A stretch of 64,000 bases of DNA from an uncultured Pseudomonadales bacterium (GTDB taxonomy: Bacteria; Pseudomonadota; Gammaproteobacteria; Pseudomonadales; UBA7434). The notes beneath the pieces are model-generated. The model did not search any database. It was not told the origin of the DNA and worked only from the letters and a program-made list of their open reading frames with translations. Below are positions 1 through 64,000 of the stretch, in pieces. The translations under genes were made by a program, and so were the position numbers. The stretch spans positions 1 to 64,000 of the forward strand of contig CAJQKT010000022.1 in the NCBI GenBank assembly GCA_905478995.1, written 5' to 3'. Each line of letters begins with the position of its first letter. Within the stretch, counting starts at the first letter, position 1.

Positions 1-969
1 ATGATGGACTGGTCTGACCGTCACTGCCGTTATTTTTGGCGGCTGCTCTCAAGTCAAACAGTGCTCTACACCGAAATGGTAACCACAGGCGCACTCTTAC
101 ACGGCGATGTTGCGCGCCACCTCGCCCATGATGCCGCCGAACACCCGCTTGCCGTGCAGCTCGGTGGTAGCGACCCCAAAGACCTTGCCCATGCCGCTAA
201 GCTCTGCGAGCAGGCAGGCTATGGCGAAATTAATCTTAATGTAGGCTGCCCCAGCGAGCGTGTACAGTCGGGAGCTTTTGGTGCCTGCCTAATGAACGAG
301 CCCCACACCGTTGCCAACGGGATAAAAGCCATGCGCGATGCGGTGAGTATTCCGGTCACCATCAAGTGCCGTATTGGCGTTGACGACAACGACAGTTACG
401 CGGCCTTGAGTGAGTTTGTAGCCATCAATCGAGAGGCCGGCTGCTCTACGTTTATCATACACGCACGCAAAGCTTGGCTTTCGGGGCTTAGCCCAAAACA
501 AAATCGCGAAGTACCGCCGCTCAATTATCCCATGGTTTTTCAACTTAAGCGCGACTTCAATGCCTTAGAAATTATTTTAAATGGCGGCATCAAAACACTT
601 GAGGATTGCCGCGCCGCACTAAAACAGCTTAACGGGGTGATGATTGGGCGCGAAGCCTACCAAAACCCTTACCTGCTTGAGCGGGTCGATGCAGATATTT
701 TTGGCGACCAACAAGCACCGCTGCAATCACGTCTCGATATTGCGACAGCCTACGCGCCTTATATTGAGCAGCAACTGAGCCGTGGCTCGCGGCTTAATCA
801 TATGACTCGGCATATATTAGGGCTATTTAATGGTATGCCCGGCGCGCGGCAATGGCGCCGCTACATTAGCGAAAATGCGCATAAAACCGGTGCAGGTATC
901 GACGTTTATTTACAGTCACTCAATATTATTAGCGATGCTCACAGGCTTGCACAGCAACGCCAACCCTAG
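1..969 (+). CDS. dusA: tRNA-dihydrouridine(20/20a) synthase DusA, 5'-truncated by window edge
   Basis: FMN-dependent enzyme that reduces uridine to dihydrouridine in the tRNA D-loop. The visible protein opens inside the conserved N-terminal motif: full-length DusA proteins have a short strand ending in A-P-M before M-D-W-[ST]-D-R-H-C-R-Y-F. The first ATG here is therefore internal and the true start lies before base 1. The catalytic cysteine is in the N-V-G-C-P-S motif (about residue 83 of the visible part), and the FMN-phosphate region L-N-G-G-I followed by G-V-M-I-G-R is present. Length and C-terminus fit DusA. It converges on dinB with only 17 bases between stop codons. Confidence 0.95.
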   Translation: MMDWSDRHCRYFWRLLSSQTVLYTEMVTTGALLHGDVARHLAHDAAEHPLAVQLGGSDPKDLAHAAKLCEQAGYGEINLNVGCPSERVQSGAFGACLMNEPHTVANGIKAMRDAVSIPVTIKCRIGVDDNDSYAALSEFVAINREAGCSTFIIHARKAWLSGLSPKQNREVPPLNYPMVFQLKRDFNALEIILNGGIKTLEDCRAALKQLNGVMIGREAYQNPYLLERVDADIFGDQQAPLQSRLDIATAYAPYIEQQLSRGSRLNHMTRHILGLFNGMPGARQWRRYISENAHKTGAGIDVYLQSLNIISDAHRLAQQRQP

Positions 970-986
970 GCCCTATACGCTGCGTA

Positions 987-2246
987 TTACAGGAGCTTTA
1001 ACTGGCTGGTGTAAAAAACATTAACTGCTTGGATCTCGATACTGCCATCACTATTATCATGGGCTGGTTCGACTACACTCGCGTTATCAGCCCCCCTAGC
1101 CGCAGCACTGCTAACGTCTAGTTGTAAATGCGCAACACTTAACCCCAGCAAACGTACCGCTCGCTCGCCAGCCTCGGTTTTTGTTAACAGCGCTGGCAAT
1201 AAGCGTGTAATGCTTTGTTTATCGCTTAAACCACCATTGGGTGAAATGCTCCGCGTCACCACCTCAAAATTGGCATAGCGCAATTTTAGTGTGAGCGTTT
1301 TTGCATAGGCATTTTTTGCCTTCATGCGCTCAATCAAGGTATCGCAAATGAGCTCGAGCGCGGCCAACATCTCATGCGTATTTTGTAAATCATTTTGAAA
1401 GGTGCGTTCAGCGCCAATCGATTTGCGCTCGCGATTATTGTTCACTGAGCGATGATCGATGCCTCGCACAATATTGAAGTAGTACAAACCCTGTTTACCA
1501 AACGCATCAACTAGCTCGTGCTGCGGCCATTTTTTTAAGTCTTGCCCGGTCGCAATGCCCAGCTTATTCATTTTACGCTCGGTGGCCTGCCCTACCCCAT
1601 GAAATTTACGCACCGGCAAAAGAGCTAGCAAGGCCTCCGCCTCACCCGGTTTTATTACGCAAATACCGTTAGGTTTATTGCGATCCGAAGCAAGCTTAGC
1701 CAAAAACTTGTTATACGACACACCCGCCGATGCAGTGAGATTAAGCTCATCAAAAATAACTTGGCGTATTTCATTGGCAATGCGCTGTGCTGAACCGGCA
1801 AACCGCTGCTCGGTGCGGGCCCGATCAGTTACATCTAAATAAGCCTCATCTAACGACAACGGCTCCACTTTATCGGTGTAACGCTGAAAAATAGACTGAA
1901 TTAATCGCGATGCGTCTCGGTAGGCATCAAAGCGCGGCGATACAAAAATAGCCTGCGGACACTGACGATAGGCTTGACTCGAAGGCATGGCCGAGTGAAT
2001 GCCAAATACACGCGCTTCATAGCTGCAGGCCGCAACCACACCACGACTGTGCGGCTGCCCGCCTACAATAAGCGGCTTGCCGCGATACTCTGGGTTGTCT
2101 CGCTGCTCAACCGAAGCGAAGAAGGCATCCATATCAATATGAATGATTTTGCGATCTGACGCTGCAGTTTCAGAGCGCTCATAAATCACCGCAACGCGAT
2201 CTTGCACTATTAATTCACCCTGCAACGACTGCTCATCAGTTTGCAT
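987..2246 (-). CDS. dinB: DNA polymerase IV (Y-family translesion polymerase)
   Basis: Error-prone translesion polymerase. The palm carboxylates are visible: I-H-I-D-M-D (Asp38 and Asp40) and S-L-D-E-A-Y (Asp133, Glu134). The little-finger region follows, with G-V-S-Y-N-K-F-L-A-K and G-V-G-Q-A-T-E. At 419 aa it is longer than the usual roughly 350. The first 30 residues before D-R-K-I-I-H-I-D-M-D are extra, and the C-terminus continues about 25 residues past the family's usual end. No good ribosome binding site precedes the ATG at 2246; in-frame GTG codons nearer the conserved start exist, so the start is uncertain. I found no LexA-type operator (CTGT-N8-ACAG) upstream. Confidence 0.93.
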   Translation of the reverse strand: MQTDEQSLQGELIVQDRVAVIYERSETAASDRKIIHIDMDAFFASVEQRDNPEYRGKPLIVGGQPHSRGVVAACSYEARVFGIHSAMPSSQAYRQCPQAIFVSPRFDAYRDASRLIQSIFQRYTDKVEPLSLDEAYLDVTDRARTEQRFAGSAQRIANEIRQVIFDELNLTASAGVSYNKFLAKLASDRNKPNGICVIKPGEAEALLALLPVRKFHGVGQATERKMNKLGIATGQDLKKWPQHELVDAFGKQGLYYFNIVRGIDHRSVNNNRERKSIGAERTFQNDLQNTHEMLAALELICDTLIERMKAKNAYAKTLTLKLRYANFEVVTRSISPNGGLSDKQSITRLLPALLTKTEAGERAVRLLGLSVAHLQLDVSSAAARGADNASVVEPAHDNSDGSIEIQAVNVFYTSQLKLL

Positions 2247-2582
2247 AAAAAAAGACAGACGCCTGCATAGTTGATCTCAAAAAATCCAATGATAGTTTGC
2301 CACGCTCGTGACCCAATAGGCAAAAAAACTCGTAATAAGGTTTATTGTTGCGCTCCTTCAAGCTGGGCGCTGGCGCACTTTTCAGCTAAGCTGCCAGTGG
2401 TCAATTCCGTTCTATTAGACTGATCTACCCTGCCGTCAAATAATGCGGCCAAATAATGTGACTAAACAGTGTGACTAAGTAATGCCATCAAAGTAATGTG
2501 AGCAAATCCTGCGCCGAAACCATGCTGTTATACAAAACCTAATTGCAGCTCTTAATTAACGTTCCAATCACTTGGCTCCTTT
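2247..2582. other. Divergent intergenic region, dinB / ABC exporter
   Basis: This 336-base gap separates the divergent dinB and ABC-exporter genes and must hold both promoters. No ORF is convincing. Its only obvious structure is a degenerate 13-base tandem repeat at 2437-2502, listed separately. Confidence 0.7.
2437..2502. repeat. Degenerate 13-bp tandem repeat, about five units
   Basis: Successive units read CAAATAATGCGGC, CAAATAATGTGAC, TAAACAGTGTGAC, TAAGTAATGCCAT and a 14-base CAAAGTAATGTGAG, followed by CAAAT. The approximate consensus is YAAATAATGTGAC. The array ends 80 bases before the start codon of the ABC exporter. Confidence 0.65.
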
Positions 2583-4385
2583 ATGCGCCCTAGCCGCAGT
2601 CAGTTAACGCCTACTTCAGCAAGCTGGTCGAGCTTGACCGACCTGCTGCCCTACCTTCTAGAGTTTCGGGCGCGTATTGCCATCGCATTAGTCTGCCTAG
2701 TGGCCGCAAAACTGGCGAGTGTTGGGCTGCCCTTTGTGCTCAAGGATATTGTTGATCAACTCGATACCAAAACCAGCCAAACCGCTCTCTTAGTGTTGCC
2801 GCTATCACTATTACTTGCCTACGGCATAGTGCGCTTTGCCAACGTACTGTTTGGCCAATTACGCGACACCTTATTTGGACGCGTGACCGAGCGTGCTATG
2901 CGCCGCGTAGGCTATAAAGTGTTTGCGCACCTGCACGCACTTGACCTGGCTTTTCATTTAGATCGCCGCACCGGCGGCTTATCACGCGACATTGAGCGCG
3001 GCGTTAACGGCATTAGCTTTTTAATGCGCTTCATGGTTTTTAATATTGTACCTACATTCCTCGAATTTGGTTTGGTGATCGGCCTGCTTGCATGGAACTA
3101 CGAACCCGCTTTCGCGCTCATTGTTTTTGTTGCCGTAGTCACCTATATCGGCTTTTCGGTGGTTGCCACGGAATGGCGTACGCGCTTTATTCGTGAGGTG
3201 AACCTAGCAGAGTCGCGCAGCAGCACACGCTCAATTGACAGCTTAATTAACTTTGAAACGGTGAAGTATTTTACCAATGAACAATATGAATCCGACCACT
3301 ACGACACTGAACTGGCTAACTGGGAAGATGCGCGCCGCCGCAACCGTCTTACGCTGTTTGCATTAAATGCAGGCCAAACACTCATCATAGCCATCGCCAC
3401 CACACTGGCCATGATTTTAGCAGGCGCTAATGTGGTAGACGGCACCATGACCATTGGCGACTTCGTATTGATTAACGCCATGATGATACAGGTATTTGTC
3501 CCTCTTAACTTTTTAGGTTTCGTTTATCGCGAGATGAAAAGTTCGCTGGCCAATATTGAAGCGATGTTTGCGCTATTAAAAATAGAGCCCAAAGTAAAAG
3601 ACGCACCTCAAGCTAAATCGTTGGCAGCGCATGATGCAAAAATAGAATTCGCTAACGTGAGCTTCGCCTATCAACCCGAGCGGGAAATATTACACAAGGT
3701 GAACTTTGTACTTGAGCCACGCCAAAAGCTGGCTATTGTAGGCAGCAGTGGCTCGGGCAAGTCGACCATTATGAAATTACTGTTTCGATTTTACGATTGC
3801 ACTAGCGGCAGTATTTTTATTGACGGGCAAAACATTAACTCTGTCAGTCAATCTAGTTTACGTGCAGCTATTGGTGTAGTACCCCAAGATACCGTGCTAT
3901 TTAACGCCAGTATTTTCGACAATATTCGCTATGGCCGAGTGGATGCCAGTGATGACGACGTTTGGGAAGCGATTCGCATGGCGCACTTGTACGATTTTAT
4001 TGAACGCCTGCCCAAGCGGGAAAAAACGCGTGTTGGTGAGCGCGGACTCAAACTGTCGGGCGGCGAAAAACAGCGCGTCGCGATTGCTCGGGCGGTGCTG
4101 AAAAGGCCGCCTATTATGATTTTTGACGAAGCCACGTCATCGCTCGACAGCCAGTCAGAGCAAAGTATTTTGGCGGCGATTGCAGAGATTGCCCGCGAAC
4201 ATACTAGTGTCGTGATTGCGCATCGATTGTCGACCATTGTTGATGCAGATTCTATTGTAGTACTTGAACAAGGCCACATTATAGAACAAGGCACCCACGC
4301 CCAACTGCTAAGCCAAGGCGGCAAGTATTTTGAGATGTGGACTATTCAACAAAAAGATACCGACGCTAACTGCGAAGTATCATAG
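2583..4385 (+). CDS. Atm1/HMT1-type ABC exporter (fused permease and ATPase)
   Basis: Half-transporter with an N-terminal membrane domain (about residues 20-330, six predicted helices) and a C-terminal nucleotide-binding domain. The ATPase shows Walker A G-S-S-G-S-G-K-S-T from residue 387, signature L-S-G-G-E-K from residue 491, Walker B I-M-I-F-D-E followed by A-T-S-S-L-D, and the H-loop histidine in I-A-H-R-L-S-T-I. The stretch N-F-E-T-V-K-Y-F-T-N-E, with L-I-N before it, is typical of the mitochondrial Atm1 / bacterial heavy-metal-exporter branch, whose members export glutathione-linked sulfur or metal conjugates. The substrate here is an inference from family. Single gene, with a repeat-bearing leader upstream. 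Confidence 0.9.
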   Translation: MRPSRSQLTPTSASWSSLTDLLPYLLEFRARIAIALVCLVAAKLASVGLPFVLKDIVDQLDTKTSQTALLVLPLSLLLAYGIVRFANVLFGQLRDTLFGRVTERAMRRVGYKVFAHLHALDLAFHLDRRTGGLSRDIERGVNGISFLMRFMVFNIVPTFLEFGLVIGLLAWNYEPAFALIVFVAVVTYIGFSVVATEWRTRFIREVNLAESRSSTRSIDSLINFETVKYFTNEQYESDHYDTELANWEDARRRNRLTLFALNAGQTLIIAIATTLAMILAGANVVDGTMTIGDFVLINAMMIQVFVPLNFLGFVYREMKSSLANIEAMFALLKIEPKVKDAPQAKSLAAHDAKIEFANVSFAYQPEREILHKVNFVLEPRQKLAIVGSSGSGKSTIMKLLFRFYDCTSGSIFIDGQNINSVSQSSLRAAIGVVPQDTVLFNASIFDNIRYGRVDASDDDVWEAIRMAHLYDFIERLPKREKTRVGERGLKLSGGEKQRVAIARAVLKRPPIMIFDEATSSLDSQSEQSILAAIAEIAREHTSVVIAHRLSTIVDADSIVVLEQGHIIEQGTHAQLLSQGGKYFEMWTIQQKDTDANCEVS

Positions 4386-4438
4386 GTTGATTAACACGGT
4401 GGCGAGCGGTGGATTTGTTAGCACTAAAAAATATAGGG

Positions 4439-5317
4439 CTAGGCAAGGCTAGGCCGCAAATGGAGTAAACACCCGTTACCCGCCAGTGTTAAGTGGTATA
4501 TTGTGACGCTTTTGCCGTCAACAACCTGCTGCTGCCTTTCAAGGATGCCTTTATCAATTAAGAAGTCGAGCATCTCGGTAGAGAGCTCTTCAAACTTAGC
4601 TTTAGCCGCAATTTCGGCTTGTGTTGCCATACCGCGCAATGAATACAGTGCTTGCATGACACGCGCTTCGTGCTGTGAAAAATCGTGCAGCGGCCCTGCA
4701 TAAGCTGGGAATTGCTTCTCGTGGTAGCGCCCGCAAACACTTTTATAAGACTCTTGCATCGCATCAATATCATCAGCCTTGCTCTGGGTAAGCTGAAAGG
4801 TATGAAAAACACCCGCCATTTTGTCACGATAATCTACCTTGGCTAGAAAAATAGGCAACCCGCAATCTTTAGCCACATGATAGAAGCCTGTTTTCCATTT
4901 GGCTACGCCGCCACGAGTACCTTCAGGAGTAAACAAAAAGAAAATGCGCTCGTTTTTATGCCGCTTAACAAACGTTTTAATTTGATCAACCTGGCCTGAT
5001 GCTGAGCGGTCAATGGGTATGCCACCCAGCCACAACATAAATGAGCCCATTATCGGCAGCTCGCACCAACTTTTTTTAATCGAAAAATAAATTTTAATAT
5101 CCAATAGAATGGCTACGCCTAATGCATAGAAAAAATCCCAATTGGATGTATGGGGGGCGGCAATAGTCACTCCAGCACCGTCGCCCAAATCGCTAGTGGT
5201 TTGCCAGCCCGAGAGCTTGAACCAAGCACGGTAGAAATATTTAAAAAAAAACTTAAACACCACACCATCAAAAATAGTCTTATCACGCATGGTGCAATTT
5301 TTTTGTTTGAATGACAT
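4439..5317 (-). CDS. PlsC-like acyltransferase with C-terminal winged-helix-like extension
   Basis: Membrane-associated acyltransferase of the 1-acylglycerol-3-phosphate acyltransferase superfamily. The catalytic H-x4-D motif is H56-T-S-N-W-D61, followed by a G-G-I-P-I-D-R block (about 98-104) and F-T-P-E-G-T-R (about 129-135). The N-terminal 35 residues are hydrophobic and aromatic, fitting membrane association. Residues about 218-280 are not part of the usual fold. They look like a small winged-helix: a helix ending L-R-G-M, then A-T-Q-A-E-I-A-A-K-A, a second helix ending L-I-D-K-G-I-L-E-R, and a beta-hairpin V-T-I-Y-H-L-T. The acyl acceptor is unknown. The first ATG has a weak AAGG upstream and is kept. 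Confidence 0.8.
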   Translation of the reverse strand: MSFKQKNCTMRDKTIFDGVVFKFFFKYFYRAWFKLSGWQTTSDLGDGAGVTIAAPHTSNWDFFYALGVAILLDIKIYFSIKKSWCELPIMGSFMLWLGGIPIDRSASGQVDQIKTFVKRHKNERIFFLFTPEGTRGGVAKWKTGFYHVAKDCGLPIFLAKVDYRDKMAGVFHTFQLTQSKADDIDAMQESYKSVCGRYHEKQFPAYAGPLHDFSQHEARVMQALYSLRGMATQAEIAAKAKFEELSTEMLDFLIDKGILERQQQVVDGKSVTIYHLTLAGNGCLLHLRPSLA

Positions 5318-5710
5318 ATAACTGCCTTATAAAAGAAAATATTGGCAAAATTTTTTTGCGAGGCCTATTTTAGTGCCGAACTTCCATCGATGCCTGTGAG
5401 ATATTCCCACCTAGAGCCCGCCACCACGGGCCTTGACTCTGCGACTATCCCCTCCGCGTAACATAGCGGATACAGTTCCCTCGGCGTCTCGGCTGGTCAA
5501 TTATAACACGAATTTAATTACAAATAGGCAGCAAACTCGGCCCCGCGGCACTAATAAGCCTGCAAGGGCTTATATAAAAATACCTCTTAGTAATCCGCGT
5601 TTGTCTCACTCACCTCAACGCAGTACACTCTTAGACCTACTACAATCGGTGAGTAAACGAAGCAGCCACTTTTTCTCAACCAAAGAATTTTTAGCGGGAA
5701 CAAACACCCA
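5318..5710. other. Divergent intergenic region, acyltransferase / serine hydrolase
   Basis: A 393-base gap between divergently transcribed genes. A 93-codon open frame (5433-5714, TTG start) overlaps the hydrolase start by four bases, but it has no ribosome binding site and no recognisable composition, so I do not call it. No hairpin or repeat stands out. Confidence 0.5.
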
Positions 5711-6937
5711 ATGAAAAGTCATCGCTCCAAATTTCGTTCGGCAATACTACTGCTTGGCCTTATTGTTAGTGCGGCACTGATCCTTCAATACGCGCCCATT
5801 ATGCAGCGCGTTTATGCATTGGCCACACTGGCCGATGCCGATAAAATCGCAAGGAACTTCATGTCAATTGGAGAACGCGTTCCCGTTAATCTTATTGCAC
5901 CGTCGAGTACGCCGTACCGATTTGCAGAATCTTCACAAACAATTGAACTACCAGCCTCTTTTGTCAGCCAACAAATAACCAACAGCACCGAAGAATTTTT
6001 GCAACAAACCGGCTCAACGGGCATGTTAATACTCCGCAACGGTAAAACAGTTTACGAACGATACTGGCAGGGCATGCAAGCAAACACCACCCATATTTCT
6101 TTTTCGATTGCAAAGTCGTTCACTTCAGCGTTAATTGGCATTGCCATCGATGATCAACTGATAGGTAGTGTAGATGACCCCGTTGTGAAGTATCTACCCG
6201 AGCTTGAGAATAGTGGTTATGCTAACGCCACGTTAGCCGACTGCCTAGAAATGAGCGGAGGTGTTTTGTTTAACGAAGACTACGGTGATAAAAAATCGGA
6301 CATTAATCGCTTTCAAAAAAATTACGCCATGGGTGGTGTAATGAGCGAATTCATCAGCAAGTTGACGTCGCAAAGAGAACCCGGTGAATTTAACCAATAC
6401 AACAGCATGGACGCGCAAGTGGCTGGCATGGTCTTACGAGCGGCTATTGGCGAGCAATCTCTAGCCGATTACATGCAAGAAAAGCTGTGGCAACCGCTAG
6501 GCGCGCAAGACGAAGCCCAATGGCTAATAGACAGCGATGGCATGGAATTAGCACTGGGCGGATTAAACGTGACCTTGCGCGACTACGCCAAATTCGGCCA
6601 GCTATTTTTACAAAATGGTCAATGGGGCAAGCAACAAATAATCTCTGCCGACTGGGTCAAGCAATCGACTGAACCGCATGCGCCGCACTTAATGCCTGGC
6701 GATGACAACCCATTATCGAGCCAAGCCTTTGGCTATGCTTATTTTTGGTGGATCCCCATCGAACCCTACGGCAATGATTTTTTTGCCTCGGGTATCTATA
6801 ACCAATACATTTATACCAACCCTGAAAAGTCGTTGGTTATTGTCAAAACCTCGGCCAACCCTCATTTTACGCAAGACGTTTTAGGCTCAAAAATGGCTTA
6901 TGTTGATTTATTTCAAACCATTGCAAAAGGCCTCTAA
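5711..6937 (+). CDS. Exported serine hydrolase, class C beta-lactamase / penicillin-binding-protein fold
   Basis: Serine hydrolase of the beta-lactamase family (class C / esterase EstB-like / DD-peptidase fold). An uncleaved signal anchor or signal peptide spans about residues 9-27. The nucleophile motif S-x-x-K is S132-I-A-K135 within I-S-F-S-I-A-K-S-F. The second motif is probably the Tyr of F-N-Q-Y-N-S-M-D, followed by a region A-L-G-G-L-N-V-T typical of the family. The protein probably acts in the periplasm. The substrate cannot be told from sequence; members include esterases, amidases and beta-lactamases. A purine-rich GCGGGAA lies about 10 bases before the ATG. It stands alone, with about 300 bases before the next gene. 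Confidence 0.8.
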   Translation: MKSHRSKFRSAILLLGLIVSAALILQYAPIMQRVYALATLADADKIARNFMSIGERVPVNLIAPSSTPYRFAESSQTIELPASFVSQQITNSTEEFLQQTGSTGMLILRNGKTVYERYWQGMQANTTHISFSIAKSFTSALIGIAIDDQLIGSVDDPVVKYLPELENSGYANATLADCLEMSGGVLFNEDYGDKKSDINRFQKNYAMGGVMSEFISKLTSQREPGEFNQYNSMDAQVAGMVLRAAIGEQSLADYMQEKLWQPLGAQDEAQWLIDSDGMELALGGLNVTLRDYAKFGQLFLQNGQWGKQQIISADWVKQSTEPHAPHLMPGDDNPLSSQAFGYAYFWWIPIEPYGNDFFASGIYNQYIYTNPEKSLVIVKTSANPHFTQDVLGSKMAYVDLFQTIAKGL

Positions 6938-7235
6938 ATCATATGATCCAATATTCGCTTTTTGGCGCTTAAGCAAAGGTTACAAGGGCAATATAGGCGC
7001 ACGACACACTGCCAACACGGTAAAAACGCGCTAATTCTCATGTGCTAAAATATTAAGCAGTTAATAAAAAGAACGCTGCATTGCCATAGAACAGGGTGAT
7101 ATTTTGAGTAGGAAAAAAGCTGTCAACCAATAGAAAGTTGGCACGTTTTTACGTTACTCAACCAACAAAAAATTAATACCCAGACAGCAACAGAACCTGA
7201 AATACACATAAAAACAAAGGGTTGGAGATAACAAT
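6938..7235. other. Intergenic region before the propeller-cytochrome gene
   Basis: 298 bases with no credible ORF or terminator. It ends in a clear ribosome binding site, TTGGAGATAAC, just before the ATG at 7236. The A/T-rich final 100 bases are the likely promoter region. Confidence 0.5.
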
Positions 7236-10200
7236 ATGCTGCAAAAATCCAAATTGTTAACGAATTTCGGCGGCCTATTGTGTCTTATATTCGCCTCAGC
7301 ACTCAGTGCACAGCCCTCTTACCACTTGTTCGAAAGCGGTCATGTAAGGCCCATAGCCATGTCGCCCGATGGCAGCAAGTTGTTTTCAGTCAACACCCCC
7401 GATAATCGCCTAGAAATTTATGCTGTGACCAATGAAGGGTTATCTCATGTCGCTTCGGTGCCGGTCGGCATGGAACCGGTTGCGGTTGCGGCTCGCAACA
7501 ATAACGAAGTATGGGTAGTAAACCACTTGTCAGATAGCGTCAGCATCGTAGATGTTGGCGCAACACCGCCGCTAGTTGCTGGAACACTACTTGTTGGTGA
7601 TGAACCGCGCGATATTGTTTTTGGCGGCACAAACGCTGATCGCGTATTTATTAGCGCCGCCCACCGTGGGCAACATCGCACGCATTCATCATTAAACGGT
7701 GTGGTCGGCGCTGGCGATCCGCAGCTAACAACCCCCGATGTTGGGCGCGCAGACGTTTGGATTTTCGATGCCAGTAATACGGGCCTGAATACAGCCATCG
7801 GTGGCATACCGCAACGCATTGTCACGACCTTTTCAGATACACCACGCGCACTTGCTGTGAGCCCCGACGGCAACACTATTTATGTGGCTGCATTTATGTC
7901 GGGCAACCGCACCACAACAGTCAGTGAAGTCTCAGTGTGCAACGGCTTTCAAATGGCTGGCGGCTCAAACTGCCAAGCCGGTGCACCCGGTGGTGTACCC
8001 GGCCCCTTCACCAATGACCCAGCAAGCGGTAATTCGGGCATCGCACCGGAAACCGGTTTAATCGTGAAATTTGACGGCAATAGCTGGCTTGACGCCGTCG
8101 GTCGTGACTGGAGCGCCGTTGTGAACATAGGGCTTCCAGACAAAGATGTTTTTTCCTTCAATGCTAACACCACCTCACCCAGCGATCTCAATCTCACGGA
8201 ATATGCAGGGGCAGGCACGGTACTGTACAACATGGTTGTAAACCCTATTACCGGCAAACTTTATGTGTCCAACCATGAATCACCCAATGACGTTCGCTTC
8301 GAAGGCCCCGGTGATTTTGGGGGTAGCACCGTACAAGGTAATCTCTCTCAAACTCGCCTCACTGTCATTGATCCTGTCACAGGAAATGTAGCTCCTAAGC
8401 ATTTAAACCAACATATTGACTACGCTAAACTCCATACTGAAAACGACCCTCAAACGCATGCTGACATTGCTGCTATGCGCCCACATACGTTGGCGATCCC
8501 ATTACAAATAGTCACCAATAGCACCGGCGACACCGTTTATTTAGCCGCTTTTGGTTCTAGCAAAATTGGCGTGTTTACAGCAGCCGAAATAGAAGATACT
8601 AATTTTTCAAGCAATTTCGACCCCTCTGCTGCAAGTGGCGATTATATCGATACCGCAGGCGGCCCCAGTGGCTTAGCGTTAGACGAAGCCAATGGCAAAC
8701 TTTATGTTATGCAGCGCTTCGATCATAGTATTGCTGAAATTGATTTAAATTCGGGCGCGACACTGGCCACACATTTATTGTCTGATCCGGAGCCGGCACT
8801 CATTAAAAATGGCCGGCCCTTTCTTTACGATTCACAGCTGAGCTCCGGCAATGGTGAATCATCGTGCGCCAGCTGCCATGTATTCGGCGACCTTGACCAC
8901 CTAGCTTGGAACTTGGGTGATCCTGACGAGGCCATTTCGGCTACTAATAATCAGCCCAGCGCGACTGGATTTATCGGTCCACAATTTGGACCGCGCCCTT
9001 TTCACCCAATGAAGGGCCCGATGACCACTCAAACCCTGCGCGGCATGGCAACTCACGGAGCCATGCATTGGCGCGGCGATCGAGTTGATGGCTTTTTCGG
9101 CGCCGACCCGTGTAATGAACCCAATGGGGCGGCCTGCAGTGAGGAAGCTTCATTCAACAATTTCATTTTGGCCTTTGAAGGACTGCTGGGCAAACACGGT
9201 ACGATTAGCCCCTCACAAATGCAGCAATTTACTGACTTTATTTTAGAGTTGCGCCTGCCGCCCAACCCTGTTGCCAACCTCGATAATAGTTTCACACCGG
9301 CTCAAGCCAATGGTGCAGGTTTTTTTATTGGCCCCACAAGCGATCAAATTTTTAATTGCGATGGCTGCCATAAGCTAGACCCTGCCAATGGTTTTTTTGG
9401 CACGGACGGACGTGAATCGGTTGAGGGTGAACCACAAAACATGAAGATCTCACACCTGCGCAATCTGTACCAAAAAGTCGGGATGTTTGGCACTTCTCAT
9501 GTCGGCGGCCCTGGCACCGACCAAATTCGTGGCGCAGGCTTTTTACATGATGGCTCCATTGGTACCGTTGACCATTTTCTAAGTGCCCCTGTATTCCCAC
9601 AATTGCTCGATCAAAATGGCACACCCAATCAGATGAGAGCTGATGTCGAACAGTTTATGCTGGCATTTCCAACCGATTTAGCGCCGATAGTTGGCCAGCA
9701 AGTGACGCTTACCGCCAATAATGCTTCATCGGTCAATTCCCGCGTTGATCTACTAATTAACCGAGCCCAATCAAGTTTCACCTCGTTAATACTTGGCGGC
9801 GTAACCAATGAGTGCGATTTGATAGTCAAAGGTTCGCTGAATGGCCAAGCGCGGGGCTGGCTGCTGCAGGCTAACGGTTCATTTGTTGACGATACAGGCA
9901 ACAGCATCAGTGAGGCTGCACTCCGTGCGCTACCGGCTTCTGCAGGGCCACTAACGTTCACTTGCACCGTACCTGGTTCAGGTGTGCGCATGGCCATAAA
10001 TCGGGATGAAGACGCTCTCCTTGATGGGCTGGATAACTGCCCTGCCACCGACAATAACAGTCAACTCAATAGCGACGGCGATAGCCAAGGTAACGCCTGT
10101 GATCTTGACGACGATAACGATGATTTAACTGATGCCCAGGAGATAGCGATTGGTACAGATCCAATCCTTTATGATACCGATGGTGATACCTTTAATGATG

Positions 10201-10358
10201 GCTTTGAAGTTGCGCAGGGTTCAGATCCGCTATCAATAATATCGACGCCTGAAACTATCCACATCCCTCTCTTACCGTGGCTGGCCAGCTTTATCCTATT
10301 TATGACAATGGCCGGCATCGCTAGCCGTCGGCACACTTCTCAAAAAGCATCGAACTAA
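7236..10358 (+). CDS. Secreted beta-propeller / di-haem cytochrome c peroxidase-like protein with TSP3-type repeats and C-terminal anchor
   Basis: A 1040-residue exported multidomain protein. A signal peptide ends near A-L-S-A (residues 1-25). Residues about 30-520 hold YVTN-type beta-propeller repeats (for example A-V-S-P-D-G-N-T-I-Y-V-A and K-L-Y-V-S-N). Two c-type haem motifs follow, C544-A-S-C-H548 and C708-D-G-C-H712. Blocks T-L-R-G-M-A-T-H-G, R-N-L-Y-Q-K-V-G-M-F-G and G-F-L-H-D-G-S-I-G-T fit MauG / di-haem peroxidases. Residues about 930-1000 are Asp/Asn-rich thrombospondin-type-3-like calcium repeats with a C-P and an A-C-D pair. The tail has P-L-L-P-W, a hydrophobic helix and R-R-H, like a C-terminal sorting signal. 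Likely an outer-surface or periplasmic redox enzyme; its substrate is unknown. Confidence 0.82.
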   Translation: MLQKSKLLTNFGGLLCLIFASALSAQPSYHLFESGHVRPIAMSPDGSKLFSVNTPDNRLEIYAVTNEGLSHVASVPVGMEPVAVAARNNNEVWVVNHLSDSVSIVDVGATPPLVAGTLLVGDEPRDIVFGGTNADRVFISAAHRGQHRTHSSLNGVVGAGDPQLTTPDVGRADVWIFDASNTGLNTAIGGIPQRIVTTFSDTPRALAVSPDGNTIYVAAFMSGNRTTTVSEVSVCNGFQMAGGSNCQAGAPGGVPGPFTNDPASGNSGIAPETGLIVKFDGNSWLDAVGRDWSAVVNIGLPDKDVFSFNANTTSPSDLNLTEYAGAGTVLYNMVVNPITGKLYVSNHESPNDVRFEGPGDFGGSTVQGNLSQTRLTVIDPVTGNVAPKHLNQHIDYAKLHTENDPQTHADIAAMRPHTLAIPLQIVTNSTGDTVYLAAFGSSKIGVFTAAEIEDTNFSSNFDPSAASGDYIDTAGGPSGLALDEANGKLYVMQRFDHSIAEIDLNSGATLATHLLSDPEPALIKNGRPFLYDSQLSSGNGESSCASCHVFGDLDHLAWNLGDPDEAISATNNQPSATGFIGPQFGPRPFHPMKGPMTTQTLRGMATHGAMHWRGDRVDGFFGADPCNEPNGAACSEEASFNNFILAFEGLLGKHGTISPSQMQQFTDFILELRLPPNPVANLDNSFTPAQANGAGFFIGPTSDQIFNCDGCHKLDPANGFFGTDGRESVEGEPQNMKISHLRNLYQKVGMFGTSHVGGPGTDQIRGAGFLHDGSIGTVDHFLSAPVFPQLLDQNGTPNQMRADVEQFMLAFPTDLAPIVGQQVTLTANNASSVNSRVDLLINRAQSSFTSLILGGVTNECDLIVKGSLNGQARGWLLQANGSFVDDTGNSISEAALRALPASAGPLTFTCTVPGSGVRMAINRDEDALLDGLDNCPATDNNSQLNSDGDSQGNACDLDDDNDDLTDAQEIAIGTDPILYDTDGDTFNDGFEVAQGSDPLSIISTPETIHIPLLPWLASFILFMTMAGIASRRHTSQKASN

Positions 10359-10970
10359 ATGCTGAAAACAACCAAAATCTATCGCGCGGCACGATTACCT
10401 CTGGCTTTAACCCTGCTAGTTTTAGCTGCGTTCTATTTTAATAACCGGGCGCCACAAGACTTTGCCTACGAGCCAGCAGTGATTAACTCATCAACCGAGC
10501 AGATCACGCCACAAGCCGACAATGAACAGGGTGAAGCTCCGACGGCTGAACCAGAAATGTACAAACCCAAAACACGCGAAGACCTTATAAAAACCTCTGC
10601 TAGCAACGCGCGCTCAACCGAGCCACCCGATATTATGGCCAATAGCATTAAACTACTCGCCGACCCCAGCGGAGGATTCACCATTCCCGCAGGTGGAAGC
10701 GCCTTCCAGATCACACTGACAGAGCTTGATAGCAATCTAATACTGCGAATTCATAATCCCGGGCTCGCGCCAGGCGCTACGCCACCGCATGTTCGTATCA
10801 TTAACGATACTGGCCGATGGATTGCCGACACAGCCATCGTCGCTGATATTATCGAAGTAAAGCTGCCCAGTCATGGCTTAGCATCAGGCGTGCATATGGT
10901 CGACATAACTCACGCGACGCAACACCATGCCGCGCAAGGCCGCTTCTTACTTGATGTGACATTGCCTTAA
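10359..10970 (+). CDS. Exported or membrane-anchored hypothetical protein, partner of the propeller cytochrome
   Basis: Not a family I recognise. It begins on the base directly after the stop codon of the propeller-cytochrome gene, so the two are almost certainly co-transcribed and translationally coupled. Residues about 10-27 form a hydrophobic N-terminal helix after a basic start (signal anchor or signal peptide). A low-complexity acidic/proline linker runs to about residue 90. The last 110 residues alternate short beta-strand-like segments with glycine/proline turns (F-T-I-P-A-G-G-S-A-F-Q-I-T-L-T; V-H-M-V-D-I-T-H), suggesting a small beta-sandwich. It has no cysteine and no CxxCH motif, so it is not a cytochrome. 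It may be a periplasmic assembly or docking partner; that is inference. Confidence 0.7.
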   Translation: MLKTTKIYRAARLPLALTLLVLAAFYFNNRAPQDFAYEPAVINSSTEQITPQADNEQGEAPTAEPEMYKPKTREDLIKTSASNARSTEPPDIMANSIKLLADPSGGFTIPAGGSAFQITLTELDSNLILRIHNPGLAPGATPPHVRIINDTGRWIADTAIVADIIEVKLPSHGLASGVHMVDITHATQHHAAQGRFLLDVTLP

Positions 10971-11004
10971 CGTTTTATACGTTTCCTTAAAATATCCGCA
11001 AGGA

Positions 11005-11769
11005 TTATTGTGCTGGAAGCTTTGTACTTTCGATAGTTTGTAACCATGTTGCCAACTGCTCCGCGCCACCAAGCAACTCACCATCGACAAAAACTTGCGG
11101 TGTAGTAGCCGCGCCGCTCACTGCTGCTAGTAAGCTAAGGCTGTGCCCGCCTTTACCCAGCTCAATTTCTTCAAAATTAAATCCTGCATCATGCAGTTTT
11201 TGTTTAGCTGTGGTGCAATATCCACAATTAGGTTTAGTAAAAACAGCAACGCGCTTTGGCAGAACTGCCGTTGGATTGAGATAATTTAGCAGCGTGTCGG
11301 CATCCGATACTTTAAAGGGGTCGCCCGGCTCATTGGGTTCGATAAACATTTTCTCGATGACACCATCACGCACAAGCATCGAATAACGCCATGAGCGCAT
11401 GCCAAAACCCAACTCATCTTTGTTGACCAGTGCACCCATGCCCTGACTAAAAAGACCACTGCCATCGGGAATAAATTCAATGTTGTCAGCTTGTTGATCC
11501 GCGCGCCAAGCCTGCATAACAAAGGCGTCGTTAACCGAGACACAGGCAATACTATCGACACCACACGATTTGAAAGCAGGCACTAACTCGTTGTAGCGCG
11601 GCAAATGAGTGCTTGAGCAGGTTGGTGTAAACGCGCCTGGCAAAGAAAAAACCACCACGGTTTTACCGGCAAACAGGTCGCCGCTAGTTAGCGGGACAAA
11701 ACCTTCATTGCTTAGCGTTTGAAAAGTTACATCGGGAACGCGCTGGCCACTTTTATCTTGCATTGTCAT
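11005..11769 (-). CDS. Peroxiredoxin-glutaredoxin fusion (hybrid Prx5)
   Basis: Glutathione-dependent peroxidase in one chain: a Prx5-type domain reduces peroxides and a fused glutaredoxin recycles it. The peroxidatic cysteine is C51 in [10 protein letters not shown]. The glutaredoxin active site is C182-G-Y-C185 in [12 protein letters not shown], followed by the T-x-P-Q-V-F-V-D-G glutathione-binding region. Such hybrids are known in Haemophilus and Chromatium. The open frame extends 21 codons further up, but GGAGAG five bases before the ATG at 11769 fixes the start there (254 aa). The tail converges on the upstream exported protein with a 34-base gap. A short inverted repeat lies in the promoter region. 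Confidence 0.93.
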
Positions 11770-11839
11770 GGATACTCTCCTGAATTGTGAATGCATGTCG
11801 ATTGAGGAGAAGCATAGAGGCAAAAGGCACATAACTAAA

Positions 11840-11863
11840 ATCGTTTGTTTTTATGAAAACGAT
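11840..11863. promoter_or_regulatory. Inverted repeat upstream of the Prx-Grx gene, possible operator
   Basis: Arms ATCGTTT (11840-11846) and AAACGAT (11857-11863) are separated by ten bases and lie about 70 bases upstream of the chosen start codon. The position suits an operator. It does not match a complete OxyR site as I know it, so the regulator is unknown. Confidence 0.3.
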
Positions 11864-11912
11864 AGCTTTTACAAATGCATCAGGTGGGAGGTCTGACGAA
11901 AATCAGGCGCTA

Positions 11913-12614
11913 TTAAGCAGTAGCTTCCACTCTTAACACAGTGTTGTTATTAGGTTCGGGAGGCAACTTATTGCGGGCATTGTTGAGCGAGTTAGTGATT
12001 GGCGTGGCTAGCAATGCGACAGGCAACCGTGGCCGCATCAAGTCAGTCAGCACATCCTGCGACTGCCCGTGCTGCAACCAAGCTTTAGCGCTTTCAATAT
12101 CGAGCAAAAGTGGCTGACGCTGATGAACAACCTCAAAATGACTGACCGCAGCGGTGGTGAGGATCGCGCACGAATAAATCTCATGATCGCCCTGCTGCCA
12201 CTGCTCCCAAATAGCAGCAAATAAACAGATGCTTTGCTCGCAAGCAATTTCGTAGGCTTGCTTATGGCCCGCTATCGTTTGCCATTCAATAAAAGAACTC
12301 GCCGGAATAATTGCGCGCTGATGTTTAAACGGTTGAGCAAAAGCCTTGCTGCTTGCAACCGTTTCGGCACGGGCATTAAACATAGCAAATTTTTGCGAGG
12401 GCTCTTTTACCCAACGAGGGGTCAGCCACCAACGCATGTCTTGCGCCCCATAAACCGTCTGGCTACCAATGCTTGGTGACTGCTGATAAATGGTCATTAC
12501 CGGCTCGGTGGGCGCAATATTATACCTAGTAGGTACGGAAGCCCTATCTAGATTTAGCGCCTGCAGCACATCATGTAATTGCGGGCTATCGATTAAATTA
12601 AAGCGACCACACAT
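11913..12614 (-). CDS. SOS-response-associated peptidase family protein (YedK/HMCES), abasic-site shield
   Basis: HMCES/YedK-family protein, which links covalently to abasic sites in single-stranded DNA through its second residue. The start is fixed by this chemistry: the protein begins M-C-G-R-F, placing the essential Cys2 right after the initiator. Other active-site residues are in place: Asn80 in F-N-A-R-A-E-T, Glu110 in S-S-F-I-E-W, and His164 in V-V-H-Q-R-Q-P. Length (233 aa) is normal. It lies 20 bases downstream of an alpha/beta hydrolase on the same strand and may share its transcript. Confidence 0.95.
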   Translation of the reverse strand: MCGRFNLIDSPQLHDVLQALNLDRASVPTRYNIAPTEPVMTIYQQSPSIGSQTVYGAQDMRWWLTPRWVKEPSQKFAMFNARAETVASSKAFAQPFKHQRAIIPASSFIEWQTIAGHKQAYEIACEQSICLFAAIWEQWQQGDHEIYSCAILTTAAVSHFEVVHQRQPLLLDIESAKAWLQHGQSQDVLTDLMRPRLPVALLATPITNSLNNARNKLPPEPNNNTVLRVEATA

Positions 12615-12634
12615 AACTTATGAACCATTGCAGG

Positions 12635-13552
12635 CTAGCGGGACGCTTCCAGCCAATGCTTAATAGCCTCAGCTGTTTGTTCCGGCCCTTCTTGCGGCGC
12701 CAAATGGCCTAGACCATTTAACTGCTGGACCTGTAAAACACTCGTATCACAGTTATTAAAGCGACTCACCAACTGATCATAACGCTGCTGACTAAAAAGA
12801 TTAGAGTGCTCACCTCTTAGCAATAATGTTGGCACCTTGACGGATTTTAAGTAGGGCCAAACATAGGCCGTACTTTTGAAATTATGCGCCTCCCACAGTG
12901 GGGAAAAACGCAACTTCAGCCCGTCGGCACTTTCTTCTAAGCCACCTTGTGCATAATCATACAACGCGCGACGAGTAAAACCTCGGTAAGTTGAACGCTT
13001 GGCGATATAAGCTATAAAAGATTCGCGATCAGGCCAGACATCGCGGCGAGCCTGAGTCGATTTAATTAAAGGCAACCGATCCTTTAACCAATTGGGTGCT
13101 ACTTTCATATAAATAGCTCCGCCTAGGCGTGGCACTGTCCCCGGATCGATCATCACTAGTGATTTAAACAAGTTGGGCTTTTGAATGGCCGCCATTAGAC
13201 CAATGGTGGCTCCCAGCGAATGCCCCACATAATGAATAGGTTGGTCGTAATTGTGCTCTGCAAAAGCAAGAAAATCACTCACATGATTACGCCAGTTTAC
13301 ATGGCCATGTGGCTTACCCGCATTAGGCCAAGCTCCGCGATTGTCTAATGTTGTCACGCTATGGTCAGCCAGCAATTGCTCAATAAAATAATGGTAAGTC
13401 GCAGCAGGCAGACCATTAGCCGGCGCAAAATGCAATACCTCCTTACTCTGACTAAAATAACTTTGCCAACTGGCCAGGCCCGTGCCAAAATCTGTCTGCT
13501 GCATTGCATACGGCGATTCGTAGGGCACTGCGCGTTGCCCGATAGTATCCAT
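12635..13552 (-). CDS. Alpha/beta hydrolase
   Basis: Alpha/beta-hydrolase-fold enzyme of 305 residues. The nucleophile elbow is G110-H-S-L-G114 (Ser112) inside Y-V-G-H-S-L-G-A-T-I-G. The catalytic His is in G-L-G-H-L-A-P-Q-E-G-P near residue 285, and the acidic member probably lies in L-L-R-G-E-H-S. A D-N-R-G-x-x-P block after strand 3 is typical of epoxide hydrolase / haloalkane dehalogenase / esterase relatives. There is no signal peptide. The start ATG follows the stop codon of the upstream HTH gene without a gap, with GGGGAAG eight bases before it, so the two are coupled. The substrate is unknown. Confidence 0.85.
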   Translation of the reverse strand: MDTIGQRAVPYESPYAMQQTDFGTGLASWQSYFSQSKEVLHFAPANGLPAATYHYFIEQLLADHSVTTLDNRGAWPNAGKPHGHVNWRNHVSDFLAFAEHNYDQPIHYVGHSLGATIGLMAAIQKPNLFKSLVMIDPGTVPRLGGAIYMKVAPNWLKDRLPLIKSTQARRDVWPDRESFIAYIAKRSTYRGFTRRALYDYAQGGLEESADGLKLRFSPLWEAHNFKSTAYVWPYLKSVKVPTLLLRGEHSNLFSQQRYDQLVSRFNNCDTSVLQVQQLNGLGHLAPQEGPEQTAEAIKHWLEASR

Positions 13553-14377
13553 TTATTGATCTTCCCCTTTAGAAGTTGGGCCACTAGCCCCGCCCCTATA
13601 ATTGGCTTTTGCCTTGGCTGCCCTACTGTCGTCATTGCCAACCGGCTCATCGGCGATTTCGTCGTCCATTAAAATATCTTCACCACTTGCAGCAAAGTGC
13701 AGCGCCATATCAAACGCTTTATCGGTGAATAGTCGCACTCGCTCAAAACCCTCATCGGATAATTGCCTCGCCGCATCACGCTTACGATAAATTTGTACAA
13801 TTTGCATTTCTCGCTCAGCTTCAATAACGAGTTTATCAATACCAATTTTTTCCAGCATATTTGAAATGCGCGGGTTGTACGTTCGTGCATATTTCAAAAT
13901 AAACGGTAATGGATTATTACGCGCGTAGAATGAAGCCAGGCGCAGCAATATTTCAAACGGCAACGCCGCACTGCCGTCTTCAATAGCTTTGAGTATATCC
14001 GGATTCTTTAGATCAATCGCGCCAGCTAATTCATCGAGCGTCACACCAGTAACCTGACGTAAATCTTTCAGAGACCGCCCGGCGATGCCCATGCGCTCAA
14101 GCTGCTCGGGCGTACTATTTAGGACTCTGTTAGCTTGATCAAGTGTTTTGCCCGCAGCATAGGTTAAGGCAGCGCCTGATACGCCCTTAACCCCATCAAA
14201 TAAAGCTCCGAGACCTTCTAGCGTCGACATTATAGGGTCGCGCGCAGATTGCCCAGCAAAGTCGTCTTGCGAGGGGTCTACGAGCTCAGCTGCTAGCTCA
14301 TCCTCAAACGTTGCCACTTGCTCGCTAACGGTGGTTTTTCCATCGCCCTTTGCATCTTTATTTGTATCCATGCCCAT
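13553..14377 (-). CDS. XRE-like helix-turn-helix domain protein
   Basis: A 274-residue protein with a central Cro/C1-type helix-turn-helix (about residues 100-150): S-L-K-D-L-R-Q-V-T-G-V-T-L-D-E-L-A-G-A-I, then a second helix set ending F-E-I-L-L-R-L-A-S-F. The preceding 95 residues are acidic at first and then hydrophobic and helical. The C-terminal part (about 185-235) is helical, followed by an acidic and then Gly/Ser-rich tail. It could regulate the coupled hydrolase, but nothing in the sequence proves that. GGAG seven bases before the first ATG supports this start. Confidence 0.72.
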   Translation of the reverse strand: MGMDTNKDAKGDGKTTVSEQVATFEDELAAELVDPSQDDFAGQSARDPIMSTLEGLGALFDGVKGVSGAALTYAAGKTLDQANRVLNSTPEQLERMGIAGRSLKDLRQVTGVTLDELAGAIDLKNPDILKAIEDGSAALPFEILLRLASFYARNNPLPFILKYARTYNPRISNMLEKIGIDKLVIEAEREMQIVQIYRKRDAARQLSDEGFERVRLFTDKAFDMALHFAASGEDILMDDEIADEPVGNDDSRAAKAKANYRGGASGPTSKGEDQ

Positions 14378-14602
14378 TTTGCTACTCCTGCAGGCTATTT
14401 ACTCAATCTGTTGCCGCACATGGTTAATTGTCATGCTAAGTTTTGTTAACCCGCTCAATCAGTGGCAGCACCTGTATCTCCATTTATTTTACTGCAAAAT
14501 GATCCTCGTCATAAGATGACAACACAACTGATTGATAGAATTAACCCGTTCGTTGAAGATGCGCCGCCCCAGCGCCATTAAAACTGACGTGGAGAGTTTG
14601 CC

Positions 14603-14941
14603 GTGATACGCAATAACGATAGGTTTCGAGAACTGCTACACAATAAAAAACAACGCGTGGAGGAACTGATCGCGCACACCAATAAACACTTGTATCGTCG
14701 TGAAGAGCCCTACAGCCAAGACTTCGCGGAGCAGGCCGTAGAGGTTGAGAACAACCCAGTTGTTGAGCAACTCAACGAAGACGGCAAGGCCAGCTTAGCT
14801 AGAATCAACAAAGCGCTTAAAAAACTCGACGCAGGCTACTTTGGCTTGTGTGAAGATTGCGGCGAGCCTATTGATCAGGACCGCCTCATAATCGTGCCCA
14901 CCGCCCCCTGGTGTATTGACTGTGCAAAACTGCGCGAATAG
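14603..14941 (+). CDS. DksA/TraR-family zinc-finger protein
   Basis: Short DksA-like protein (112 aa; classical DksA is about 150) that would bind in the RNA polymerase secondary channel. An N-terminal coiled-coil pair precedes a four-cysteine finger, C83-x2-C86 and C104-x2-C107 in G-L-C-E-D-C-G-E and W-C-I-D-C-A-K. The coiled-coil tip reads D40-F-A-E-Q-A45, a D-x-x-E-x-A variant of the D-x-x-D-x-A tip needed for DksA action. The start is GTG, supported by GGAGAG six bases before it. Whether it acts like DksA, with or without ppGpp, cannot be told here. Confidence 0.88.
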   Translation: MIRNNDRFRELLHNKKQRVEELIAHTNKHLYRREEPYSQDFAEQAVEVENNPVVEQLNEDGKASLARINKALKKLDAGYFGLCEDCGEPIDQDRLIIVPTAPWCIDCAKLRE

Positions 14942-15254
14942 CTCAGCGTAACTTGGCTAAGCGAACAATATTCTGTCTCGCATCGACCAGCCTTCAGCAC
15001 CCAGACGAATTTTTCAAGGCAATCGACTGCATGCGCAAAATCGGCGAGAAAACACAAGCTTTTGATGCTTGCGCGCACTCGGGCCAGATCATAGAATGCC
15101 ACTCACCGATTAGCTGACTTAATCCGCCTTACCATTGGCTAAACTTTTGGCTTAACCATTGAAAACCAGCCGAAGTGTCAGCTCCGCGCAAACCTCGAAA
15201 ACCCAGTTTTATTTAGTGCCCATTAAAAAATAACCTCACTTAGGAAACTACATA
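14942..15254. other. Intergenic region, DksA-like / outer-membrane protein
   Basis: 313 bases without a supportable gene or terminator. One + strand frame stays open to a stop near 15115 and contains a plausible amphipathic stretch, but it lacks a start codon with a ribosome binding site. It ends with TTAGGAAAC before the next ATG. Confidence 0.45.
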
Positions 15255-16097
15255 ATGAAATCCTCTAATCGATACTGGCTCATCCCTGCTTATGTTTCTC
15301 TTTTGGCTGCATTTAGCAGCCTGAGCTTCGCCGACTCGTATAAAGTGCAAATTGATTTAGATGGCCTTCACAGCGATGCTGACTTAGGCGCGCAGCAAGA
15401 GACTTATCGTTTACGCAATACGTTTTATTTTAAAACAATCGATACTGCACAGGCTATTTATCAAGAGGCAGCATTTCTTAATAAAGCATCATCAATATCG
15501 CTGTCTGTTGCCAACAATGAAGAAACCCTATCGTCAATCGATGATAGCTGTTGCGCTTGGAGCGTTGATGGAAAATACATCTTAAGTGAACGCTTTATTT
15601 TTCAGGCCGCCTATAATAGTAATTCGATCAATGGTGTAGACGAAACTAACCTTGGGCTAGGTGCTGGTTTTTATATCAATGACACAACGTCTTTTGTCGT
15701 CGGCTTTACTCAAAAAGATATCGACGATGCGGACAAAGATTTCAATACAACATCGATCAGCTTAAAAAGCGTCATCGATGTTGATGGCGAAAAAACAGCT
15801 GTGGGTGATTTAACAGCTTCAGTCAGCGAAAATGTAGGCGCCAATACGGTAATCGAATTAGATGGCAGCATGGACTACTATTTTACGCCCCGATTTAGCT
15901 TAGGCGGCCGCTTTGCAGCATCATTACCCAACAACGGTAACGACACAAACACCTACGGCATACAAGCTCGCTACTTTATTGCCGATTCTTTTTCTGTCGG
16001 CGCATCTTTTGCCACCACTATATTTCAAGAGGAAGAAGACACGGCCAGCATTGATAATACCGATACCTTCACGCTCACGCTCACAGGTCGCTTGTAA
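15255..16097 (+). CDS. Putative outer-membrane beta-barrel protein (porin-like)
   Basis: Exported protein of 280 residues. The signal peptide ends about residue 26 (S-L-S-F-A before D-S-Y). The mature part consists of alternating hydrophobic/polar strands with acidic, Asn-rich turns (N-L-G-L-G-A-G-F-Y-I-N-D; T-Y-G-I-Q-A-R-Y-F-I-A-D-S-F-S-V-G-A-S-F), as in small outer-membrane barrels. The C-terminus is T-L-T-G-R-L; it does not end in the usual aromatic residue. A C-C pair occurs near residue 98. Family membership beyond 'barrel' is not recognisable by eye. Confidence 0.7.
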   Translation: MKSSNRYWLIPAYVSLLAAFSSLSFADSYKVQIDLDGLHSDADLGAQQETYRLRNTFYFKTIDTAQAIYQEAAFLNKASSISLSVANNEETLSSIDDSCCAWSVDGKYILSERFIFQAAYNSNSINGVDETNLGLGAGFYINDTTSFVVGFTQKDIDDADKDFNTTSISLKSVIDVDGEKTAVGDLTASVSENVGANTVIELDGSMDYYFTPRFSLGGRFAASLPNNGNDTNTYGIQARYFIADSFSVGASFATTIFQEEEDTASIDNTDTFTLTLTGRL

Positions 16098-16256
16098 ACG
16101 CCCAAAACAAACTGATCTAAGTGGATTTTCTTGTCAGTGTATGTCGCCACTGCCGGGCTAATGGCGAACACTAGCTTCAACTGCGGCTGTTTATTCGCAA
16201 GCTGACTCAATCCAACCATGCCGGTCGCGAGCGACCGCTTTAACAGGAGATATACG

Positions 16257-16976
16257 ATGGGCCGTGCCTATCAAAACCGCAAAGACTCAATGGCAAAAAC
16301 GTCAGATGCCAAAGCACGCGTTTATAGTAAGTATGCTAGAGAAATTTATGTCTGCGCCAAATCGGGCGGTATCGACCCCGATGGCAATTTGACGCTTCGC
16401 AGCCTGATTGAACGTGCAAAGAAAGATCAAGTGCCTACGCACGTGATTGATAAAGCCATCGACAAAGCATCGGGCGGAGCCGGCGAAGATTTCGAAGTGG
16501 CGCGCTACGAGGGATATGGCCCGGGCGGATCGATGGTGATTATCGACTGCCTCACCGACAATGCTACCCGCACATTTAATGATGTACGTTTATGCTTCAC
16601 TAAAAATGATTGCAAAATTGGCACCCAAGGCACGGTCATGCATATGTTTGACCACGTTGCGATCTTTGTTTTTAAACACGACGACGAAGACGCCGCGCTT
16701 GAGGCTTTAATGATGGCCGATGTTGATGTAGGCGAATTCGAAAATGAAGACGGGATGATCACGGTCTTCGTTCCGCATACCGAGTACTTCAAAGCCAAGC
16801 AATCACTTACCGAAGCCTTTGGCACGCTCGCATTTGAAATCGATGAGATTCAATTTGTGGCACAAAACACTACGGCCGTAGCAGCCGAGCATGCTGAGAG
16901 TTTGGAAAAATTTCTTGCCATGATCGATGACCTCGACGATGTGCAGCGTATCTATCACAATGTAGAGAATGTGTAA
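16257..16976 (+). CDS. YebC/PmpR-family protein, YeeN subtype
   Basis: Member of the YebC/TACO1 family of translation or transcription factors. The sequence fits the shorter YeeN branch: it begins [10 protein letters not shown] and contains [38 protein letters not shown] and a C-terminal V-Q-R-I-Y-H-N-V. An upstream in-frame start at 16218 adds 13 residues that are not family-like. AGGAGAT before the ATG at 16257 settles the start (239 aa). Recent work on YebC proteins points to easing ribosome stalling at proline tracts; whether YeeN does so is not shown by this sequence. Confidence 0.9.
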
Positions 16977-17376
16977 CCGCCCCCCGTTGAGCTTACATAA
17001 GCCGCCTTAGCGCCCGGTGTCCGGGCGCCCCGTCCTCAGAGGCTGAGCAAGCCAGATTTAAATATATTTTACAATAAGTTGGAGGGTTATATTAAAGTAA
17101 ATTATTTTTTCGTTATGTTTTCTGTGCCTCGGCATACTTCAACCATCAATACGCACTTGCATCACGGTTATGTCGCTCACAGCTCTTAAGAATGCATCAC
17201 TTGCTTCAACTTAACGCTCACCCAAATCAATAATGAATACCTTGCACACTAAGCCATTTGTTGTTCGTGACGGGCTAGATTTTTAGCGTGCTTAATTTTA
17301 AAAATACTAGGCCTCGGGCTATAGTACAGATCCATTTAACAAGATATTTTTTTCTCTTACTTCTGGAGCCACAAAA
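16977..17376. other. Intergenic region between the YeeN and ClC genes, with a GC-rich hairpin
   Basis: 400 bases. At 17010-17028 there is a strong hairpin, GCGCCCGG-tgt-CCGGGCGC, 34 bases past the yeeN stop. No T-run follows, so it is not a textbook intrinsic terminator. A smaller CTCAG/CTGAG hairpin follows at about 17035-17047. The rest is AT-rich with no ORF; it should carry the ClC promoter. Confidence 0.5.
17010..17028. terminator. 8-bp GC-rich hairpin after yeeN, possible transcript end
   Basis: Perfect 8-base arms with a three-base loop. Because no U-tract follows, it could protect an mRNA 3' end or act with Rho rather than terminate by itself. Confidence 0.35.
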
Positions 17377-17379
17377 ATT
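17365..17379 (+). promoter_or_regulatory. Ribosome binding site and ATT start of the ClC gene
   Basis: GGAG at 17365-17368 lies eight bases before an ATT codon at 17377. The frame is open from 17311, and between there and a TTG at 17479 it has no ATG, GTG or TTG codon. ATT is thus the best-placed initiator; a sequencing error making a false ATT is the alternative. Confidence 0.55.
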
Positions 17380-19200
17380 TTAGCAAGACAAACCCATACA
17401 ATACTCAACCGTTTTCGCTATCGTTTAGGCGAACATGATGCTGTTTTACCACTCGCCGTACTTGGTGTTATATCAGGTTTGTTGACCGGCATTGTCATTA
17501 GTTTATTTCGCTTAGCCATTGAAGCTGCCTCGCACTACACCATTGAATCGTTAGCTGATACGCCGAACCAGACCATACCGTTTAGCCTTAGCGCTTTGCT
17601 CCAAGCAACGACCGCAAGCGCAACCAATACTGACCGCTTTGAAATGCTCAATACCGCGTTATGCTTTGGCCTGCCTTTAGGCGGCGCAATATTGCTTGGC
17701 CTAGTCTATCAACTGCTGCCAAAACACCTTCACTATACGGGTTTAAGCCATGTGCTGGTGACGCTGCACAAACACAACGGGCGCGCGCCTTTTGCTAATG
17801 GCCTAGTGCAATTCTTTGGCGGTATCGTTGCGCTAGCCAGTGGTCAATCAGGTGGCCGCGAAGGCCCTGCCGTGCACTTAGGTGCGGCAGTGAACAGCCT
17901 CCTATCGAGCCGTTTACATCTGCCGCACAACAGCATGCGCACGCTCATTGCCTGTGGCGCCGCCGCCGCCATTGGCGCATCATTTAATACGCCCATTGCC
18001 GGCGTTATTTTTGCAATGGAAGTCATCATCATGGAATACACCCTCATCGGGTTTGTTCCCGTTATTCTCTCCGCTATATCGGCAACGACCCTCTCGCAAA
18101 TTATTTTTGGTGATGCGCGCGTCTTTAACGTGCCCGATATGAGCATGAGCTCACATTGGGAAATCCCCTATTTAGCCTTACTCGGCTTTGCCTGTGGGTT
18201 TGCCGCACTGCTTTTTATGCGCATTCAATTACTCACACAAAAATTGCAGCACTGGCCGGTGCTCATTAAATTTACTCTAGCGGGTTTGTTAACGGGAAGT
18301 TTGGCCGTATATTTACCCGGCGTTTTAGGTATCGGCTACGATAGCGTTAATACTGCGCTAGCTGGCAACTCACATTGGCACTGGTTATTGATGTTGTGCC
18401 TGGCCAAAATCATCGCAACAGCAGTCAGCAGTGGCATGGGTATGCCCATTGGCATCATCGGCCCCAGCTTAGTTATTGGCGCCAGCTTAGGTGGATGTCT
18501 CGGTTTTTTTGGTGCCGCTTGGATACCCGAGCTCTCCTCCGATACCGGCTTCTATGCACTGTTAGGCATGGGCGGCGTAATGGCGGCCCTATTAAATGCG
18601 CCTCTGGCCGCTATTATTGCGATTTTGGAATTGGCCCATACACCCGAGGCCTTACTGCCGGGCATTATTGTCATCGTTATTGCCACGCTATGCTCCGACC
18701 AAATTTTTGGACAAGACTCAGCCATTGCTGCGGTTTTAAAAAGCCAAGGCATAAACCTTAGTACTCACCCGGTAGCGCAAGCTCTCAACCGCATTAGCTT
18801 GAGCGCTGTGTGTGATAGAAATATAGAAAAAATAGACCCTGTGGTGAGTGCGCAGCAGCTAGAACGCATCTCTCAAGATGAGCCACGGGCGGTAGTTCTG
18901 CAACGCGACACCGACCGCTATTATTTAATAACACGCAAAGAATTTTTGCAGTGGTATGAAGCACTATCGATGGATGAGAGAAACCACATTCGCACTATCG
19001 ATCATCTGCTAGAAAGCTTAAAGCGAGCACACATACCCGTTCAATCTTTACAGCAAATCGCCATTGAATCAACGGTGACCGAAGCACGCGATGCCTTGCA
19101 CAACAATAAATGTGACGGTCTCTACGTTATTGACCATTTCGGCCCGATGCGCGGCATTCTGCGCAAGAGCACGTTAGAAAAATTAATTGCCAGTTGGTAG
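17377..19200 (+). CDS. ClC-type chloride channel or H+/Cl- antiporter with C-terminal CBS region
   Basis: Integral membrane ClC-family protein. Selectivity motifs: G-R-E-G-P at residues 160-164 (gating glutamate Glu162), and G-M-P-I-G-I-I-G-P in the place of G-x-F-x-P. The first motif reads G-L-S-H-V instead of G-S-G-I-P, as in ClcB-like proteins. About residues 470-600 resemble a CBS pair. The first standard start codon, TTG at 17479, lies inside the first transmembrane helix and would remove family-typical residues (F-R-Y-R-L-G-E-H-D-A-V-L-P-L). The protein must start earlier, most likely at ATT 17377, giving 607 aa. It ends 37 bases before the convergent glycosyltransferase. Confidence 0.88.
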   Translation: MLARQTHTILNRFRYRLGEHDAVLPLAVLGVISGLLTGIVISLFRLAIEAASHYTIESLADTPNQTIPFSLSALLQATTASATNTDRFEMLNTALCFGLPLGGAILLGLVYQLLPKHLHYTGLSHVLVTLHKHNGRAPFANGLVQFFGGIVALASGQSGGREGPAVHLGAAVNSLLSSRLHLPHNSMRTLIACGAAAAIGASFNTPIAGVIFAMEVIIMEYTLIGFVPVILSAISATTLSQIIFGDARVFNVPDMSMSSHWEIPYLALLGFACGFAALLFMRIQLLTQKLQHWPVLIKFTLAGLLTGSLAVYLPGVLGIGYDSVNTALAGNSHWHWLLMLCLAKIIATAVSSGMGMPIGIIGPSLVIGASLGGCLGFFGAAWIPELSSDTGFYALLGMGGVMAALLNAPLAAIIAILELAHTPEALLPGIIVIVIATLCSDQIFGQDSAIAAVLKSQGINLSTHPVAQALNRISLSAVCDRNIEKIDPVVSAQQLERISQDEPRAVVLQRDTDRYYLITRKEFLQWYEALSMDERNHIRTIDHLLESLKRAHIPVQSLQQIAIESTVTEARDALHNNKCDGLYVIDHFGPMRGILRKSTLEKLIASW

Positions 19201-19237
19201 AAAGGTTTTTCAACGAATCACTTGCAGATTTTTTTAG

Positions 19238-20440
19238 CTAAGCCGCAGGCGCGTTGGCGGCGAGCGCCGTCATTTTCTGATCGTATCTTACGTGCCACTG
19301 CGACCAAGCATAATGGTCAAGTGTCGGACACTGTGGCCTTGCTTGAGGTTGCTGCCATTGACATAGCTTAGCTACTATTGCATCAGCATTAATTGCAGGT
19401 GTTGGATGCCAGTCATACAAATACGCTGCAGCGAACTGCTCTGGATAGACCAGCTGATTAGGTAACAACGGCAAACAACCCTGCTGTGCAGCCTCAAGAA
19501 TAGCAATGCCTTGAAAATCGTGGAGCGCAGTCGAGAGGACGACATCACAAGACTTGAGCAAGCTTACATATTTTATGCGCGATTCTACAAAACCCCATTG
19601 CCCCATGCGTAAACAACTTGATGGATGCTCGCCAACGCTGAGTAACTGCTTAATCTGCTCAAAACTCTGTGGCCATTGTCGAAACTGCTGGCCCACTACA
19701 TGGATGGTGCAATGCAAACCGCTGTCTTGCAACGCAATGATTAAGGCCAATAAATGCTCTGGGCCCTTGTCGTATTCCCAGCGATGATTCCAAATGAGTT
19801 GGCAAGGTCGATCGGCACCCCATGCCAAGGGAAAATTGTTATGCGAGCACTCATCGCTTGATGCACGGTCGGTATCCAGCAGAGATGCGGACAAAAGTTG
19901 TGAACCCTCGTTATGCAACGGCACGGGCAGGATGTCGGCTTTGTTAGCAATACTAGTCAGTAGAGCGGGGCTCCATTTTTCGGGCAACCTTGCCACCAGT
20001 TGCCGCATGCCCGCCAGAGCTGTAGAGCGATTCCATTCGGAATTAAAGCTTATGGCATCAGCACACAAACAGCCATATAAAAACACCATCTGCGGCTCAA
20101 GTAATGCGCTTTTATTATTCGTCGTTTGCGTTGAACTCGGATAGGCGAATTGATTTTCGTGACAGTAGAGCCATAGCGGCACGTGCGCTAAGTTGGCAAA
20201 CAAACCTCGCAATGTCACTATATCAACCAACGAGGTCGCAATTAATAGGTCATAGTCTTGCTCTAGCGCCACGCGCTGCTCTAACAACCAGCTAATAGGA
20301 TTAGTGCGCACCCGAAAATTAAAATAGCGTGGCGGCAAGCTCAACACGGTCCAATCAACATCGGGGAAATTTTCGACCATGCCTTCGCGCCAATAGCGAT
20401 GACTCAATGCATCATAAGCAGACAACAATAAAACACGCAT
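19238..20440 (-). CDS. tRNA-queuosine mannosyltransferase-like glycosyltransferase (DUF3524/GTDC1 family)
   Basis: GT-B-type glycosyltransferase of the DUF3524 family, whose animal member (QTMAN, formerly GTDC1) adds mannose to queuosine in tRNA-Asp. The diagnostic N-terminus is clear: L-L-L-S-A-Y-D-A-L-S-H-R-Y-W, then V-L-S-L-P-P-R-Y-F-N-F-R, A-T-S-L-V-D, and L-W-L-Y-C-H-E-N-Q-F-A-Y-P. The C-terminal half has W-N-H-R-W-E-Y-D-K-G-P-E and S-T-A-L-H-D-F-Q-G-I-A-I-L-E-A, the nucleotide-sugar site. 400 aa is full length. The substrate in bacteria is an inference from the family. It is 81 bases downstream of the aminopeptidase. Confidence 0.85.
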   Translation of the reverse strand: MRVLLLSAYDALSHRYWREGMVENFPDVDWTVLSLPPRYFNFRVRTNPISWLLEQRVALEQDYDLLIATSLVDIVTLRGLFANLAHVPLWLYCHENQFAYPSSTQTTNNKSALLEPQMVFLYGCLCADAISFNSEWNRSTALAGMRQLVARLPEKWSPALLTSIANKADILPVPLHNEGSQLLSASLLDTDRASSDECSHNNFPLAWGADRPCQLIWNHRWEYDKGPEHLLALIIALQDSGLHCTIHVVGQQFRQWPQSFEQIKQLLSVGEHPSSCLRMGQWGFVESRIKYVSLLKSCDVVLSTALHDFQGIAILEAAQQGCLPLLPNQLVYPEQFAAAYLYDWHPTPAINADAIVAKLCQWQQPQARPQCPTLDHYAWSQWHVRYDQKMTALAANAPAA

Positions 20441-20521
20441 GATCTAACCGTCAAACTGGCAGAGGAAGAGACGCGATCGCATTTTGCAGTGGCGAGTGCG
20501 GAGGTATATAAAAAACTAAGC

Positions 20522-21874
20522 CTACAAGCGAGCGTAAAACGCCTTGAGCGCTTCGTGCATCAACAGTGCATCATGAGTGCCAGCCAACTCTCGTATGGAG
20601 TGCATGGCAAATGTAGGCAAGCCAATGTCGAGTGTTTTGATTCCCAATTCACTCGCAGTAATTGGACCAATCGTACTACCGCAAGCCATGTCACTGCGCA
20701 TAACAAAGTTTTGCACAGGAATATCTCGCGCACTACAAATAGCGCGAAAGACGGCCTGCGTCTCACTATTTGATGCGTAACGCTGATTTGCATTAACTTT
20801 GATAACCGGGCCGCCGTTCATAAGAGGCGCATGGTTGGCATCGAGCTTGTCGGCATAGTTAGGGTGCAGTGCATGGGCATTATCGGTAGAAATAAGCATG
20901 GAGCAAGATAAAGCTCGAGCCAGATTATTCGGCTCTGATTCAATGCGCTGAAGCACCTGTGACAAAAATGGGCCACCTGCCCCAGCGGCTGTTTGACTCC
21001 CCACCTCTTCGTGATCACTACACACTAAGAGTGACCAATCCGCAGCGGGCCCCGATTCATCACAAGCATGAATTAAGGCTTGAGTGTCGACATAGCACGA
21101 GAGCAAGTTGTCCAGCCTTGCTGCGGCAATAAAATCACCGTGCAAACCAACAATGGCTGCTGACTGAGTATCGTAAAGATACAGTTCATGATCGAGAACT
21201 TTTTGCGCGGCCACGCCATTGTCTGCCGTTTGGTTACGCTCAACTTGCTCAAGTAGCAACTGCTGAAAATCACCATCACTTGCTTGTGCATTGGCGCTTA
21301 ACAATACCGGCAAATGCAGCTGAGGATTAATGGTCCGAGCCGTATTAGCTTCACGATCTAGATGAATAGCCAGGCTGGGAATTGTTGCCACCGGACATTT
21401 AAAATCAACTAACGCCGCTTGAATCGCTCCAGAGCTATCGGAGTAATGCACACGGCCTGCAATCGACAAATCTCGATCAAACCACGGGTTCAGCAGCGCG
21501 CCCCCATAGACCTCTACACCTAGTCTCCAAGCATTATGCTTATGCAGATCTGGCTGCGGTTTTATTTTCAGGCAAGGGCTATCTGTATGCGCCCCCAACA
21601 TTCGCCAACCGCATTCAGCCACAGGCTCTACCCCTTGCTGCCAAGCGATCAAAGAAGATTGATTGCGCATGACGTAATATTTTTCGCCCGCTTTGAGTGC
21701 CCAGCACTCACTCTCATCCAGTAACTGAAAGCCCGCCTCGGATAATAGTTGACTCATACTCTGTGTGGCATGAAAAGGCGACGGCGACTGATCAATAAAA
21801 TTGCAAATCCCGCGATTAATGCCCGAGCGTTGCTCAATCATTGTGTTGGCCTGTTTGTCATGCTCGATAGTCAT
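20522..21874 (-). CDS. apeB: M18-family aspartyl aminopeptidase
   Basis: Cytoplasmic zinc aminopeptidase releasing N-terminal acidic residues. Metal-ligand blocks are present in order: G-A-H-T-D-S-P-C-L (His ligand), C-S-D-H-E-E-V-G-S (catalytic Glu pair and ligand), S-T-D-N-A-H-A-L-H-P-N-Y, and near the C-terminus D-I-G-L-P-T-F-A-M-H-S-I-R-E (His). Length 450 is usual for the family. AGGA six bases before the ATG at 21874 supports this start. Confidence 0.94.
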   Translation of the reverse strand: MTIEHDKQANTMIEQRSGINRGICNFIDQSPSPFHATQSMSQLLSEAGFQLLDESECWALKAGEKYYVMRNQSSLIAWQQGVEPVAECGWRMLGAHTDSPCLKIKPQPDLHKHNAWRLGVEVYGGALLNPWFDRDLSIAGRVHYSDSSGAIQAALVDFKCPVATIPSLAIHLDREANTARTINPQLHLPVLLSANAQASDGDFQQLLLEQVERNQTADNGVAAQKVLDHELYLYDTQSAAIVGLHGDFIAAARLDNLLSCYVDTQALIHACDESGPAADWSLLVCSDHEEVGSQTAAGAGGPFLSQVLQRIESEPNNLARALSCSMLISTDNAHALHPNYADKLDANHAPLMNGGPVIKVNANQRYASNSETQAVFRAICSARDIPVQNFVMRSDMACGSTIGPITASELGIKTLDIGLPTFAMHSIRELAGTHDALLMHEALKAFYARL

Positions 21875-21937
21875 ACATTTTCCTGCAGGGGATTATAGGT
21901 TTAGCCACGCTTTATTACGGCAAGTTTTTATTACATC

Positions 21938-21969
21938 GATAAGCCTATTGTAGTAATCAATAGCCTATC
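21938..21969. repeat. Imperfect inverted repeat upstream of apeB
   Basis: Left arm GATAAGCCTATTG (21938-21950) and right arm CAATAGCCTATC (21958-21969) pair with one mismatch and one bulge around a seven-base spacer. They lie about 65-95 bases before the aminopeptidase start. The core GATAGGC occurs again near 22068. Confidence 0.4.
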
Positions 21970-22160
21970 AAACCATAACTTCTTTGCAGCCGCACAATTA
22001 GCCCATGCAAGGCGGCCTGTCTGAGGTGCCATATAAACAAAGGCTGCTAGACCCTAGCTAAATTTGATAGGCGAACTTGCTGAGGCAAGCAGAGATTGGG
22101 CGCGAAGCATCGGTACTCAGCAGCACGAGCTAAACAACAATATGCCCGAAGTATTTGTGG

Positions 22161-22520
22161 CTAAACAAAGGTATCGACACCAACAATCAATTCGCTACCG
22201 GCAGGCGCCGTGGCCGAACCCAAGCTCTGAGTCGACAAATAGCTAAGCACCGCATTGCTTTGTGCCGAAGACAAGTTTTCAAAGGATGGACTGGCGCGAA
22301 AGCGCTGACTACTTTCTTGACTATCAAGCTGACTCACCGATGTGATAGCGCGGCGCTCAGATCCGGCATCTAGTTCCGCAAATTGCCGCTGTGCCTCACC
22401 ACGCTGATCGCTTACCTCGCCACTTTTATCATCAATTTCAACAATGGCCGGACGCGAGCGCGCCTCTCGCCCCTGGACGGGAAGATAGGTAGAGCCATTG
22501 GTAACTGACGAAATGGGCAA
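22161..22520 (-). CDS. Hypothetical protein, polar and low-complexity (TTG start)
   Basis: A 119-residue protein rich in Ser, Gln, Glu and Arg, with no transmembrane segment or cysteine and no recognised family. It opens P-I-S-S-V-T-N-G-S and closes G-S-E-L-I-V-G-V-D-T-F-V. The start is TTG, overlapping the preceding small frame as TAATTG, with GAGG eight bases upstream. It is the last of three same-strand frames after uppP. Coding looks real because the middle is helical and charged without stop-prone codons, but the function is unknown. Confidence 0.55.
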   Translation of the reverse strand: MPISSVTNGSTYLPVQGREARSRPAIVEIDDKSGEVSDQRGEAQRQFAELDAGSERRAITSVSQLDSQESSQRFRASPSFENLSSAQSNAVLSYLSTQSLGSATAPAGSELIVGVDTFV

Positions 22521-22706
22521 TTAGCCGTCCTCAACTGAAACTTGTCCGCGCCTCGAGCCGCGTTTAAAGCGGTGCTGCGCTGAGTAAGTGCGCCCGATTA
22601 TAGCGCCTGTCGATGCTCGCGCAAGGGCCTGATCACCGCCTAGCCCTTCCAATGCCAACGCGGCACACTGCGGCGACACTAAACGGGCAATGTGGCGGTT
22701 TGGCAC
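22521..22706 (-). CDS. Small hypothetical ORF between uppP and orf119 (uncertain)
   Basis: A 61-codon frame starting at GTG, nine bases after the uppP stop codon and in the same frame as uppP, and ending at the TTG start of the next gene. It is Ala/Arg/Gly-rich. No clear ribosome binding site is visible, so translation would depend on coupling to uppP. I do not recognise it; it may be chance open frame. Confidence 0.3.
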   Translation of the reverse strand: MPNRHIARLVSPQCAALALEGLGGDQALARASTGAIIGRTYSAQHRFKRGSRRGQVSVEDG

Positions 22707-22715
22707 GCTGCAGGC

Positions 22716-23570
22716 TCAAGCGCCTGACGTAAGCATTAGCACAATCAACGCCAAGCCAAGAACCAGTCGATACCAAACAAATGGCATGAGCCCAATGCGC
22801 TCAATTACGCGCAGAAATAACGCAATACAACACCAGGCACTCACCGCACTCACCAACACTGCGGTAAATAATTGCGGCCAATGGACGATCGTATTTTGCT
22901 CAAATAACTCGATACTGAGCAGGCAACCAGCGCCAAAAATAATCGGAATAGATAATAAGAAAGAAAAGTTTGCGCCCTCTTTTTTTGACATGCCCAGCAG
23001 CACCGCTGCAGTTATGGTCACGCCCGAGCGTGAAGTGCCGGGCACCAGCGCAAATACCTGAGCCACACCAATGAGCATAGCCAGCCTAAAACTCAGCGGC
23101 AGCGCTTGAGCGTTGCGCCTACTGCGCCACTCAGCTATACCGAGCAATAAACCAAACACCAACGTGGTGGTTGCAATTACAGCGGTTGAACGCAAATGAG
23201 TGCCAATAAAATCTTTCGCTAAAAACCCCACCGCCACCGTCGGCAACGAAGCCAGAAGGAGCATCCAGGCTAATTGTGCCTGAGGATCTTTTACCCAGCT
23301 TTTAACGCCAACTCCCGAGCGGCCATTGAGTAGTAAAGGCATAGACGCAAAGCTTGCGAGCCAAGCCCGCGCCATTGAGCGCAACTCATGCCTAAAATAA
23401 AAAATAACCGCACTGAGTGAGCCCACATGCACGGCTACATCAAATAGCAGTCCTTGATCGGGCCAATGGAGCAGCTGCGCCGGCAAAATTAGATGCGCCG
23501 AGCTCGAAATAGGCAAAAACTCGGAGACCCCTTGAATGAGGGCCAAAAAAAATGTTTGGATGAAATCCAT
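22716..23570 (-). CDS. uppP: Undecaprenyl-diphosphatase UppP/BacA
   Basis: Integral membrane phosphatase that recycles undecaprenyl diphosphate to the monophosphate carrier used in peptidoglycan and O-antigen synthesis. Both signature blocks are present: G-V-S-E-F-L-P-I-S-S-S-A-H-L (residues about 14-27) and V-P-G-T-S-R-S-G-V-T-I-T (about 178-190), in a multi-helix protein of 284 aa. Overproduction of the family gives bacitracin tolerance. Confidence 0.96.
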   Translation of the reverse strand: MDFIQTFFLALIQGVSEFLPISSSAHLILPAQLLHWPDQGLLFDVAVHVGSLSAVIFYFRHELRSMARAWLASFASMPLLLNGRSGVGVKSWVKDPQAQLAWMLLLASLPTVAVGFLAKDFIGTHLRSTAVIATTTLVFGLLLGIAEWRSRRNAQALPLSFRLAMLIGVAQVFALVPGTSRSGVTITAAVLLGMSKKEGANFSFLLSIPIIFGAGCLLSIELFEQNTIVHWPQLFTAVLVSAVSAWCCIALFLRVIERIGLMPFVWYRLVLGLALIVLMLTSGA

Positions 23571-23754
23571 TTAAAGCAGATACCCGGTTGGTCAAAAACG
23601 AGAGCGCGCTAACGTCATTAAATAAAATCACTGTTCAAAAGCTAGCGTCAAGTATTCACCAAGTGTTAAGTCATAACGCAGAACATTCGGTTTTTATCAT
23701 CGAGACGCCGCCCTTTATTATCAAGCCTATAAAAGCATAGCAGTTCAAATTGCC

Positions 23755-24486
23755 TTAGTCGGTAACCTTATCGCGCACATAAATGGGCCGCAACTCGGTA
23801 GACTTAACGGTTTCTCCACGCATAAATTTATGCTCGGCCAATCCTATCACCCCGACTACCGACGGCGACGCATAGCAGCCATCAACACTCAAAAGAGTAC
23901 TAGCCCACTCAGGCATCTGCGCCCGATAAAGCAAGCCCGACCCGACAATATACCTCGCTGTGTTACCCACCGCCAATTCACTCAACGTCGTATTATGATT
24001 ATTGAGAAATGACAAGTCTGGCGCCCTCGGCAACTCGCCAGGCGGCACTACCTGCTGCTCACCTACGAGCCTGACACTGCCATTTTCGCTGCAATACCAA
24101 CCGCAATAGACCTCGCTCTTGCGTGCATCGATAGTGGCTAAAACCATAGCGCCAGCGCCTGTTTCTTGTTTGTGATCAGTGTAGAAATCTAACGCCAATG
24201 CCGCGAGCGAAGATACCGGCACAATAGGTAACTGAGCGGCAAACGCTAAACCCTGCGCAACAGCAATACCAATTCGTAACCCAGTAAAAGAACCCGGACC
24301 TACACACACCGCAATACAATCCAAACGTTGCATATCGAGGCCTGCCTGTTCGAGAACCTCCTCAATCAGATTTAATAAGATTCGCGAGTGCGATGGCTTT
24401 TGCTCCGTGCGCTGAAGCAAAACCCCGTCATGTAACAGTGCCACCTGACTGTGTGTACCGCTGGTTTCCAGCGCAAGAATATTCAA
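23755..24486 (-). CDS. tsaB: tRNA t6A-synthesis protein TsaB
   Basis: Non-catalytic scaffold of the TsaBDE complex that makes threonylcarbamoyl-A37 in tRNAs reading ANN codons. ASKHA-fold N-terminus with L-A-L-E-T-S-G-T-H-S, then C-V-G-P-G-S-F-T-G-L-R-I-G and Q-G-L-A-F-A-A-Q-L-P. 243 aa is slightly longer than the Escherichia protein. Divergent from mobA, with 141 bases between starts. Confidence 0.94.
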   Translation of the reverse strand: MNILALETSGTHSQVALLHDGVLLQRTEQKPSHSRILLNLIEEVLEQAGLDMQRLDCIAVCVGPGSFTGLRIGIAVAQGLAFAAQLPIVPVSSLAALALDFYTDHKQETGAGAMVLATIDARKSEVYCGWYCSENGSVRLVGEQQVVPPGELPRAPDLSFLNNHNTTLSELAVGNTARYIVGSGLLYRAQMPEWASTLLSVDGCYASPSVVGVIGLAEHKFMRGETVKSTELRPIYVRDKVTD

Positions 24487-24627
24487 AAAATGGGTCCCGT
24501 GTGAGTAAGTAAGGAAAGCAAACCTTAATAGGATTCAAATGTTACACTAAAAGCTGGACGCACAAGCTAAGCAATGCCTTTTGCCACGTTATTAAAACAA
24601 CAAACCTAGCGAATTTTCCGAGCAAAC

Positions 24628-25326
24628 ATGACCACGCTATCTAGCACGCCCATTGCGAAACAAAAGATCGCCGGACTTGTGTTGGCTGGTGGCCGCTCCC
24701 GTCGCTTTGGAAGCATCGATAAAGGACTGCAACTATGGCGCGGATTACCACTCACTGAACATGTTGTCAGAAGACTTGCACCGCAGGTAAGCAAGGTAAC
24801 CATCAGTTGCAATAATAATTTACAAAGCTATCAGCAGCTGTCAAAAAAATATCGCCACCCTTATTACACTCAGCATCAACCGCTGATATTGCGTGATTCA
24901 GTACTACCTGCCGACAACGGGCCGTTATCGGGAATCTTTGCTCTGCTCGACTGGTACGATAAAAGAACTAATCATGAGGGCCTCAACACACTTAGCCATA
25001 TCATGGTATGCAGTTGTGATAGTCCCGTCATACCGCTGGGTTTGGTGAATGATCTGGCGAAACATCTCGACCAAACAGACAGCAGCGCGGCCTATCCGAT
25101 AGTCGATGGTGATCATATACGCCTACTATTACTGCTGGAGGTGGAGACTGCAATACAGGCTATGCGACAAACACTCGATGAGTTCTGCGAATCGCCTGCC
25201 AATCTCTCAGTGAAACACTGGCTAAAGCGACTCATAACCAGCACTGTGCCACTTTCGGGCGGCGGTATTGGCGTTAATATTAATTATCCCTCGGACTTTG
25301 CCAAACTCGAGCAGCACGGTCCTTAA
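24628..25326 (+). CDS. mobA: Molybdenum cofactor guanylyltransferase MobA
   Basis: Transfers GMP to molybdopterin to make the guanine-dinucleotide cofactor of many molybdoenzymes. The nucleotide loop is G-L-V-L-A-G-G-R-S-R-R-F-G with D-K-G after it. Other family blocks are N-G-P-L-S-G-I and the metal-binding V-C-S-C-D-S-P. The C-terminal N-I-N-Y-P-S-D-F is the usual N-[IV]-N-x-P-x-[DE] end. Length 232 aa. No other molybdenum gene lies nearby. A strong bidirectional terminator follows. Confidence 0.92.
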   Translation: MTTLSSTPIAKQKIAGLVLAGGRSRRFGSIDKGLQLWRGLPLTEHVVRRLAPQVSKVTISCNNNLQSYQQLSKKYRHPYYTQHQPLILRDSVLPADNGPLSGIFALLDWYDKRTNHEGLNTLSHIMVCSCDSPVIPLGLVNDLAKHLDQTDSSAAYPIVDGDHIRLLLLLEVETAIQAMRQTLDEFCESPANLSVKHWLKRLITSTVPLSGGGIGVNINYPSDFAKLEQHGP

Positions 25327-25428
25327 AAACAACCAGAAGTACCTATCCAAGAGGTCGGCAATCTTTTCGTATGACGCATGTTCACAACAAGTATTGGCTG
25401 TTTTGCATGCACGTCTTTTATGCAGGCA

Positions 25429-25457
25429 AAAAAAACCCCTCACTAGGAGGGGTTTTT
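25429..25457. terminator. Bidirectional intrinsic terminator, mobA / H1-like gene
   Basis: A hairpin CCCCTC-actag-GAGGGG (25436-25452), flanked by an A-run on the left and TTTTT on the right, sits between two convergent genes. It can stop transcription in both directions. Confidence 0.9.
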
Positions 25458-25461
25458 CAGC

Positions 25462-25947
25462 TTAGCCCTTGCGGGGTCGGCCCGGCTTACGTTTAGCCGT
25501 TTTCTTTACAGCTTTCTTCTTGGCTACCTTCTTTTTAGCTACTTTTTTCTTAACGACTTTCTTTTTAGCTACTTTTTTCTTAGCAACCTTCTTTTTAGCT
25601 ACTTTTTTCTTAGCAACCTTCTTTTTAGCTACCTTTTTCTTGGCAACCTTCTTTTTAGCTACCTTTTTCTTGGCAACCTTCTTTTTAGCTACCTTTTTCT
25701 TAGCAACCTTCTTTTTGGCTACTTTTTTCTTAGCGACCTTCTTTTTGGCTACTTTTTTCTTGACTGCTTTTTTCTTAACTGCCTTTTTCGCTGCTTTTTT
25801 CTTCACAACTTTCTTTTTAGTTGCTTTTTTCTTGGCTACAACCTTTTTCTTGGCTGCTGTTTTCTTTTTCACTGCCGTTTTCTTCTTAGCAGCTACTTTT
25901 TTCTTGGCCTTGCGTTTAGTCGCGGCCTTCTTTTTTACCATTGCCAT
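25462..25947 (-). CDS. Lysine-rich histone-H1-like protein with C-terminal AT-hook
   Basis: A 161-residue, extremely basic protein made almost wholly of Lys, Ala and Val. More than a dozen K-K-K-V-A pentapeptide repeats make up its centre. The last residues, K-R-K-P-G-R-P-R-K, form an AT-hook (G-R-P core with basic flanks) that would bind the minor groove of AT-rich DNA. This resembles AlgP and other bacterial H1-like nucleoid proteins, although the repeat differs from AlgP's K-P-A-A. GAGGAG seven bases before the ATG at 25947 sets the start. The long opposite-strand frame over the same bases is a shadow of the repeats. Confidence 0.9.
25510..25780. repeat. Tandem 15/30-bp coding repeat in the H1-like gene
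   Basis: The K-K-K-V-A codons repeat as 15-base units, often as 30-base doublets such as TTCTTTTTAGCTAC followed by TTTTTTCTTAGCAACC. Neighbouring units differ mainly at third codon positions. Tandem arrays of this kind readily gain or lose units. Confidence 0.85.
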
Positions 25948-26815
25948 GTTGAGTCTCCTCACGTTACATGTTGTTGTCTAGACAAATACAATTTCAACGT
26001 TGATCGATCAAAAGCCAATAAATTAAATACTGCGCTTAAGCAATCTAAGGGAATAAAAAATAACTCTCTAAGAAAACTCAACATTTAACAACTGACACTT
26101 CATCTTAGTTAAAAAGTAAACTAAATTCACGCTCTTGCAAGGTTTTTTTTGTGAAAAAATGAATTTTTATGCCGGTTTTGGAAAAAAAAACTCTGTTATC
26201 TCTTTAAACAGACAATTTATTCAATTTAATCGTTAGTTATTCAAAATAATATTAATAAAACATTATTTTCTTTTTTCCCAATTTAAGACAATAAGTGTTA
26301 CTTAAAAAAACCACACATTCTGATCACCGCACAAAAAATGCCGCGCACCAATGTAAAAAAAAGATGCTTTTTTTAATGACCGAGGTGGCAGATTTTGACT
26401 AGAAAGGTTTTTTTGGGTAACAACAAGCCCACTTTGCAAAGATAAAAACAGATTGAGCGCTGCAAGCCTGTTTATACTCAACAGCGATATAAAACTGATT
26501 GTAAATAACCGAATCAGAGGGTGCGCACGTCTAAAAAAGAATTTTTATTCGTTATATTTTAGATATTCACCCAAAACTGTTGCAAAGCATGCGATAAAAA
26601 CAGCCATGGAGCATTGCCTACCAATTTTCTTACGTAATTCACTCACCTATTGAGAGGGCTTTAGATAAAACGCTCAATCAAACTGCCAAATGCGATAAAA
26701 GCCGTATAAAAATAAAAACTCAATTTATTGACCGCGGTGGACAACATTATTAGGGCAAATCACGATTGCAGTCCATCAAAGGCTAAAAACATACTTGATG
26801 TCAGTAAACCGCTTA
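25948..26815. other. AT-rich gene-free region between the H1-like gene and adk
   Basis: 868 bases, visibly richer in A/T than the rest of the window and full of A- and T-runs (for example an A8...T7 dyad at about 26354-26374). Short frames exist, such as a 66-codon TTG-start frame at 26453, but none has a ribosome binding site or protein-like composition. A 12-base motif TGACCG[A/C]GGTGG occurs at 26377 and 26729. It could hold promoters, an sRNA or nucleoid-protein binding sites. Confidence 0.6.
25974..25985. promoter_or_regulatory. Perfect 12-bp palindrome upstream of the H1-like gene
   Basis: TTGTCTAGACAA is a perfect dyad 26 bases upstream of the H1-like start codon. Its position in the 5' leader or promoter suits a repressor operator; no regulator is known. 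Confidence 0.35.
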
Positions 26816-27475
26816 TTATTTTAAACAGTTAAGCACTTTCGCTTTAATTTCATCAACCGAACCCACACCCGCGACACTAAAATAGGACGGCGCTTGGATA
26901 GCGGTTGCAGTGTCAGGCTGCATCGTTTTATAAAATTCGACTAGTAACTCTGTTTGCTCATGATAAACAGACAATCTTTTCTTAATTGTCGCTTCTTGAT
27001 CATCTTCGCGCTGAATGAGCGGCTCACCAGTCATATCGTCGACGCCTTCTTGCTTAGGCGGGTTGTGATCTACATGATAAACTCGGCCAGAACCTTCGTG
27101 CACACGTCGCCCGCCTAGTCGATTGACTATCGCTTCGTCATCTACGCAAATTTCTAATACATTATCGACCGGCACGCCTGCATCAATTAATGCTTGCGCC
27201 TGAGGAATAGTTCGCGGAAACCCATCAAACAGAAAACCGTTGTTACAATCAGACTTTTGAATACGCTCTTTAACCAAGGCAATAATAATCTCGTCAGAAA
27301 CCAGCCCGCCACTAGCCATTACTTCTTTAACCTTTAAACCAAGCTCTGAGCCTTCTTTAACGGCTGTGCGAAGCATATCGCCGGTGGAGATTTGCGGTAT
27401 ACCAAACTCTTCCATAATAAATTGAGCCTGCGTGCCTTTTCCTGCACCAGGAGGGCCGAGCAAAATGATGCGCAT
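26816..27475 (-). CDS. adk: Adenylate kinase
   Basis: Interconverts ATP + AMP and 2 ADP. P-loop [10 protein letters not shown] at residues 7-16, the NMP-binding segment [17 protein letters not shown] and the long LID (about 122-160) with G-R-R-V-H and Y-H-V-D-H-N-P-P-K. The LID lacks the four zinc cysteines, as is usual in Gram-negatives. 219 aa. AAGAGG before the ATG supports the start. Confidence 0.97.
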
Positions 27476-27748
27476 AAACTACCTCTTATAAAATATAAAA
27501 CGGCGACAACAGTAAACTTTAGCGTGGTTTAAGACACGCGACTGCATTCGCTTGTGACCACATAGATTGTTTTAACTGGCTGCTGGTAAACGTATAGACT
27601 CAACTCTAGTGAGCTTGACGGCTTTCTTTATGAGCGAACAATACACATTCCCCCAGCGGATAACAAGCACTCGACCAACATAGCCGGTTTGAGCAACTGC
27701 TCACAATGGGTTCAACACTGGCCATTCGAAAATACCCGATAACCATGT

Positions 27749-28678
27749 TCATATCTGTCGCTTAGCCTGCACCCATAATGCTTCAACACTACTCGATAAA
27801 TCTGCATCTGCTGGATCATCTAACCCAGTTGATGCCTCGTTGCCTCTATCTAGCTGGCTTTTAACAAACTCTGCCCGCAGAGCAAATTTCTGATTAGCTT
27901 GACGTAAGCACTGCTCAGGGTTGAGCCCTGCTTTTCTGGCAACGTTGACACAACTAAATAGAACATCGCCAAGCTCGTCAGCTAACCGCTGCTTAGTAAT
28001 AGTTCGGTGTGACTCGGCATGAGCATCGTTATCAACAACGGCTTCCTGTGCGCTGTTTAGAACGCCCTCCTCGCCGGACGGCATCGGGCGCATTGCATGC
28101 AAAACTGTTTCAAGCTCGCTCAGCTCACTGCTCAAACTAGCAAATGCACCGTGTATATCAGGCCAGTCGAGGCCAATACTGGCCGCACGCTTTTGCAATT
28201 TCACAGCACGTGACATAGCGGGCAGCGCCAGTGGCACATCGGCAAATAAACCCTCCAGCTGCTTATCTTTGCGTTCAAGCTGCTTAATGGCTTCCCAATT
28301 TTTGGCCACAGTTTCTGCATCGATGGCCACGTTCTGTGGCGTTATGTCGTTGGTGGGGTAAAGCACACCACGAGGAAATACATGCGGGTGTCTTCGCAAC
28401 AATTTTTCGCAGACCCCCTGCACAACATCATCAAACTCAAACTCTTTGTTCTCATTGGCAAGCTGTGCCAGAAAAATCACTTGAAACAACACGTCACCCA
28501 ACTCATCTTGCACTGCAGCTGTATCATTTTGCTCTATCGCTGCAGCAAGCTCATAAACCTCTTCAATAGAATAATTTATAATTGTCGAAGGGCTTTGGGC
28601 AAGGTCCCATGGGCAACCACCCACAGGCGCACGCAAACACTCCATGAGATAAAGTAAATCAGCAATGGTATACCGCAT
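27749..28678 (-). CDS. mazG: Nucleoside triphosphate pyrophosphohydrolase MazG
   Basis: House-cleaning hydrolase of (d)NTPs, linked to lowering (p)ppGpp effects in E. coli. Two MazG domains are visible. The first has G-G-C-P-W-D, E-E-V-Y-E-L and D-E-L-G-D-V-L-F-Q; the second has L-S-E-L-E-T and D-E-L-G-D-V-L-F-S, ending with the usual Q-A-N-Q-K-F-A-L-R. An acidic insertion (about residues 185-220) between domain-two helices makes it longer than usual (309 aa). The frame extends to a TTG at 28699, but the ATG at 28678 gives the family start M-R-Y-T-I-A-D-L-L. It follows relA by 50 bases. Confidence 0.94.
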   Translation of the reverse strand: MRYTIADLLYLMECLRAPVGGCPWDLAQSPSTIINYSIEEVYELAAAIEQNDTAAVQDELGDVLFQVIFLAQLANENKEFEFDDVVQGVCEKLLRRHPHVFPRGVLYPTNDITPQNVAIDAETVAKNWEAIKQLERKDKQLEGLFADVPLALPAMSRAVKLQKRAASIGLDWPDIHGAFASLSSELSELETVLHAMRPMPSGEEGVLNSAQEAVVDNDAHAESHRTITKQRLADELGDVLFSCVNVARKAGLNPEQCLRQANQKFALRAEFVKSQLDRGNEASTGLDDPADADLSSSVEALWVQAKRQI

Positions 28679-28728
28679 CAATAGCTCACTCGCTCGCAAT
28701 TATTGAGTTTAAAGAGATTAAACGACGA

Positions 28729-30963
28729 CTAGGTTTCTCTCTGTGCACTGATGACATTGGGCAGATTGCTCAGCCTACCCAAAACGTTGACCAGTTGATC
28801 GAAATTAAATATCTCTATATTGAGCTTCATATAGGCCGTATGACTCTCGCGGTCGGTATAGGTATTGACGTTAACAACGTTAACCCTCATCGCTGCCAAC
28901 AACGTTGTGATGTCGCCTAACAAACCCGTGCGATCGAATGCCTCGATAGTCACATCAACAGGGAAACGCTCGCTACTGTGATCAGTCTCGGATTCATTCC
29001 AAGCCACGCTAATCACTCGCTCGGGGTGGTGTGCGCCGATTATAAGAAATTCATGGCAATCTTTTCGATGGATAGTCACACCCCGACCCAAGGTTACATA
29101 ACCCTCAATTTCGTCGCCCGGTAGAGGCTTACAGCACTTAGCCATATGGGTCACTAAATTACCCACACCCACCACTGTCACAGAATCTCGTACGGCCGGT
29201 GACGAGGGTTTCACGGGCTTGAATAAAGATACCTGTAAATCCTCAGCCGCAACAAATAGATCCTCAGCTATGCGCAATACCTGGCTGGCACTAATATCCC
29301 CACCACCCAAGCCTGCATACATTTCGTCGACGTTTTTACAATGCAGATGCTCTGCCAGGATTTGGTAGTCCACGCTGGTCAAGGCCATGCGTTTGAAGTC
29401 ACGCTCCAACAAGGCCTTCCCGTCTTCAATATTTTGTCCGCGCGCCTGCTTTTTAAACCATGCTTTTACTTTGTCTCGAGCCCGCCCAGAACTTAAAAAT
29501 CCCAAGTCAGCTCTTAGCCAATCTCGATTAGGTTTTATTTCTTTGCCCGTAAGGATTTCAACTTGTTGCCCGTTTGAGAGCACGGTGTCGAGGGGCACAA
29601 TACGACCATCGACTTTGGCACCTCGGCATCGGTGCCCCACTTCTGTGTGGACATGGTAAGCAAAATCGACCGGAGTAGAGCCGGCTGCTACGTCTACCAC
29701 ATGCCCTTGCGGCGTGAACACATAAATGCGCGTGCTGGCAAAATCCTCGCTAAGCTCTTGTGCCAAATCACCTATATCGCCCTGCTTATTATTGGCTCGC
29801 AGAGCTTTGCGTAACCATTGAATTTTTAACTCATAGCTCTGCGACTTAGCGTCAACGTCGGTGCCCTTATATAGCCAATGCGCGCAAACTCCCAGCTCCG
29901 CTTCACGATGCATATCGCGCGTGCGAATCTGCACTTCCAAAATTTGCGCATCAGGGCCAATAACCGCTGTGTGTAATGATCGATAACCGTTGATTTTTGG
30001 GTTGGCAATATAGTCGTCAAACTCACCAGGAATATTTCGCCACAAGGTATGAACCACACCGAGACTGGCATAACAATCGCGAAGCTCATCAACCATAATT
30101 CTGATAGCGCGGATATCATAAAGTTGATCAAAGGATATCCCTTTACGCTGCATTTTTTTCCAGATGCTAGATATATGTTTAGCGCGACCAGCAACTTCGG
30201 CTTCTATGCCCGCTTTTAACAATTCATTTTTAACGTGCTCGGTAACGTTTTCAATATAGCCTTGTCGGGTAAGCCGCTTTTCATCCAAAAGCCCCGCTAT
30301 GTTTTTATAAGCATCAACATGTAAATAACGAAACGCTATATCTTCTAACTCCCATTTGATATGACCTATACCCAATCGATGAGCCAATGGGGCGTAGACA
30401 TCGTTGACCTCACGAGCCACTCGCTGCTGGACATCGGCAGGCGCGTTCTTTAATTCTCGAATAGTTTGTGTACGTTCAGCCAGCTTAATCAAACCAACAC
30501 GCACATCATCGACTAACGCGACAAGCATTTTTCGAATATTGTCGACCTGCGCTCCACGCTGGCCTAAAACGGGTTGTCTATCACTGTGCAACTCTGAAAT
30601 GGCCGCCATGCGCAACACGCCTGCGATCAAGTCGGCGACTTCTTGCCCCAGTTGCGTGGCAATTTCGCTTTGCTTGACCTGATTGGAAGCCACTACCGGG
30701 TACACAACCGCAGCGATGAGCGATTCCTCATCCAGCTGCAACTCACTCAAAATGGCTGCCATCTCGAGACCGCTCTCAAGGTAGCTGGGTCTTTCGCGTT
30801 TAATATTTTCTGGGGTTTGTGGCTGTATTTTTTTAGCGAGCTCACAAGCCAGTTTCATGCGCTCTCGATCAGCTTCATCGTCAAAGCCCGGTAGCTGCGC
30901 AAGCCACGCATCCACATTAAATATGCCTTGCTTGGTCTCTGGAAGACGGCGAACCTGAACCAT
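28729..30963 (-). CDS. relA: (p)ppGpp synthetase RelA
   Basis: Ribosome-associated synthetase of the alarmone (p)ppGpp. The N-terminal hydrolase-like domain is degenerate: the H-D motif of bifunctional enzymes is replaced by Y-P in A-A-V-V-Y-P-V-V, as in true RelA. The synthetase domain (about 240-390) has R-A-K-H-I-S-S-I-W-K-K-M, Y-D-I-R-A-I-R and N-G-Y-R-S-L-H-T. The TGS domain begins I-Y-V-F-T-P-Q-G. A C-C-K-P-L-P-G-D zinc-finger region and a C-terminal ACT domain (F-D-R-T-G-L-L-G-D-I) follow. 744 aa, full length. cysM lies 29 bases upstream on the same strand. Confidence 0.97.
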   Translation of the reverse strand: MVQVRRLPETKQGIFNVDAWLAQLPGFDDEADRERMKLACELAKKIQPQTPENIKRERPSYLESGLEMAAILSELQLDEESLIAAVVYPVVASNQVKQSEIATQLGQEVADLIAGVLRMAAISELHSDRQPVLGQRGAQVDNIRKMLVALVDDVRVGLIKLAERTQTIRELKNAPADVQQRVAREVNDVYAPLAHRLGIGHIKWELEDIAFRYLHVDAYKNIAGLLDEKRLTRQGYIENVTEHVKNELLKAGIEAEVAGRAKHISSIWKKMQRKGISFDQLYDIRAIRIMVDELRDCYASLGVVHTLWRNIPGEFDDYIANPKINGYRSLHTAVIGPDAQILEVQIRTRDMHREAELGVCAHWLYKGTDVDAKSQSYELKIQWLRKALRANNKQGDIGDLAQELSEDFASTRIYVFTPQGHVVDVAAGSTPVDFAYHVHTEVGHRCRGAKVDGRIVPLDTVLSNGQQVEILTGKEIKPNRDWLRADLGFLSSGRARDKVKAWFKKQARGQNIEDGKALLERDFKRMALTSVDYQILAEHLHCKNVDEMYAGLGGGDISASQVLRIAEDLFVAAEDLQVSLFKPVKPSSPAVRDSVTVVGVGNLVTHMAKCCKPLPGDEIEGYVTLGRGVTIHRKDCHEFLIIGAHHPERVISVAWNESETDHSSERFPVDVTIEAFDRTGLLGDITTLLAAMRVNVVNVNTYTDRESHTAYMKLNIEIFNFDQLVNVLGRLSNLPNVISAQRET

Positions 30964-30992
30964 GTTTTCAGCCTACATCGCTTTTTAAAAAA

Positions 30993-31892
30993 TTACTGAG
31001 AACCATCATCATTGAACACGCCGGTTGATAAATAGCGATCGCCTCGATCACAAATGATGGCAACAATCACAGCATTTTCTACCGTAGCTGCAACCTGCAT
31101 TGCAGCGAATACCGAACCACCCGATGATACACCGCTGCAAAGGCCTTCGCGTTCAGCAAGTTCTCGCATTGTGCGCTCGGCATCCTTTTGGCCAATATCA
31201 AGTACCTGGTCAACTCCAGCTGCATCATAGATTTTTGGCAGGTAGGCTTGCGGCCAGCGCCTGATACCCGGAATACTCGCACCGTCTTGAGGTTGCAATC
31301 CAACAATCTGTATTGCCGGATTTTTTTCTTTCAAAAAACGCGAAACACCCATTATTGTTCCGGTAGTGCCCATTGAACTTACAAAGTGTGTAACGGTGCC
31401 CTGAGTTTGCTCCCAGATCTCAGGTCCCGTGCTTTCGTAATGCGCAGCAGGGTTATCAGGATTACCGAACTGATCAAGCACCCGACCTTCACCTCGCTCC
31501 TGCATCGCTAAGGCTAGGTCGCGAGCCCCTTCCATACCACAATCACTAGTCACTTCGATAAGCTTGGCGCCATACGCACTCATCGCCAATTTTCGTTCAT
31601 CACTCATGTGACTAGGCATGATCAACACCATGCGATAGCCTTTTATCGCCGCTGCCATTGCCAATGCAATACCGGTATTGCCTGAAGTCGCTTCAATGAG
31701 CGTGTCACCAGGCTTAATTTCGCCACGAATTTCGGCTTGCCGAATCATGTTGACCGCGGGCCGATCTTTAACCGAGCCGGCGGGGTTATTGCCCTCTAGT
31801 TTAAGCAATATTTGATTACTACCGACATACAATCGCTGTAGCCGCACCATTGGAGTGCTGCCGACATAATCTTCGATGGTGGGAAATTCCAC
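30993..31892 (-). CDS. cysM: Cysteine synthase B
   Basis: PLP enzyme making cysteine from O-acetylserine and sulfide or thiosulfate. The Schiff-base lysine is Lys42 in G-S-V-K-D-R-P-A. The phosphate-binding loop is E-A-T-S-G-N-T-G-I-A-L-A and the second loop is M-G-T-T-G-T-I-M-G-V. The K-D-R-P sequence, in place of K-D-R of CysK relatives, and the Y-V-G-S-T-P-M-V-R-L start point to CysM. The start codon is GTG. Usually rlmD lies between cysM and relA in Pseudomonas; here they are adjacent. Confidence 0.95.
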   Translation of the reverse strand: MEFPTIEDYVGSTPMVRLQRLYVGSNQILLKLEGNNPAGSVKDRPAVNMIRQAEIRGEIKPGDTLIEATSGNTGIALAMAAAIKGYRMVLIMPSHMSDERKLAMSAYGAKLIEVTSDCGMEGARDLALAMQERGEGRVLDQFGNPDNPAAHYESTGPEIWEQTQGTVTHFVSSMGTTGTIMGVSRFLKEKNPAIQIVGLQPQDGASIPGIRRWPQAYLPKIYDAAGVDQVLDIGQKDAERTMRELAEREGLCSGVSSGGSVFAAMQVAATVENAVIVAIICDRGDRYLSTGVFNDDGSQ

Positions 31893-32073
31893 TAAGTTCG
31901 CTCGCTTATTTAAATTAAGGTTTCAATGATTGGCGTATTATAACGAAAGTCATGCCGATTGCCCCGACAATCACGCTAAGCGGGTAACAAAGTAGAGGAT
32001 ATAAATCTGATGGCCCGCCGGCATCATTCACTGAGCAATGCAGCTAACCCACTCGATCAAGCGACCTCGCTAA

Positions 32074-32150
32074 TTAGCTCTTAGCTCTTGGCTCTTGGCT
32101 CTTGGCTCTTGGCTCTTAGCTCTTAGCTCTTAGCTCCTGGAGCTTAGATC
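32074..32150. repeat. Heptanucleotide tandem repeat TTRGCTC, nine units plus degenerate tail
   Basis: Nine consecutive seven-base units TTAGCTC or TTGGCTC run from 32074 to 32136, with the variable third base in the order A A G G G G A A A. Two decayed units (CTGGAGC, TTAGATC) follow to 32150. It lies in the recO-cysM gap, just past the recO stop codon. Confidence 0.95.
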
Positions 32151-32168
32151 TTACTCGGGAGCTACCCC

Positions 32169-32903
32169 TTAGCTGTAAAGCTCTCGGGTTCGGAGCGGCC
32201 GATCGCCAAGATGCGGAGCCAACGCTTCGCGCACAACCTGTTTTGCATAGCGACGCACCCGCGCATCACTAAAATCCGCCTCGCGTATTCTCATGATTAC
32301 CCAGCCCGGAATGGAGCGCAATCGATTTCCTGCAGCCTCTGCACAGCAACGCGTAAAACCATGCCCTGAGTCGAAGCTATAGTGCAGCTCCTCGTTAATA
32401 GACGTGTGCTCGCCCCACTCCCGCTGAAAATCAATAGCAAAACCCAGATCTTCAAGTAATTGTATCTCGAACCTACGCAAAATCGCTTCAACCGAACTAT
32501 TGATATCTACACTATCACTCGCCAGAGCGGCTAAGTCCTGTAAGGTGTTTTTATAAAGCAAATAGAGTCCATTTTCATGTTCGCTACTGGGTGCTAAACG
32601 CAACAATAACTCGTTCAAATATAGCCCCGAGTAAAGCACACTGTAACTTAGATTTGGCGCGGTGCTTATAGTTTCTACTTGCCTTACGGTTTTCAGTTCA
32701 CCTCGCCCAAACCAGCTTAATGACAGCTCGCCAAAAGGCTGCAAAGTGCCTCTTAATCTGCCGGCCGCTTTGCCGCTACCATAGACCCCGCGGCATACAG
32801 CACTTAACAGCCCATGCTCAGTAAAAAACTCAACAATACTGCTGGTTTCTCGATATTGGCGCTGGTGCACCACGAATGCTTTGACATTCTCAGCGCGATT
32901 CAT
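32169..32903 (-). CDS. recO: DNA repair protein RecO
   Basis: Helps RecR load RecA on SSB-coated single strands. The N-terminal OB fold shows the family pattern A-F-V-V-H-Q-R-Q-Y-R-E-T-S, then G-L-L-S-A-V-C-R-G and G-R-L-R-G-T-L-Q-P-F. Length 244 aa is normal. The C-terminus ends R-P-L-R-T-R-E-L-Y. The stop codon of era lies nine bases upstream and overlaps the ribosome binding site AGGA, so the two are tightly coupled. Confidence 0.93.
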   Translation of the reverse strand: MNRAENVKAFVVHQRQYRETSSIVEFFTEHGLLSAVCRGVYGSGKAAGRLRGTLQPFGELSLSWFGRGELKTVRQVETISTAPNLSYSVLYSGLYLNELLLRLAPSSEHENGLYLLYKNTLQDLAALASDSVDINSSVEAILRRFEIQLLEDLGFAIDFQREWGEHTSINEELHYSFDSGHGFTRCCAEAAGNRLRSIPGWVIMRIREADFSDARVRRYAKQVVREALAPHLGDRPLRTRELYS

Positions 32904-32912
32904 TGAGTCCTA

Positions 32913-33815
32913 TCATTGGTCGGCATAACCTAAACTTTTTAGCATGCGCTCATCATCAGACCAACTACCTTTAACTTTTACCCAGAGTTTGAGCATCACT
33001 TTTTGATCAACTAACACTTCTATGTCGGCGCGCGCTTGACTACCGATCAGTTTAAGTTTTTCGCCTTTAACGCCAATCAATATTTTTTTCTGGCCGTCGC
33101 GCTCCACCCATATAACCGCGCTAATTGTAACGAGCTTACTCGTGGTTTTATATTGTTCTATCTCTACCGCAACTTTATGGGGCAACTCATCGCCCATCAT
33201 TCGCATAATTTTTTCACGGACGATTTCTGCTGCCAGAAATCGTTCGCTGCGATCCGTGACTTGCTCGGCATCATAAAAATGAGCACGTGCAGGCAAGCGC
33301 TTTCGAATGGCTGCTTGCAGTGGCTCAAGGTTATAGCCAGTTTTGGCCGCCACGGGTACTACATCAGCCCAAGCCAGTTTGGCAGATAGCGCCTGAATGT
33401 GTGGCAACAACCGGTTCTTTTCCACTAGGTGATCCACTTTGTTGATTGCCAGAATAACCGGCGCACTCGACTGACGAATGCTTTGCACCACGTATTCATC
33501 TTCGTCGGTCCAATTGAGTCGATCAACGACAAGAATAATCGCATCAACATCTTCAATCGTACTCGTTGCTGCCCGATTCATGTAACGGTGAATAGCGCTG
33601 TCATGCTTGCGCTGGACACCAGGGGTATCGACAAAAATGGTTTGATAATCATCTTTCGTATCGATACCTATAATACGGTGCCGGGTGGTTTGCGGCTTGC
33701 GAGAGGTAATGCTAATTTTCTGGCCCAATAGTTTATTGAGCAATGTGGACTTGCCCACGTTGGGGCGACCGAGAATGGCGACATACCCGCAAAATTGCTT
33801 ATCTTCATCGGTCAT
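32913..33815 (-). CDS. era: GTPase Era
   Basis: Essential GTPase that binds the 3' end of 16S rRNA during small-subunit assembly. G1 is G-R-P-N-V-G-K-S-T (residues 16-24), followed by the T-T-R-H-R effector loop, D-T-P-G-V-Q, N-K-V-D, and the C-terminal KH domain containing I-G-V-K-G-E-K-L-K-L-I-G. 300 aa, in the usual rnc-era-recO order. Confidence 0.97.
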   Translation of the reverse strand: MTDEDKQFCGYVAILGRPNVGKSTLLNKLLGQKISITSRKPQTTRHRIIGIDTKDDYQTIFVDTPGVQRKHDSAIHRYMNRAATSTIEDVDAIILVVDRLNWTDEDEYVVQSIRQSSAPVILAINKVDHLVEKNRLLPHIQALSAKLAWADVVPVAAKTGYNLEPLQAAIRKRLPARAHFYDAEQVTDRSERFLAAEIVREKIMRMMGDELPHKVAVEIEQYKTTSKLVTISAVIWVERDGQKKILIGVKGEKLKLIGSQARADIEVLVDQKVMLKLWVKVKGSWSDDERMLKSLGYADQ

Positions 33816-33883
33816 TAGCGAGTCACCAATGCCGCTAATTTGATTGAATTTACTCTCATAATATTTAAAGCCATGGTTAACGA

Positions 33884-34579
33884 TTAATTTGGGGAGGCCT
33901 GCAACTTATCCAACATATTCGTTGCCGCCTGTTGCTCAGCCTCGCGACGACTATGACCTTCACCGCGAGTGGTATGAGCATACTGTTCAATGTGACAAGC
34001 CACGGTAAAAAATAACTTGTGATCGGGACCATCCGTGGCAACCACCTCATAACGCGGCAAACCAAGCTGCTTAGCCTGAGTCAACTCTTGCAGCTGCGTT
34101 TTGGCGTCTTTGCCCTCGTCCAGCAACGATATTTCATCAATCCTGCCAGCCAACAATCCGTTGACCACAATCTTACATCGATCAAAATCACTATCGAGAT
34201 ATACAGCACCAATCATTGCCTCTACGGCATCCTCCAGTATCGACTGCCTGGCGCGCGCAAAAGACTTGCGCTCGCCCATACCCAGCTCTAGCAATTCATG
34301 CAAACTCAGCATTTCGCCCACTTGCGCTAAAGTCTTACCTTTTACCAGCATTGCACGAGCTGTGGTCAACTTACCTTCAGCGGCGCCCTCGTGCTGTCTA
34401 TACAGGCTGTCGGCAACGACTGCATTCAATACGGCGTCACCTAAAAATTCCAACCGCTCGTTATTGGGTTTGCCGGCACTTTTGTGGCGCAGAGCCAACT
34501 TTAAAAGTTTCACATCAGTGAAGGAATACCCTATGAGTGCTTCAAGTGCAGCGAAACCATTAGACATTGTATTAGACAT
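33884..34579 (-). CDS. rnc: Ribonuclease III
   Basis: Double-strand-specific endoribonuclease that processes rRNA precursors. The catalytic box is N-E-R-L-E-F-L-G-D-A-V-L, the second acidic box is E-D-A-V-E-A-M-I-G-A-V-Y, and the dsRNA-binding domain lies in the last 70 residues with G-E-G-H-S-R-R-E-A-E-Q-Q-A-A. The open frame reaches a GTG at 34645 with an ATG soon after, but family alignment favours the ATG at 34579 (M-S-N-T-M-S-N-G) or 34567. No strong ribosome binding site separates them. Confidence 0.94.
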   Translation of the reverse strand: MSNTMSNGFAALEALIGYSFTDVKLLKLALRHKSAGKPNNERLEFLGDAVLNAVVADSLYRQHEGAAEGKLTTARAMLVKGKTLAQVGEMLSLHELLELGMGERKSFARARQSILEDAVEAMIGAVYLDSDFDRCKIVVNGLLAGRIDEISLLDEGKDAKTQLQELTQAKQLGLPRYEVVATDGPDHKLFFTVACHIEQYAHTTRGEGHSRREAEQQAATNMLDKLQASPN

Positions 34580-34684
34580 AAATAGGCGCAGGCTGGGGTG
34601 CCGAGCTGGAAGAAAAAAAGAAGCTTTTTGCATCGCGTAGGTCACGATGCATTTGCATTAGGTGTATCAACTTACTGTTGCACA

Positions 34685-35110
34685 TCACCTTCCTCGAACG
34701 GGGACGGTTGCGCTGTTATTGTCAAACACCATCACAATATCGACGTTGCCAATAATATGAATCCGCTTTTCATAATTTGCAGTAATTTTAAAAACGCTTT
34801 TTATTTTTTTAATCTCTATGTCATTAACCTTAATTGCACTGATCATATCGATGTTCAGCCGCTTGGCTAATTTATTCTCTATCGCTTTTTTAGTTACTGT
34901 GCCAACGTCAGCAAACTCAGGCTCTAGATCATTCAGTATCGATTGAATATTCCAGTTCTGAAAATATATCGGTATCATCTTAATTGCACAGGTAAGCAGC
35001 AACCCACCCACCAAGATCACAAGCAGAGACCCAATCATACCGAGGCCTTTTTGCCCATGGCGGCCCTTTAAACGGCCTCGAGTTAGGCTTGTACACCTAT
35101 TAACGCTCAT
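34685..35110 (-). CDS. DUF4845 membrane protein
   Basis: A 141-residue protein found between lepB and rnc in many gammaproteobacteria. A basic start is followed by one transmembrane helix (about residues 23-44, G-M-I-G-S-L-L-V-I-L-V-G-G), then a soluble part of mixed helices and strands, with Y-F-Q-N-W early on. The short N-terminus plus G-L-G-M helix resembles a type IV pilin-like leader, which is known for this family. Function unknown. AGAGGA precedes the ATG. Confidence 0.88.
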   Translation of the reverse strand: MSVNRCTSLTRGRLKGRHGQKGLGMIGSLLVILVGGLLLTCAIKMIPIYFQNWNIQSILNDLEPEFADVGTVTKKAIENKLAKRLNIDMISAIKVNDIEIKKIKSVFKITANYEKRIHIIGNVDIVMVFDNNSATVPVRGR

Positions 35111-35183
35111 GCTTCATCCTCTGCTCATGTTTAGCTTGGCCTGCCCAATAAAAGTTTAGCATTACACCCGTAGCAATCGCAGC

Positions 35184-35930
35184 TTAATTGAACGACCCTA
35201 CTCTATCAAAGGTAGGTAGATTCCAACCAGGCTCTTTATGCATCCAAATAGCCACTGCCTTTCCGACAATCCTAGACTCTGGTACAGGCCCCCAAGATCG
35301 GCTATCTGCGCTGTTATCTCGATTATCACCCATCATAAAATAATGCCCAGAAGGCACAGTTACCGAAAAATCATCACTCCGGTCGACAGCGATATTTTGT
35401 TGGATTTCATGCTCAACACCACCCAAAAGCTCATATTTTTGTCGATACAGCGAACGTTTGTCACCATCAATGAGTGTTTGCTGCTGAACTTCGCCGTTAA
35501 TCGTCAGCACTTTATTTCTGTAAACCACGTTATCACCCGGCAGCCCGATTACCCGCTTGATGTAATACTGCTCTTTGTGCGGCGGAAAAAACACCATAAC
35601 ATCGCCACGCTCAGGCTCATTAATATCGAAAACCTTATTGCGTATAACGGGCAGACGAATACCGTAGGTATATTTGTTCACCAAGATAAAGTCACCAATC
35701 AATAATGTTCGCTCCATCGAACCCGAGGGGATTTGAAAAGGTTCATAAAGGAAGGATCGAATAACAAAAACCAACGCTAATACAGGCGTAAGTGACTTGG
35801 CATTCTCAACCAAAGCTGATTCTTTTTGACCTGGCATGCGTTTCTTGCTTAGCCACAGCAAATCGACCAGCCAAATTCCAGTCCCAGCCAACACTAGGCA
35901 CAATAAAATAAAGGGGAAATTAATATCCAT
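35184..35930 (-). CDS. lepB: Signal peptidase I
   Basis: Membrane peptidase that cuts Sec and Tat signal peptides. Two N-terminal membrane helices (about 6-27 and 48-62) precede the catalytic serine Ser71 in I-P-S-G-S-M-E-R-T-L and the general base Lys125 in Y-Y-I-K-R-V-I-G-L-P-G-D. The C-terminal box G-D-N-R-D-N-S-A-D-S-R is present. 248 aa, in the lepA-lepB-DUF4845-rnc order. Confidence 0.96.
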   Translation of the reverse strand: MDINFPFILLCLVLAGTGIWLVDLLWLSKKRMPGQKESALVENAKSLTPVLALVFVIRSFLYEPFQIPSGSMERTLLIGDFILVNKYTYGIRLPVIRNKVFDINEPERGDVMVFFPPHKEQYYIKRVIGLPGDNVVYRNKVLTINGEVQQQTLIDGDKRSLYRQKYELLGGVEHEIQQNIAVDRSDDFSVTVPSGHYFMMGDNRDNSADSRSWGPVPESRIVGKAVAIWMHKEPGWNLPTFDRVGSFN

Positions 35931-36043
35931 TAAATACGCTTACCTTTTTTAAAAAATATTTAGTCACACAAACTTCAACCTGATAATTAACGCTTGTGGT
36001 AATTAGGTTCTTCAGGCTTGATCAAGTTAACAGCAGCACCGAA

Positions 36044-37843
36044 CTAATCTACTTTTAATACAGCCAAAAACGCTGACTGTGGTATTTCAACACTGCCCAC
36101 TTTCTTCATGCGTTTCTTTCCGGCTTTTTGTTTTTCCAGCAATTTCTTTTTACGGGTTATATCGCCACCATAGCATTTTGCCGTTACGTTTTTACGCAAA
36201 GCTTTAACGGTTTGGCGAGCGATAATGTGACCGCCTAAAGCAGCTTGAATCGCCACATCAAACATTTGCCTCGGAATTAACTCTTTCATAGCTTCAACCA
36301 GCGAACGACCGCGACTCTCCGCCAAATCACGATGCACAATGATGGCTAATGCATCAACCCGCTCACCATTGATAAGTACATCAAGACGTGCCAATTTAGC
36401 CGATTCAAAGCGCACAAAGTGATAATCAAGTGAGGCATAGCCTCGACTGCAAGATTTTAACCTGTCAAAAAAATCTAACACCACTTCATTCATAGGGAGT
36501 TCATAGGTTAACGCAACTTGCTTACCCAAGAATTGCATATCGATTTGACTACCGCGCTTTTCTACACACAGGGTAATGACATTACCTAAATATTCTTGCG
36601 GTACCAATATATTTGCGCGCACGATCGGTTCACGCATTTCAGCCACACTACCCAACTCTGGCAAGCGTGATGGATTATCAACTTCAATCGTCTCGCCCTT
36701 GTTGGTAACCACTTCATAAATTACGGTTGGTGCCGTAGTAATCAAATCGAGATTATATTCACGCTCAAGGCGCTCCTGAATGATTTCCATATGCAGCATG
36801 CCCAAAAAGCCACAGCGAAAACCAAAACCCAGTGCGTCTGAAACCTCAGGCTCATAAAACAACGAGGCATCATTAAGCGTCAACTTAGCCAGCGCTTCGC
36901 GAAATGCCTCATAATCGTCGGAACTGACCGTGAACAAGCCCGCATAGACCTTGGGCTGTACCGTTTGAAAACCCGGCAATGCGTCAACATCTTGCGTGCT
37001 AGCATGGGTAAACGTGTCGCCAACCGGAGCGCCATGAATATCTTTGATGCCCGCAACGATATAGCCCACTTCACCTGCCGCAAGCTCATTTAATGGTGTT
37101 TTATGCGGTGTAAAAACGCCTAGCTCATCAATTTGATGTGGCTTGCCTAAGGTCTTAGCAACAATTTTATCGCGCTTGCGTAAAGTACCTTCCATCACGC
37201 GCACGAGCGACACCACACCTAAATAATTATCAAACCATGAATCGATAATCAACGCTTGCAATGGAGCGTCACGATCGCCCTGAGGAGGCGGGATATCGGC
37301 AACGATATGCTCTAAAGCCGCCTCCACACCTAAGCCCGATTTTGCGCTTACTTGGCATGCGTTCATCGCATCAAGGCCAATAATATCTTCTATCTCTTGT
37401 GCCACACGATCCGGCTCAGCTTGCGGCAAGTCTATTTTATTGAGAATCGGCAGTACTTCTAAACCCTGCTCGATAGCTGTGTAACAATTTGCCACCGATT
37501 GGGCTTCAACACCTTGCGCAGCATCAACAATCAAAAGCGCTCCCTCGCAAGCGGCTAGTGAGCGAGATACCTCGTACGAGAAATCAACATGCCCTGGCGT
37601 GTCGATAAAATTTAGTTGGTACGTCTCACCATCATTAGCTTTGTAGTACAGGGTGACACTTTGCGCCTTGATCGTGATGCCCCGCTCTCTTTCAATATCC
37701 ATTGAGTCGAGCACTTGCTCGGCCATCTCGCGCTGCGTGAGCCCTCCGCAAGTTTGGATAAAACGATCGGCCAAAGTTGATTTGCCATGATCGATATGAG
37801 CGATGATAGAAAAATTTCGGATGCGTTTATCAGCAGGATTCAT
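36044..37843 (-). CDS. lepA: Elongation factor 4 (LepA)
   Basis: Ribosome-associated GTPase. G1 [10 protein letters not shown] near residue 14, switch [10 protein letters not shown], switch [10 protein letters not shown], and N-K-I-D are present. The LepA-specific C-terminal domain ends with the basic stretch [16 protein letters not shown]. 599 aa is full length. In Pseudomonas the gene upstream is mucD; here 320 gene-free bases precede it, then rseC. Confidence 0.97.
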
Positions 37844-38163
37844 AATGACTCAAACCCTAAGCCATCTAATGGCAAAGATAAGCAACTACGCGGGCAAAAA
37901 GGGATGTGTAGCATAGATAGGTTGATTTCAAGGCGCCTAATTTCGATAACGAATTTCGCAGGCAATTAGCCTTGCAACCCTGAGATCTTTGGGCCGACAA
38001 ATGGCAGTAACCGCTGCGGGGGAATTTGCGTGGGATTGTATATCAAGCCCCACAGCGAAGCTATTTGCGTTTGCTGAACATTGTTGGACTTTTAACGGGT
38101 AGAAGCATTCACCGGCTGCCCGTCTGGGCGTCTGGCTAGGTTGCAAAAACGCCGGCTAGAGCC
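37844..38163. other. Gene-free interval where mucD/degP is usually found
   Basis: 320 bases between rseC and lepA. A 69-codon minus-strand frame (37937-38146) has no ribosome binding site and matches nothing I recognise; no remnant of a trypsin or PDZ domain can be read. It probably holds the lepA promoter. Confidence 0.5.
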
Positions 38164-38628
38164 TCAGCTCACTGCAGATTCCAACAAAGTTGGCTCGGCG
38201 GCACCGTTTGCCACTAGTCGCTCGCCCCAAGCTCGCCCAATTAGCAACCCTGCCCCGAGGCCCAATAAACCCAAGCATGCAACAACCCAATCGGCCAATG
38301 GTAGCCAATCGGCAACAACAGCCGCCAACAATAGGCCGGCAATTGGGAATAGATACGCCAACAGCGCAGCTCTGACCAATACGCCATCAGGAATGCCCAC
38401 CTCAACCCACTGACCCACGGTCAGCAATCCGGCGCGAGTAGTAGGACAGCGCACATTATAGTAGCGTTGCTTTCGAGCGAACCAACGCCCTAACACCCCT
38501 TGACCACAAGTATCCTGTGCCGCGCAATCACCACACGTCGAACGCCGGAATGCTTCCAGCCATACGAGGCTTTGTCCGGGCGTTGATGTTTGCTCAACCG
38601 ACACTACGCACGCTCGCTCTATAGTCAT
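38164..38628 (-). CDS. rseC: RseC/MucC family regulator of the sigma-E system
   Basis: Small inner-membrane protein that modulates sigma-E activity and, in E. coli, belongs to the SoxR-reducing system. A cysteine cluster C-G-D-C-A-A-Q-D-T-C sits near the N-terminus. Two adjacent membrane helices follow (L-A-Y-L-F-P-I-A-G-L-L-L-A-A-V and V-A-C-L-G-L-L-G-L-G-A-G-L). The frame extends to an ATG at 38709, but GAGG eight bases before the ATG at 38628 and the family N-terminus favour the shorter 154-residue form. An intrinsic terminator lies between it and rseB. Confidence 0.88.
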   Translation of the reverse strand: MTIERACVVSVEQTSTPGQSLVWLEAFRRSTCGDCAAQDTCGQGVLGRWFARKQRYYNVRCPTTRAGLLTVGQWVEVGIPDGVLVRAALLAYLFPIAGLLLAAVVADWLPLADWVVACLGLLGLGAGLLIGRAWGERLVANGAAEPTLLESAVS

Positions 38629-38780
38629 GCCTACAACCTCAGCTGGCGATGCTTCCGGCGTATTAACCGTTGCCGGCGATGGATCGTGATCGGTTTCTAA
38701 AGTCTGCATCGCACCCAGAGTACTCTCTGTAAAAAGTGGTTAATACTCGGCCTCTTAAATCGACCGGCATCTGTGATAAT

Positions 38781-38805
38781 CAAAAAGCCACTCAAGTCGG
38801 TGGCT
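38781..38805 (-). terminator. Intrinsic terminator or attenuator between rseB and rseC
   Basis: Read on the minus strand: AGCCAC, an eight-base loop, GTGGCT, then TTTTT. It lies just downstream of rseB and upstream of rseC, so it should reduce read-through into rseC. Confidence 0.65.
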
Positions 38806-38846
38806 CTGTACCGTCTGTTTTTTTATCTCACCCAATAGCAGACCAA

Positions 38847-39905
38847 CTACTTCACTTGCGCTCGCGTAACAGAATTAGCAATTTTTTCTGCTGCCACTAG
38901 TGGAATTTCACCCACTACTGTGACGCTAAAAAGCCCTGTCTTGTCCTCTTTAACAAGGGTATGAGCCATCGTTGCACCGCGTCGCCGCGAATGCTGCCCA
39001 AGATTAGCATTATCTTCAACAAACACACTAAACGCTGTCAGACCGTCACTATACATCAAGGGCCGATCGTGACCCGAGACTAACCCCGATACTCGAGCGT
39101 CACCAGACAAAGTAAACGCCGGCGGCACCCACCCAACGTGCCAAGAAGCTGAGCCTGCATGTTGGCGTGATTGCGTTCGAGGAGCTTTTTGAGCCTGTCC
39201 GATCGGCTTACTGGCCAGCTTATTTAGCACCTCAGGTGCCAAATCGGCATCGGCTATTTCATTGCCAATATCAATTTGCGTATATTCAAACCGCTCAAGC
39301 ACCCTGCCGTTGACGTCCATCATCAATGAGCGCAATAACAATTTAGTCGACTTGTCTAATGCCAGCTCAAAGCCATGTCGATAATGATCTTTTGGCATCA
39401 ATGTAATCAGTGCCACCTCCCTGCCGGCCACACGATCGCGCCCATCAAAAGACACTTCATACGGCTCGCGCAAGGCAGCAAATCGCGCAGCATAACTGCT
39501 TGAAAAATCCGTCTCGGAAAAATAGGCGCCAGCACGTCCGGCCTGCCCATCTAGGCTGGTCACACCGTTCACCCCATCGATATAAACAACGCTATTGCCG
39601 CGCCGAATAAATTCTCGAGGCTGGCCATTCATATGCACTAGCCTTTCGTGCTGAACGCCTTCTTTTATGCCATGATAAATGCGCATAGTGTCCATACGGC
39701 TACCCTGTGTATAAACAAGACTACCACTGTAATTAAGTTGCGCCGAGTTGTCGCTCATATCCATCAACCACTGCTCCGGATCTTCGGCGGCAACTAATAC
39801 TGGAGCAAGTAAAAAACTGCCCATAAAAGCGCACGCACACAGTACCAAAACTACACGCGTGGAAATCTTTTTGCGGGATTGACAAATTATTGGGAAAGTA
39901 ATCAT
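38847..39905 (-). CDS. rseB: Sigma-E regulator RseB/MucB
   Basis: Periplasmic protein that binds RseA and shields it from the protease DegS until lipid or lipoprotein stress. An N-terminal signal sequence ends near L-V-A-A-E (about residue 40). The LolA-like N-terminal domain shows L-N-Y-S-G-S-L-V-Y-T-Q-G and E-R-L-V-H-M-N-G-Q-P-R-E-F; the smaller C-terminal domain contains H-V-G-W-V-P-P-A-F. 352 aa. Third gene of the rpoE operon. Confidence 0.94.
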   Translation of the reverse strand: MITFPIICQSRKKISTRVVLVLCACAFMGSFLLAPVLVAAEDPEQWLMDMSDNSAQLNYSGSLVYTQGSRMDTMRIYHGIKEGVQHERLVHMNGQPREFIRRGNSVVYIDGVNGVTSLDGQAGRAGAYFSETDFSSSYAARFAALREPYEVSFDGRDRVAGREVALITLMPKDHYRHGFELALDKSTKLLLRSLMMDVNGRVLERFEYTQIDIGNEIADADLAPEVLNKLASKPIGQAQKAPRTQSRQHAGSASWHVGWVPPAFTLSGDARVSGLVSGHDRPLMYSDGLTAFSVFVEDNANLGQHSRRRGATMAHTLVKEDKTGLFSVTVVGEIPLVAAEKIANSVTRAQVK

Positions 39906-39988
39906 ACAGACTTATTTATCATAAGATGGACGCACTGCTGAGTAAGAAAATGGTTCATTAATTTTTCGCGATGAATTGCAACGACCCA

Positions 39989-40630
39989 TCAATCCTCTTC
40001 AAAATTAGCGACTCTGGCGAAAGGAACAATTCCCTGTCCGTTTTGACGGGCAGCATGGTTAGCGTGTTCAAGTAGGTACTCATGCAAACGTTCTTGTGCG
40101 CGCAGACCATCGCTTGCAAGGTCAACATTGGCGTTGACCGGCTGCGCATTAACTTGCACCGCTAGTGCTTCGCTGGTCGGCGCAGTCACATAGCTCGACG
40201 TGTCATCAGAGGCGAGCGTGCTTGATCCTAAAGCAGCCCCATTTAATTGATATTGCTGAACACCAACAATCACCGCTAAGGTCACCGTAGCGGCCACGGC
40301 AAAGCGCGACCACAAAGGTGCGCCGCCTGGGCTTGCAACTATGCCCGGCGCATCAAACTCTGTCGAATCGTCTGCGTCTGCCTGCACGTGTGAAGGCTCC
40401 AGTACAATTGCCTCGGCAACGGCTGTGGCAAAGTTTGGCTGCGCGGCATGACCGCCTCGCTCATCATTCAATGCCTCAGAAACCAGCTGATACCGGCTCC
40501 ACTTCTGCAGCTGGATGGCTCGCTCAGCCTCACTGCAATTTTCAAGCTGCTTGAGTAGGCTGCGAAGTTCAAGTTCAGTCATTTCACCGTCAGATAGCGC
40601 AGATAACTGAGAATCAAGCTGGTCATTCAT
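39989..40630 (-). CDS. rseA: Anti-sigma-E factor RseA/MucA
   Basis: Inner-membrane anti-sigma factor. The N-terminal cytoplasmic domain is typical: L-S-A-L-S-D-G-E-M-T-E-L-E-L, then W-S-R-Y-Q-L-V-S-E-A-L. One transmembrane helix lies near the middle (about residues 106-124, F-A-V-A-A-T-V-T-L-A-V-I-V-G-V). The periplasmic half includes a segment ending H-A-A-R-Q-N-G-Q-G-I-V-P-F-A-R that matches the MucA region contacted by MucB. 213 aa. Confidence 0.93.
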   Translation of the reverse strand: MNDQLDSQLSALSDGEMTELELRSLLKQLENCSEAERAIQLQKWSRYQLVSEALNDERGGHAAQPNFATAVAEAIVLEPSHVQADADDSTEFDAPGIVASPGGAPLWSRFAVAATVTLAVIVGVQQYQLNGAALGSSTLASDDTSSYVTAPTSEALAVQVNAQPVNANVDLASDGLRAQERLHEYLLEHANHAARQNGQGIVPFARVANFEED

Positions 40631-40701
40631 AGGTTTGTTCCAGTTCTATTAATAATAAAAAATAACGGCTTCAAGAAAATACTGGCCAATGCCACATAGC
40701 G

Positions 40702-41271
40702 TTAAGAATCTAACATCGGGCCCACCGATTTATCGATAGCCTCACGGGCGCGAAAGATGCGCGACCGCACCGTGCCTACCGGACATGACATTACATCGGC
40801 AATATCTTCGTAGCTCAGACCGTCAAATTCTCGCAAAGTTACCGCCGTTCTCAGATCCTCGGGTAAATTCTGCAGCGCGCGCCGCACTGCAGCAGCTACC
40901 TCTTCACCGTGCAACCTAGCTTCGGGCGTTTCGATATCTTGCAACACATTGGCACCGGCATAATCATCCGACTCAGCGACATCAACATCCGTGTCTGGTG
41001 GGCGCCGCGAACGCGACACCAAATGATTTTTAGCCGTATTGACCGCTATGCGATACAACCACGTATAGAAAGCGCTTTCTGCTCGAAATTTGTTGATCGC
41101 CCTATAAGCTTTGATAAAAGCCTCTTGCGCTACATCTTGGACTTCGGCCGAGCGCACGTAGCGGGCCACTAAACTATGGATTTTATGCTGGTATTTAAGC
41201 ACAAGCAGATCAAACGCTCGCTTATCACCTTGCTGCACCCTAGCCACCAACTGCGCATCTGTCTGACTCAT
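40702..41271 (-). CDS. rpoE: RNA polymerase sigma factor RpoE/AlgU
   Basis: Extracytoplasmic-function sigma factor for envelope stress. Very close to AlgU: G-D-K-R-A-F-D-L-L-V-L-K-Y-Q-H-K-I, A-Q-E-A-F-I-K-A-Y-R-A, A-F-Y-T-W-L-Y-R-I-A-V-N-T-A-K-N (region 2) and E-F-D-G-L-S-Y-E-D-I-A-D-V-M with P-V-G-T-V-R-S-R-I-F-R-A-R (region 4). The open frame runs 26 codons further to a TTG, but family length and the start M-S-Q-T-D-A-Q-L place initiation at ATG 41271 (189 aa). Confidence 0.95.
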   Translation of the reverse strand: MSQTDAQLVARVQQGDKRAFDLLVLKYQHKIHSLVARYVRSAEVQDVAQEAFIKAYRAINKFRAESAFYTWLYRIAVNTAKNHLVSRSRRPPDTDVDVAESDDYAGANVLQDIETPEARLHGEEVAAAVRRALQNLPEDLRTAVTLREFDGLSYEDIADVMSCPVGTVRSRIFRAREAIDKSVGPMLDS

Positions 41272-41808
41272 GGCCTTACAACCACTAAGGTAGTGTTCAA
41301 CCGGCTTGCCAAACATGAGGTAACGCGCATACCGAGGACGAAGAAACAAGTGCTGCTATGAATCCACTTAATGATCTTTTAGCTCCTTTGCGACTATGCC
41401 TGCGAAACCTGGCTTGCGGGCTTTTTTGATGTGCACAGGGCACGCATCTACCTACTTATCACGGCTGGCCAGCATTCGGGCCTGTATAATAGGTGGCCTT
41501 GTCTCATTTTGTCTATGCTCGAGCGGCCACATTAGCCGGTCATCTAAATGACTCGGGCTAGAGACTCGGTAACGCTCAGGCGTAATGAAAAACCCAAGCA
41601 CTATTGTTTCGACTGACTGTGACCATTAACATACCATAGAGTTCACCCTGCGTCGGTGTTCAGTAATAGCTAGCCCATGACCTGCCAATGCATCATAACA
41701 AACACTGCGTCTTCAACCCAATAAGGGTGGCAAGCCGTTCCTAGCAAACGGGGTAACGCACGCCCAGTTTGTATATTTATCAACCGCGGACTTTAGACAC
41801 TCTCAACA
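41272..41808. other. Divergent regulatory region, rpoE / nadB
   Basis: 537 bases with no ORF I can support. On the minus strand TAGACA (41510-41515) and TATTAT (41486-41491), 18 bases apart, make a weak housekeeping-promoter candidate for rpoE. A small dyad GTCAT-ctaa-ATGAC lies at 41539-41552. I did not find a clear sigma-E-type GAACTT...TCTGA promoter, although autoregulation would be expected. Confidence 0.45.
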
Positions 41809-43470
41809 ATGAATATTACTCGTCAATACGATGTGGTTGTAATTGGAAGCGGCGCTGCCGGTTCGACCGTTGCTCTCGCCCTTGCCGGCCATGCCAAGAT
41901 CGCCGTCATATCCAAAACCGACCTGGCCGAGGGTTCGACCCGCTATGCCCAAGGTGGGATTGCGGCAGTACTCGATGCAACCGACAGCGTCGAGTCACAT
42001 TGCAACGATACACTGCGCGCTGGCGCAGGTCTTTGCGACGAAGATGCCGTGCGCTTCACTGTTGAAAATAGCCGCAATGCCATTGACTGGTTAGTCGATC
42101 AAGGGGTACCTTTTACCCGCCAACAAGAAACCGCGCAGGCCACATCAGCCCCTGTAAATGTGCATGACCAGGGCCATAGCGATAGCCATACTCCGAGTGA
42201 AAATGATTATCACCTTACTCGCGAAGGTGGCCATAGCAGCCGCCGCATTATCCATGCTAAAGATGCCACCGGACAAGCGGTATCTACCACGCTGCTGGGA
42301 AACCTAGGCGCACATCCATCGATTGAAACCCTCGAAGATCATGTTGCGATCGACCTGATCGTGGAGCGAGATTTACCCACACCGGTTTGCACCGGCGTGC
42401 ATGTCCTAGACTGCAGCACTCAACAAGTTATCACTTTGCATGCTCGTTTTGTTGTACTAGCCACCGGTGGAGCTAGCAAGGTCTATTTGTACACCAGTAA
42501 TCCCGATGGAGCTAGCGGCGACGGCATCGCCATGGCTTGGCGCGCAGGTTGCCGCGTGGCTAACATGGAATTCAATCAATTTCACCCTACCTGCCTTTAC
42601 CATCCGCAAGCAAAATCATTTTTAATTAGCGAAGCGGTGCGCGGCGAAGGCGGCAAACTACTTTTACCCAACGGCCATCAATTCATGCCTGATTTTGATG
42701 CGCGCGCCGAATTAGCGCCACGCGACATAGTAGCCAGAGCTATCGATCATGAAATGAAGCGACTGGGCAGTGATTGTGTCTATATCGATATTAGCCATCG
42801 CGATCCAGACTTCATCATCGACCACTTCCCAACGATCTATCAGCGCTGCCTGGATCTAGGTATAGATATGACGCGTGAACCCATACCCGTGGTACCCGCT
42901 GCTCACTACACCTGTGGCGGTATCATGGTCGATGATCGCGGCAGCACCGATATCGAAAATCTGTACGCTATTGGCGAGACCAGTTTTACAGGGCTGCATG
43001 GCGCCAATCGCATGGCCAGTAACTCTCTACTGGAATGTGTTGTGTACGCCCAAGCAAGCGCCAACGACATTTTGGGCAAGTTGACCTCCACCCAGTGGCT
43101 AACAGCGCCGCCCTACTGGGATGAATCTCAAGTTACTGATTCAGATGAAGACGTCATCATTTCGCACAACTGGGACGAACTGCGACGCTTTATGTGGAAT
43201 TATGTAGGCATTGTACGAAGTAACAAACGACTTGCCCGCGCCCAACATCGAGTCAAATTACTGCGCAGTGAAATTGCCGAATACTACAGCCACTATCGCG
43301 TAACTAACGATCTTATTGAGCTGCGAAACCTGGCTCAAGTGGCAGAGTTAATCATTGAATCGGCCATACGTCGAAAAGAAAGCCGCGGTTTACACTTCAC
43401 AATCGATCACCCACAAACCGATGCGCATGGCCACAACACGGTACTATTTCCGCCAAACTATCACGATTAA
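41809..43470 (+). CDS. nadB: L-aspartate oxidase
   Basis: FAD enzyme that oxidises aspartate to iminoaspartate, the first step of NAD synthesis. FAD-binding [13 protein letters not shown] (about residues 12-25), then [10 protein letters not shown], the H-D-Q-G-H-S region, and the active-site blocks E-F-N-Q-F-H-P-T and R-G-E-G-G. The C-terminal helical domain is complete. 553 aa. It is divergent from rpoE as in Pseudomonas, and its stop lies one base from the stop of convergent ygfX. Confidence 0.96.
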
Positions 43471-43471
43471 T

Positions 43472-43903
43472 TTAATCGCAACTTCCTTTTGTGGCCGGCA
43501 ACAAAACTAAATACATGCGCAAAAGCGCCCACTGCGCGGGCGTAAGAGCGTCACGCCAAATCACACAATAGTGCGACCGCATTGACGAGCTATCGCGCCA
43601 CTGCAACATCAAAAAAAAGAAACAACGATAATAAACGGCGCAATCAACTCTCTGCCACTGATCATTGAGAAGCAATTGCCAGCACTGATCGTAAAGTTTG
43701 ACACCTTCAGGGCGAGTAGTTCCCAGCAACCCACAGCGGTAAATATCTAGAACGAAAAACAGCAAAAAAATGAGTATGCTAAGCGCACCTTGCCAACTGC
43801 CAGGAACCTTTGCCATCACTACAAAAAAAGCCGAGCAATAAATACCAATCAAACAGACCCTACTAAGCCGTGAGCGGGTAAAAATAAAAACTTTGTTATC
43901 CAT
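43472..43903 (-). CDS. ygfX: YgfX-family membrane protein
   Basis: Small protein with two N-terminal membrane helices (about 15-33 and 38-54) and a soluble tail containing W-Q-L-L-L-N-D-Q-W-Q-R and L-R-M-Y-L. In E. coli the homologue (also called CptA) is paired with SdhE and was reported as a toxin acting on cytoskeletal proteins, though other roles have been proposed. 143 aa. It follows sdhE by 71 bases, with AGGA before the ATG. Confidence 0.82.
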   Translation of the reverse strand: MDNKVFIFTRSRLSRVCLIGIYCSAFFVVMAKVPGSWQGALSILIFLLFFVLDIYRCGLLGTTRPEGVKLYDQCWQLLLNDQWQRVDCAVYYRCFFFLMLQWRDSSSMRSHYCVIWRDALTPAQWALLRMYLVLLPATKGSCD

Positions 43904-43974
43904 GCCAGCAATCCTTTGCCTGTGTATAACGCTACAGTATTATTTGACGCTTTGCTAAACGCACTGCGAACTAT

Positions 43975-44253
43975 CTAAAAACCCAATTCACGACTGGCTT
44001 GATAGGCCAAAATTTCATTCACCATTTGAGCAAGCTCACCGCTAGGCGGAGCCTGCTTCTTCAAAAACCAATCAAATAATTGTTGGTCTTCGCACTCAAG
44101 TAAGTACTTATAGCGGGCTTGCGTATCGAGATCGAGCTCGGGATAGCGCAGCTTCACAAAAGGCTCTAGCACTAAGTCAAGCTCGAGCATTCCGCGTCGA
44201 CTATGCCAAATAGCTCGATTATGATCGATCTTTTCATGCTCCGAAGTATCCAT
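43975..44253 (-). CDS. sdhE: FAD assembly factor SdhE
   Basis: Small helical protein that promotes covalent attachment of FAD to succinate dehydrogenase and fumarate reductase. The R-G-x-x-E motif reads R-R-G-M-L-E-L-D, followed by L-x-P-F and E-D-Q-Q-L-F-D-W-F. 92 aa. AAGGTGAGAG supports the start. It is divergent from ygfZ, as in enterobacteria. Confidence 0.95.
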   Translation of the reverse strand: MDTSEHEKIDHNRAIWHSRRGMLELDLVLEPFVKLRYPELDLDTQARYKYLLECEDQQLFDWFLKKQAPPSGELAQMVNEILAYQASRELGF

Positions 44254-44477
44254 AACTGATCTCTCACCTTTAATAGGACTAAGCTTTTCAATGGCCAGGC
44301 GTTAAAAACGCTTAGGGCTGATAGGCGCGAACCTGATTTAGCCTCATTTTACACAGGCGCGCTCATCGAAGACACCGTTTTATTTAACCTGGCAAAGCGA
44401 CATAGGCTATTTGATTACCGCTATTATCAACTAACAATAAACCCCACCTAATCACTTTTTACAGTAAAATTAGCCGC

Positions 44478-45575
44478 ATGAATCCAACAGCAGACGCTCC
44501 CTTAGACTCCTTCTGGCAACAATTTTACGAGCACCGACCGGAGCTCGAAATATTTAATGCACACTCGTTTGCTACCGCACTAGCCACTATTGAACCGGAC
44601 AATCACCAACACATTGCGCCGCTGCATCAGCTTGGCTTGCTCTGCATATCTGGAGACGACGCCACGACTTTTTTGCAGGGTCAGCTCAGCGCTGACGTGA
44701 ACGCATTAGCCGTCGGACAAACCACGATGGCTGCACACTGCGATGCAAAAGGACGAATGCACACCAACTTTTTGTTGCACAAAGTGGCCGAGCAGCATTA
44801 CTGGCTGCAACTGCACAACTCTACAGCCGAACTGGAATGCACAGCGCTCGCTAAATACGCTGTTTTTTCTAAAGTTGTCATCAAAAACCTGTCAACACAA
44901 TATGCCTGCTTTGGGCTGGAGTCACTCGCCCTCGCGAAAGATATACTCGCTCACGAAGCTATCCAAACCGGTATTACTAAGCTGGCAGTTGAGGACCTCC
45001 TCACCTGCATCTGGATACCGCGAGACAAGCTAGATAACCTGCTTGAAGCGCTTGAACAAACCCATACGCATTGGCTAGGCTCGGGCAATTGGCAAAAAAT
45101 TATCATGCAGCGAGGCATCGGCTTTATAGAACATAGCATCAGCGGTGAATTCATCCCACAAATGCTCAACCTTGATTGCATCCACGGGATCAGCTTCACA
45201 AAGGGCTGCTACACAGGACAAGAAATCATTGCCCGCATGAAATACCGCGGAAGCGTCAAGCGCCGGTGCTGGGGCTTTAGCGCGGAGCTCTCATCGTTTG
45301 AAATAACCCAACTAACACGAATTGAAGCCATTGATCAGTTCGCTCGCTGCGCTGCCGCCGGCGCTGAGATCCGCAACAGCAACGATCAAGTAGCAGGGCA
45401 AGTAGTCAATTCAGTGGTTAACAGCCTTGGGGCAGCCCACGGTTTGGTGGTAATCAAGCTCTCTATGATGGAGGCTGAGGCACCATTGCACCTGTGCTGG
45501 ACCGATACTCAGGGCAACAAATTGACCATCCCCATCACGCTAACACCGCCTCCTTATGCTATACCTAATAACTAG
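44478..45575 (+). CDS. ygfZ: Folate-binding protein YgfZ
   Basis: Tetrahydrofolate-dependent protein needed for some iron-sulfur enzymes such as MiaB. The diagnostic K-G-C-Y-T-G-Q-E is at about residues 240-247, with the redox-active cysteine. The aminomethyltransferase-like fold starts with F-L-Q-G-Q-L-S-A-D-V. At 365 aa it is longer than the E. coli protein of about 326, mostly from N-terminal and C-terminal additions. Confidence 0.94.
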   Translation: MNPTADAPLDSFWQQFYEHRPELEIFNAHSFATALATIEPDNHQHIAPLHQLGLLCISGDDATTFLQGQLSADVNALAVGQTTMAAHCDAKGRMHTNFLLHKVAEQHYWLQLHNSTAELECTALAKYAVFSKVVIKNLSTQYACFGLESLALAKDILAHEAIQTGITKLAVEDLLTCIWIPRDKLDNLLEALEQTHTHWLGSGNWQKIIMQRGIGFIEHSISGEFIPQMLNLDCIHGISFTKGCYTGQEIIARMKYRGSVKRRCWGFSAELSSFEITQLTRIEAIDQFARCAAAGAEIRNSNDQVAGQVVNSVVNSLGAAHGLVVIKLSMMEAEAPLHLCWTDTQGNKLTIPITLTPPPYAIPNN

Positions 45576-45664
45576 TGCTAGCAGTACTGACCAACCCATC
45601 AGTATCAAGCCTTTGGAGGCACTCTAAATCGCACACTGGCGGCTAAGAGGCGATGATAATGATA

Positions 45665-45702
45665 CTTTTCCAACTGACCTAGAATTGGGTCAGTTGGAAA
45701 AG
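45665..45702. repeat. Perfect 15-bp inverted repeat between ygfZ and the HDOD gene
   Basis: CTTTTCCAACTGACC (45665-45679) and GGTCAGTTGGAAAAG (45688-45702) are exact reverse complements around an eight-base loop. No T-run follows, so it is not a simple terminator. Confidence 0.9.
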
Positions 45703-45824
45703 CACAGGGTATAAAAGGCGCGTAATGTTGCAGGTTAGGTGATTACTGCAAAGCTTTGGCACTTACCCGTTTTCATCAAAAGCATTGCACAACCAATGCT
45801 TTTGCCCATTTTTTCTGGACTGTT

Positions 45825-46664
45825 ATGGCCGACATCATAGACAACGTACGCGACAGCATTCTTGACGCGATAAAAACGGATCGAATCACTCTACCCACGC
45901 TGCCTGAAGTTGCCCTGAATGTCCGAGAAGTCGCACGCGACCCCGACACCACGGTTATTGCATTATGCAAAGTCTTAGAAAAAGACGCAGCCATTGCCGC
46001 GCGCGTTATCAAGGTTGCTAACAGCCCACTATTTCGCGGCGGCAAAGCCATCGATAATTTAAAAACAGCAACCACCAGACTCGGTGTTCGCTACACGGCA
46101 AACCTTGCTACTGGTATTGCCATGAAGCAAATGTTCCAAGCCACCACGTCGCTGGTTGATGAAATATTGCGCGCCACATGGACAAACAGCACAGAAATAG
46201 CGGCCTATGCGCATGCGTATGCGCAACTGCAACCGGGGTTACATCCCGATCAAGCGAGCCTAGCAGGGCTAACCTATCGCATTGGTGTTTTACCTATCCT
46301 TACTTTTGCAGAAGAACACCCCAAACTGCTATCGAACCCTGAGCTACTCAACACCATTATTGAATCAGCGCATCAAGACATTGGCATGCATATTCTCAGA
46401 GCCTGGGATTTCCCCGATGAAATCATTGTCGTACCCAAGCAATATTTAAACTTTGAACGCGATATTCCTAACGCAGATTATGCTGACTTGGTGGCCGTGT
46501 CGGCGCTGCAAGGAGCAGAAAATAGTGAGCACCCCCTGCATCATATCGATATTGCCAAGGTCAAAGCCTTCGATCGACTGGGCTTACGTCAAGCTGCCAC
46601 CGAAGCAGAACAAAATCAGATGATTGAACACATCGAGCTCGCCGCAGCGGTTTTTTCTGAATAG
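45825..46664 (+). CDS. HDOD-domain protein
   Basis: A single HDOD domain (degenerate HD phosphodiesterase fold), a type used in signalling output and lacking the metal-binding H-D pair. Typical blocks are L-P-T-L-P-E-V-A, I-A-A-R-V-I-K-V-A-N-S-P-L-F, and L-G-V-R-Y-T-A-N-L-A. The frame is open 23 codons further upstream, but the ATG at 45825, with GGA five bases before it, gives the usual N-terminus (M-A-D-I-I-D-N-V). 279 aa. No partner kinase or receiver gene adjoins, so its input is unknown. Confidence 0.88.
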   Translation: MADIIDNVRDSILDAIKTDRITLPTLPEVALNVREVARDPDTTVIALCKVLEKDAAIAARVIKVANSPLFRGGKAIDNLKTATTRLGVRYTANLATGIAMKQMFQATTSLVDEILRATWTNSTEIAAYAHAYAQLQPGLHPDQASLAGLTYRIGVLPILTFAEEHPKLLSNPELLNTIIESAHQDIGMHILRAWDFPDEIIVVPKQYLNFERDIPNADYADLVAVSALQGAENSEHPLHHIDIAKVKAFDRLGLRQAATEAEQNQMIEHIELAAAVFSE

Positions 46665-46819
46665 AGTCGTCTCCACACTATCCAGCCATTGCCGGCATAC
46701 TGAATCCTTGAGCTAAATCACCTGGGCAGGCAAGTACAGCGGCAGCACCAAAATCCCGTCTAAAGTAACCCAACATCTCGAAGATACAGTGGTAAACTCC
46801 TGCACGGAGGAGTCATTTT

Positions 46820-47560
46820 ATGATTGTATTTGGTCATCGAGGCGCAGCCGGTGAAGCACCCGAAAACACCCTTGCTGGCATCAAACATGCTATAGCTGCA
46901 GGCATTAAAAATATAGAAGTGGATTTGCGTCTATCAGCGGATGGCCAGCTTTTCTTGCTACACGATCGCAGCTTAGGCCGAACCGCCGGCATCAACAAAA
47001 ATATAGATGCCCTAACCTCACATGAACTGCATGCGACCGATGCTCGGCTCAGCTGCAAACATTGGTCCAACCCCGCCCCCTGCCCAATACCAACTCTAAC
47101 CGAGCTATTAACGCAAACACCAGAACTTGAGTGTATTCAACTCGAAATCAAATCAGACTCATCGACCAATATTGCAGCAACCGTTGATGCACTTGCTTGT
47201 GAACTGAGCAATACAACCACTGCAAGCCGGGTCGTGGTTACATCATACGACGCTGATATTCTTGAGGCTTTACGCCAACGCGCCTCACACATCCGCCTAG
47301 GATTAGTCGCCAATCACGATTTACTTGCCGCATTCAATACCGCATCCGCTCTCAACTGCGCATTTATGTGCTTGCACTATGAGCTCATTCTAAACTGCAG
47401 TGAAGAACTCATCAAAACTTTAACTGACTGCGCAATGCACATTTCTTGCTGGACAGTTAATTCACAAGAAGTAGCGTTAAAATTATGCCAGCGCAATGTC
47501 GACAGCATCATTACCGACGTGCCAAACAAAATACTCCCGCTATTTGACCCCGCCACCTAA
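46820..47560 (+). CDS. Glycerophosphodiester phosphodiesterase
   Basis: Hydrolyses glycerophosphodiesters to glycerol-3-phosphate and an alcohol. Catalytic and metal residues are in place: G-H6-R7-G, E15-N-T, E33-V-D35 and L-L-H48-D. 246 aa with no signal peptide, so probably cytoplasmic (UgpQ-like). GGAGGAG precedes the ATG. Confidence 0.93.
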   Translation: MIVFGHRGAAGEAPENTLAGIKHAIAAGIKNIEVDLRLSADGQLFLLHDRSLGRTAGINKNIDALTSHELHATDARLSCKHWSNPAPCPIPTLTELLTQTPELECIQLEIKSDSSTNIAATVDALACELSNTTTASRVVVTSYDADILEALRQRASHIRLGLVANHDLLAAFNTASALNCAFMCLHYELILNCSEELIKTLTDCAMHISCWTVNSQEVALKLCQRNVDSIITDVPNKILPLFDPAT

Positions 47561-47704
47561 CCCATATTCGGCTGAGTACAAGCGTTAGAATCTGCTCACC
47601 CAGCCATGAGCTCGCAACCAATAAATGTCATGACTTCTCGAGATATGCGCTTTAAGCTCAAGAATGACGAACAAACGATGCAACCTAGGGTTTTGAAAAT
47701 AAAT

Positions 47705-47977
47705 TCAAAATAATTTCCCTATGCGCTTGTAGCCCTCTTTTAATTCATGACCCAATTCTAATAACGAATCAAACGCTTCATGACTCGTTCGTCCAGCCTC
47801 CTTACCAAGCTGCTTACCTTTAGCTTGCAGCTGTTGCCATTGTGTTTCGAGCCTCCTCCATTCATCGTGCGCCTCCATGTTGGCAAGATGCACCTGCACC
47901 TTAATCTCGTCTCGCTGCGTCTCTAACCGCTCAACTAAGCCCTGAAATTCTTCGCGGATATCTTCGGTGGTAGTCAT
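47705..47977 (-). CDS. Small coiled-coil hypothetical protein
   Basis: A 90-residue, highly charged and almost wholly helical protein with heptad-like spacing (L-V-E-R-L-E-T-Q-R-D-E-I-K-V; W-R-R-L-E-T-Q-W-Q-Q-L). It ends E-G-Y-K-R-I-G-K-L-F. No membrane segment or cysteine. No family recognised. The frame has a TTG at 47983, but AAGAGG six bases before the ATG at 47977 sets the start. Confidence 0.75.
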   Translation of the reverse strand: MTTTEDIREEFQGLVERLETQRDEIKVQVHLANMEAHDEWRRLETQWQQLQAKGKQLGKEAGRTSHEAFDSLLELGHELKEGYKRIGKLF

Positions 47978-48242
47978 CGGCAACCTCTTGCGGTGAATGC
48001 ATTAAACGTCAATGTTAAAGAGCCGCCGCAGGCCTCTTTTGGGCCGATCAACACAATAAGATAACCATGATGAAACGGCTTAAAAAAATCCATGCGCGGA
48101 CGTCTCTAAAGCATAAGCTTACTCGGACTTTTTTTTGAGATATTGATCTACAGCAATGTTTAAGCTCATTGGTATATTTATTTTTATGTTATATATCAAT
48201 TGCTTAAGTGATCAATATCAACCAAAAAATACAATATGCAGA

Positions 48243-48785
48243 TCACGCAACCAGCAGCGTAAATGGGATCATTCCAAAGACAGCCAATAGCCCAACGTTA
48301 ATCAAGATTGAGTAGCCTTGGTTGCGCACAAACCAATACACACACGCCACGCCAAGACCCGCTTCAAATAAAACCGCCGCAACAAGGTTTTCATGGTACC
48401 AGTCGGTGCCTAATGCTGTACTGTCAAGGCCAAATACAAAGTGCCCATAACCCGAGACCAAATCCCCAAGCCAATGAGCCAAGGCAAGAAGCATAGCCAC
48501 AAGTACGATCTTTTTATTTCCAGTAACAACAAACGCCAATAGCCCTGCAAGACCGACCCAAAAAAACTGCGGCAAAAGATCATGACTGTAAGTCATATCG
48601 ACTATCGCAGATGACATAATCGGGCCGCCTGTATTAGGTACCGGCTTCATTTGCTCTATGCCCAAGCCAACCAATATAAACATGATTATGTCGATTAAGA
48701 AAGCCGCCATAATAAGCAGCCACCAAGGCGCCAAGGGTACTTCGCGCTTTGCAACCAGCGTGGTAGCCAAATGACCTACTAACAT
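48243..48785 (-). CDS. Multi-pass membrane protein, YdjM-like metal-dependent hydrolase fold
   Basis: About five membrane helices in 180 residues. Conserved polar residues within membrane segments match the DUF457/YdjM pattern: G-H-L near the start, F-L-I-D-I-I-M, Y-S-H-D-L-L-P and A-H-W-L-G-D. This suggests a membrane metal site; activity and substrate are unknown. GAGAGG five bases before the ATG at 48785 sets the start, rather than the GTG at 48800. A second, longer relative of this fold occurs at 59594. Confidence 0.72.
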   Translation of the reverse strand: MLVGHLATTLVAKREVPLAPWWLLIMAAFLIDIIMFILVGLGIEQMKPVPNTGGPIMSSAIVDMTYSHDLLPQFFWVGLAGLLAFVVTGNKKIVLVAMLLALAHWLGDLVSGYGHFVFGLDSTALGTDWYHENLVAAVLFEAGLGVACVYWFVRNQGYSILINVGLLAVFGMIPFTLLVA

Positions 48786-48870
48786 TGAAACCTCTCGCAC
48801 TACTATTTTTTTAAAAACCTTTAACCGGTTCGATCGAGCATTAGAACGCTAATTGTATTCACAATGAGCG

Positions 48871-50527
48871 CTAGTGAATTCGAATTGAGTCGGCCCAAGA
48901 ACCTCGATAGATTAAATGCTCATCATGAATCGTTTTAACAAACTTTCCATAAGAAATATCTGCGCCAACATAAAGCCCCACTACCGGGCTTTCGTTGGGC
49001 ACCACATAACTATCAGTCATTGCCTGCCTCTTAACGATTGGATCAATAGCCCAACGCCGCCGCTCACCCCTCGACCAGCCAATATGGGTGGAGTACATAT
49101 AGCGCACCTCATTTTTTAGCGTAAACACCGAATGATTCTCGAGCGTTATCGATATCGGCACCTCTTGCTGGTCTTCGAGGTTAGCCATTGAGGTCGATAC
49201 TGTTAACGTTGGCCACTGCACAACCTCATTGGCGGTTAAAACCACAATACTTTCTAATTTGAGCAAAGCTTGGTTTTTATCATAGAACTCAAAAATAAGC
49301 TCACGATCGGCTAGCGATTCTCCAGCAAACGAGATCACGTCATCAAAATAGCCCCCTGACAACTCCTGTTGTACGTATATGACTTTATCGTTATGAACCA
49401 CTTTCATACTTGCAACATCAGCCTGTAAAAAAATCTCCAGCGGTATCTCATTCTCATAAAACGTTTGATTTCTCGGTGAACTAATCAATGCTTTATTATA
49501 TTGCTTCATCGCATGCCACACGGGGCGAGGATAACCTACCGTATCTTTTGCATCGCGATAACCCCAAAAACCAAACCACTCTTCAGGCGTGTCGTCATGA
49601 ACCGATGGTTGCTCGCCTTTCCACCAGCCATCAGCATAATAAAACGGACAGGCACCCGCTGCACCGGCATCTAATAACTGGCGATAGTACCAAGGCAACA
49701 TTTGCTGCTGCGCAGCCAGCGTATTCCCACCATAGCGTGATTCTCCACCTTTACGCGAAACCGACAAACCAAATTCGGTCAGCAGCAGCGGTTTACCTTG
49801 CTTATTCATTTGCGGCAAAATTTTACTCGCATTGGCAAAGCCGTGCGTGTAGTTGAAACCATCATAGTCATAAGCGTTATAGGCATAGACATCGAAAACA
49901 TTCATATCAACAAATTCAGTGATGGCCGAGTTACCGGTAATGGTTACCGGGATACCTGGATGTTCGCGGTGTATCAAATCGCGTATATCCGTCCACAAAC
50001 CGACCGTTGCCTGCGCACCCACTTTTTTGAATATGTTGCGGCATCGGTTCATTCATAATGAGGTAAGTAATAATCGAGTCGTAATGCTTGGAGTAAGCCA
50101 ACACTTTGTTCACAATGCTCATGTAGCCCTTCACAACCTCAGGGTCACCAAAGTCGCTGGCAGGTGCTATACCAATACCGAAAATCACTTTTAAGCCAGA
50201 GGCTTGCACCACTTTTAATTCTTCTTCGCTAAGCTCAGACCAAGTTCGAATAGCGTTGAAGCCGCCCTCTTTAATAACCGCCATATCCCGCTTAACGCGC
50301 TCAGGTTCAGATGCACGCTTGATATAAGGGTGCTGCCCCGGACGAGCTCCAATTTCGTAACCGATAGCATTTACGAAAAACTTTTGACCGTTCAGGTAGT
50401 ACCATCCGTCCTTAATTTCCAGTATGGGCTGAGGCATTGTTTGATTCGTTAGCGCGGCGGCTTGGCCCAGCGCGCCGACAAATAAAAACTGCATCAGCAA
50501 CAAAGCCAGCAGACCACGTATTTTCAT
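48871..50527 (-). pseudogene. Secreted clan-A glycoside hydrolase (GH2/GH5-like), interrupted by a 1-nt frameshift
   Basis: Two overlapping frames together make one protein. The 5' part has a signal peptide (start ATG 50527), then a TIM-barrel beginning W-Y-Y-L-N-G-Q-K-F-F and running to the acid/base motif I-M-N-E-P. The 3' part resumes with V-G-A-Q-A-T-V-G-L-W and carries the nucleophile motif L-L-T-E-F-G and a beta-rich C-terminal region. The frames meet at a T6 run at 50023-50028 (A6 in the mRNA). Dropping one base restores a single 551-codon frame. This may be a real mutation, a sequencing error or slippage. The substrate is unknown; the family acts on beta-linked glycans. Confidence 0.85.
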
Positions 50528-50661
50528 TCTCGTATTCCAGGATAAATTAAAGATAGATGTCATCTAAGCTCTTCAACGGACGAAGCCAGATCGCATTATT
50601 TGCCGCGCGGATTGATTATTGCCAACAAGTAGCCCATGTTGCACCAGCCCAAAGAAAACCA

Positions 50662-51843
50662 TTAAATCACGCGTATCGAGTTTGATTGGCTGCGGCTACT
50701 AACTAAATTCAAGCCATCGCTATTAGCCAGTGTAGTTGCTGAGGGGAACACTTGCGCAAGCTCTTGCTGACTCATCTGCCAGTGCTCGCCCAGCACCGTA
50801 GCCAACCATGAATACATATTACTGGTCGGCCTCAAGTCTCTTTTTTGAAACAGCGCTCTTTCTGACAAGCCGGGCCACTGACCTAATACTCGCCCGCCAT
50901 TGATTGCCCCGCCAGCAAAAAACAGAGCGCTAGCCGTACCATGATCGGTTCCCCCTGTTCCATTTTCTTTAGCTGTGCGACCAAATTCAGTGCCGACAAT
51001 TACTACCGTGTTTTGCCAATCGCTACCCAAACCCTCTTTCAACACTGCGAGCCCCTTATCAAGCTCGTTTAAGCCTCGAGCAAGGCGATTTGCCTGCCCC
51101 TTGTGCGTGTCCCATCCTCCTAGCTCCAGCATCGCGCAATCGTTTCCCTCAGGACCCACCATTAAGCTTGCACAGGAGCGCGCTAAATCAACAAAGCGGC
51201 CTTGCCTTTGTGTGCTTTGCATTGAGTTGGCCTGCTGCTGCAGGTCGAGCCCATTCTGCAACAAGGTGCTGAGCTGCTCGTCTTGCTCATACAATTTCAA
51301 CAAAGACTCATAAGTCGCCATCGACGCATCTTGCAAGCGACTGGGGTACCAAGTATTAACCGTAGCATCGCTACGCAAACTAATTGGCGTAGCCCTAGCG
51401 ATCGCTAATGCACGTTTATTTTTCGCTTGCACCGCCCGACCCAACCATCCCGATTCATGATCGATATGACCGAGCCCTGCTTCCAAAAAATCTTGCCCAT
51501 CAAAGTGTGAGCGCGATGAATAGCCAGAAGACACCGCAACCACTGGCAGCAACTCTTTAGCCTGATACCACGCATGCAGATTGACCAAGCTCGGATGCAA
51601 AGCATAGCCATCAGATAAGGCCAAAACATCCTGCTTAATCGCCTTGTAGAGGGTTGGCCGCAGCTTAGCTAAATGCGGGTCGAACGTGGGCACTAACGTA
51701 TGCAAGGGGTCAAGGGCACCGCGCAGCAGAACCCATACTACCTTTGGTGAGCCCTGCTCAGCATCTTTTGCCAACATCAATGCTGGCAGCGAAAGAGCTG
51801 CCATCGACACACCCGCCAAACGACATAGTTCTCGACGCTTCAT
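50662..51843 (-). CDS. DUF1501 protein, Tat-exported
   Basis: Secreted protein of the DUF1501 family (alkaline-phosphatase-like fold). Starts M-K-R-R-E-L-C-R-L-A-G, a twin-arginine-type signal with a hydrophobic stretch to about residue 25. Family blocks are V-V-W-V-L-L-R-G, S-R-S-H-F-D-G-Q-D, E-L-G-G-W-D-T-H-K-G, V-G-T-E-F-G-R-T-A and T-D-H-G-T-A. The ATG at 51843 is preceded by GAGGAGG, which overlaps the stop of the DUF1800 gene (TAGTGATG). Function is not established; the pair is common in marine bacteria. Confidence 0.9.
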   Translation of the reverse strand: MKRRELCRLAGVSMAALSLPALMLAKDAEQGSPKVVWVLLRGALDPLHTLVPTFDPHLAKLRPTLYKAIKQDVLALSDGYALHPSLVNLHAWYQAKELLPVVAVSSGYSSRSHFDGQDFLEAGLGHIDHESGWLGRAVQAKNKRALAIARATPISLRSDATVNTWYPSRLQDASMATYESLLKLYEQDEQLSTLLQNGLDLQQQANSMQSTQRQGRFVDLARSCASLMVGPEGNDCAMLELGGWDTHKGQANRLARGLNELDKGLAVLKEGLGSDWQNTVVIVGTEFGRTAKENGTGGTDHGTASALFFAGGAINGGRVLGQWPGLSERALFQKRDLRPTSNMYSWLATVLGEHWQMSQQELAQVFPSATTLANSDGLNLVSSRSQSNSIRVI

Positions 51844-51845
51844 CA

Positions 51846-53198
51846 CTACCTCCTCAAAAACTCTGGGCTCATCAACAGCAAGGTCAGTGCCTGTTCACGG
51901 CTCTCGGCACGCAGTACTGATTGCGCGGTCCGCTCACTCACAGTGTCACCAAGGCATTGCCGCATAATTGCTTGCTCACTCATTGTTGATGCCAAAAACT
52001 TTGCTTGGTTGGCAATCGATGCGCTCCACTCTACGCGAGTCATTAGCGCACTAGCACCACGCCAGTCTGAGCCCACATCACTATAACCGGCTGGCGACCC
52101 TGATTTAAAAGGTTGCTGGCCTAGCGTCGCTAAGCCACTCCATATCTTTTTGCCGTTGAATACCGGTAGAGCGACACCACGTGCCGTAGAGATGACGAAT
52201 TCTCGCGGCGTTTTAAATTTTTGCGGGGGAGTCTGCCAAGACTCGTCGGCATCAATCAAGGCCTCCATCACGCGACGAATGTTACCCTGACTTTTTAGCC
52301 ATGCATCGGTTAACTTAGCCTGCAAATCTGCAGACGGCTCATCAGCCACAAAGTGTCGCGCAAGCTTAAAACATAGATGTTGAGCCGTAGCAGGATGGTT
52401 GGCTAAATCGCGCAACATAGCCTCGGCCTGCCTCTCACCTAGCGGACCTGCTCTCTGCTTGTAGCGCTTACCCAGCAGTGTTCTTGTTCCAGGCTCATGA
52501 CCCTGTTCACGAAAGACAAAACCTGTCGCTTTCTCTTTGATAGGCTTAGCAACGCTCCAGCCACTCAATGCTTTGGCAAGCTCAACAACATCACCCTGCC
52601 CATAGCCGGCATTCACACCCAGTGTATGCAGTTCGAGAATTTCGCGCGCCAAGTTCTCATTGAGCCCTCTTCCACGCTTTCCTGCCAGCGAATTTGGCCC
52701 AAACGACCGTTCATTGTTTAAATAAATAAGCATGGCAGGATGCCGCACCACTGATAACAACATCTGCTCAAAACGCTGATCTAAATTTGGCGCTATGGCC
52801 TCTCGCTCCAACGTTGGCGCCAACGCGACCATGGCTCGCCCCAAGCTAGATACACTAAAGTGATTCGAAAAAAAATCGAGTAACCGCCAATTCAAACTGT
52901 TATTTGAATCGATAGCTCGTTTGGCTACAGCGATAGACATTTTCTGCGCAGATTTACCGAATTGAACCGACGGGTTTTTCACATCCGCCATTTTTTTTGC
53001 CCTTTTTCTATCGCGCTGGTATTCCGCCAACGCAATCTCAAGCTCACTAGAGCTGGCCAACCCATCATTAAATTCGATGGCCTGAAGCTGCTGTTTGAGC
53101 CACGTTCTAGGATTCACGGAGGCGGCCTCAATTTCACCTGGCTTAGCGCCTAAGCCAAAACGATTAGCTGCAATAGCGCCTTGAACTGACATCGACAT
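51846..53198 (-). CDS. DUF1800 protein
   Basis: Family of unknown function, almost always found next to DUF1501. Diagnostic blocks are the N-terminal A-A-N-R-F-G-L-G-A-K-P-G-E, then W-R-L-L-D-F-F-S-N-H-F, N-E-N-L-A-R-E-I-L-E-L-H-T-L-G-V, H-E-P-G-T-R-T-L-L-G and the C-terminal R-E-Q-A-L-T-L-L-L-M-S-P-E-F. 450 aa. No obvious signal peptide; secretion, if any, may rely on its partner. First gene of the two-gene unit. Confidence 0.92.
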   Translation of the reverse strand: MSMSVQGAIAANRFGLGAKPGEIEAASVNPRTWLKQQLQAIEFNDGLASSSELEIALAEYQRDRKRAKKMADVKNPSVQFGKSAQKMSIAVAKRAIDSNNSLNWRLLDFFSNHFSVSSLGRAMVALAPTLEREAIAPNLDQRFEQMLLSVVRHPAMLIYLNNERSFGPNSLAGKRGRGLNENLAREILELHTLGVNAGYGQGDVVELAKALSGWSVAKPIKEKATGFVFREQGHEPGTRTLLGKRYKQRAGPLGERQAEAMLRDLANHPATAQHLCFKLARHFVADEPSADLQAKLTDAWLKSQGNIRRVMEALIDADESWQTPPQKFKTPREFVISTARGVALPVFNGKKIWSGLATLGQQPFKSGSPAGYSDVGSDWRGASALMTRVEWSASIANQAKFLASTMSEQAIMRQCLGDTVSERTAQSVLRAESREQALTLLLMSPEFLRR

Positions 53199-53951
53199 AA
53201 AAGCTCAGCCTTATTATTTGACTCATTGGAGATAGTTAGAGCGGTTTAAGGTACTGGCCGCTCATTTTTCAAAATATTCTCTTAAAACACCTTAATAGCC
53301 ACAAAATTGTGCCAATACGCCCTAAGCTTCTGTTATTACGAATGTTATCAACAGCGCCTAAGACTCATACTCTCGAGAAAAGTCCATTCAAAATCAGACA
53401 CAGCACCTTCTGTGATTATTACTGCCCAAACACCGTCGATAATGGCACCCAACGCTACCCGCTTATTGCAATAGCGCGTATAGTCTTGGATCTCTCATCG
53501 TATAAGCGCCTGCTGGCACCCGCCTCTATACGCCTTATTGCAGTATCTATATTGCACCCTTCGCGACCTTATCGTCAATGGACGCCTAGCCTTTATATAG
53601 CTGATCAACACGCCTAAATCTTAACGCGATTTTCTACGAAATTTCGACCCTAAACCCCGCCAGTCATTAAATGAGTCTGGCGAGAATTCTGCAATACCCG
53701 TAAGAACTCAGCTGCAAGCTTAAAAGCAGCAAACCGGCACTACCGCACTCACTGATGCAACGACTGTGCGCCCACTAGCCGAGCACTATTCCACCAAGAC
53801 GCCAGCGCCTTTCATGAAAACGCCATGACTAAGCCATGACTAAGCAAAGTTTTTTCATGACAAAGTATAACTAACGCTGTAACTCATTTTTCGCCGACAA
53901 ACATTAACACCGCTCCAGAAATCGACCAAGCATAGCCTACCGGAACATACT
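53199..53951. other. Gene-free region between the DUF1800 and CDP-alcohol transferase genes
   Basis: 753 bases, divergent on both sides. A 102-codon frame (53309-53617) has a GTG start without a ribosome binding site and I reject it. The block has a tandem pair of GCCATGACTAA at 53822-53843 and an imperfect repeat of CTTATTGCA(A/G)TA at about 53462 and 53532. No terminator or known RNA is evident. Confidence 0.5.
53822..53843. repeat. Tandem 11-bp duplication GCCATGACTAA
   Basis: Two exact, adjacent copies about 110 bases before the phosphatidyltransferase start. Confidence 0.8.
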
Positions 53952-54647
53952 ATGACTAACGCCAGCATTGACGAAAACGCAGCCAAAAACGCTGCGTCAA
54001 AGTTAGAGAGCGATCCTCACGCTATACAGCCAAGTATTCTTTCGTATGTAAAAGACCTGCCCAACTTATGTTCTTTGGCAGGATTAGCCTGCACTATTTT
54101 GTCGATTTACTTCAGCATCATTGGCATTTACTACGCGGCAATGATCGGCATGATTTGGGCCGTCGCTTTTGATTGGGGCGACGGACTCATCGCACGCAGC
54201 ATTGAAGGGCGTAGCAGCGATAAAAAGACCTTTGGCATGCAGTTAGATTCGCTAATCGATATTGTTAACTATGGCGTGGCGCCAGCGATATTTCTGCTGA
54301 GCTACGGAAATTACAATCTCATTTTCTTGCCGGCCGCATTTATCATGCTCGCAGCCAGCGCAATGCGCTTAAGCTACTTTAATACCTTTGGTTTATCAGG
54401 CTCGGCTGAATATACAGGCCTTGCGTTGGACTCTAACAACATCATCTTAGTCTTCATATTTTTATTTGAAAGCTTTTTTAGTCAACCAGTATTTTCTTGG
54501 GTCGTTTGTTTAAGCGGCGTTGGTCTCTCAGCCTTAAACGTCTCAAAAATAAAAACCCCAAAGCTTTCGGGCAATTCCGCCAACGTTTACCTACTAGCCG
54601 TTTATACGCTTGCAATCACCGGCATTTATGCCTGGAAACTTTTATAG
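53952..54647 (+). CDS. CDP-alcohol phosphatidyltransferase family membrane protein
   Basis: Integral membrane enzyme that joins a CDP-activated alcohol or lipid to a hydroxyl acceptor with loss of CMP. The catalytic motif is D-W-G-D-G-L-I-A-R, then 12 residues, then G-M-Q-L-D-S-L-I-D, giving the four aspartates. The usual gap after A-R is about 8 residues, so a short insertion (G-R-S-S-D-K-K) is present. About six hydrophobic helices. Closest in feel to phosphatidylserine synthases, but the flanking cytidylyltransferase suggests that it uses a CDP-alcohol. 231 aa; stop 63 bases before the next gene. Confidence 0.85.
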   Translation: MTNASIDENAAKNAASKLESDPHAIQPSILSYVKDLPNLCSLAGLACTILSIYFSIIGIYYAAMIGMIWAVAFDWGDGLIARSIEGRSSDKKTFGMQLDSLIDIVNYGVAPAIFLLSYGNYNLIFLPAAFIMLAASAMRLSYFNTFGLSGSAEYTGLALDSNNIILVFIFLFESFFSQPVFSWVVCLSGVGLSALNVSKIKTPKLSGNSANVYLLAVYTLAITGIYAWKLL

Positions 54648-54710
54648 ATAGCAGGTTCCCTGGCTCAGCACAGCCATCATTCAACTTCCATTGAGAGGAT
54701 AAATAACACC

Positions 54711-55154
54711 ATGATCGTTTATACCGTTGGCACTTTTGACCTATTGCATGTGGGTCATCTTGCCTTGCTTGAATTTTGCAGAACCTTGGGTGATGTCGTG
54801 ATCGTAGGCGTTGCCTCCGACCGAGTAGTCAACTCTTACAAGCCTAATGTTCCTGTCATCCCGCTAGATCAGCGCGTAGAAATGCTTGAGGCTCTGCGTT
54901 GTGTCGATATTGTGCGGCCCTACCATAAACTTGAATACACCTCTGCATGTAAAGAATTAGATGTCGACATTTTCGTTATTGGCGAAGACTGGGGCAAAAA
55001 ATCACACAACCTCGAAGTCGAATCTTATTTGAAAAACAAAGGGAAAAAGATTATTCAAGTCATGTATAACCCTCGCACATCATCAACCGCTATTAAACAA
55101 AATGTGATTGCACAGCCTCATCGCCGTACAGCAATCGTGCAGGCAATAGCATAA
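54711..55154 (+). CDS. Cytidylyltransferase (TagD / ethanolamine-phosphate type)
   Basis: Small nucleotidyltransferase that makes a CDP-alcohol from CTP and an alcohol phosphate. Core motifs are Y-T-V-G-T-F-D-L-L-H-V-G-H (H-x-G-H), V-G-V-A-S-D, V-I-G-E-D-W-G (in place of the usual V-x-G-D-D-W) and R-T-S-S-T-A-I-K. 147 aa, the size of glycerol-3-phosphate cytidylyltransferases. It directly follows the phosphatidyltransferase on the same strand, with AGGA upstream. The alcohol may be glycerol, ethanolamine or another; sequence does not decide. Confidence 0.88.
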   Translation: MIVYTVGTFDLLHVGHLALLEFCRTLGDVVIVGVASDRVVNSYKPNVPVIPLDQRVEMLEALRCVDIVRPYHKLEYTSACKELDVDIFVIGEDWGKKSHNLEVESYLKNKGKKIIQVMYNPRTSSTAIKQNVIAQPHRRTAIVQAIA

Positions 55155-55206
55155 ATATTTATGCGTTAAGCAATTTTTAGCGCCGCACAGCGCTTATTAT
55201 TTGTAT

Positions 55207-55236
55207 AAAAAAGGCCGCATTATGCGGCCCTTTTTT
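55207..55236. terminator. Bidirectional terminator between convergent genes
   Basis: GGCCGC-attat-GCGGCC (55213-55229) with an A-run before it and TTTTTT after it, placed between the cytidylyltransferase and nitronate monooxygenase stop codons. Confidence 0.92.
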
Positions 55237-55267
55237 ATCGTTTTTTAACGCCTATTATTACCAATGA

Positions 55268-56239
55268 CTAATACAAACCTGTGAGCCGCTGATTAATAAT
55301 GCTGTCAGCCTCAGACATGATTTCGTCAATCAAATCTTTTACCGTAGGTATATCATTAATTAGTCCTGCCACCATGCCACACGACCAAGCACCGGCATCC
55401 ATGTCACCGTTAGTCATAATGCGGGGATAAACACCCGCTACTTCTTCAATAATATCTTCAAACTTAAGATCGGCGCCTAATGCTTTTTCTTTCTCAAGCA
55501 AACGCTCTACCGCCGGATTTGTCAAAACTCTTTCGGTGTTGCGTAAAGGTCGCATCACTAAGCGGGTATCAAGCTCGCTCGCCCCAACAATAGCCGCTTT
55601 CACGTTCTCATGTACCGGCGCTTCTTGCGTAGCAATAAAGCGCGTACCCATATTAATTCCTTCAGCCCCCATGGCTAACGCCCCGACAAGGCTTCGCGCA
55701 TCGGCCATGCCGCCAGATGCCACAAACGGAATCTCTAGCTCGTCGGCTGCGCGAGGTAATAAAATAAAGTTAGGAATATCATCTTCGCCCGGATGCCCAC
55801 CACACTCAAAGCCATCAACCGACACAGCATCACAACCAATACTTTGTGCCTTAAGGGCATGTCGCACTGCTGTGCATTTGTGGATAACTTTGATGCCAGC
55901 ATCTTTTAACATGGGTAACCACTTAGCAGGGTTATTACCTGCCGTTTCGACCACGGTTACACCACCATCGATAATGACTTGCATCAGCCCAGCATAGTCG
56001 GGCGAATTCACGGTAGGCAAAAATGTAATGTTTACACCAAATGGTTTATCGGTCATTTCACGACACCGAGCTATTTCGTTAGCCAGCTTTTCAGGCGTGC
56101 CCTGCGTAAGCCCAGTAATGATCCCTAAGCCACCCGCATTAGAAACTGCAGCAGCCAGCTCAGCAAAACCTACATAATGCATACCACCTTGGATAATGGG
56201 ATGCTGAATGCCGAACAATTCAGTGATCTTAGTTTTCAT
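55268..56239 (-). CDS. Nitronate monooxygenase family flavoprotein
   Basis: FMN-dependent TIM-barrel enzyme that oxidises alkyl nitronates such as propionate-3-nitronate. Begins P-I-I-Q-G-G-M-H-Y-V, has G-G-L-G-I-I-T-G, the catalytic-loop G-F-E-C-G-G-H-P-G, the phosphate site A-S-G-G-M-A-D-A-R and A-M-G-A-E-G-I-N-M-G-T-R. 323 aa. AGGATATAACC precedes the ATG. Related enoyl reductase FabK shares this fold; the H-P-G motif favours the monooxygenase branch. Confidence 0.9.
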   Translation of the reverse strand: MKTKITELFGIQHPIIQGGMHYVGFAELAAAVSNAGGLGIITGLTQGTPEKLANEIARCREMTDKPFGVNITFLPTVNSPDYAGLMQVIIDGGVTVVETAGNNPAKWLPMLKDAGIKVIHKCTAVRHALKAQSIGCDAVSVDGFECGGHPGEDDIPNFILLPRAADELEIPFVASGGMADARSLVGALAMGAEGINMGTRFIATQEAPVHENVKAAIVGASELDTRLVMRPLRNTERVLTNPAVERLLEKEKALGADLKFEDIIEEVAGVYPRIMTNGDMDAGAWSCGMVAGLINDIPTVKDLIDEIMSEADSIINQRLTGLY

Positions 56240-56447
56240 AGGTTATATCCTAATTGTGTAGTTAAAAATTTATGTGCTTCGTGGCATATAAAAAAATAAA
56301 ATGTCACTAACTGTGCCATTTTTTATTATACAGAAAAATGGGGTAAAAAAAACCGCCCGTCACTCTACCACTGCCTATCACGTAAGTTTGAGTTAATCCT
56401 ACTCAATGGAGCGATTACAACCTAGTCAATAAGGAAATCCACTCAAA

Positions 56448-56922
56448 CTATTTGATTTGCATGGAGTCAAACCGTTCACGTACTCCCTCACGCACCGCAA
56501 AACGACCCGGCTCAGGAATAAAAAAAGTGCCGTTAAATCGCACCATAGTTTTTTCACCGCAAGCAATCGTGCCCCCAGCAAAGCCGACTCGGCGCTTGAC
56601 CTCAATCAAATCTAAATGGGTCTCTAGCCAATCACCTTACTTAGCGGCGCTCAAAAAATCAAAACTCAAATTTAATGTCGGAGGTGCGATGCCTTCATCG
56701 AGCCTGCGCCGAATATTCCAAGCGCAACAAATATCAGCCAAGATCATCGAAACGCCCCCCATGACAGATATTAATGCCATTGAGATGGTTGTTTTCTACC
56801 CGCATACGTAAAACAGTCTCCTCTTCACTCTGTTTAATAAACAGAGGTGCGAGCACATCGGCAAAGCCCACGCCGGCTGGAACCAATGTAAAGTCATCGG
56901 GTATTTGAGAATTACGTGTCAT
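56448..56922 (-). pseudogene. PaaI-type hotdog thioesterase pseudogene (frameshift and nonsense codon)
   Basis: The first 56 codons read as a hotdog thioesterase N-terminus with the motif N-H-L-N-G-I-N-I-C-H-G-G. At a C6 run (56755-56760; G6 in the gene) one extra base shifts the frame. Removing it continues V-S-M-I-L-A-D-I-C-C-A-W and L-N-L-S-F-D-F-L-S-A-A-K, then meets TAA at 56637-56639, after which G-D-W-L-E-T-H-L and I-A-C-G-E-K-T-M-V-R-F-N-G-T-F-F continue to a natural stop. The repaired frame is exactly 158 codons. AAGGG precedes the start. Two independent lesions make this a true dead gene. Confidence 0.88.
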
Positions 56923-57212
56923 ACATTAACCCTTCAATAAATAGCAAACAACGGACTGGGCCAAATACGCGTGTAGCGTTTCAAGCCTTAGTGGTCAAGT
57001 AAAACACCGGCATCGACGGGCTGCAAATTACAGGATGGTAAGCAAGAGCAAAATACATAACAGCACTTATTTTGTCATAATCGACCAAGCCAACTGGATT
57101 TTCAAGCACCGCTGAAACACAAGGATAGAGATACGTGCTTATAATGTCAGGCTGTAGACGCCGATATCTGATCACCAAAAAAAATCTCGCTCATAAAGGA
57201 ATCATCGTTACC

Positions 57213-58409
57213 ATGAAAATTCTCTATTATAAAATGCGCGCTGTCGCGGTCACATGGCTTTTACGTCTGATGCCACGCCAAGCACCCATGATATTCAAAG
57301 GCGCAAACTCCAGCCTCGCACTGTGCGAACAAGTCGCGGTACTAGGCTACCAAAAAGTACTCATTGTCACCGACAATTTTCTTTATACCTCAGGTTTACT
57401 TGATAAAATTATTAGCACCCTTGAGGAAAACAATGTCCGCTTTGCCGTTTACGATGGTGTACTGCCTGACCCAACCTTCGATCAAGTGCAAGCCGCTGAG
57501 AAAAAATTGCGTGAAGAAAATTGCGAAGCGATTATCGCTGTGGGGGGAGGATCGGTTCTTGATGCTGCAAAAATGACGGCTATGCTCCGCACCAACCCTG
57601 GAGATCTGGCCAGCTTTACTGGAATCCGACCATCCAAGAACGCCGGCACACCATTATTTGCTATCCCTACCACCGCTGGAACCGGTTCTGAAATCACTTT
57701 GGCTGCAGTGATCACCGACCCCATATCCCACATGAAAATGCCTATAGGCGATGGCAAATTGATTCCGCGCTATATTGCTTTAGATGCCGAACTGATGCGA
57801 ACCATGCCGCCATCAATTACAGCCGCAACGGGCATGGATGCACTGACGCATGCAGTTGAATCATACCTATCAAAGGCCTCTCACAAAGCATCAGAAGAGC
57901 ACGCCTTTGCTGCTATTAAATTGGTATTTAAGTATTTACTACGCGCTTTCGACAATGGCGACGATCTTGTTGCGCGCGACGCCATGGCTCAAGCCTCATT
58001 TTATGGGGGCGCTGCATTTGACAAAACATCGGTTGGCTACGTCCATGGTATCGCTCACCAGCTAGGCCGTTTGTGTGGAACCCCACATGGCAATGCCAAC
58101 GCGATGGTGTTACCCGAAGTGCTACTGGCCTATGGCGACTGCGTACACAGCAAGTTGGCCAACCTAGCCAAACTTATAGGTATAGAGCAGACAAATCACA
58201 CTGAGGCTGAGCTAGCTCAGCAGTTCATCCAAGCTGTTATTGATATGCGCAAACAAATGGATCTGCCACTGAAACCACAAGGCTTGAAAGAATCGCATAT
58301 CCCTGACGTGGTCAAAGAGGCGCTAGCAGAGGCCGGCTCACTGTATCCGGTGCCACGCTATATGTCGAAAAAAGAAATCGCCGACCTTGTCAGGCCGCTG
58401 CTAGCATAA
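57213..58409 (+). CDS. Iron-containing alcohol dehydrogenase
   Basis: Group III NAD(P)-dependent alcohol dehydrogenase. Cofactor loop V-G-G-G-S-V-L-D-A-A-K, then I-P-T-T-A-G-T-G-S-E. Metal site: the H-A-V-E block in M-D-A-L-T-H-A-V-E, V-H-G-I-A-H-Q-L-G and G-T-P-H-G-N-A-N-A. The frame opens 26 codons earlier, but the ATG at 57213 gives the family-like start; AAGGA lies 12 bases before it, a rather long spacing. 398 aa. The short N-terminal basic/aromatic helix before P-M-I-F-K-G is an addition. Confidence 0.92.
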   Translation: MKILYYKMRAVAVTWLLRLMPRQAPMIFKGANSSLALCEQVAVLGYQKVLIVTDNFLYTSGLLDKIISTLEENNVRFAVYDGVLPDPTFDQVQAAEKKLREENCEAIIAVGGGSVLDAAKMTAMLRTNPGDLASFTGIRPSKNAGTPLFAIPTTAGTGSEITLAAVITDPISHMKMPIGDGKLIPRYIALDAELMRTMPPSITAATGMDALTHAVESYLSKASHKASEEHAFAAIKLVFKYLLRAFDNGDDLVARDAMAQASFYGGAAFDKTSVGYVHGIAHQLGRLCGTPHGNANAMVLPEVLLAYGDCVHSKLANLAKLIGIEQTNHTEAELAQQFIQAVIDMRKQMDLPLKPQGLKESHIPDVVKEALAEAGSLYPVPRYMSKKEIADLVRPLLA

Positions 58410-58460
58410 AACTAATCGCTGCAACGCATTAAACAAAAGGTACTGCTAACAAGGGATATT

Positions 58461-58871
58461 TTAGTCGAATACTTTGCCGCGCAGCGCTTTAGTGCGGCCA
58501 TCGCGAGTCTTACCGTCCATTCGTTTTTTCTGTGAGCTGCGCGTAGGCTTACTAGCGCGGCGCGCTTTCTTTTGCACCAATGCAGCGGCAACTAATGCGC
58601 GCAGCCGAAGTAATGCATCATCGCGATTTTTTTCCTGCGTTCTAAAGCGCTGAGCTTTAATGATTAGGACGCCCTCTTTGCTAATTCTCTGATCGCGCAA
58701 TTGCAACAAACGCTGCTTACAAGCAACAGGCAGTGACGAGGCGTTTATATCAAAACGCAAATGAATTGCCGACGACACTTTATTGACATTTTGGCCACCC
58801 GCACCCTGAGCCCGGATAGCCGAGAGGTCTATTTCCGAATCGGGAATGATGATGGTGCTCGATACCTGCAT
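58461..58871 (-). CDS. arfB: Alternative ribosome-rescue factor ArfB (YaeJ)
   Basis: Peptidyl-tRNA hydrolase that frees ribosomes stalled on mRNA without a stop codon. The catalytic G-G-Q is in G-A-G-G-Q-N-V-N-K, and the C-terminal tail is the expected basic mRNA-channel peptide (K-K-R-M-D-G-K-T-R-D-G-R). 136 aa, normal length. Convergent with the alcohol dehydrogenase, 51 bases apart. Confidence 0.96.
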   Translation of the reverse strand: MQVSSTIIIPDSEIDLSAIRAQGAGGQNVNKVSSAIHLRFDINASSLPVACKQRLLQLRDQRISKEGVLIIKAQRFRTQEKNRDDALLRLRALVAAALVQKKARRASKPTRSSQKKRMDGKTRDGRTKALRGKVFD

Positions 58872-59128
58872 TTTCTTCCTATAACCTCAACCTACTTCGC
58901 CACGGCCTGTATTGTTGCATGCACACACCGCCCTGTTAAGCAGATTGTCACTTGCTAATGCTTATACCGCGATGCCATAACTAGAGATCGCGCCAGAGCT
59001 CTAGTATCATATCGCCTGCTCTAGCCGTCTAAAACTGCAGCCCAGTGCAAGCCACAAGACCGCTATGAATGCACTCACTAGCAAGCTCGAAAAGCTTATC
59101 AGTTCAATACAGGAAATTCTGCCACGCC

Positions 59129-59590
59129 ATGCTAAACCAACTAAAAAAGTTATTTGCCATAACGGCTTCTGAGCAAGTAGTGCCAGCGCAACGCCTCGCC
59201 GAATTGGCCGCCACCGCCCTGCTGCTTGAAGTTAGTCATGCCGATCACCATGTTGATACGGCCGAAACCGAAGCTATTTTAGCCATTGCTCAAAAGACGT
59301 TTGGCTTGGCCGATCAAGAACTCGATAACTTTTTTTCAACAGCAGAACTTAAGAAGTCAGACTCCATATCGCTGTATGAATTTACCGATGTCATTAACCA
59401 AGATTTTGATGCGACCCAAAAATTTCAGTTAATTGTAGATTGCTGGCGCATTGCCTATGCCGACGGCAATATCGATCGCTACGAAGACCACACTATTCGC
59501 AAAATCGCCGAGCTCATTTATGTCAGTCACAGCGATTTTGTGCGGGCCAAGCACCGCGCAGTGCCAGCCAACAATCGCACAAGCGATTAG
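59129..59590 (+). CDS. TerB-family protein
   Basis: All-helical TerB/DjlA-N-type domain. Typical pattern: A-A-T-A-L-L-L-E-V-S-H-A-D-H-H-V-D and later W-R-I-A-Y-A-D-G-N-I-D-R-Y-E-D-H-T-I-R-K-I-A-E-L. The two acidic loops resemble metal-binding sites. The frame opens at 59069, but M-L-N-Q-L-K-K-L-F at 59129 is the family-like start (153 aa). Its stop lies three bases before the next ATG, so translation of the hydrolase below is probably coupled. Tellurite resistance is a family label, not evidence of function here. Confidence 0.85.
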   Translation: MLNQLKKLFAITASEQVVPAQRLAELAATALLLEVSHADHHVDTAETEAILAIAQKTFGLADQELDNFFSTAELKKSDSISLYEFTDVINQDFDATQKFQLIVDCWRIAYADGNIDRYEDHTIRKIAELIYVSHSDFVRAKHRAVPANNRTSD

Positions 59591-59593
59591 CCC

Positions 59594-60595
59594 ATGGATC
59601 CAATCACTCAGGGCGCGCTAGGCGCAGCTCTACCCAGCTCAGTGGCCAAACCCGAGCAATTGCGCTGCGCAGCTATTGTTGGAGTAGTCGCCGGCATGGC
59701 GCCGGACCTTGATGTACTTATTCGATCTTCTGTCGACCCACTTTTGTTTTTAGAGTACCACCGTCAATTTACCCATTCAGTCCTATTTATTCCCATTGGT
59801 GCCCTGCTGTGTGCCGCTTTTTTATATGGCCTCTTCAGGCGACCTCTAGGGCTTTCATTCAAGCAAACGCTGCTGTTTAGTTTTTTAGGCTACGGCACGC
59901 ACGCGCTACTCGATGCCTGCACTAGCTACGGCACACTGCTACTGTGGCCATTCAGTCATCACCGCTTTGCCTGGGACACCGTATCGGTGATCGACCCACT
60001 AGTAACATTGCCACTGCTTGCGCTGGTCTGCTTGGCCTGCCGGTATCGCGCGACTCAGTTCGCCGCAGCGGCTGTTGCCTGGGTAGTGCTATACCAGGGG
60101 CTTGGTTATTATCAGCAACAACGGGCCATCCATACGGGCTGGGAACTAGCCCAGCAACGGGGACATACGCCGGATCAAGTATTAGCTAAACCAAGCCTTG
60201 GCAATATTATTTTGTGGCGCACAATGTATACCCATAAAGGCAGTCTCTACAGTGATGGCGTGCGCACAGGTTTACACATACGCCACTATCCCGGCAACGC
60301 CATACCGCTACTCGACCAGCTACGTGACTACCCATGGCTTGACCCTGCTTCGCAACAAGCCCGCGATATTGCTCGCTTTAACTGGTTTTCACAGGGCTAT
60401 GGCGCGGTTGACCCGAGTACCCCTTTACGAATAATTGACGCTCGTTACGCGATGCTGCCCACCGAACAAAGCGGCCTTTGGAGCATTCAGCTAGACCCAA
60501 ACGGTGACCTTAATGCGCATGCTGAGTATGTGGTCAATCGGCAAATAGGGCCCACTAGGCTCAACCGCTTTTGGCAGATGCTGCGCGGACACTAA
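59594..60595 (+). CDS. YdjM-family membrane-bound metal-dependent hydrolase
   Basis: Integral membrane protein with the DUF457/YdjM signature: M-D-P-I-T-Q-G-A-L-G-A-A, A-P-D-L-D-V-L, Y-H-R-Q-F-T-H-S-V-L, and H-A-L-L-D-A-C-T-S-Y-G-T-L-L-L-W-P. After four or five membrane helices comes a C-terminal soluble part (about 200-333). The H and D residues likely bind metal; its substrate may be lipid-like but is unknown. It lacks its own ribosome binding site and relies on terB three bases upstream. 333 aa. Confidence 0.86.
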   Translation: MDPITQGALGAALPSSVAKPEQLRCAAIVGVVAGMAPDLDVLIRSSVDPLLFLEYHRQFTHSVLFIPIGALLCAAFLYGLFRRPLGLSFKQTLLFSFLGYGTHALLDACTSYGTLLLWPFSHHRFAWDTVSVIDPLVTLPLLALVCLACRYRATQFAAAAVAWVVLYQGLGYYQQQRAIHTGWELAQQRGHTPDQVLAKPSLGNIILWRTMYTHKGSLYSDGVRTGLHIRHYPGNAIPLLDQLRDYPWLDPASQQARDIARFNWFSQGYGAVDPSTPLRIIDARYAMLPTEQSGLWSIQLDPNGDLNAHAEYVVNRQIGPTRLNRFWQMLRGH

Positions 60596-60918
60596 GCCAA
60601 TGCTTAGCAAACCACTTCATGATCTAATCAATAAACGGCTTTAACCATTAGCGCTTTGCTATTTTTGGCACGTTTTTCTATCGTAATCTGCAGAGTCAGC
60701 ACGTACAATATTCGGGCAAAGCGCTTCTTAGCCCCACACTATAAATCGAGTATTCGCTCGAACGTCATGGCTTAATACGGCGTCAGTACTGATAATGTGG
60801 CACTACTCGTCAGCTGACTAAAAAGTTATTGAGTAAAGTCTGTTACTCGACAGGGCTTCATCGAACCACAGCGGCTTTTCACTGCGGTGAAAAATACGCA
60901 AACCAGGACCTATCTAAA
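60596..60918. other. Intergenic region upstream of parA
   Basis: 323 bases without an ORF of interest. It contains an inverted repeat, AGCGCTTTGC at 60650-60659 and GCAAAGCGCT at 60716-60725, spaced 56 bases apart. No parS-like TGTTTCACGTGAAACA site is seen. Confidence 0.5.
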
Positions 60919-61764
60919 ATGATACGCGTAGTGTTCAACCAAAAAGGCGGTGTGGGTAAATCCAGCATCACCTGTAATCTAGCCGCTATTAGTGCCGAGA
61001 TGGGCTACTCGACACTAGTTATTGACCTCGATGTGCAGGGCAACTCCAGCATGTACTTAGGCTACGATATTCATTCAGAGGAAGCGCTCACCACAGGCAC
61101 TAGTGTGGCAAACATCTTCAAACAACGGCGCGGTCTACTCTCAACTAAACAGCCACCGGATGATTATGTGCTGGCGACCGAGCATGAGAATCTATTTTTA
61201 TTACCTGCCAGTATTGAATTAGAAGCGATGGAAAAAGATCTTGAAAGTCGCTACAAAATATATCAACTGCGCAAAGCGCTAGAACAACTCGATCAGCACT
61301 ACGATCGTATTTATATTGACACCGCGCCCAACTTTAATTTTTATAGTAAGTCTGCTCTTATCGCCACCAATACCGTGCTCATACCATTCGACTGCGATTC
61401 GTTTTCCAAACAAGCGCTCTACAACCTAATTGATAACATGATGGAACTCAAAGAAGATCACAATGAAGATCTTCGCATAGAAGGCATTGTTATTAATCAG
61501 TTCAATGCCCAAGCAAGCTTGCCCGCAATTTTGGTTGACGAACTGAAAGCCGAAGAAATGCCAGTACTCGATTGCTACCTCGGCAGCTCGGTAAAAATGA
61601 AAGAGTCGCATTATCGACAAACACCCCTTGTCTATATGGCCCGCTCACACAAACTGACGCAACAGTTTATTGCGCTCTTCGAGCAAATTGAGCAGTTACC
61701 ACCAGGCAGCTTTCAGCTAAAAGATACCGCACCACAAACTGAAACGGCCAGCGCCCATTCGTAA
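60919..61764 (+). CDS. Orphan ParA-family ATPase
   Basis: Deviant Walker-A ATPase of the ParA/Soj type. K9-G-G-V-G-K-S15 with the signature lysine, V-I-D-L-D-V-Q-G-N-S (Walker A') and Y-I-D-T-A-P-N-F. 281 aa from the ATG at 60919, which has AGGA ten bases upstream; an earlier in-frame start adds 30 unlikely residues. There is no ParB, N-terminal HTH or parS nearby, so this is probably not the main chromosome-partition pair. It may position another cell component. recQ follows on the same strand. Confidence 0.9.
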   Translation: MIRVVFNQKGGVGKSSITCNLAAISAEMGYSTLVIDLDVQGNSSMYLGYDIHSEEALTTGTSVANIFKQRRGLLSTKQPPDDYVLATEHENLFLLPASIELEAMEKDLESRYKIYQLRKALEQLDQHYDRIYIDTAPNFNFYSKSALIATNTVLIPFDCDSFSKQALYNLIDNMMELKEDHNEDLRIEGIVINQFNAQASLPAILVDELKAEEMPVLDCYLGSSVKMKESHYRQTPLVYMARSHKLTQQFIALFEQIEQLPPGSFQLKDTAPQTETASAHS

Positions 61765-61867
61765 GATTGGGTATTGCTCCAATTCATTAACACTGCGCAC
61801 TGCGATCACTCACTACTATTGAAGCGCTGCATGGAATGCAGCGACGATAATCAAAAGGAATCGAGAT

Positions 61868-63718
61868 ATGCTGAATACCGATAACCATCCAAAAAACTCA
61901 CATCCTGCTGCCAATCATGCGCTATCGCTGCTGCAACATACGTATGGCTACGATGACTTTCGTGGTGAGCAGCAAGCGGTGATTGAAGCTGCTATCGATG
62001 GGCATGACACGCTAGTACTCATGCCTACCGGCGCCGGCAAATCTATTTGTTACCAAATTCCGGCACTGCTTCGCCAAGGTACCGGCATCGTCATTTCACC
62101 GCTCATCGCGCTAATGCAGGACCAAGTGGATGCTTTACTGCAATTGGGTGTGCGTGCAGCTTTTCTCAATTCAACGCTCAGCGGCGAGCAGCAGCAGTTA
62201 ATTCGTCGGCAAATGCAGCAAGGCGACATTGACTTAATTTATGTTGCCCCAGAGCGCATCAATCAACCGGCAACCCTCAATTGGCTGTGCGATTGCGCCA
62301 TCTCTTTAATCGCCATTGACGAGGCTCATTGCGTATCGCAGTGGGGTCACGATTTCCGGCAAGATTATCTTTTACTTAATCAACTAAAGCAGTATTTCCC
62401 TACTGTGCCGCGCATGGCCTTAACGGCTACCGCCACGCTCGTCACCCGCAGCGAAATTGCACTGCGCCTGGAGCTTGAACAACCCAAAACATTTGTCACC
62501 AGCTTTGATCGACCCAACATCCACTATACGGTGAGTCAAAAGTCAGAACCAAAAAAACAATTGCTGCGTTTTTTAACGGCGCATCGCGAAGAAAGTGGAA
62601 TTGTCTATTGCCTTTCACGCAAGCAGGTAGAGTCTACCGCCATTTTTTTGTCTGATCGCGGTCTCACGGCATTGCCCTATCATGCCGGGCTAAGCGCCGA
62701 CCAGCGCAAACATAATCAGTCGCGTTTTTTGCGCGAAGAACAAATTATTATGGTCGCAACAGTGGCCTTTGGCATGGGCATCGACAAGCCTGACGTGAGG
62801 TTTGTGGTGCACATGAATCTACCCAAGAGTATGGAAGCTTACTATCAAGAAACCGGTCGAGCCGGTCGTGATGGCAATGCCGCATATGCCCATATGATTT
62901 ATGGCCTTGAAGACATCGTACAGCTCTCGCAATTTATTGACCGGTCTGACGCCGCGCTTGAATTCAAACGCAACGAAAAACAAAAGCTCGACACTCTGCT
63001 AGGCTGGTGCGAACTGACCGATTGCCGGCGCCTGCCGCTACTTGCTTACTTTGGCGAGCCCGATGGCAATGCCTGTGGCAATTGCGACAACTGCATGAAA
63101 CCACCCGAGACGTGGGATGCTACGGAGCCCGCACGAAAATTATTATCGTGTATCTATCGCCTAGATCAACGCTTTGGCGTGATGCACACCATTGATGTAC
63201 TGCGCGGAAAAGCCAGCGAAAAAGTTGAGCAGTTTGGCCACGCACAGCTCTCAACATTTGGCATTGGAGCAGAGCTGTCACAAAACCAGTGGCGTTCTTT
63301 AGTGCGACAACTCATCGTACGCGGTTTTATTTTTGTCAATGCCGACCGCTATGGTGCACTCGCGCTGACCGATTCGGCGCGCTCTCTGCTCAAAGGCGAA
63401 CTGGCCCTTCAGCTGCGTAAAGATACCGCTCAGCCTAAGCTTAAACAGCCAAAAAGTGGCTCAAAAGGCTCTGGCGTTTCACCCGAAGATGAAACCTTAT
63501 GGAACAACCTGCGCGAATGTCGCAAAGCGCTCGCAGACCAATTCAACATACCACCGTATATGATCTTCCATGATGCAACATTAATGGAAATGATGGAGCT
63601 GCACCCCACCACGCAAAGCGACATGCTAAAGCTCAACGGTGTAGGCGATGCTAAACTCGAGAAATATGGCAGTGCCTTCTTAGAAGTGTTGGCAGACCAT
63701 ATCCATGCTGTGAGCTGA
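61868..63718 (+). CDS. recQ: ATP-dependent DNA helicase RecQ
   Basis: 3'-5' helicase of the RecF pathway. Motif 0 F-R-G-E-Q-Q, Walker A P-T-G-A-G-K-S (residues 53-59), [14 protein letters not shown], and motif [13 protein letters not shown]. The RecQ-Ct zinc cysteines are C-R-R-L-P then C-G-N-C-D-N-C (about 382-410), followed by a winged helix and a C-terminal HRDC domain ([11 protein letters not shown]). 616 aa, full length. AAGGA eight bases before the ATG. Confidence 0.97.
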
Positions 63719-63753
63719 ACCCAGTATTAAACGTAGTTAAACCGACACAAGAG

Positions 63754-64000
63754 ATGCTTAATACGATTCAACAATGGCTGACCGAGCACGCCTACTTTAG
63801 TGTGTGGATGGCAGGCTTTTCACTGGTAGCCCTACTAGTGAGCGCGCTTGTGTTGCCCTATTTTATTGCGGCAATACCCGACGACTATTTTATTAAAGAG
63901 CATGGCCCTAGCCGCATTCGTAAAAACATTAGCCTGCTCGCATTACTCAGCCTCAGTGTAAAAAACTGTATTGGTGTAATCCTCATACTGGCCGGGCTGG
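63754..64000 (+). CDS. Membrane protein, 3'-truncated by window edge
   Basis: Starts M-L-N-T-I-Q-Q-W-L-T-E-H-A-Y and shows one complete membrane helix (about residues 16-38) followed by a basic loop (H-G-P-S-R-I-R-K-N) and the start of a second helix with L-S-V-K-N-C-I-G-V-I-L-I-L-A-G. It resembles small two-helix proteins known from Pseudomonas that contain a P-G-x-G motif further on, but that part is outside the window. It lies 35 bases after recQ. Confidence 0.7.
   Translation, partial: MLNTIQQWLTEHAYFSVWMAGFSLVALLVSALVLPYFIAAIPDDYFIKEHGPSRIRKNISLLALLSLSVKNCIGVILILAGL

Follow-up and report, generated by a model that had tools for sequence, protein, structure and literature searches.

Gene finders assume that translation begins at ATG, GTG or TTG and hence truncate the proteins that start at AUU; to our knowledge, very few AUU-started bacterial genes exist outside infC. 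A gene for a ClC-family chloride channel or transporter in an uncultured Pseudomonadales bacterium raises the question of where translation begins when none of the standard codons precedes the conserved protein. The gene lies on the forward strand, as do all the features given below, of the window analysed here, which covers the opening 64,000 bases of contig 22 in a draft genome of 2.55 Mb and 102 contigs. The evidence presented below argues that the gene is probably intact and translated from an AUU at position 17377, which would be set by a GGAG eight nucleotides upstream and would give a protein of 607 residues.

The ClC frame is closed on its 5' side by a TAG stop (17308-17310), which is the upstream limit for in-frame starts, and runs without interruption from 17311 through a stop whose last base is 19200, spanning 629 codons. 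The initial annotation had stated that no in-frame ATG, GTG or TTG occurs before a TTG at 17479-17481 and that an ATT at 17377 follows GGAG by eight bases. Both statements were confirmed exactly; GGAG occupies 17365-17368, the spacer is CCACAAAA (17369-17376) and the ATT is at 17377-17379. A second in-frame TTG comes directly after the first, at 17482. The TTG at 17479 falls in the conserved N-terminal stretch RYRLGEHDAVLPLAVLGVISGLLTG, and alignment to Escherichia coli ClcA, although weak, places it in the first membrane helix, in agreement with the earlier description. When all frames were scanned, no ATG, GTG or TTG was found in 17289-17434, that is, between a GTG at 17288 and an ATG at 17435. 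A promoter-like site, TTTAAA-17 nt-TATAGT (17297-17325, with the -10 at 17320-17325), matches the consensus at 9 of 12 positions, its -35-like hexamer being weak, which is near chance when taken alone; the sister species introduced below carries an equivalent site, TTCAAA-17-TATAGT.

From the proposed start, the gene (17377-19200) consists of 607 codons and a stop, and is flanked upstream by yebC (16218-16976) and downstream by a convergent tRNA-queuosine alpha-mannosyltransferase gene (19238-20440). It belongs to the ClC family, Voltage_CLC (PF00654) being the single domain found in a Pfam profile search with a score of 287.8 bits against a curated cut-off of 24.8 (E-values of about 1e-86 to 1.6e-85). 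A GREGP motif with the gating glutamate is present and aligns with its counterpart in ClcA of the E. coli type. The same alignment shows that the second E of the EE pair of ClcA, its internal proton glutamate, is absent here, so that the protein departs from the H+/Cl- exchangers of the ClcA type; Val stands in its place, with FAMEVI here against FIIEEM in ClcA. Both features belong to window 17840-18040. The protein also scores under the NCBIfam cut-offs for both ClcA and ClcB. Retention of the gating glutamate together with replacement of the proton glutamate by Val makes channel-like behaviour possible.

Twelve genomes of the genus and family were searched, and a close ClC gene was identified in three of them only; a contig scan of further genomes returned the same two relatives, the rest being distant. 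The gene is absent from the interval between yebC and the mannosyltransferase gene in one member of the genus (G009), where a different ORF of 233 amino acids is found, and in another (G010) several kb separate it from the queuosine mannosyltransferase gene. Its distribution in the genus is thus patchy (loci L106 and L105).

The one close relative available for comparison is a sister species represented by a separately binned metagenome-assembled genome (G007, contig CALSRU010000004.1, ClC locus L035), in which the gene occupies the equivalent location, with 89.7% DNA identity over 3.5 kb and 95% protein identity. An ATG at the codon equivalent to 17377 in a close relative, which the initial annotation had named as evidence against its reading, was looked for in this genome, and ATT preceded by GGAG at eight bases was found instead; TGGAGCCACAA, which includes the GGAG, is identical at the equivalent place. 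The TTG pair at 17479 and 17482 is replaced there by TTA TTA. The two ClC genes differ at 27, 7 and 104 first, second and third codon positions, respectively, with no stops, and dN (0.024-0.028) is far below dS (0.21-0.29), with a dN/dS of about 0.08-0.13. The low ratio, the concentration of differences at third positions and the lack of stops indicate that the ClC protein is maintained by purifying selection. The first 12 codons from the ATT are poorly conserved, with three synonymous and four replacement differences, and therefore provide no proof of coding from this point.

In the third genus member with a close ClC gene (G010), the protein is 61% identical and the upstream region is non-syntenic. 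A TTG at 2959 with an ATT just before it was observed there with no clear Shine-Dalgarno sequence, and the alignment of the start region is unsafe. In the same assembly, infC (G010:C330:3-460) is interrupted by a TAA and its frames overlap, which points to assembly error; because of this stop the ClC start region of G010 was left out of the evidence.

The position of the ATT was compared with the starts of homologues in an alignment of 43 ORFs, comprising the window ClC and homologues from the order. The window ORF is alone among the 43 in having no ATG, GTG or TTG at its N-terminus; another ORF, L025, received the same flag, for the sole reason that its ATG falls a little past the reference column in the alignment. 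Homologue starts lie mostly 8-25 codons ahead of an FRxRL motif, and the ATT at 17377 lies at -12. Taken together, the all-frame scan and the alignment leave no usable standard start 5' of the conserved protein.

The 16S rRNA was sought in these assemblies for the anti-Shine-Dalgarno sequence and was not found; duplex energies were therefore calculated assuming the standard ACCUCCUUA. The GGAG-N8-ATT arrangement, with its suitable spacing, has an energy of -5.6 kcal/mol, against -2.8 for TTG 17479, -0.7 for ATA 17401 and +0.4 kcal/mol for ATA 17344. Within the window, an energy of -5.6 kcal/mol is reached by 6.7% of internal ATT, ATC, ATA and CTG codons and by 15% of the first start codons of the long ORFs themselves, and by our own arithmetic, with a spacing of 7-9 fixed in advance from infC, a GGAG would precede one or another of the three ATH codons in this frame by chance in about 3.5% of cases. 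The Shine-Dalgarno sequence by itself is thus suggestive, modest evidence, and the case for the ATT rests on the conservation of GGAG-N8-ATT in the sister species and on the missing alternatives.

Among the alternatives, a recent loss of the start codon survives best, though we consider it unlikely. On this explanation the ancestral start was a GTG, as in the sister species, and the window copy is either a fresh pseudogene or subject to weak, fortuitous initiation. In the sister species a GTG (L035:2986) stands in frame 17 codons 5' of the ATT, at codon -29 relative to the motif. The window reads GTA at this place, and two one-base differences ahead of the ATT leave that GTA out of frame. Translation of the sister gene could begin at the GTG. 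Against such a loss, the remaining window frame of 629 codons is intact and evolves at a dN/dS of about 0.1, and GGAG-N8-ATT would have to be a coincidence. The GTG itself has a weak Shine-Dalgarno sequence (-2.4) and would give a longer N-terminus than is found in most homologues; moreover, it overlaps the -10-like TATAGT common to both species and would thus be untranscribed if this promoter, a consensus match only, is real.

Initiation at another codon of the same frame, either a non-standard one (ATA 17401 or TTA/CTA 17380) or the TTG at 17479, appears somewhat less likely still. ATA 17401 is retained in the sister species, but it is without a Shine-Dalgarno sequence; the TTG, being the first standard codon, is what gene finders would annotate, but it lies beyond the conserved RxRL..LG block, so that a start there would cut into the conserved N-terminal part, and its replacement by TTA in the sister species makes it not credible as a start. 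Rescue by a frameshift from another frame was also discarded, there being no standard start in any frame in 17289-17434, as was a slippery -1 site at AAAATTTT, for which the sister species reads ACAATTC instead. That an assembly or sequencing error masks a normal start is very improbable: the assembly is a draft in many contigs, but a single indel cannot restore a start where every frame lacks one nearby, and the equivalent codon of an independent genome is also ATT.

Initiation at the AUU of 17377, as proposed in the initial annotation, accordingly stands as the best-supported reading. The annotation had further drawn an analogy with infC and pcnB. The analogy holds for the geometry across the order and fails in part within the genus. 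In the infC loci compiled for the order, the IF3 frame mostly has ATT or ATC, and ATA in places; the ATT and ATC sites are mostly preceded by GGAG or an overlapping Shine-Dalgarno sequence at N7-N9, most commonly GGAG-N8, which is the geometry of the ClC site. Within the genus, pcnB shows no sign of an AUU start, having ATG or GTG candidates without a Shine-Dalgarno sequence.

The infC genes of the genus have an organisation of their own. In all nine members read (L053, L054, L087, L090, L093, L095, L096, L098 and L099; the infC of the window's genome is at about 12.9 kb of G000:C82), a TAA lies in the IF3 frame at the ATT, which does not open that frame. Instead, GGAG-N7/8-ATT-AAG-CAA opens an ORF of constant length, 11 codons, whose TGA overlaps a GTG (GTGA), from which IF3 then begins as VKGKDSKRA. 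The arrangement points to IF3 synthesis coupled to a leader ORF with an AUU start, which would keep the AUU-based autocontrol at one remove; a direct start at the GTG, or frameshifting, could also account for it. Over seven distinct sequences the variable columns of the leader number 5, 5 and 4 by codon position, and this lack of third-position bias indicates that the leader peptide sequence itself is not conserved. A full-text literature search of incomplete coverage gave no obvious precedent for such an arrangement among the papers listed.

If the ClC gene is started at the AUU, a transcript from the promoter-like site would have a leader about 45 nt long, on which the GGAG would select the AUU eight nucleotides downstream. 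The product would be a ClC protein of 607 residues beginning fMet-Leu-Ala-Arg-Gln, with a predicted N-terminal peptide of (M)LAR or MLARQTHTILNR. Because the pairing between AUU and the initiator tRNA is imperfect, such initiation would be weak and opposed by IF3; ClC synthesis is probably weak, then, and may be responsive to IF3, the channel being kept at a low level and made in larger amounts when IF3 activity falls. A broader proposal, which we hold to be doubtful, is that the AUU-started ClC gene and the AUU-started infC leader ORF form a small IF3-sensitive set in the genus, through which a drop in IF3 activity would lead to the synthesis of both IF3 and the channel, coupling ion transport to the condition of the translation apparatus. 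A ClC membrane protein with a conserved AUU start would be one more case outside infC and would extend the weak, IF3-sensitive type of start to transport genes.

The literature describes a few systems with which the ClC gene may be compared. A switch from AUG to AUU is extremely rare, being recorded for one of 61,358 ancestral AUG starts (PMC5622118), and in an earlier survey AUU starts were proposed for lepA in two species by comparison alone (PMC1780047). AUU starts function in E. coli infC and pcnB (PMC9410913). The E. coli infC resembles the ClC gene in having AUU after a Shine-Dalgarno sequence, the GGAG-N8 of the latter being the geometry seen in infC of the order, but it encodes IF3 and is autoregulated, whereas the window gene encodes a membrane channel or transporter whose sensitivity to IF3 is predicted. 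The E. coli pcnB is closer in being an ordinary gene with an AUU start, which limits its expression (Binns and Masters 2002, as cited in PMC9410913), as a low output is expected of ClC; it is a different gene, however, and its counterpart in the window's genus has ATG or GTG candidates. The Streptomyces sigR has a conserved non-canonical start outside infC, as is proposed for ClC, although the codon is GTC, the gene is another and its repression by IF3 was shown by experiment (PMC5472188), while that of ClC is a prediction. In Staphylococcus aureus, the conserved AUU start of cvfC1, with a strong Shine-Dalgarno sequence and ribosome profiling support, and the conserved AUA start of ccpN (PMC13009471) resemble the proposed ClC start, which is kept in the sister species, in being non-canonical and aided by a Shine-Dalgarno sequence; theirs are extended, very strong and accompanied by ribosome profiling, whereas the putative one of ClC has four bases.
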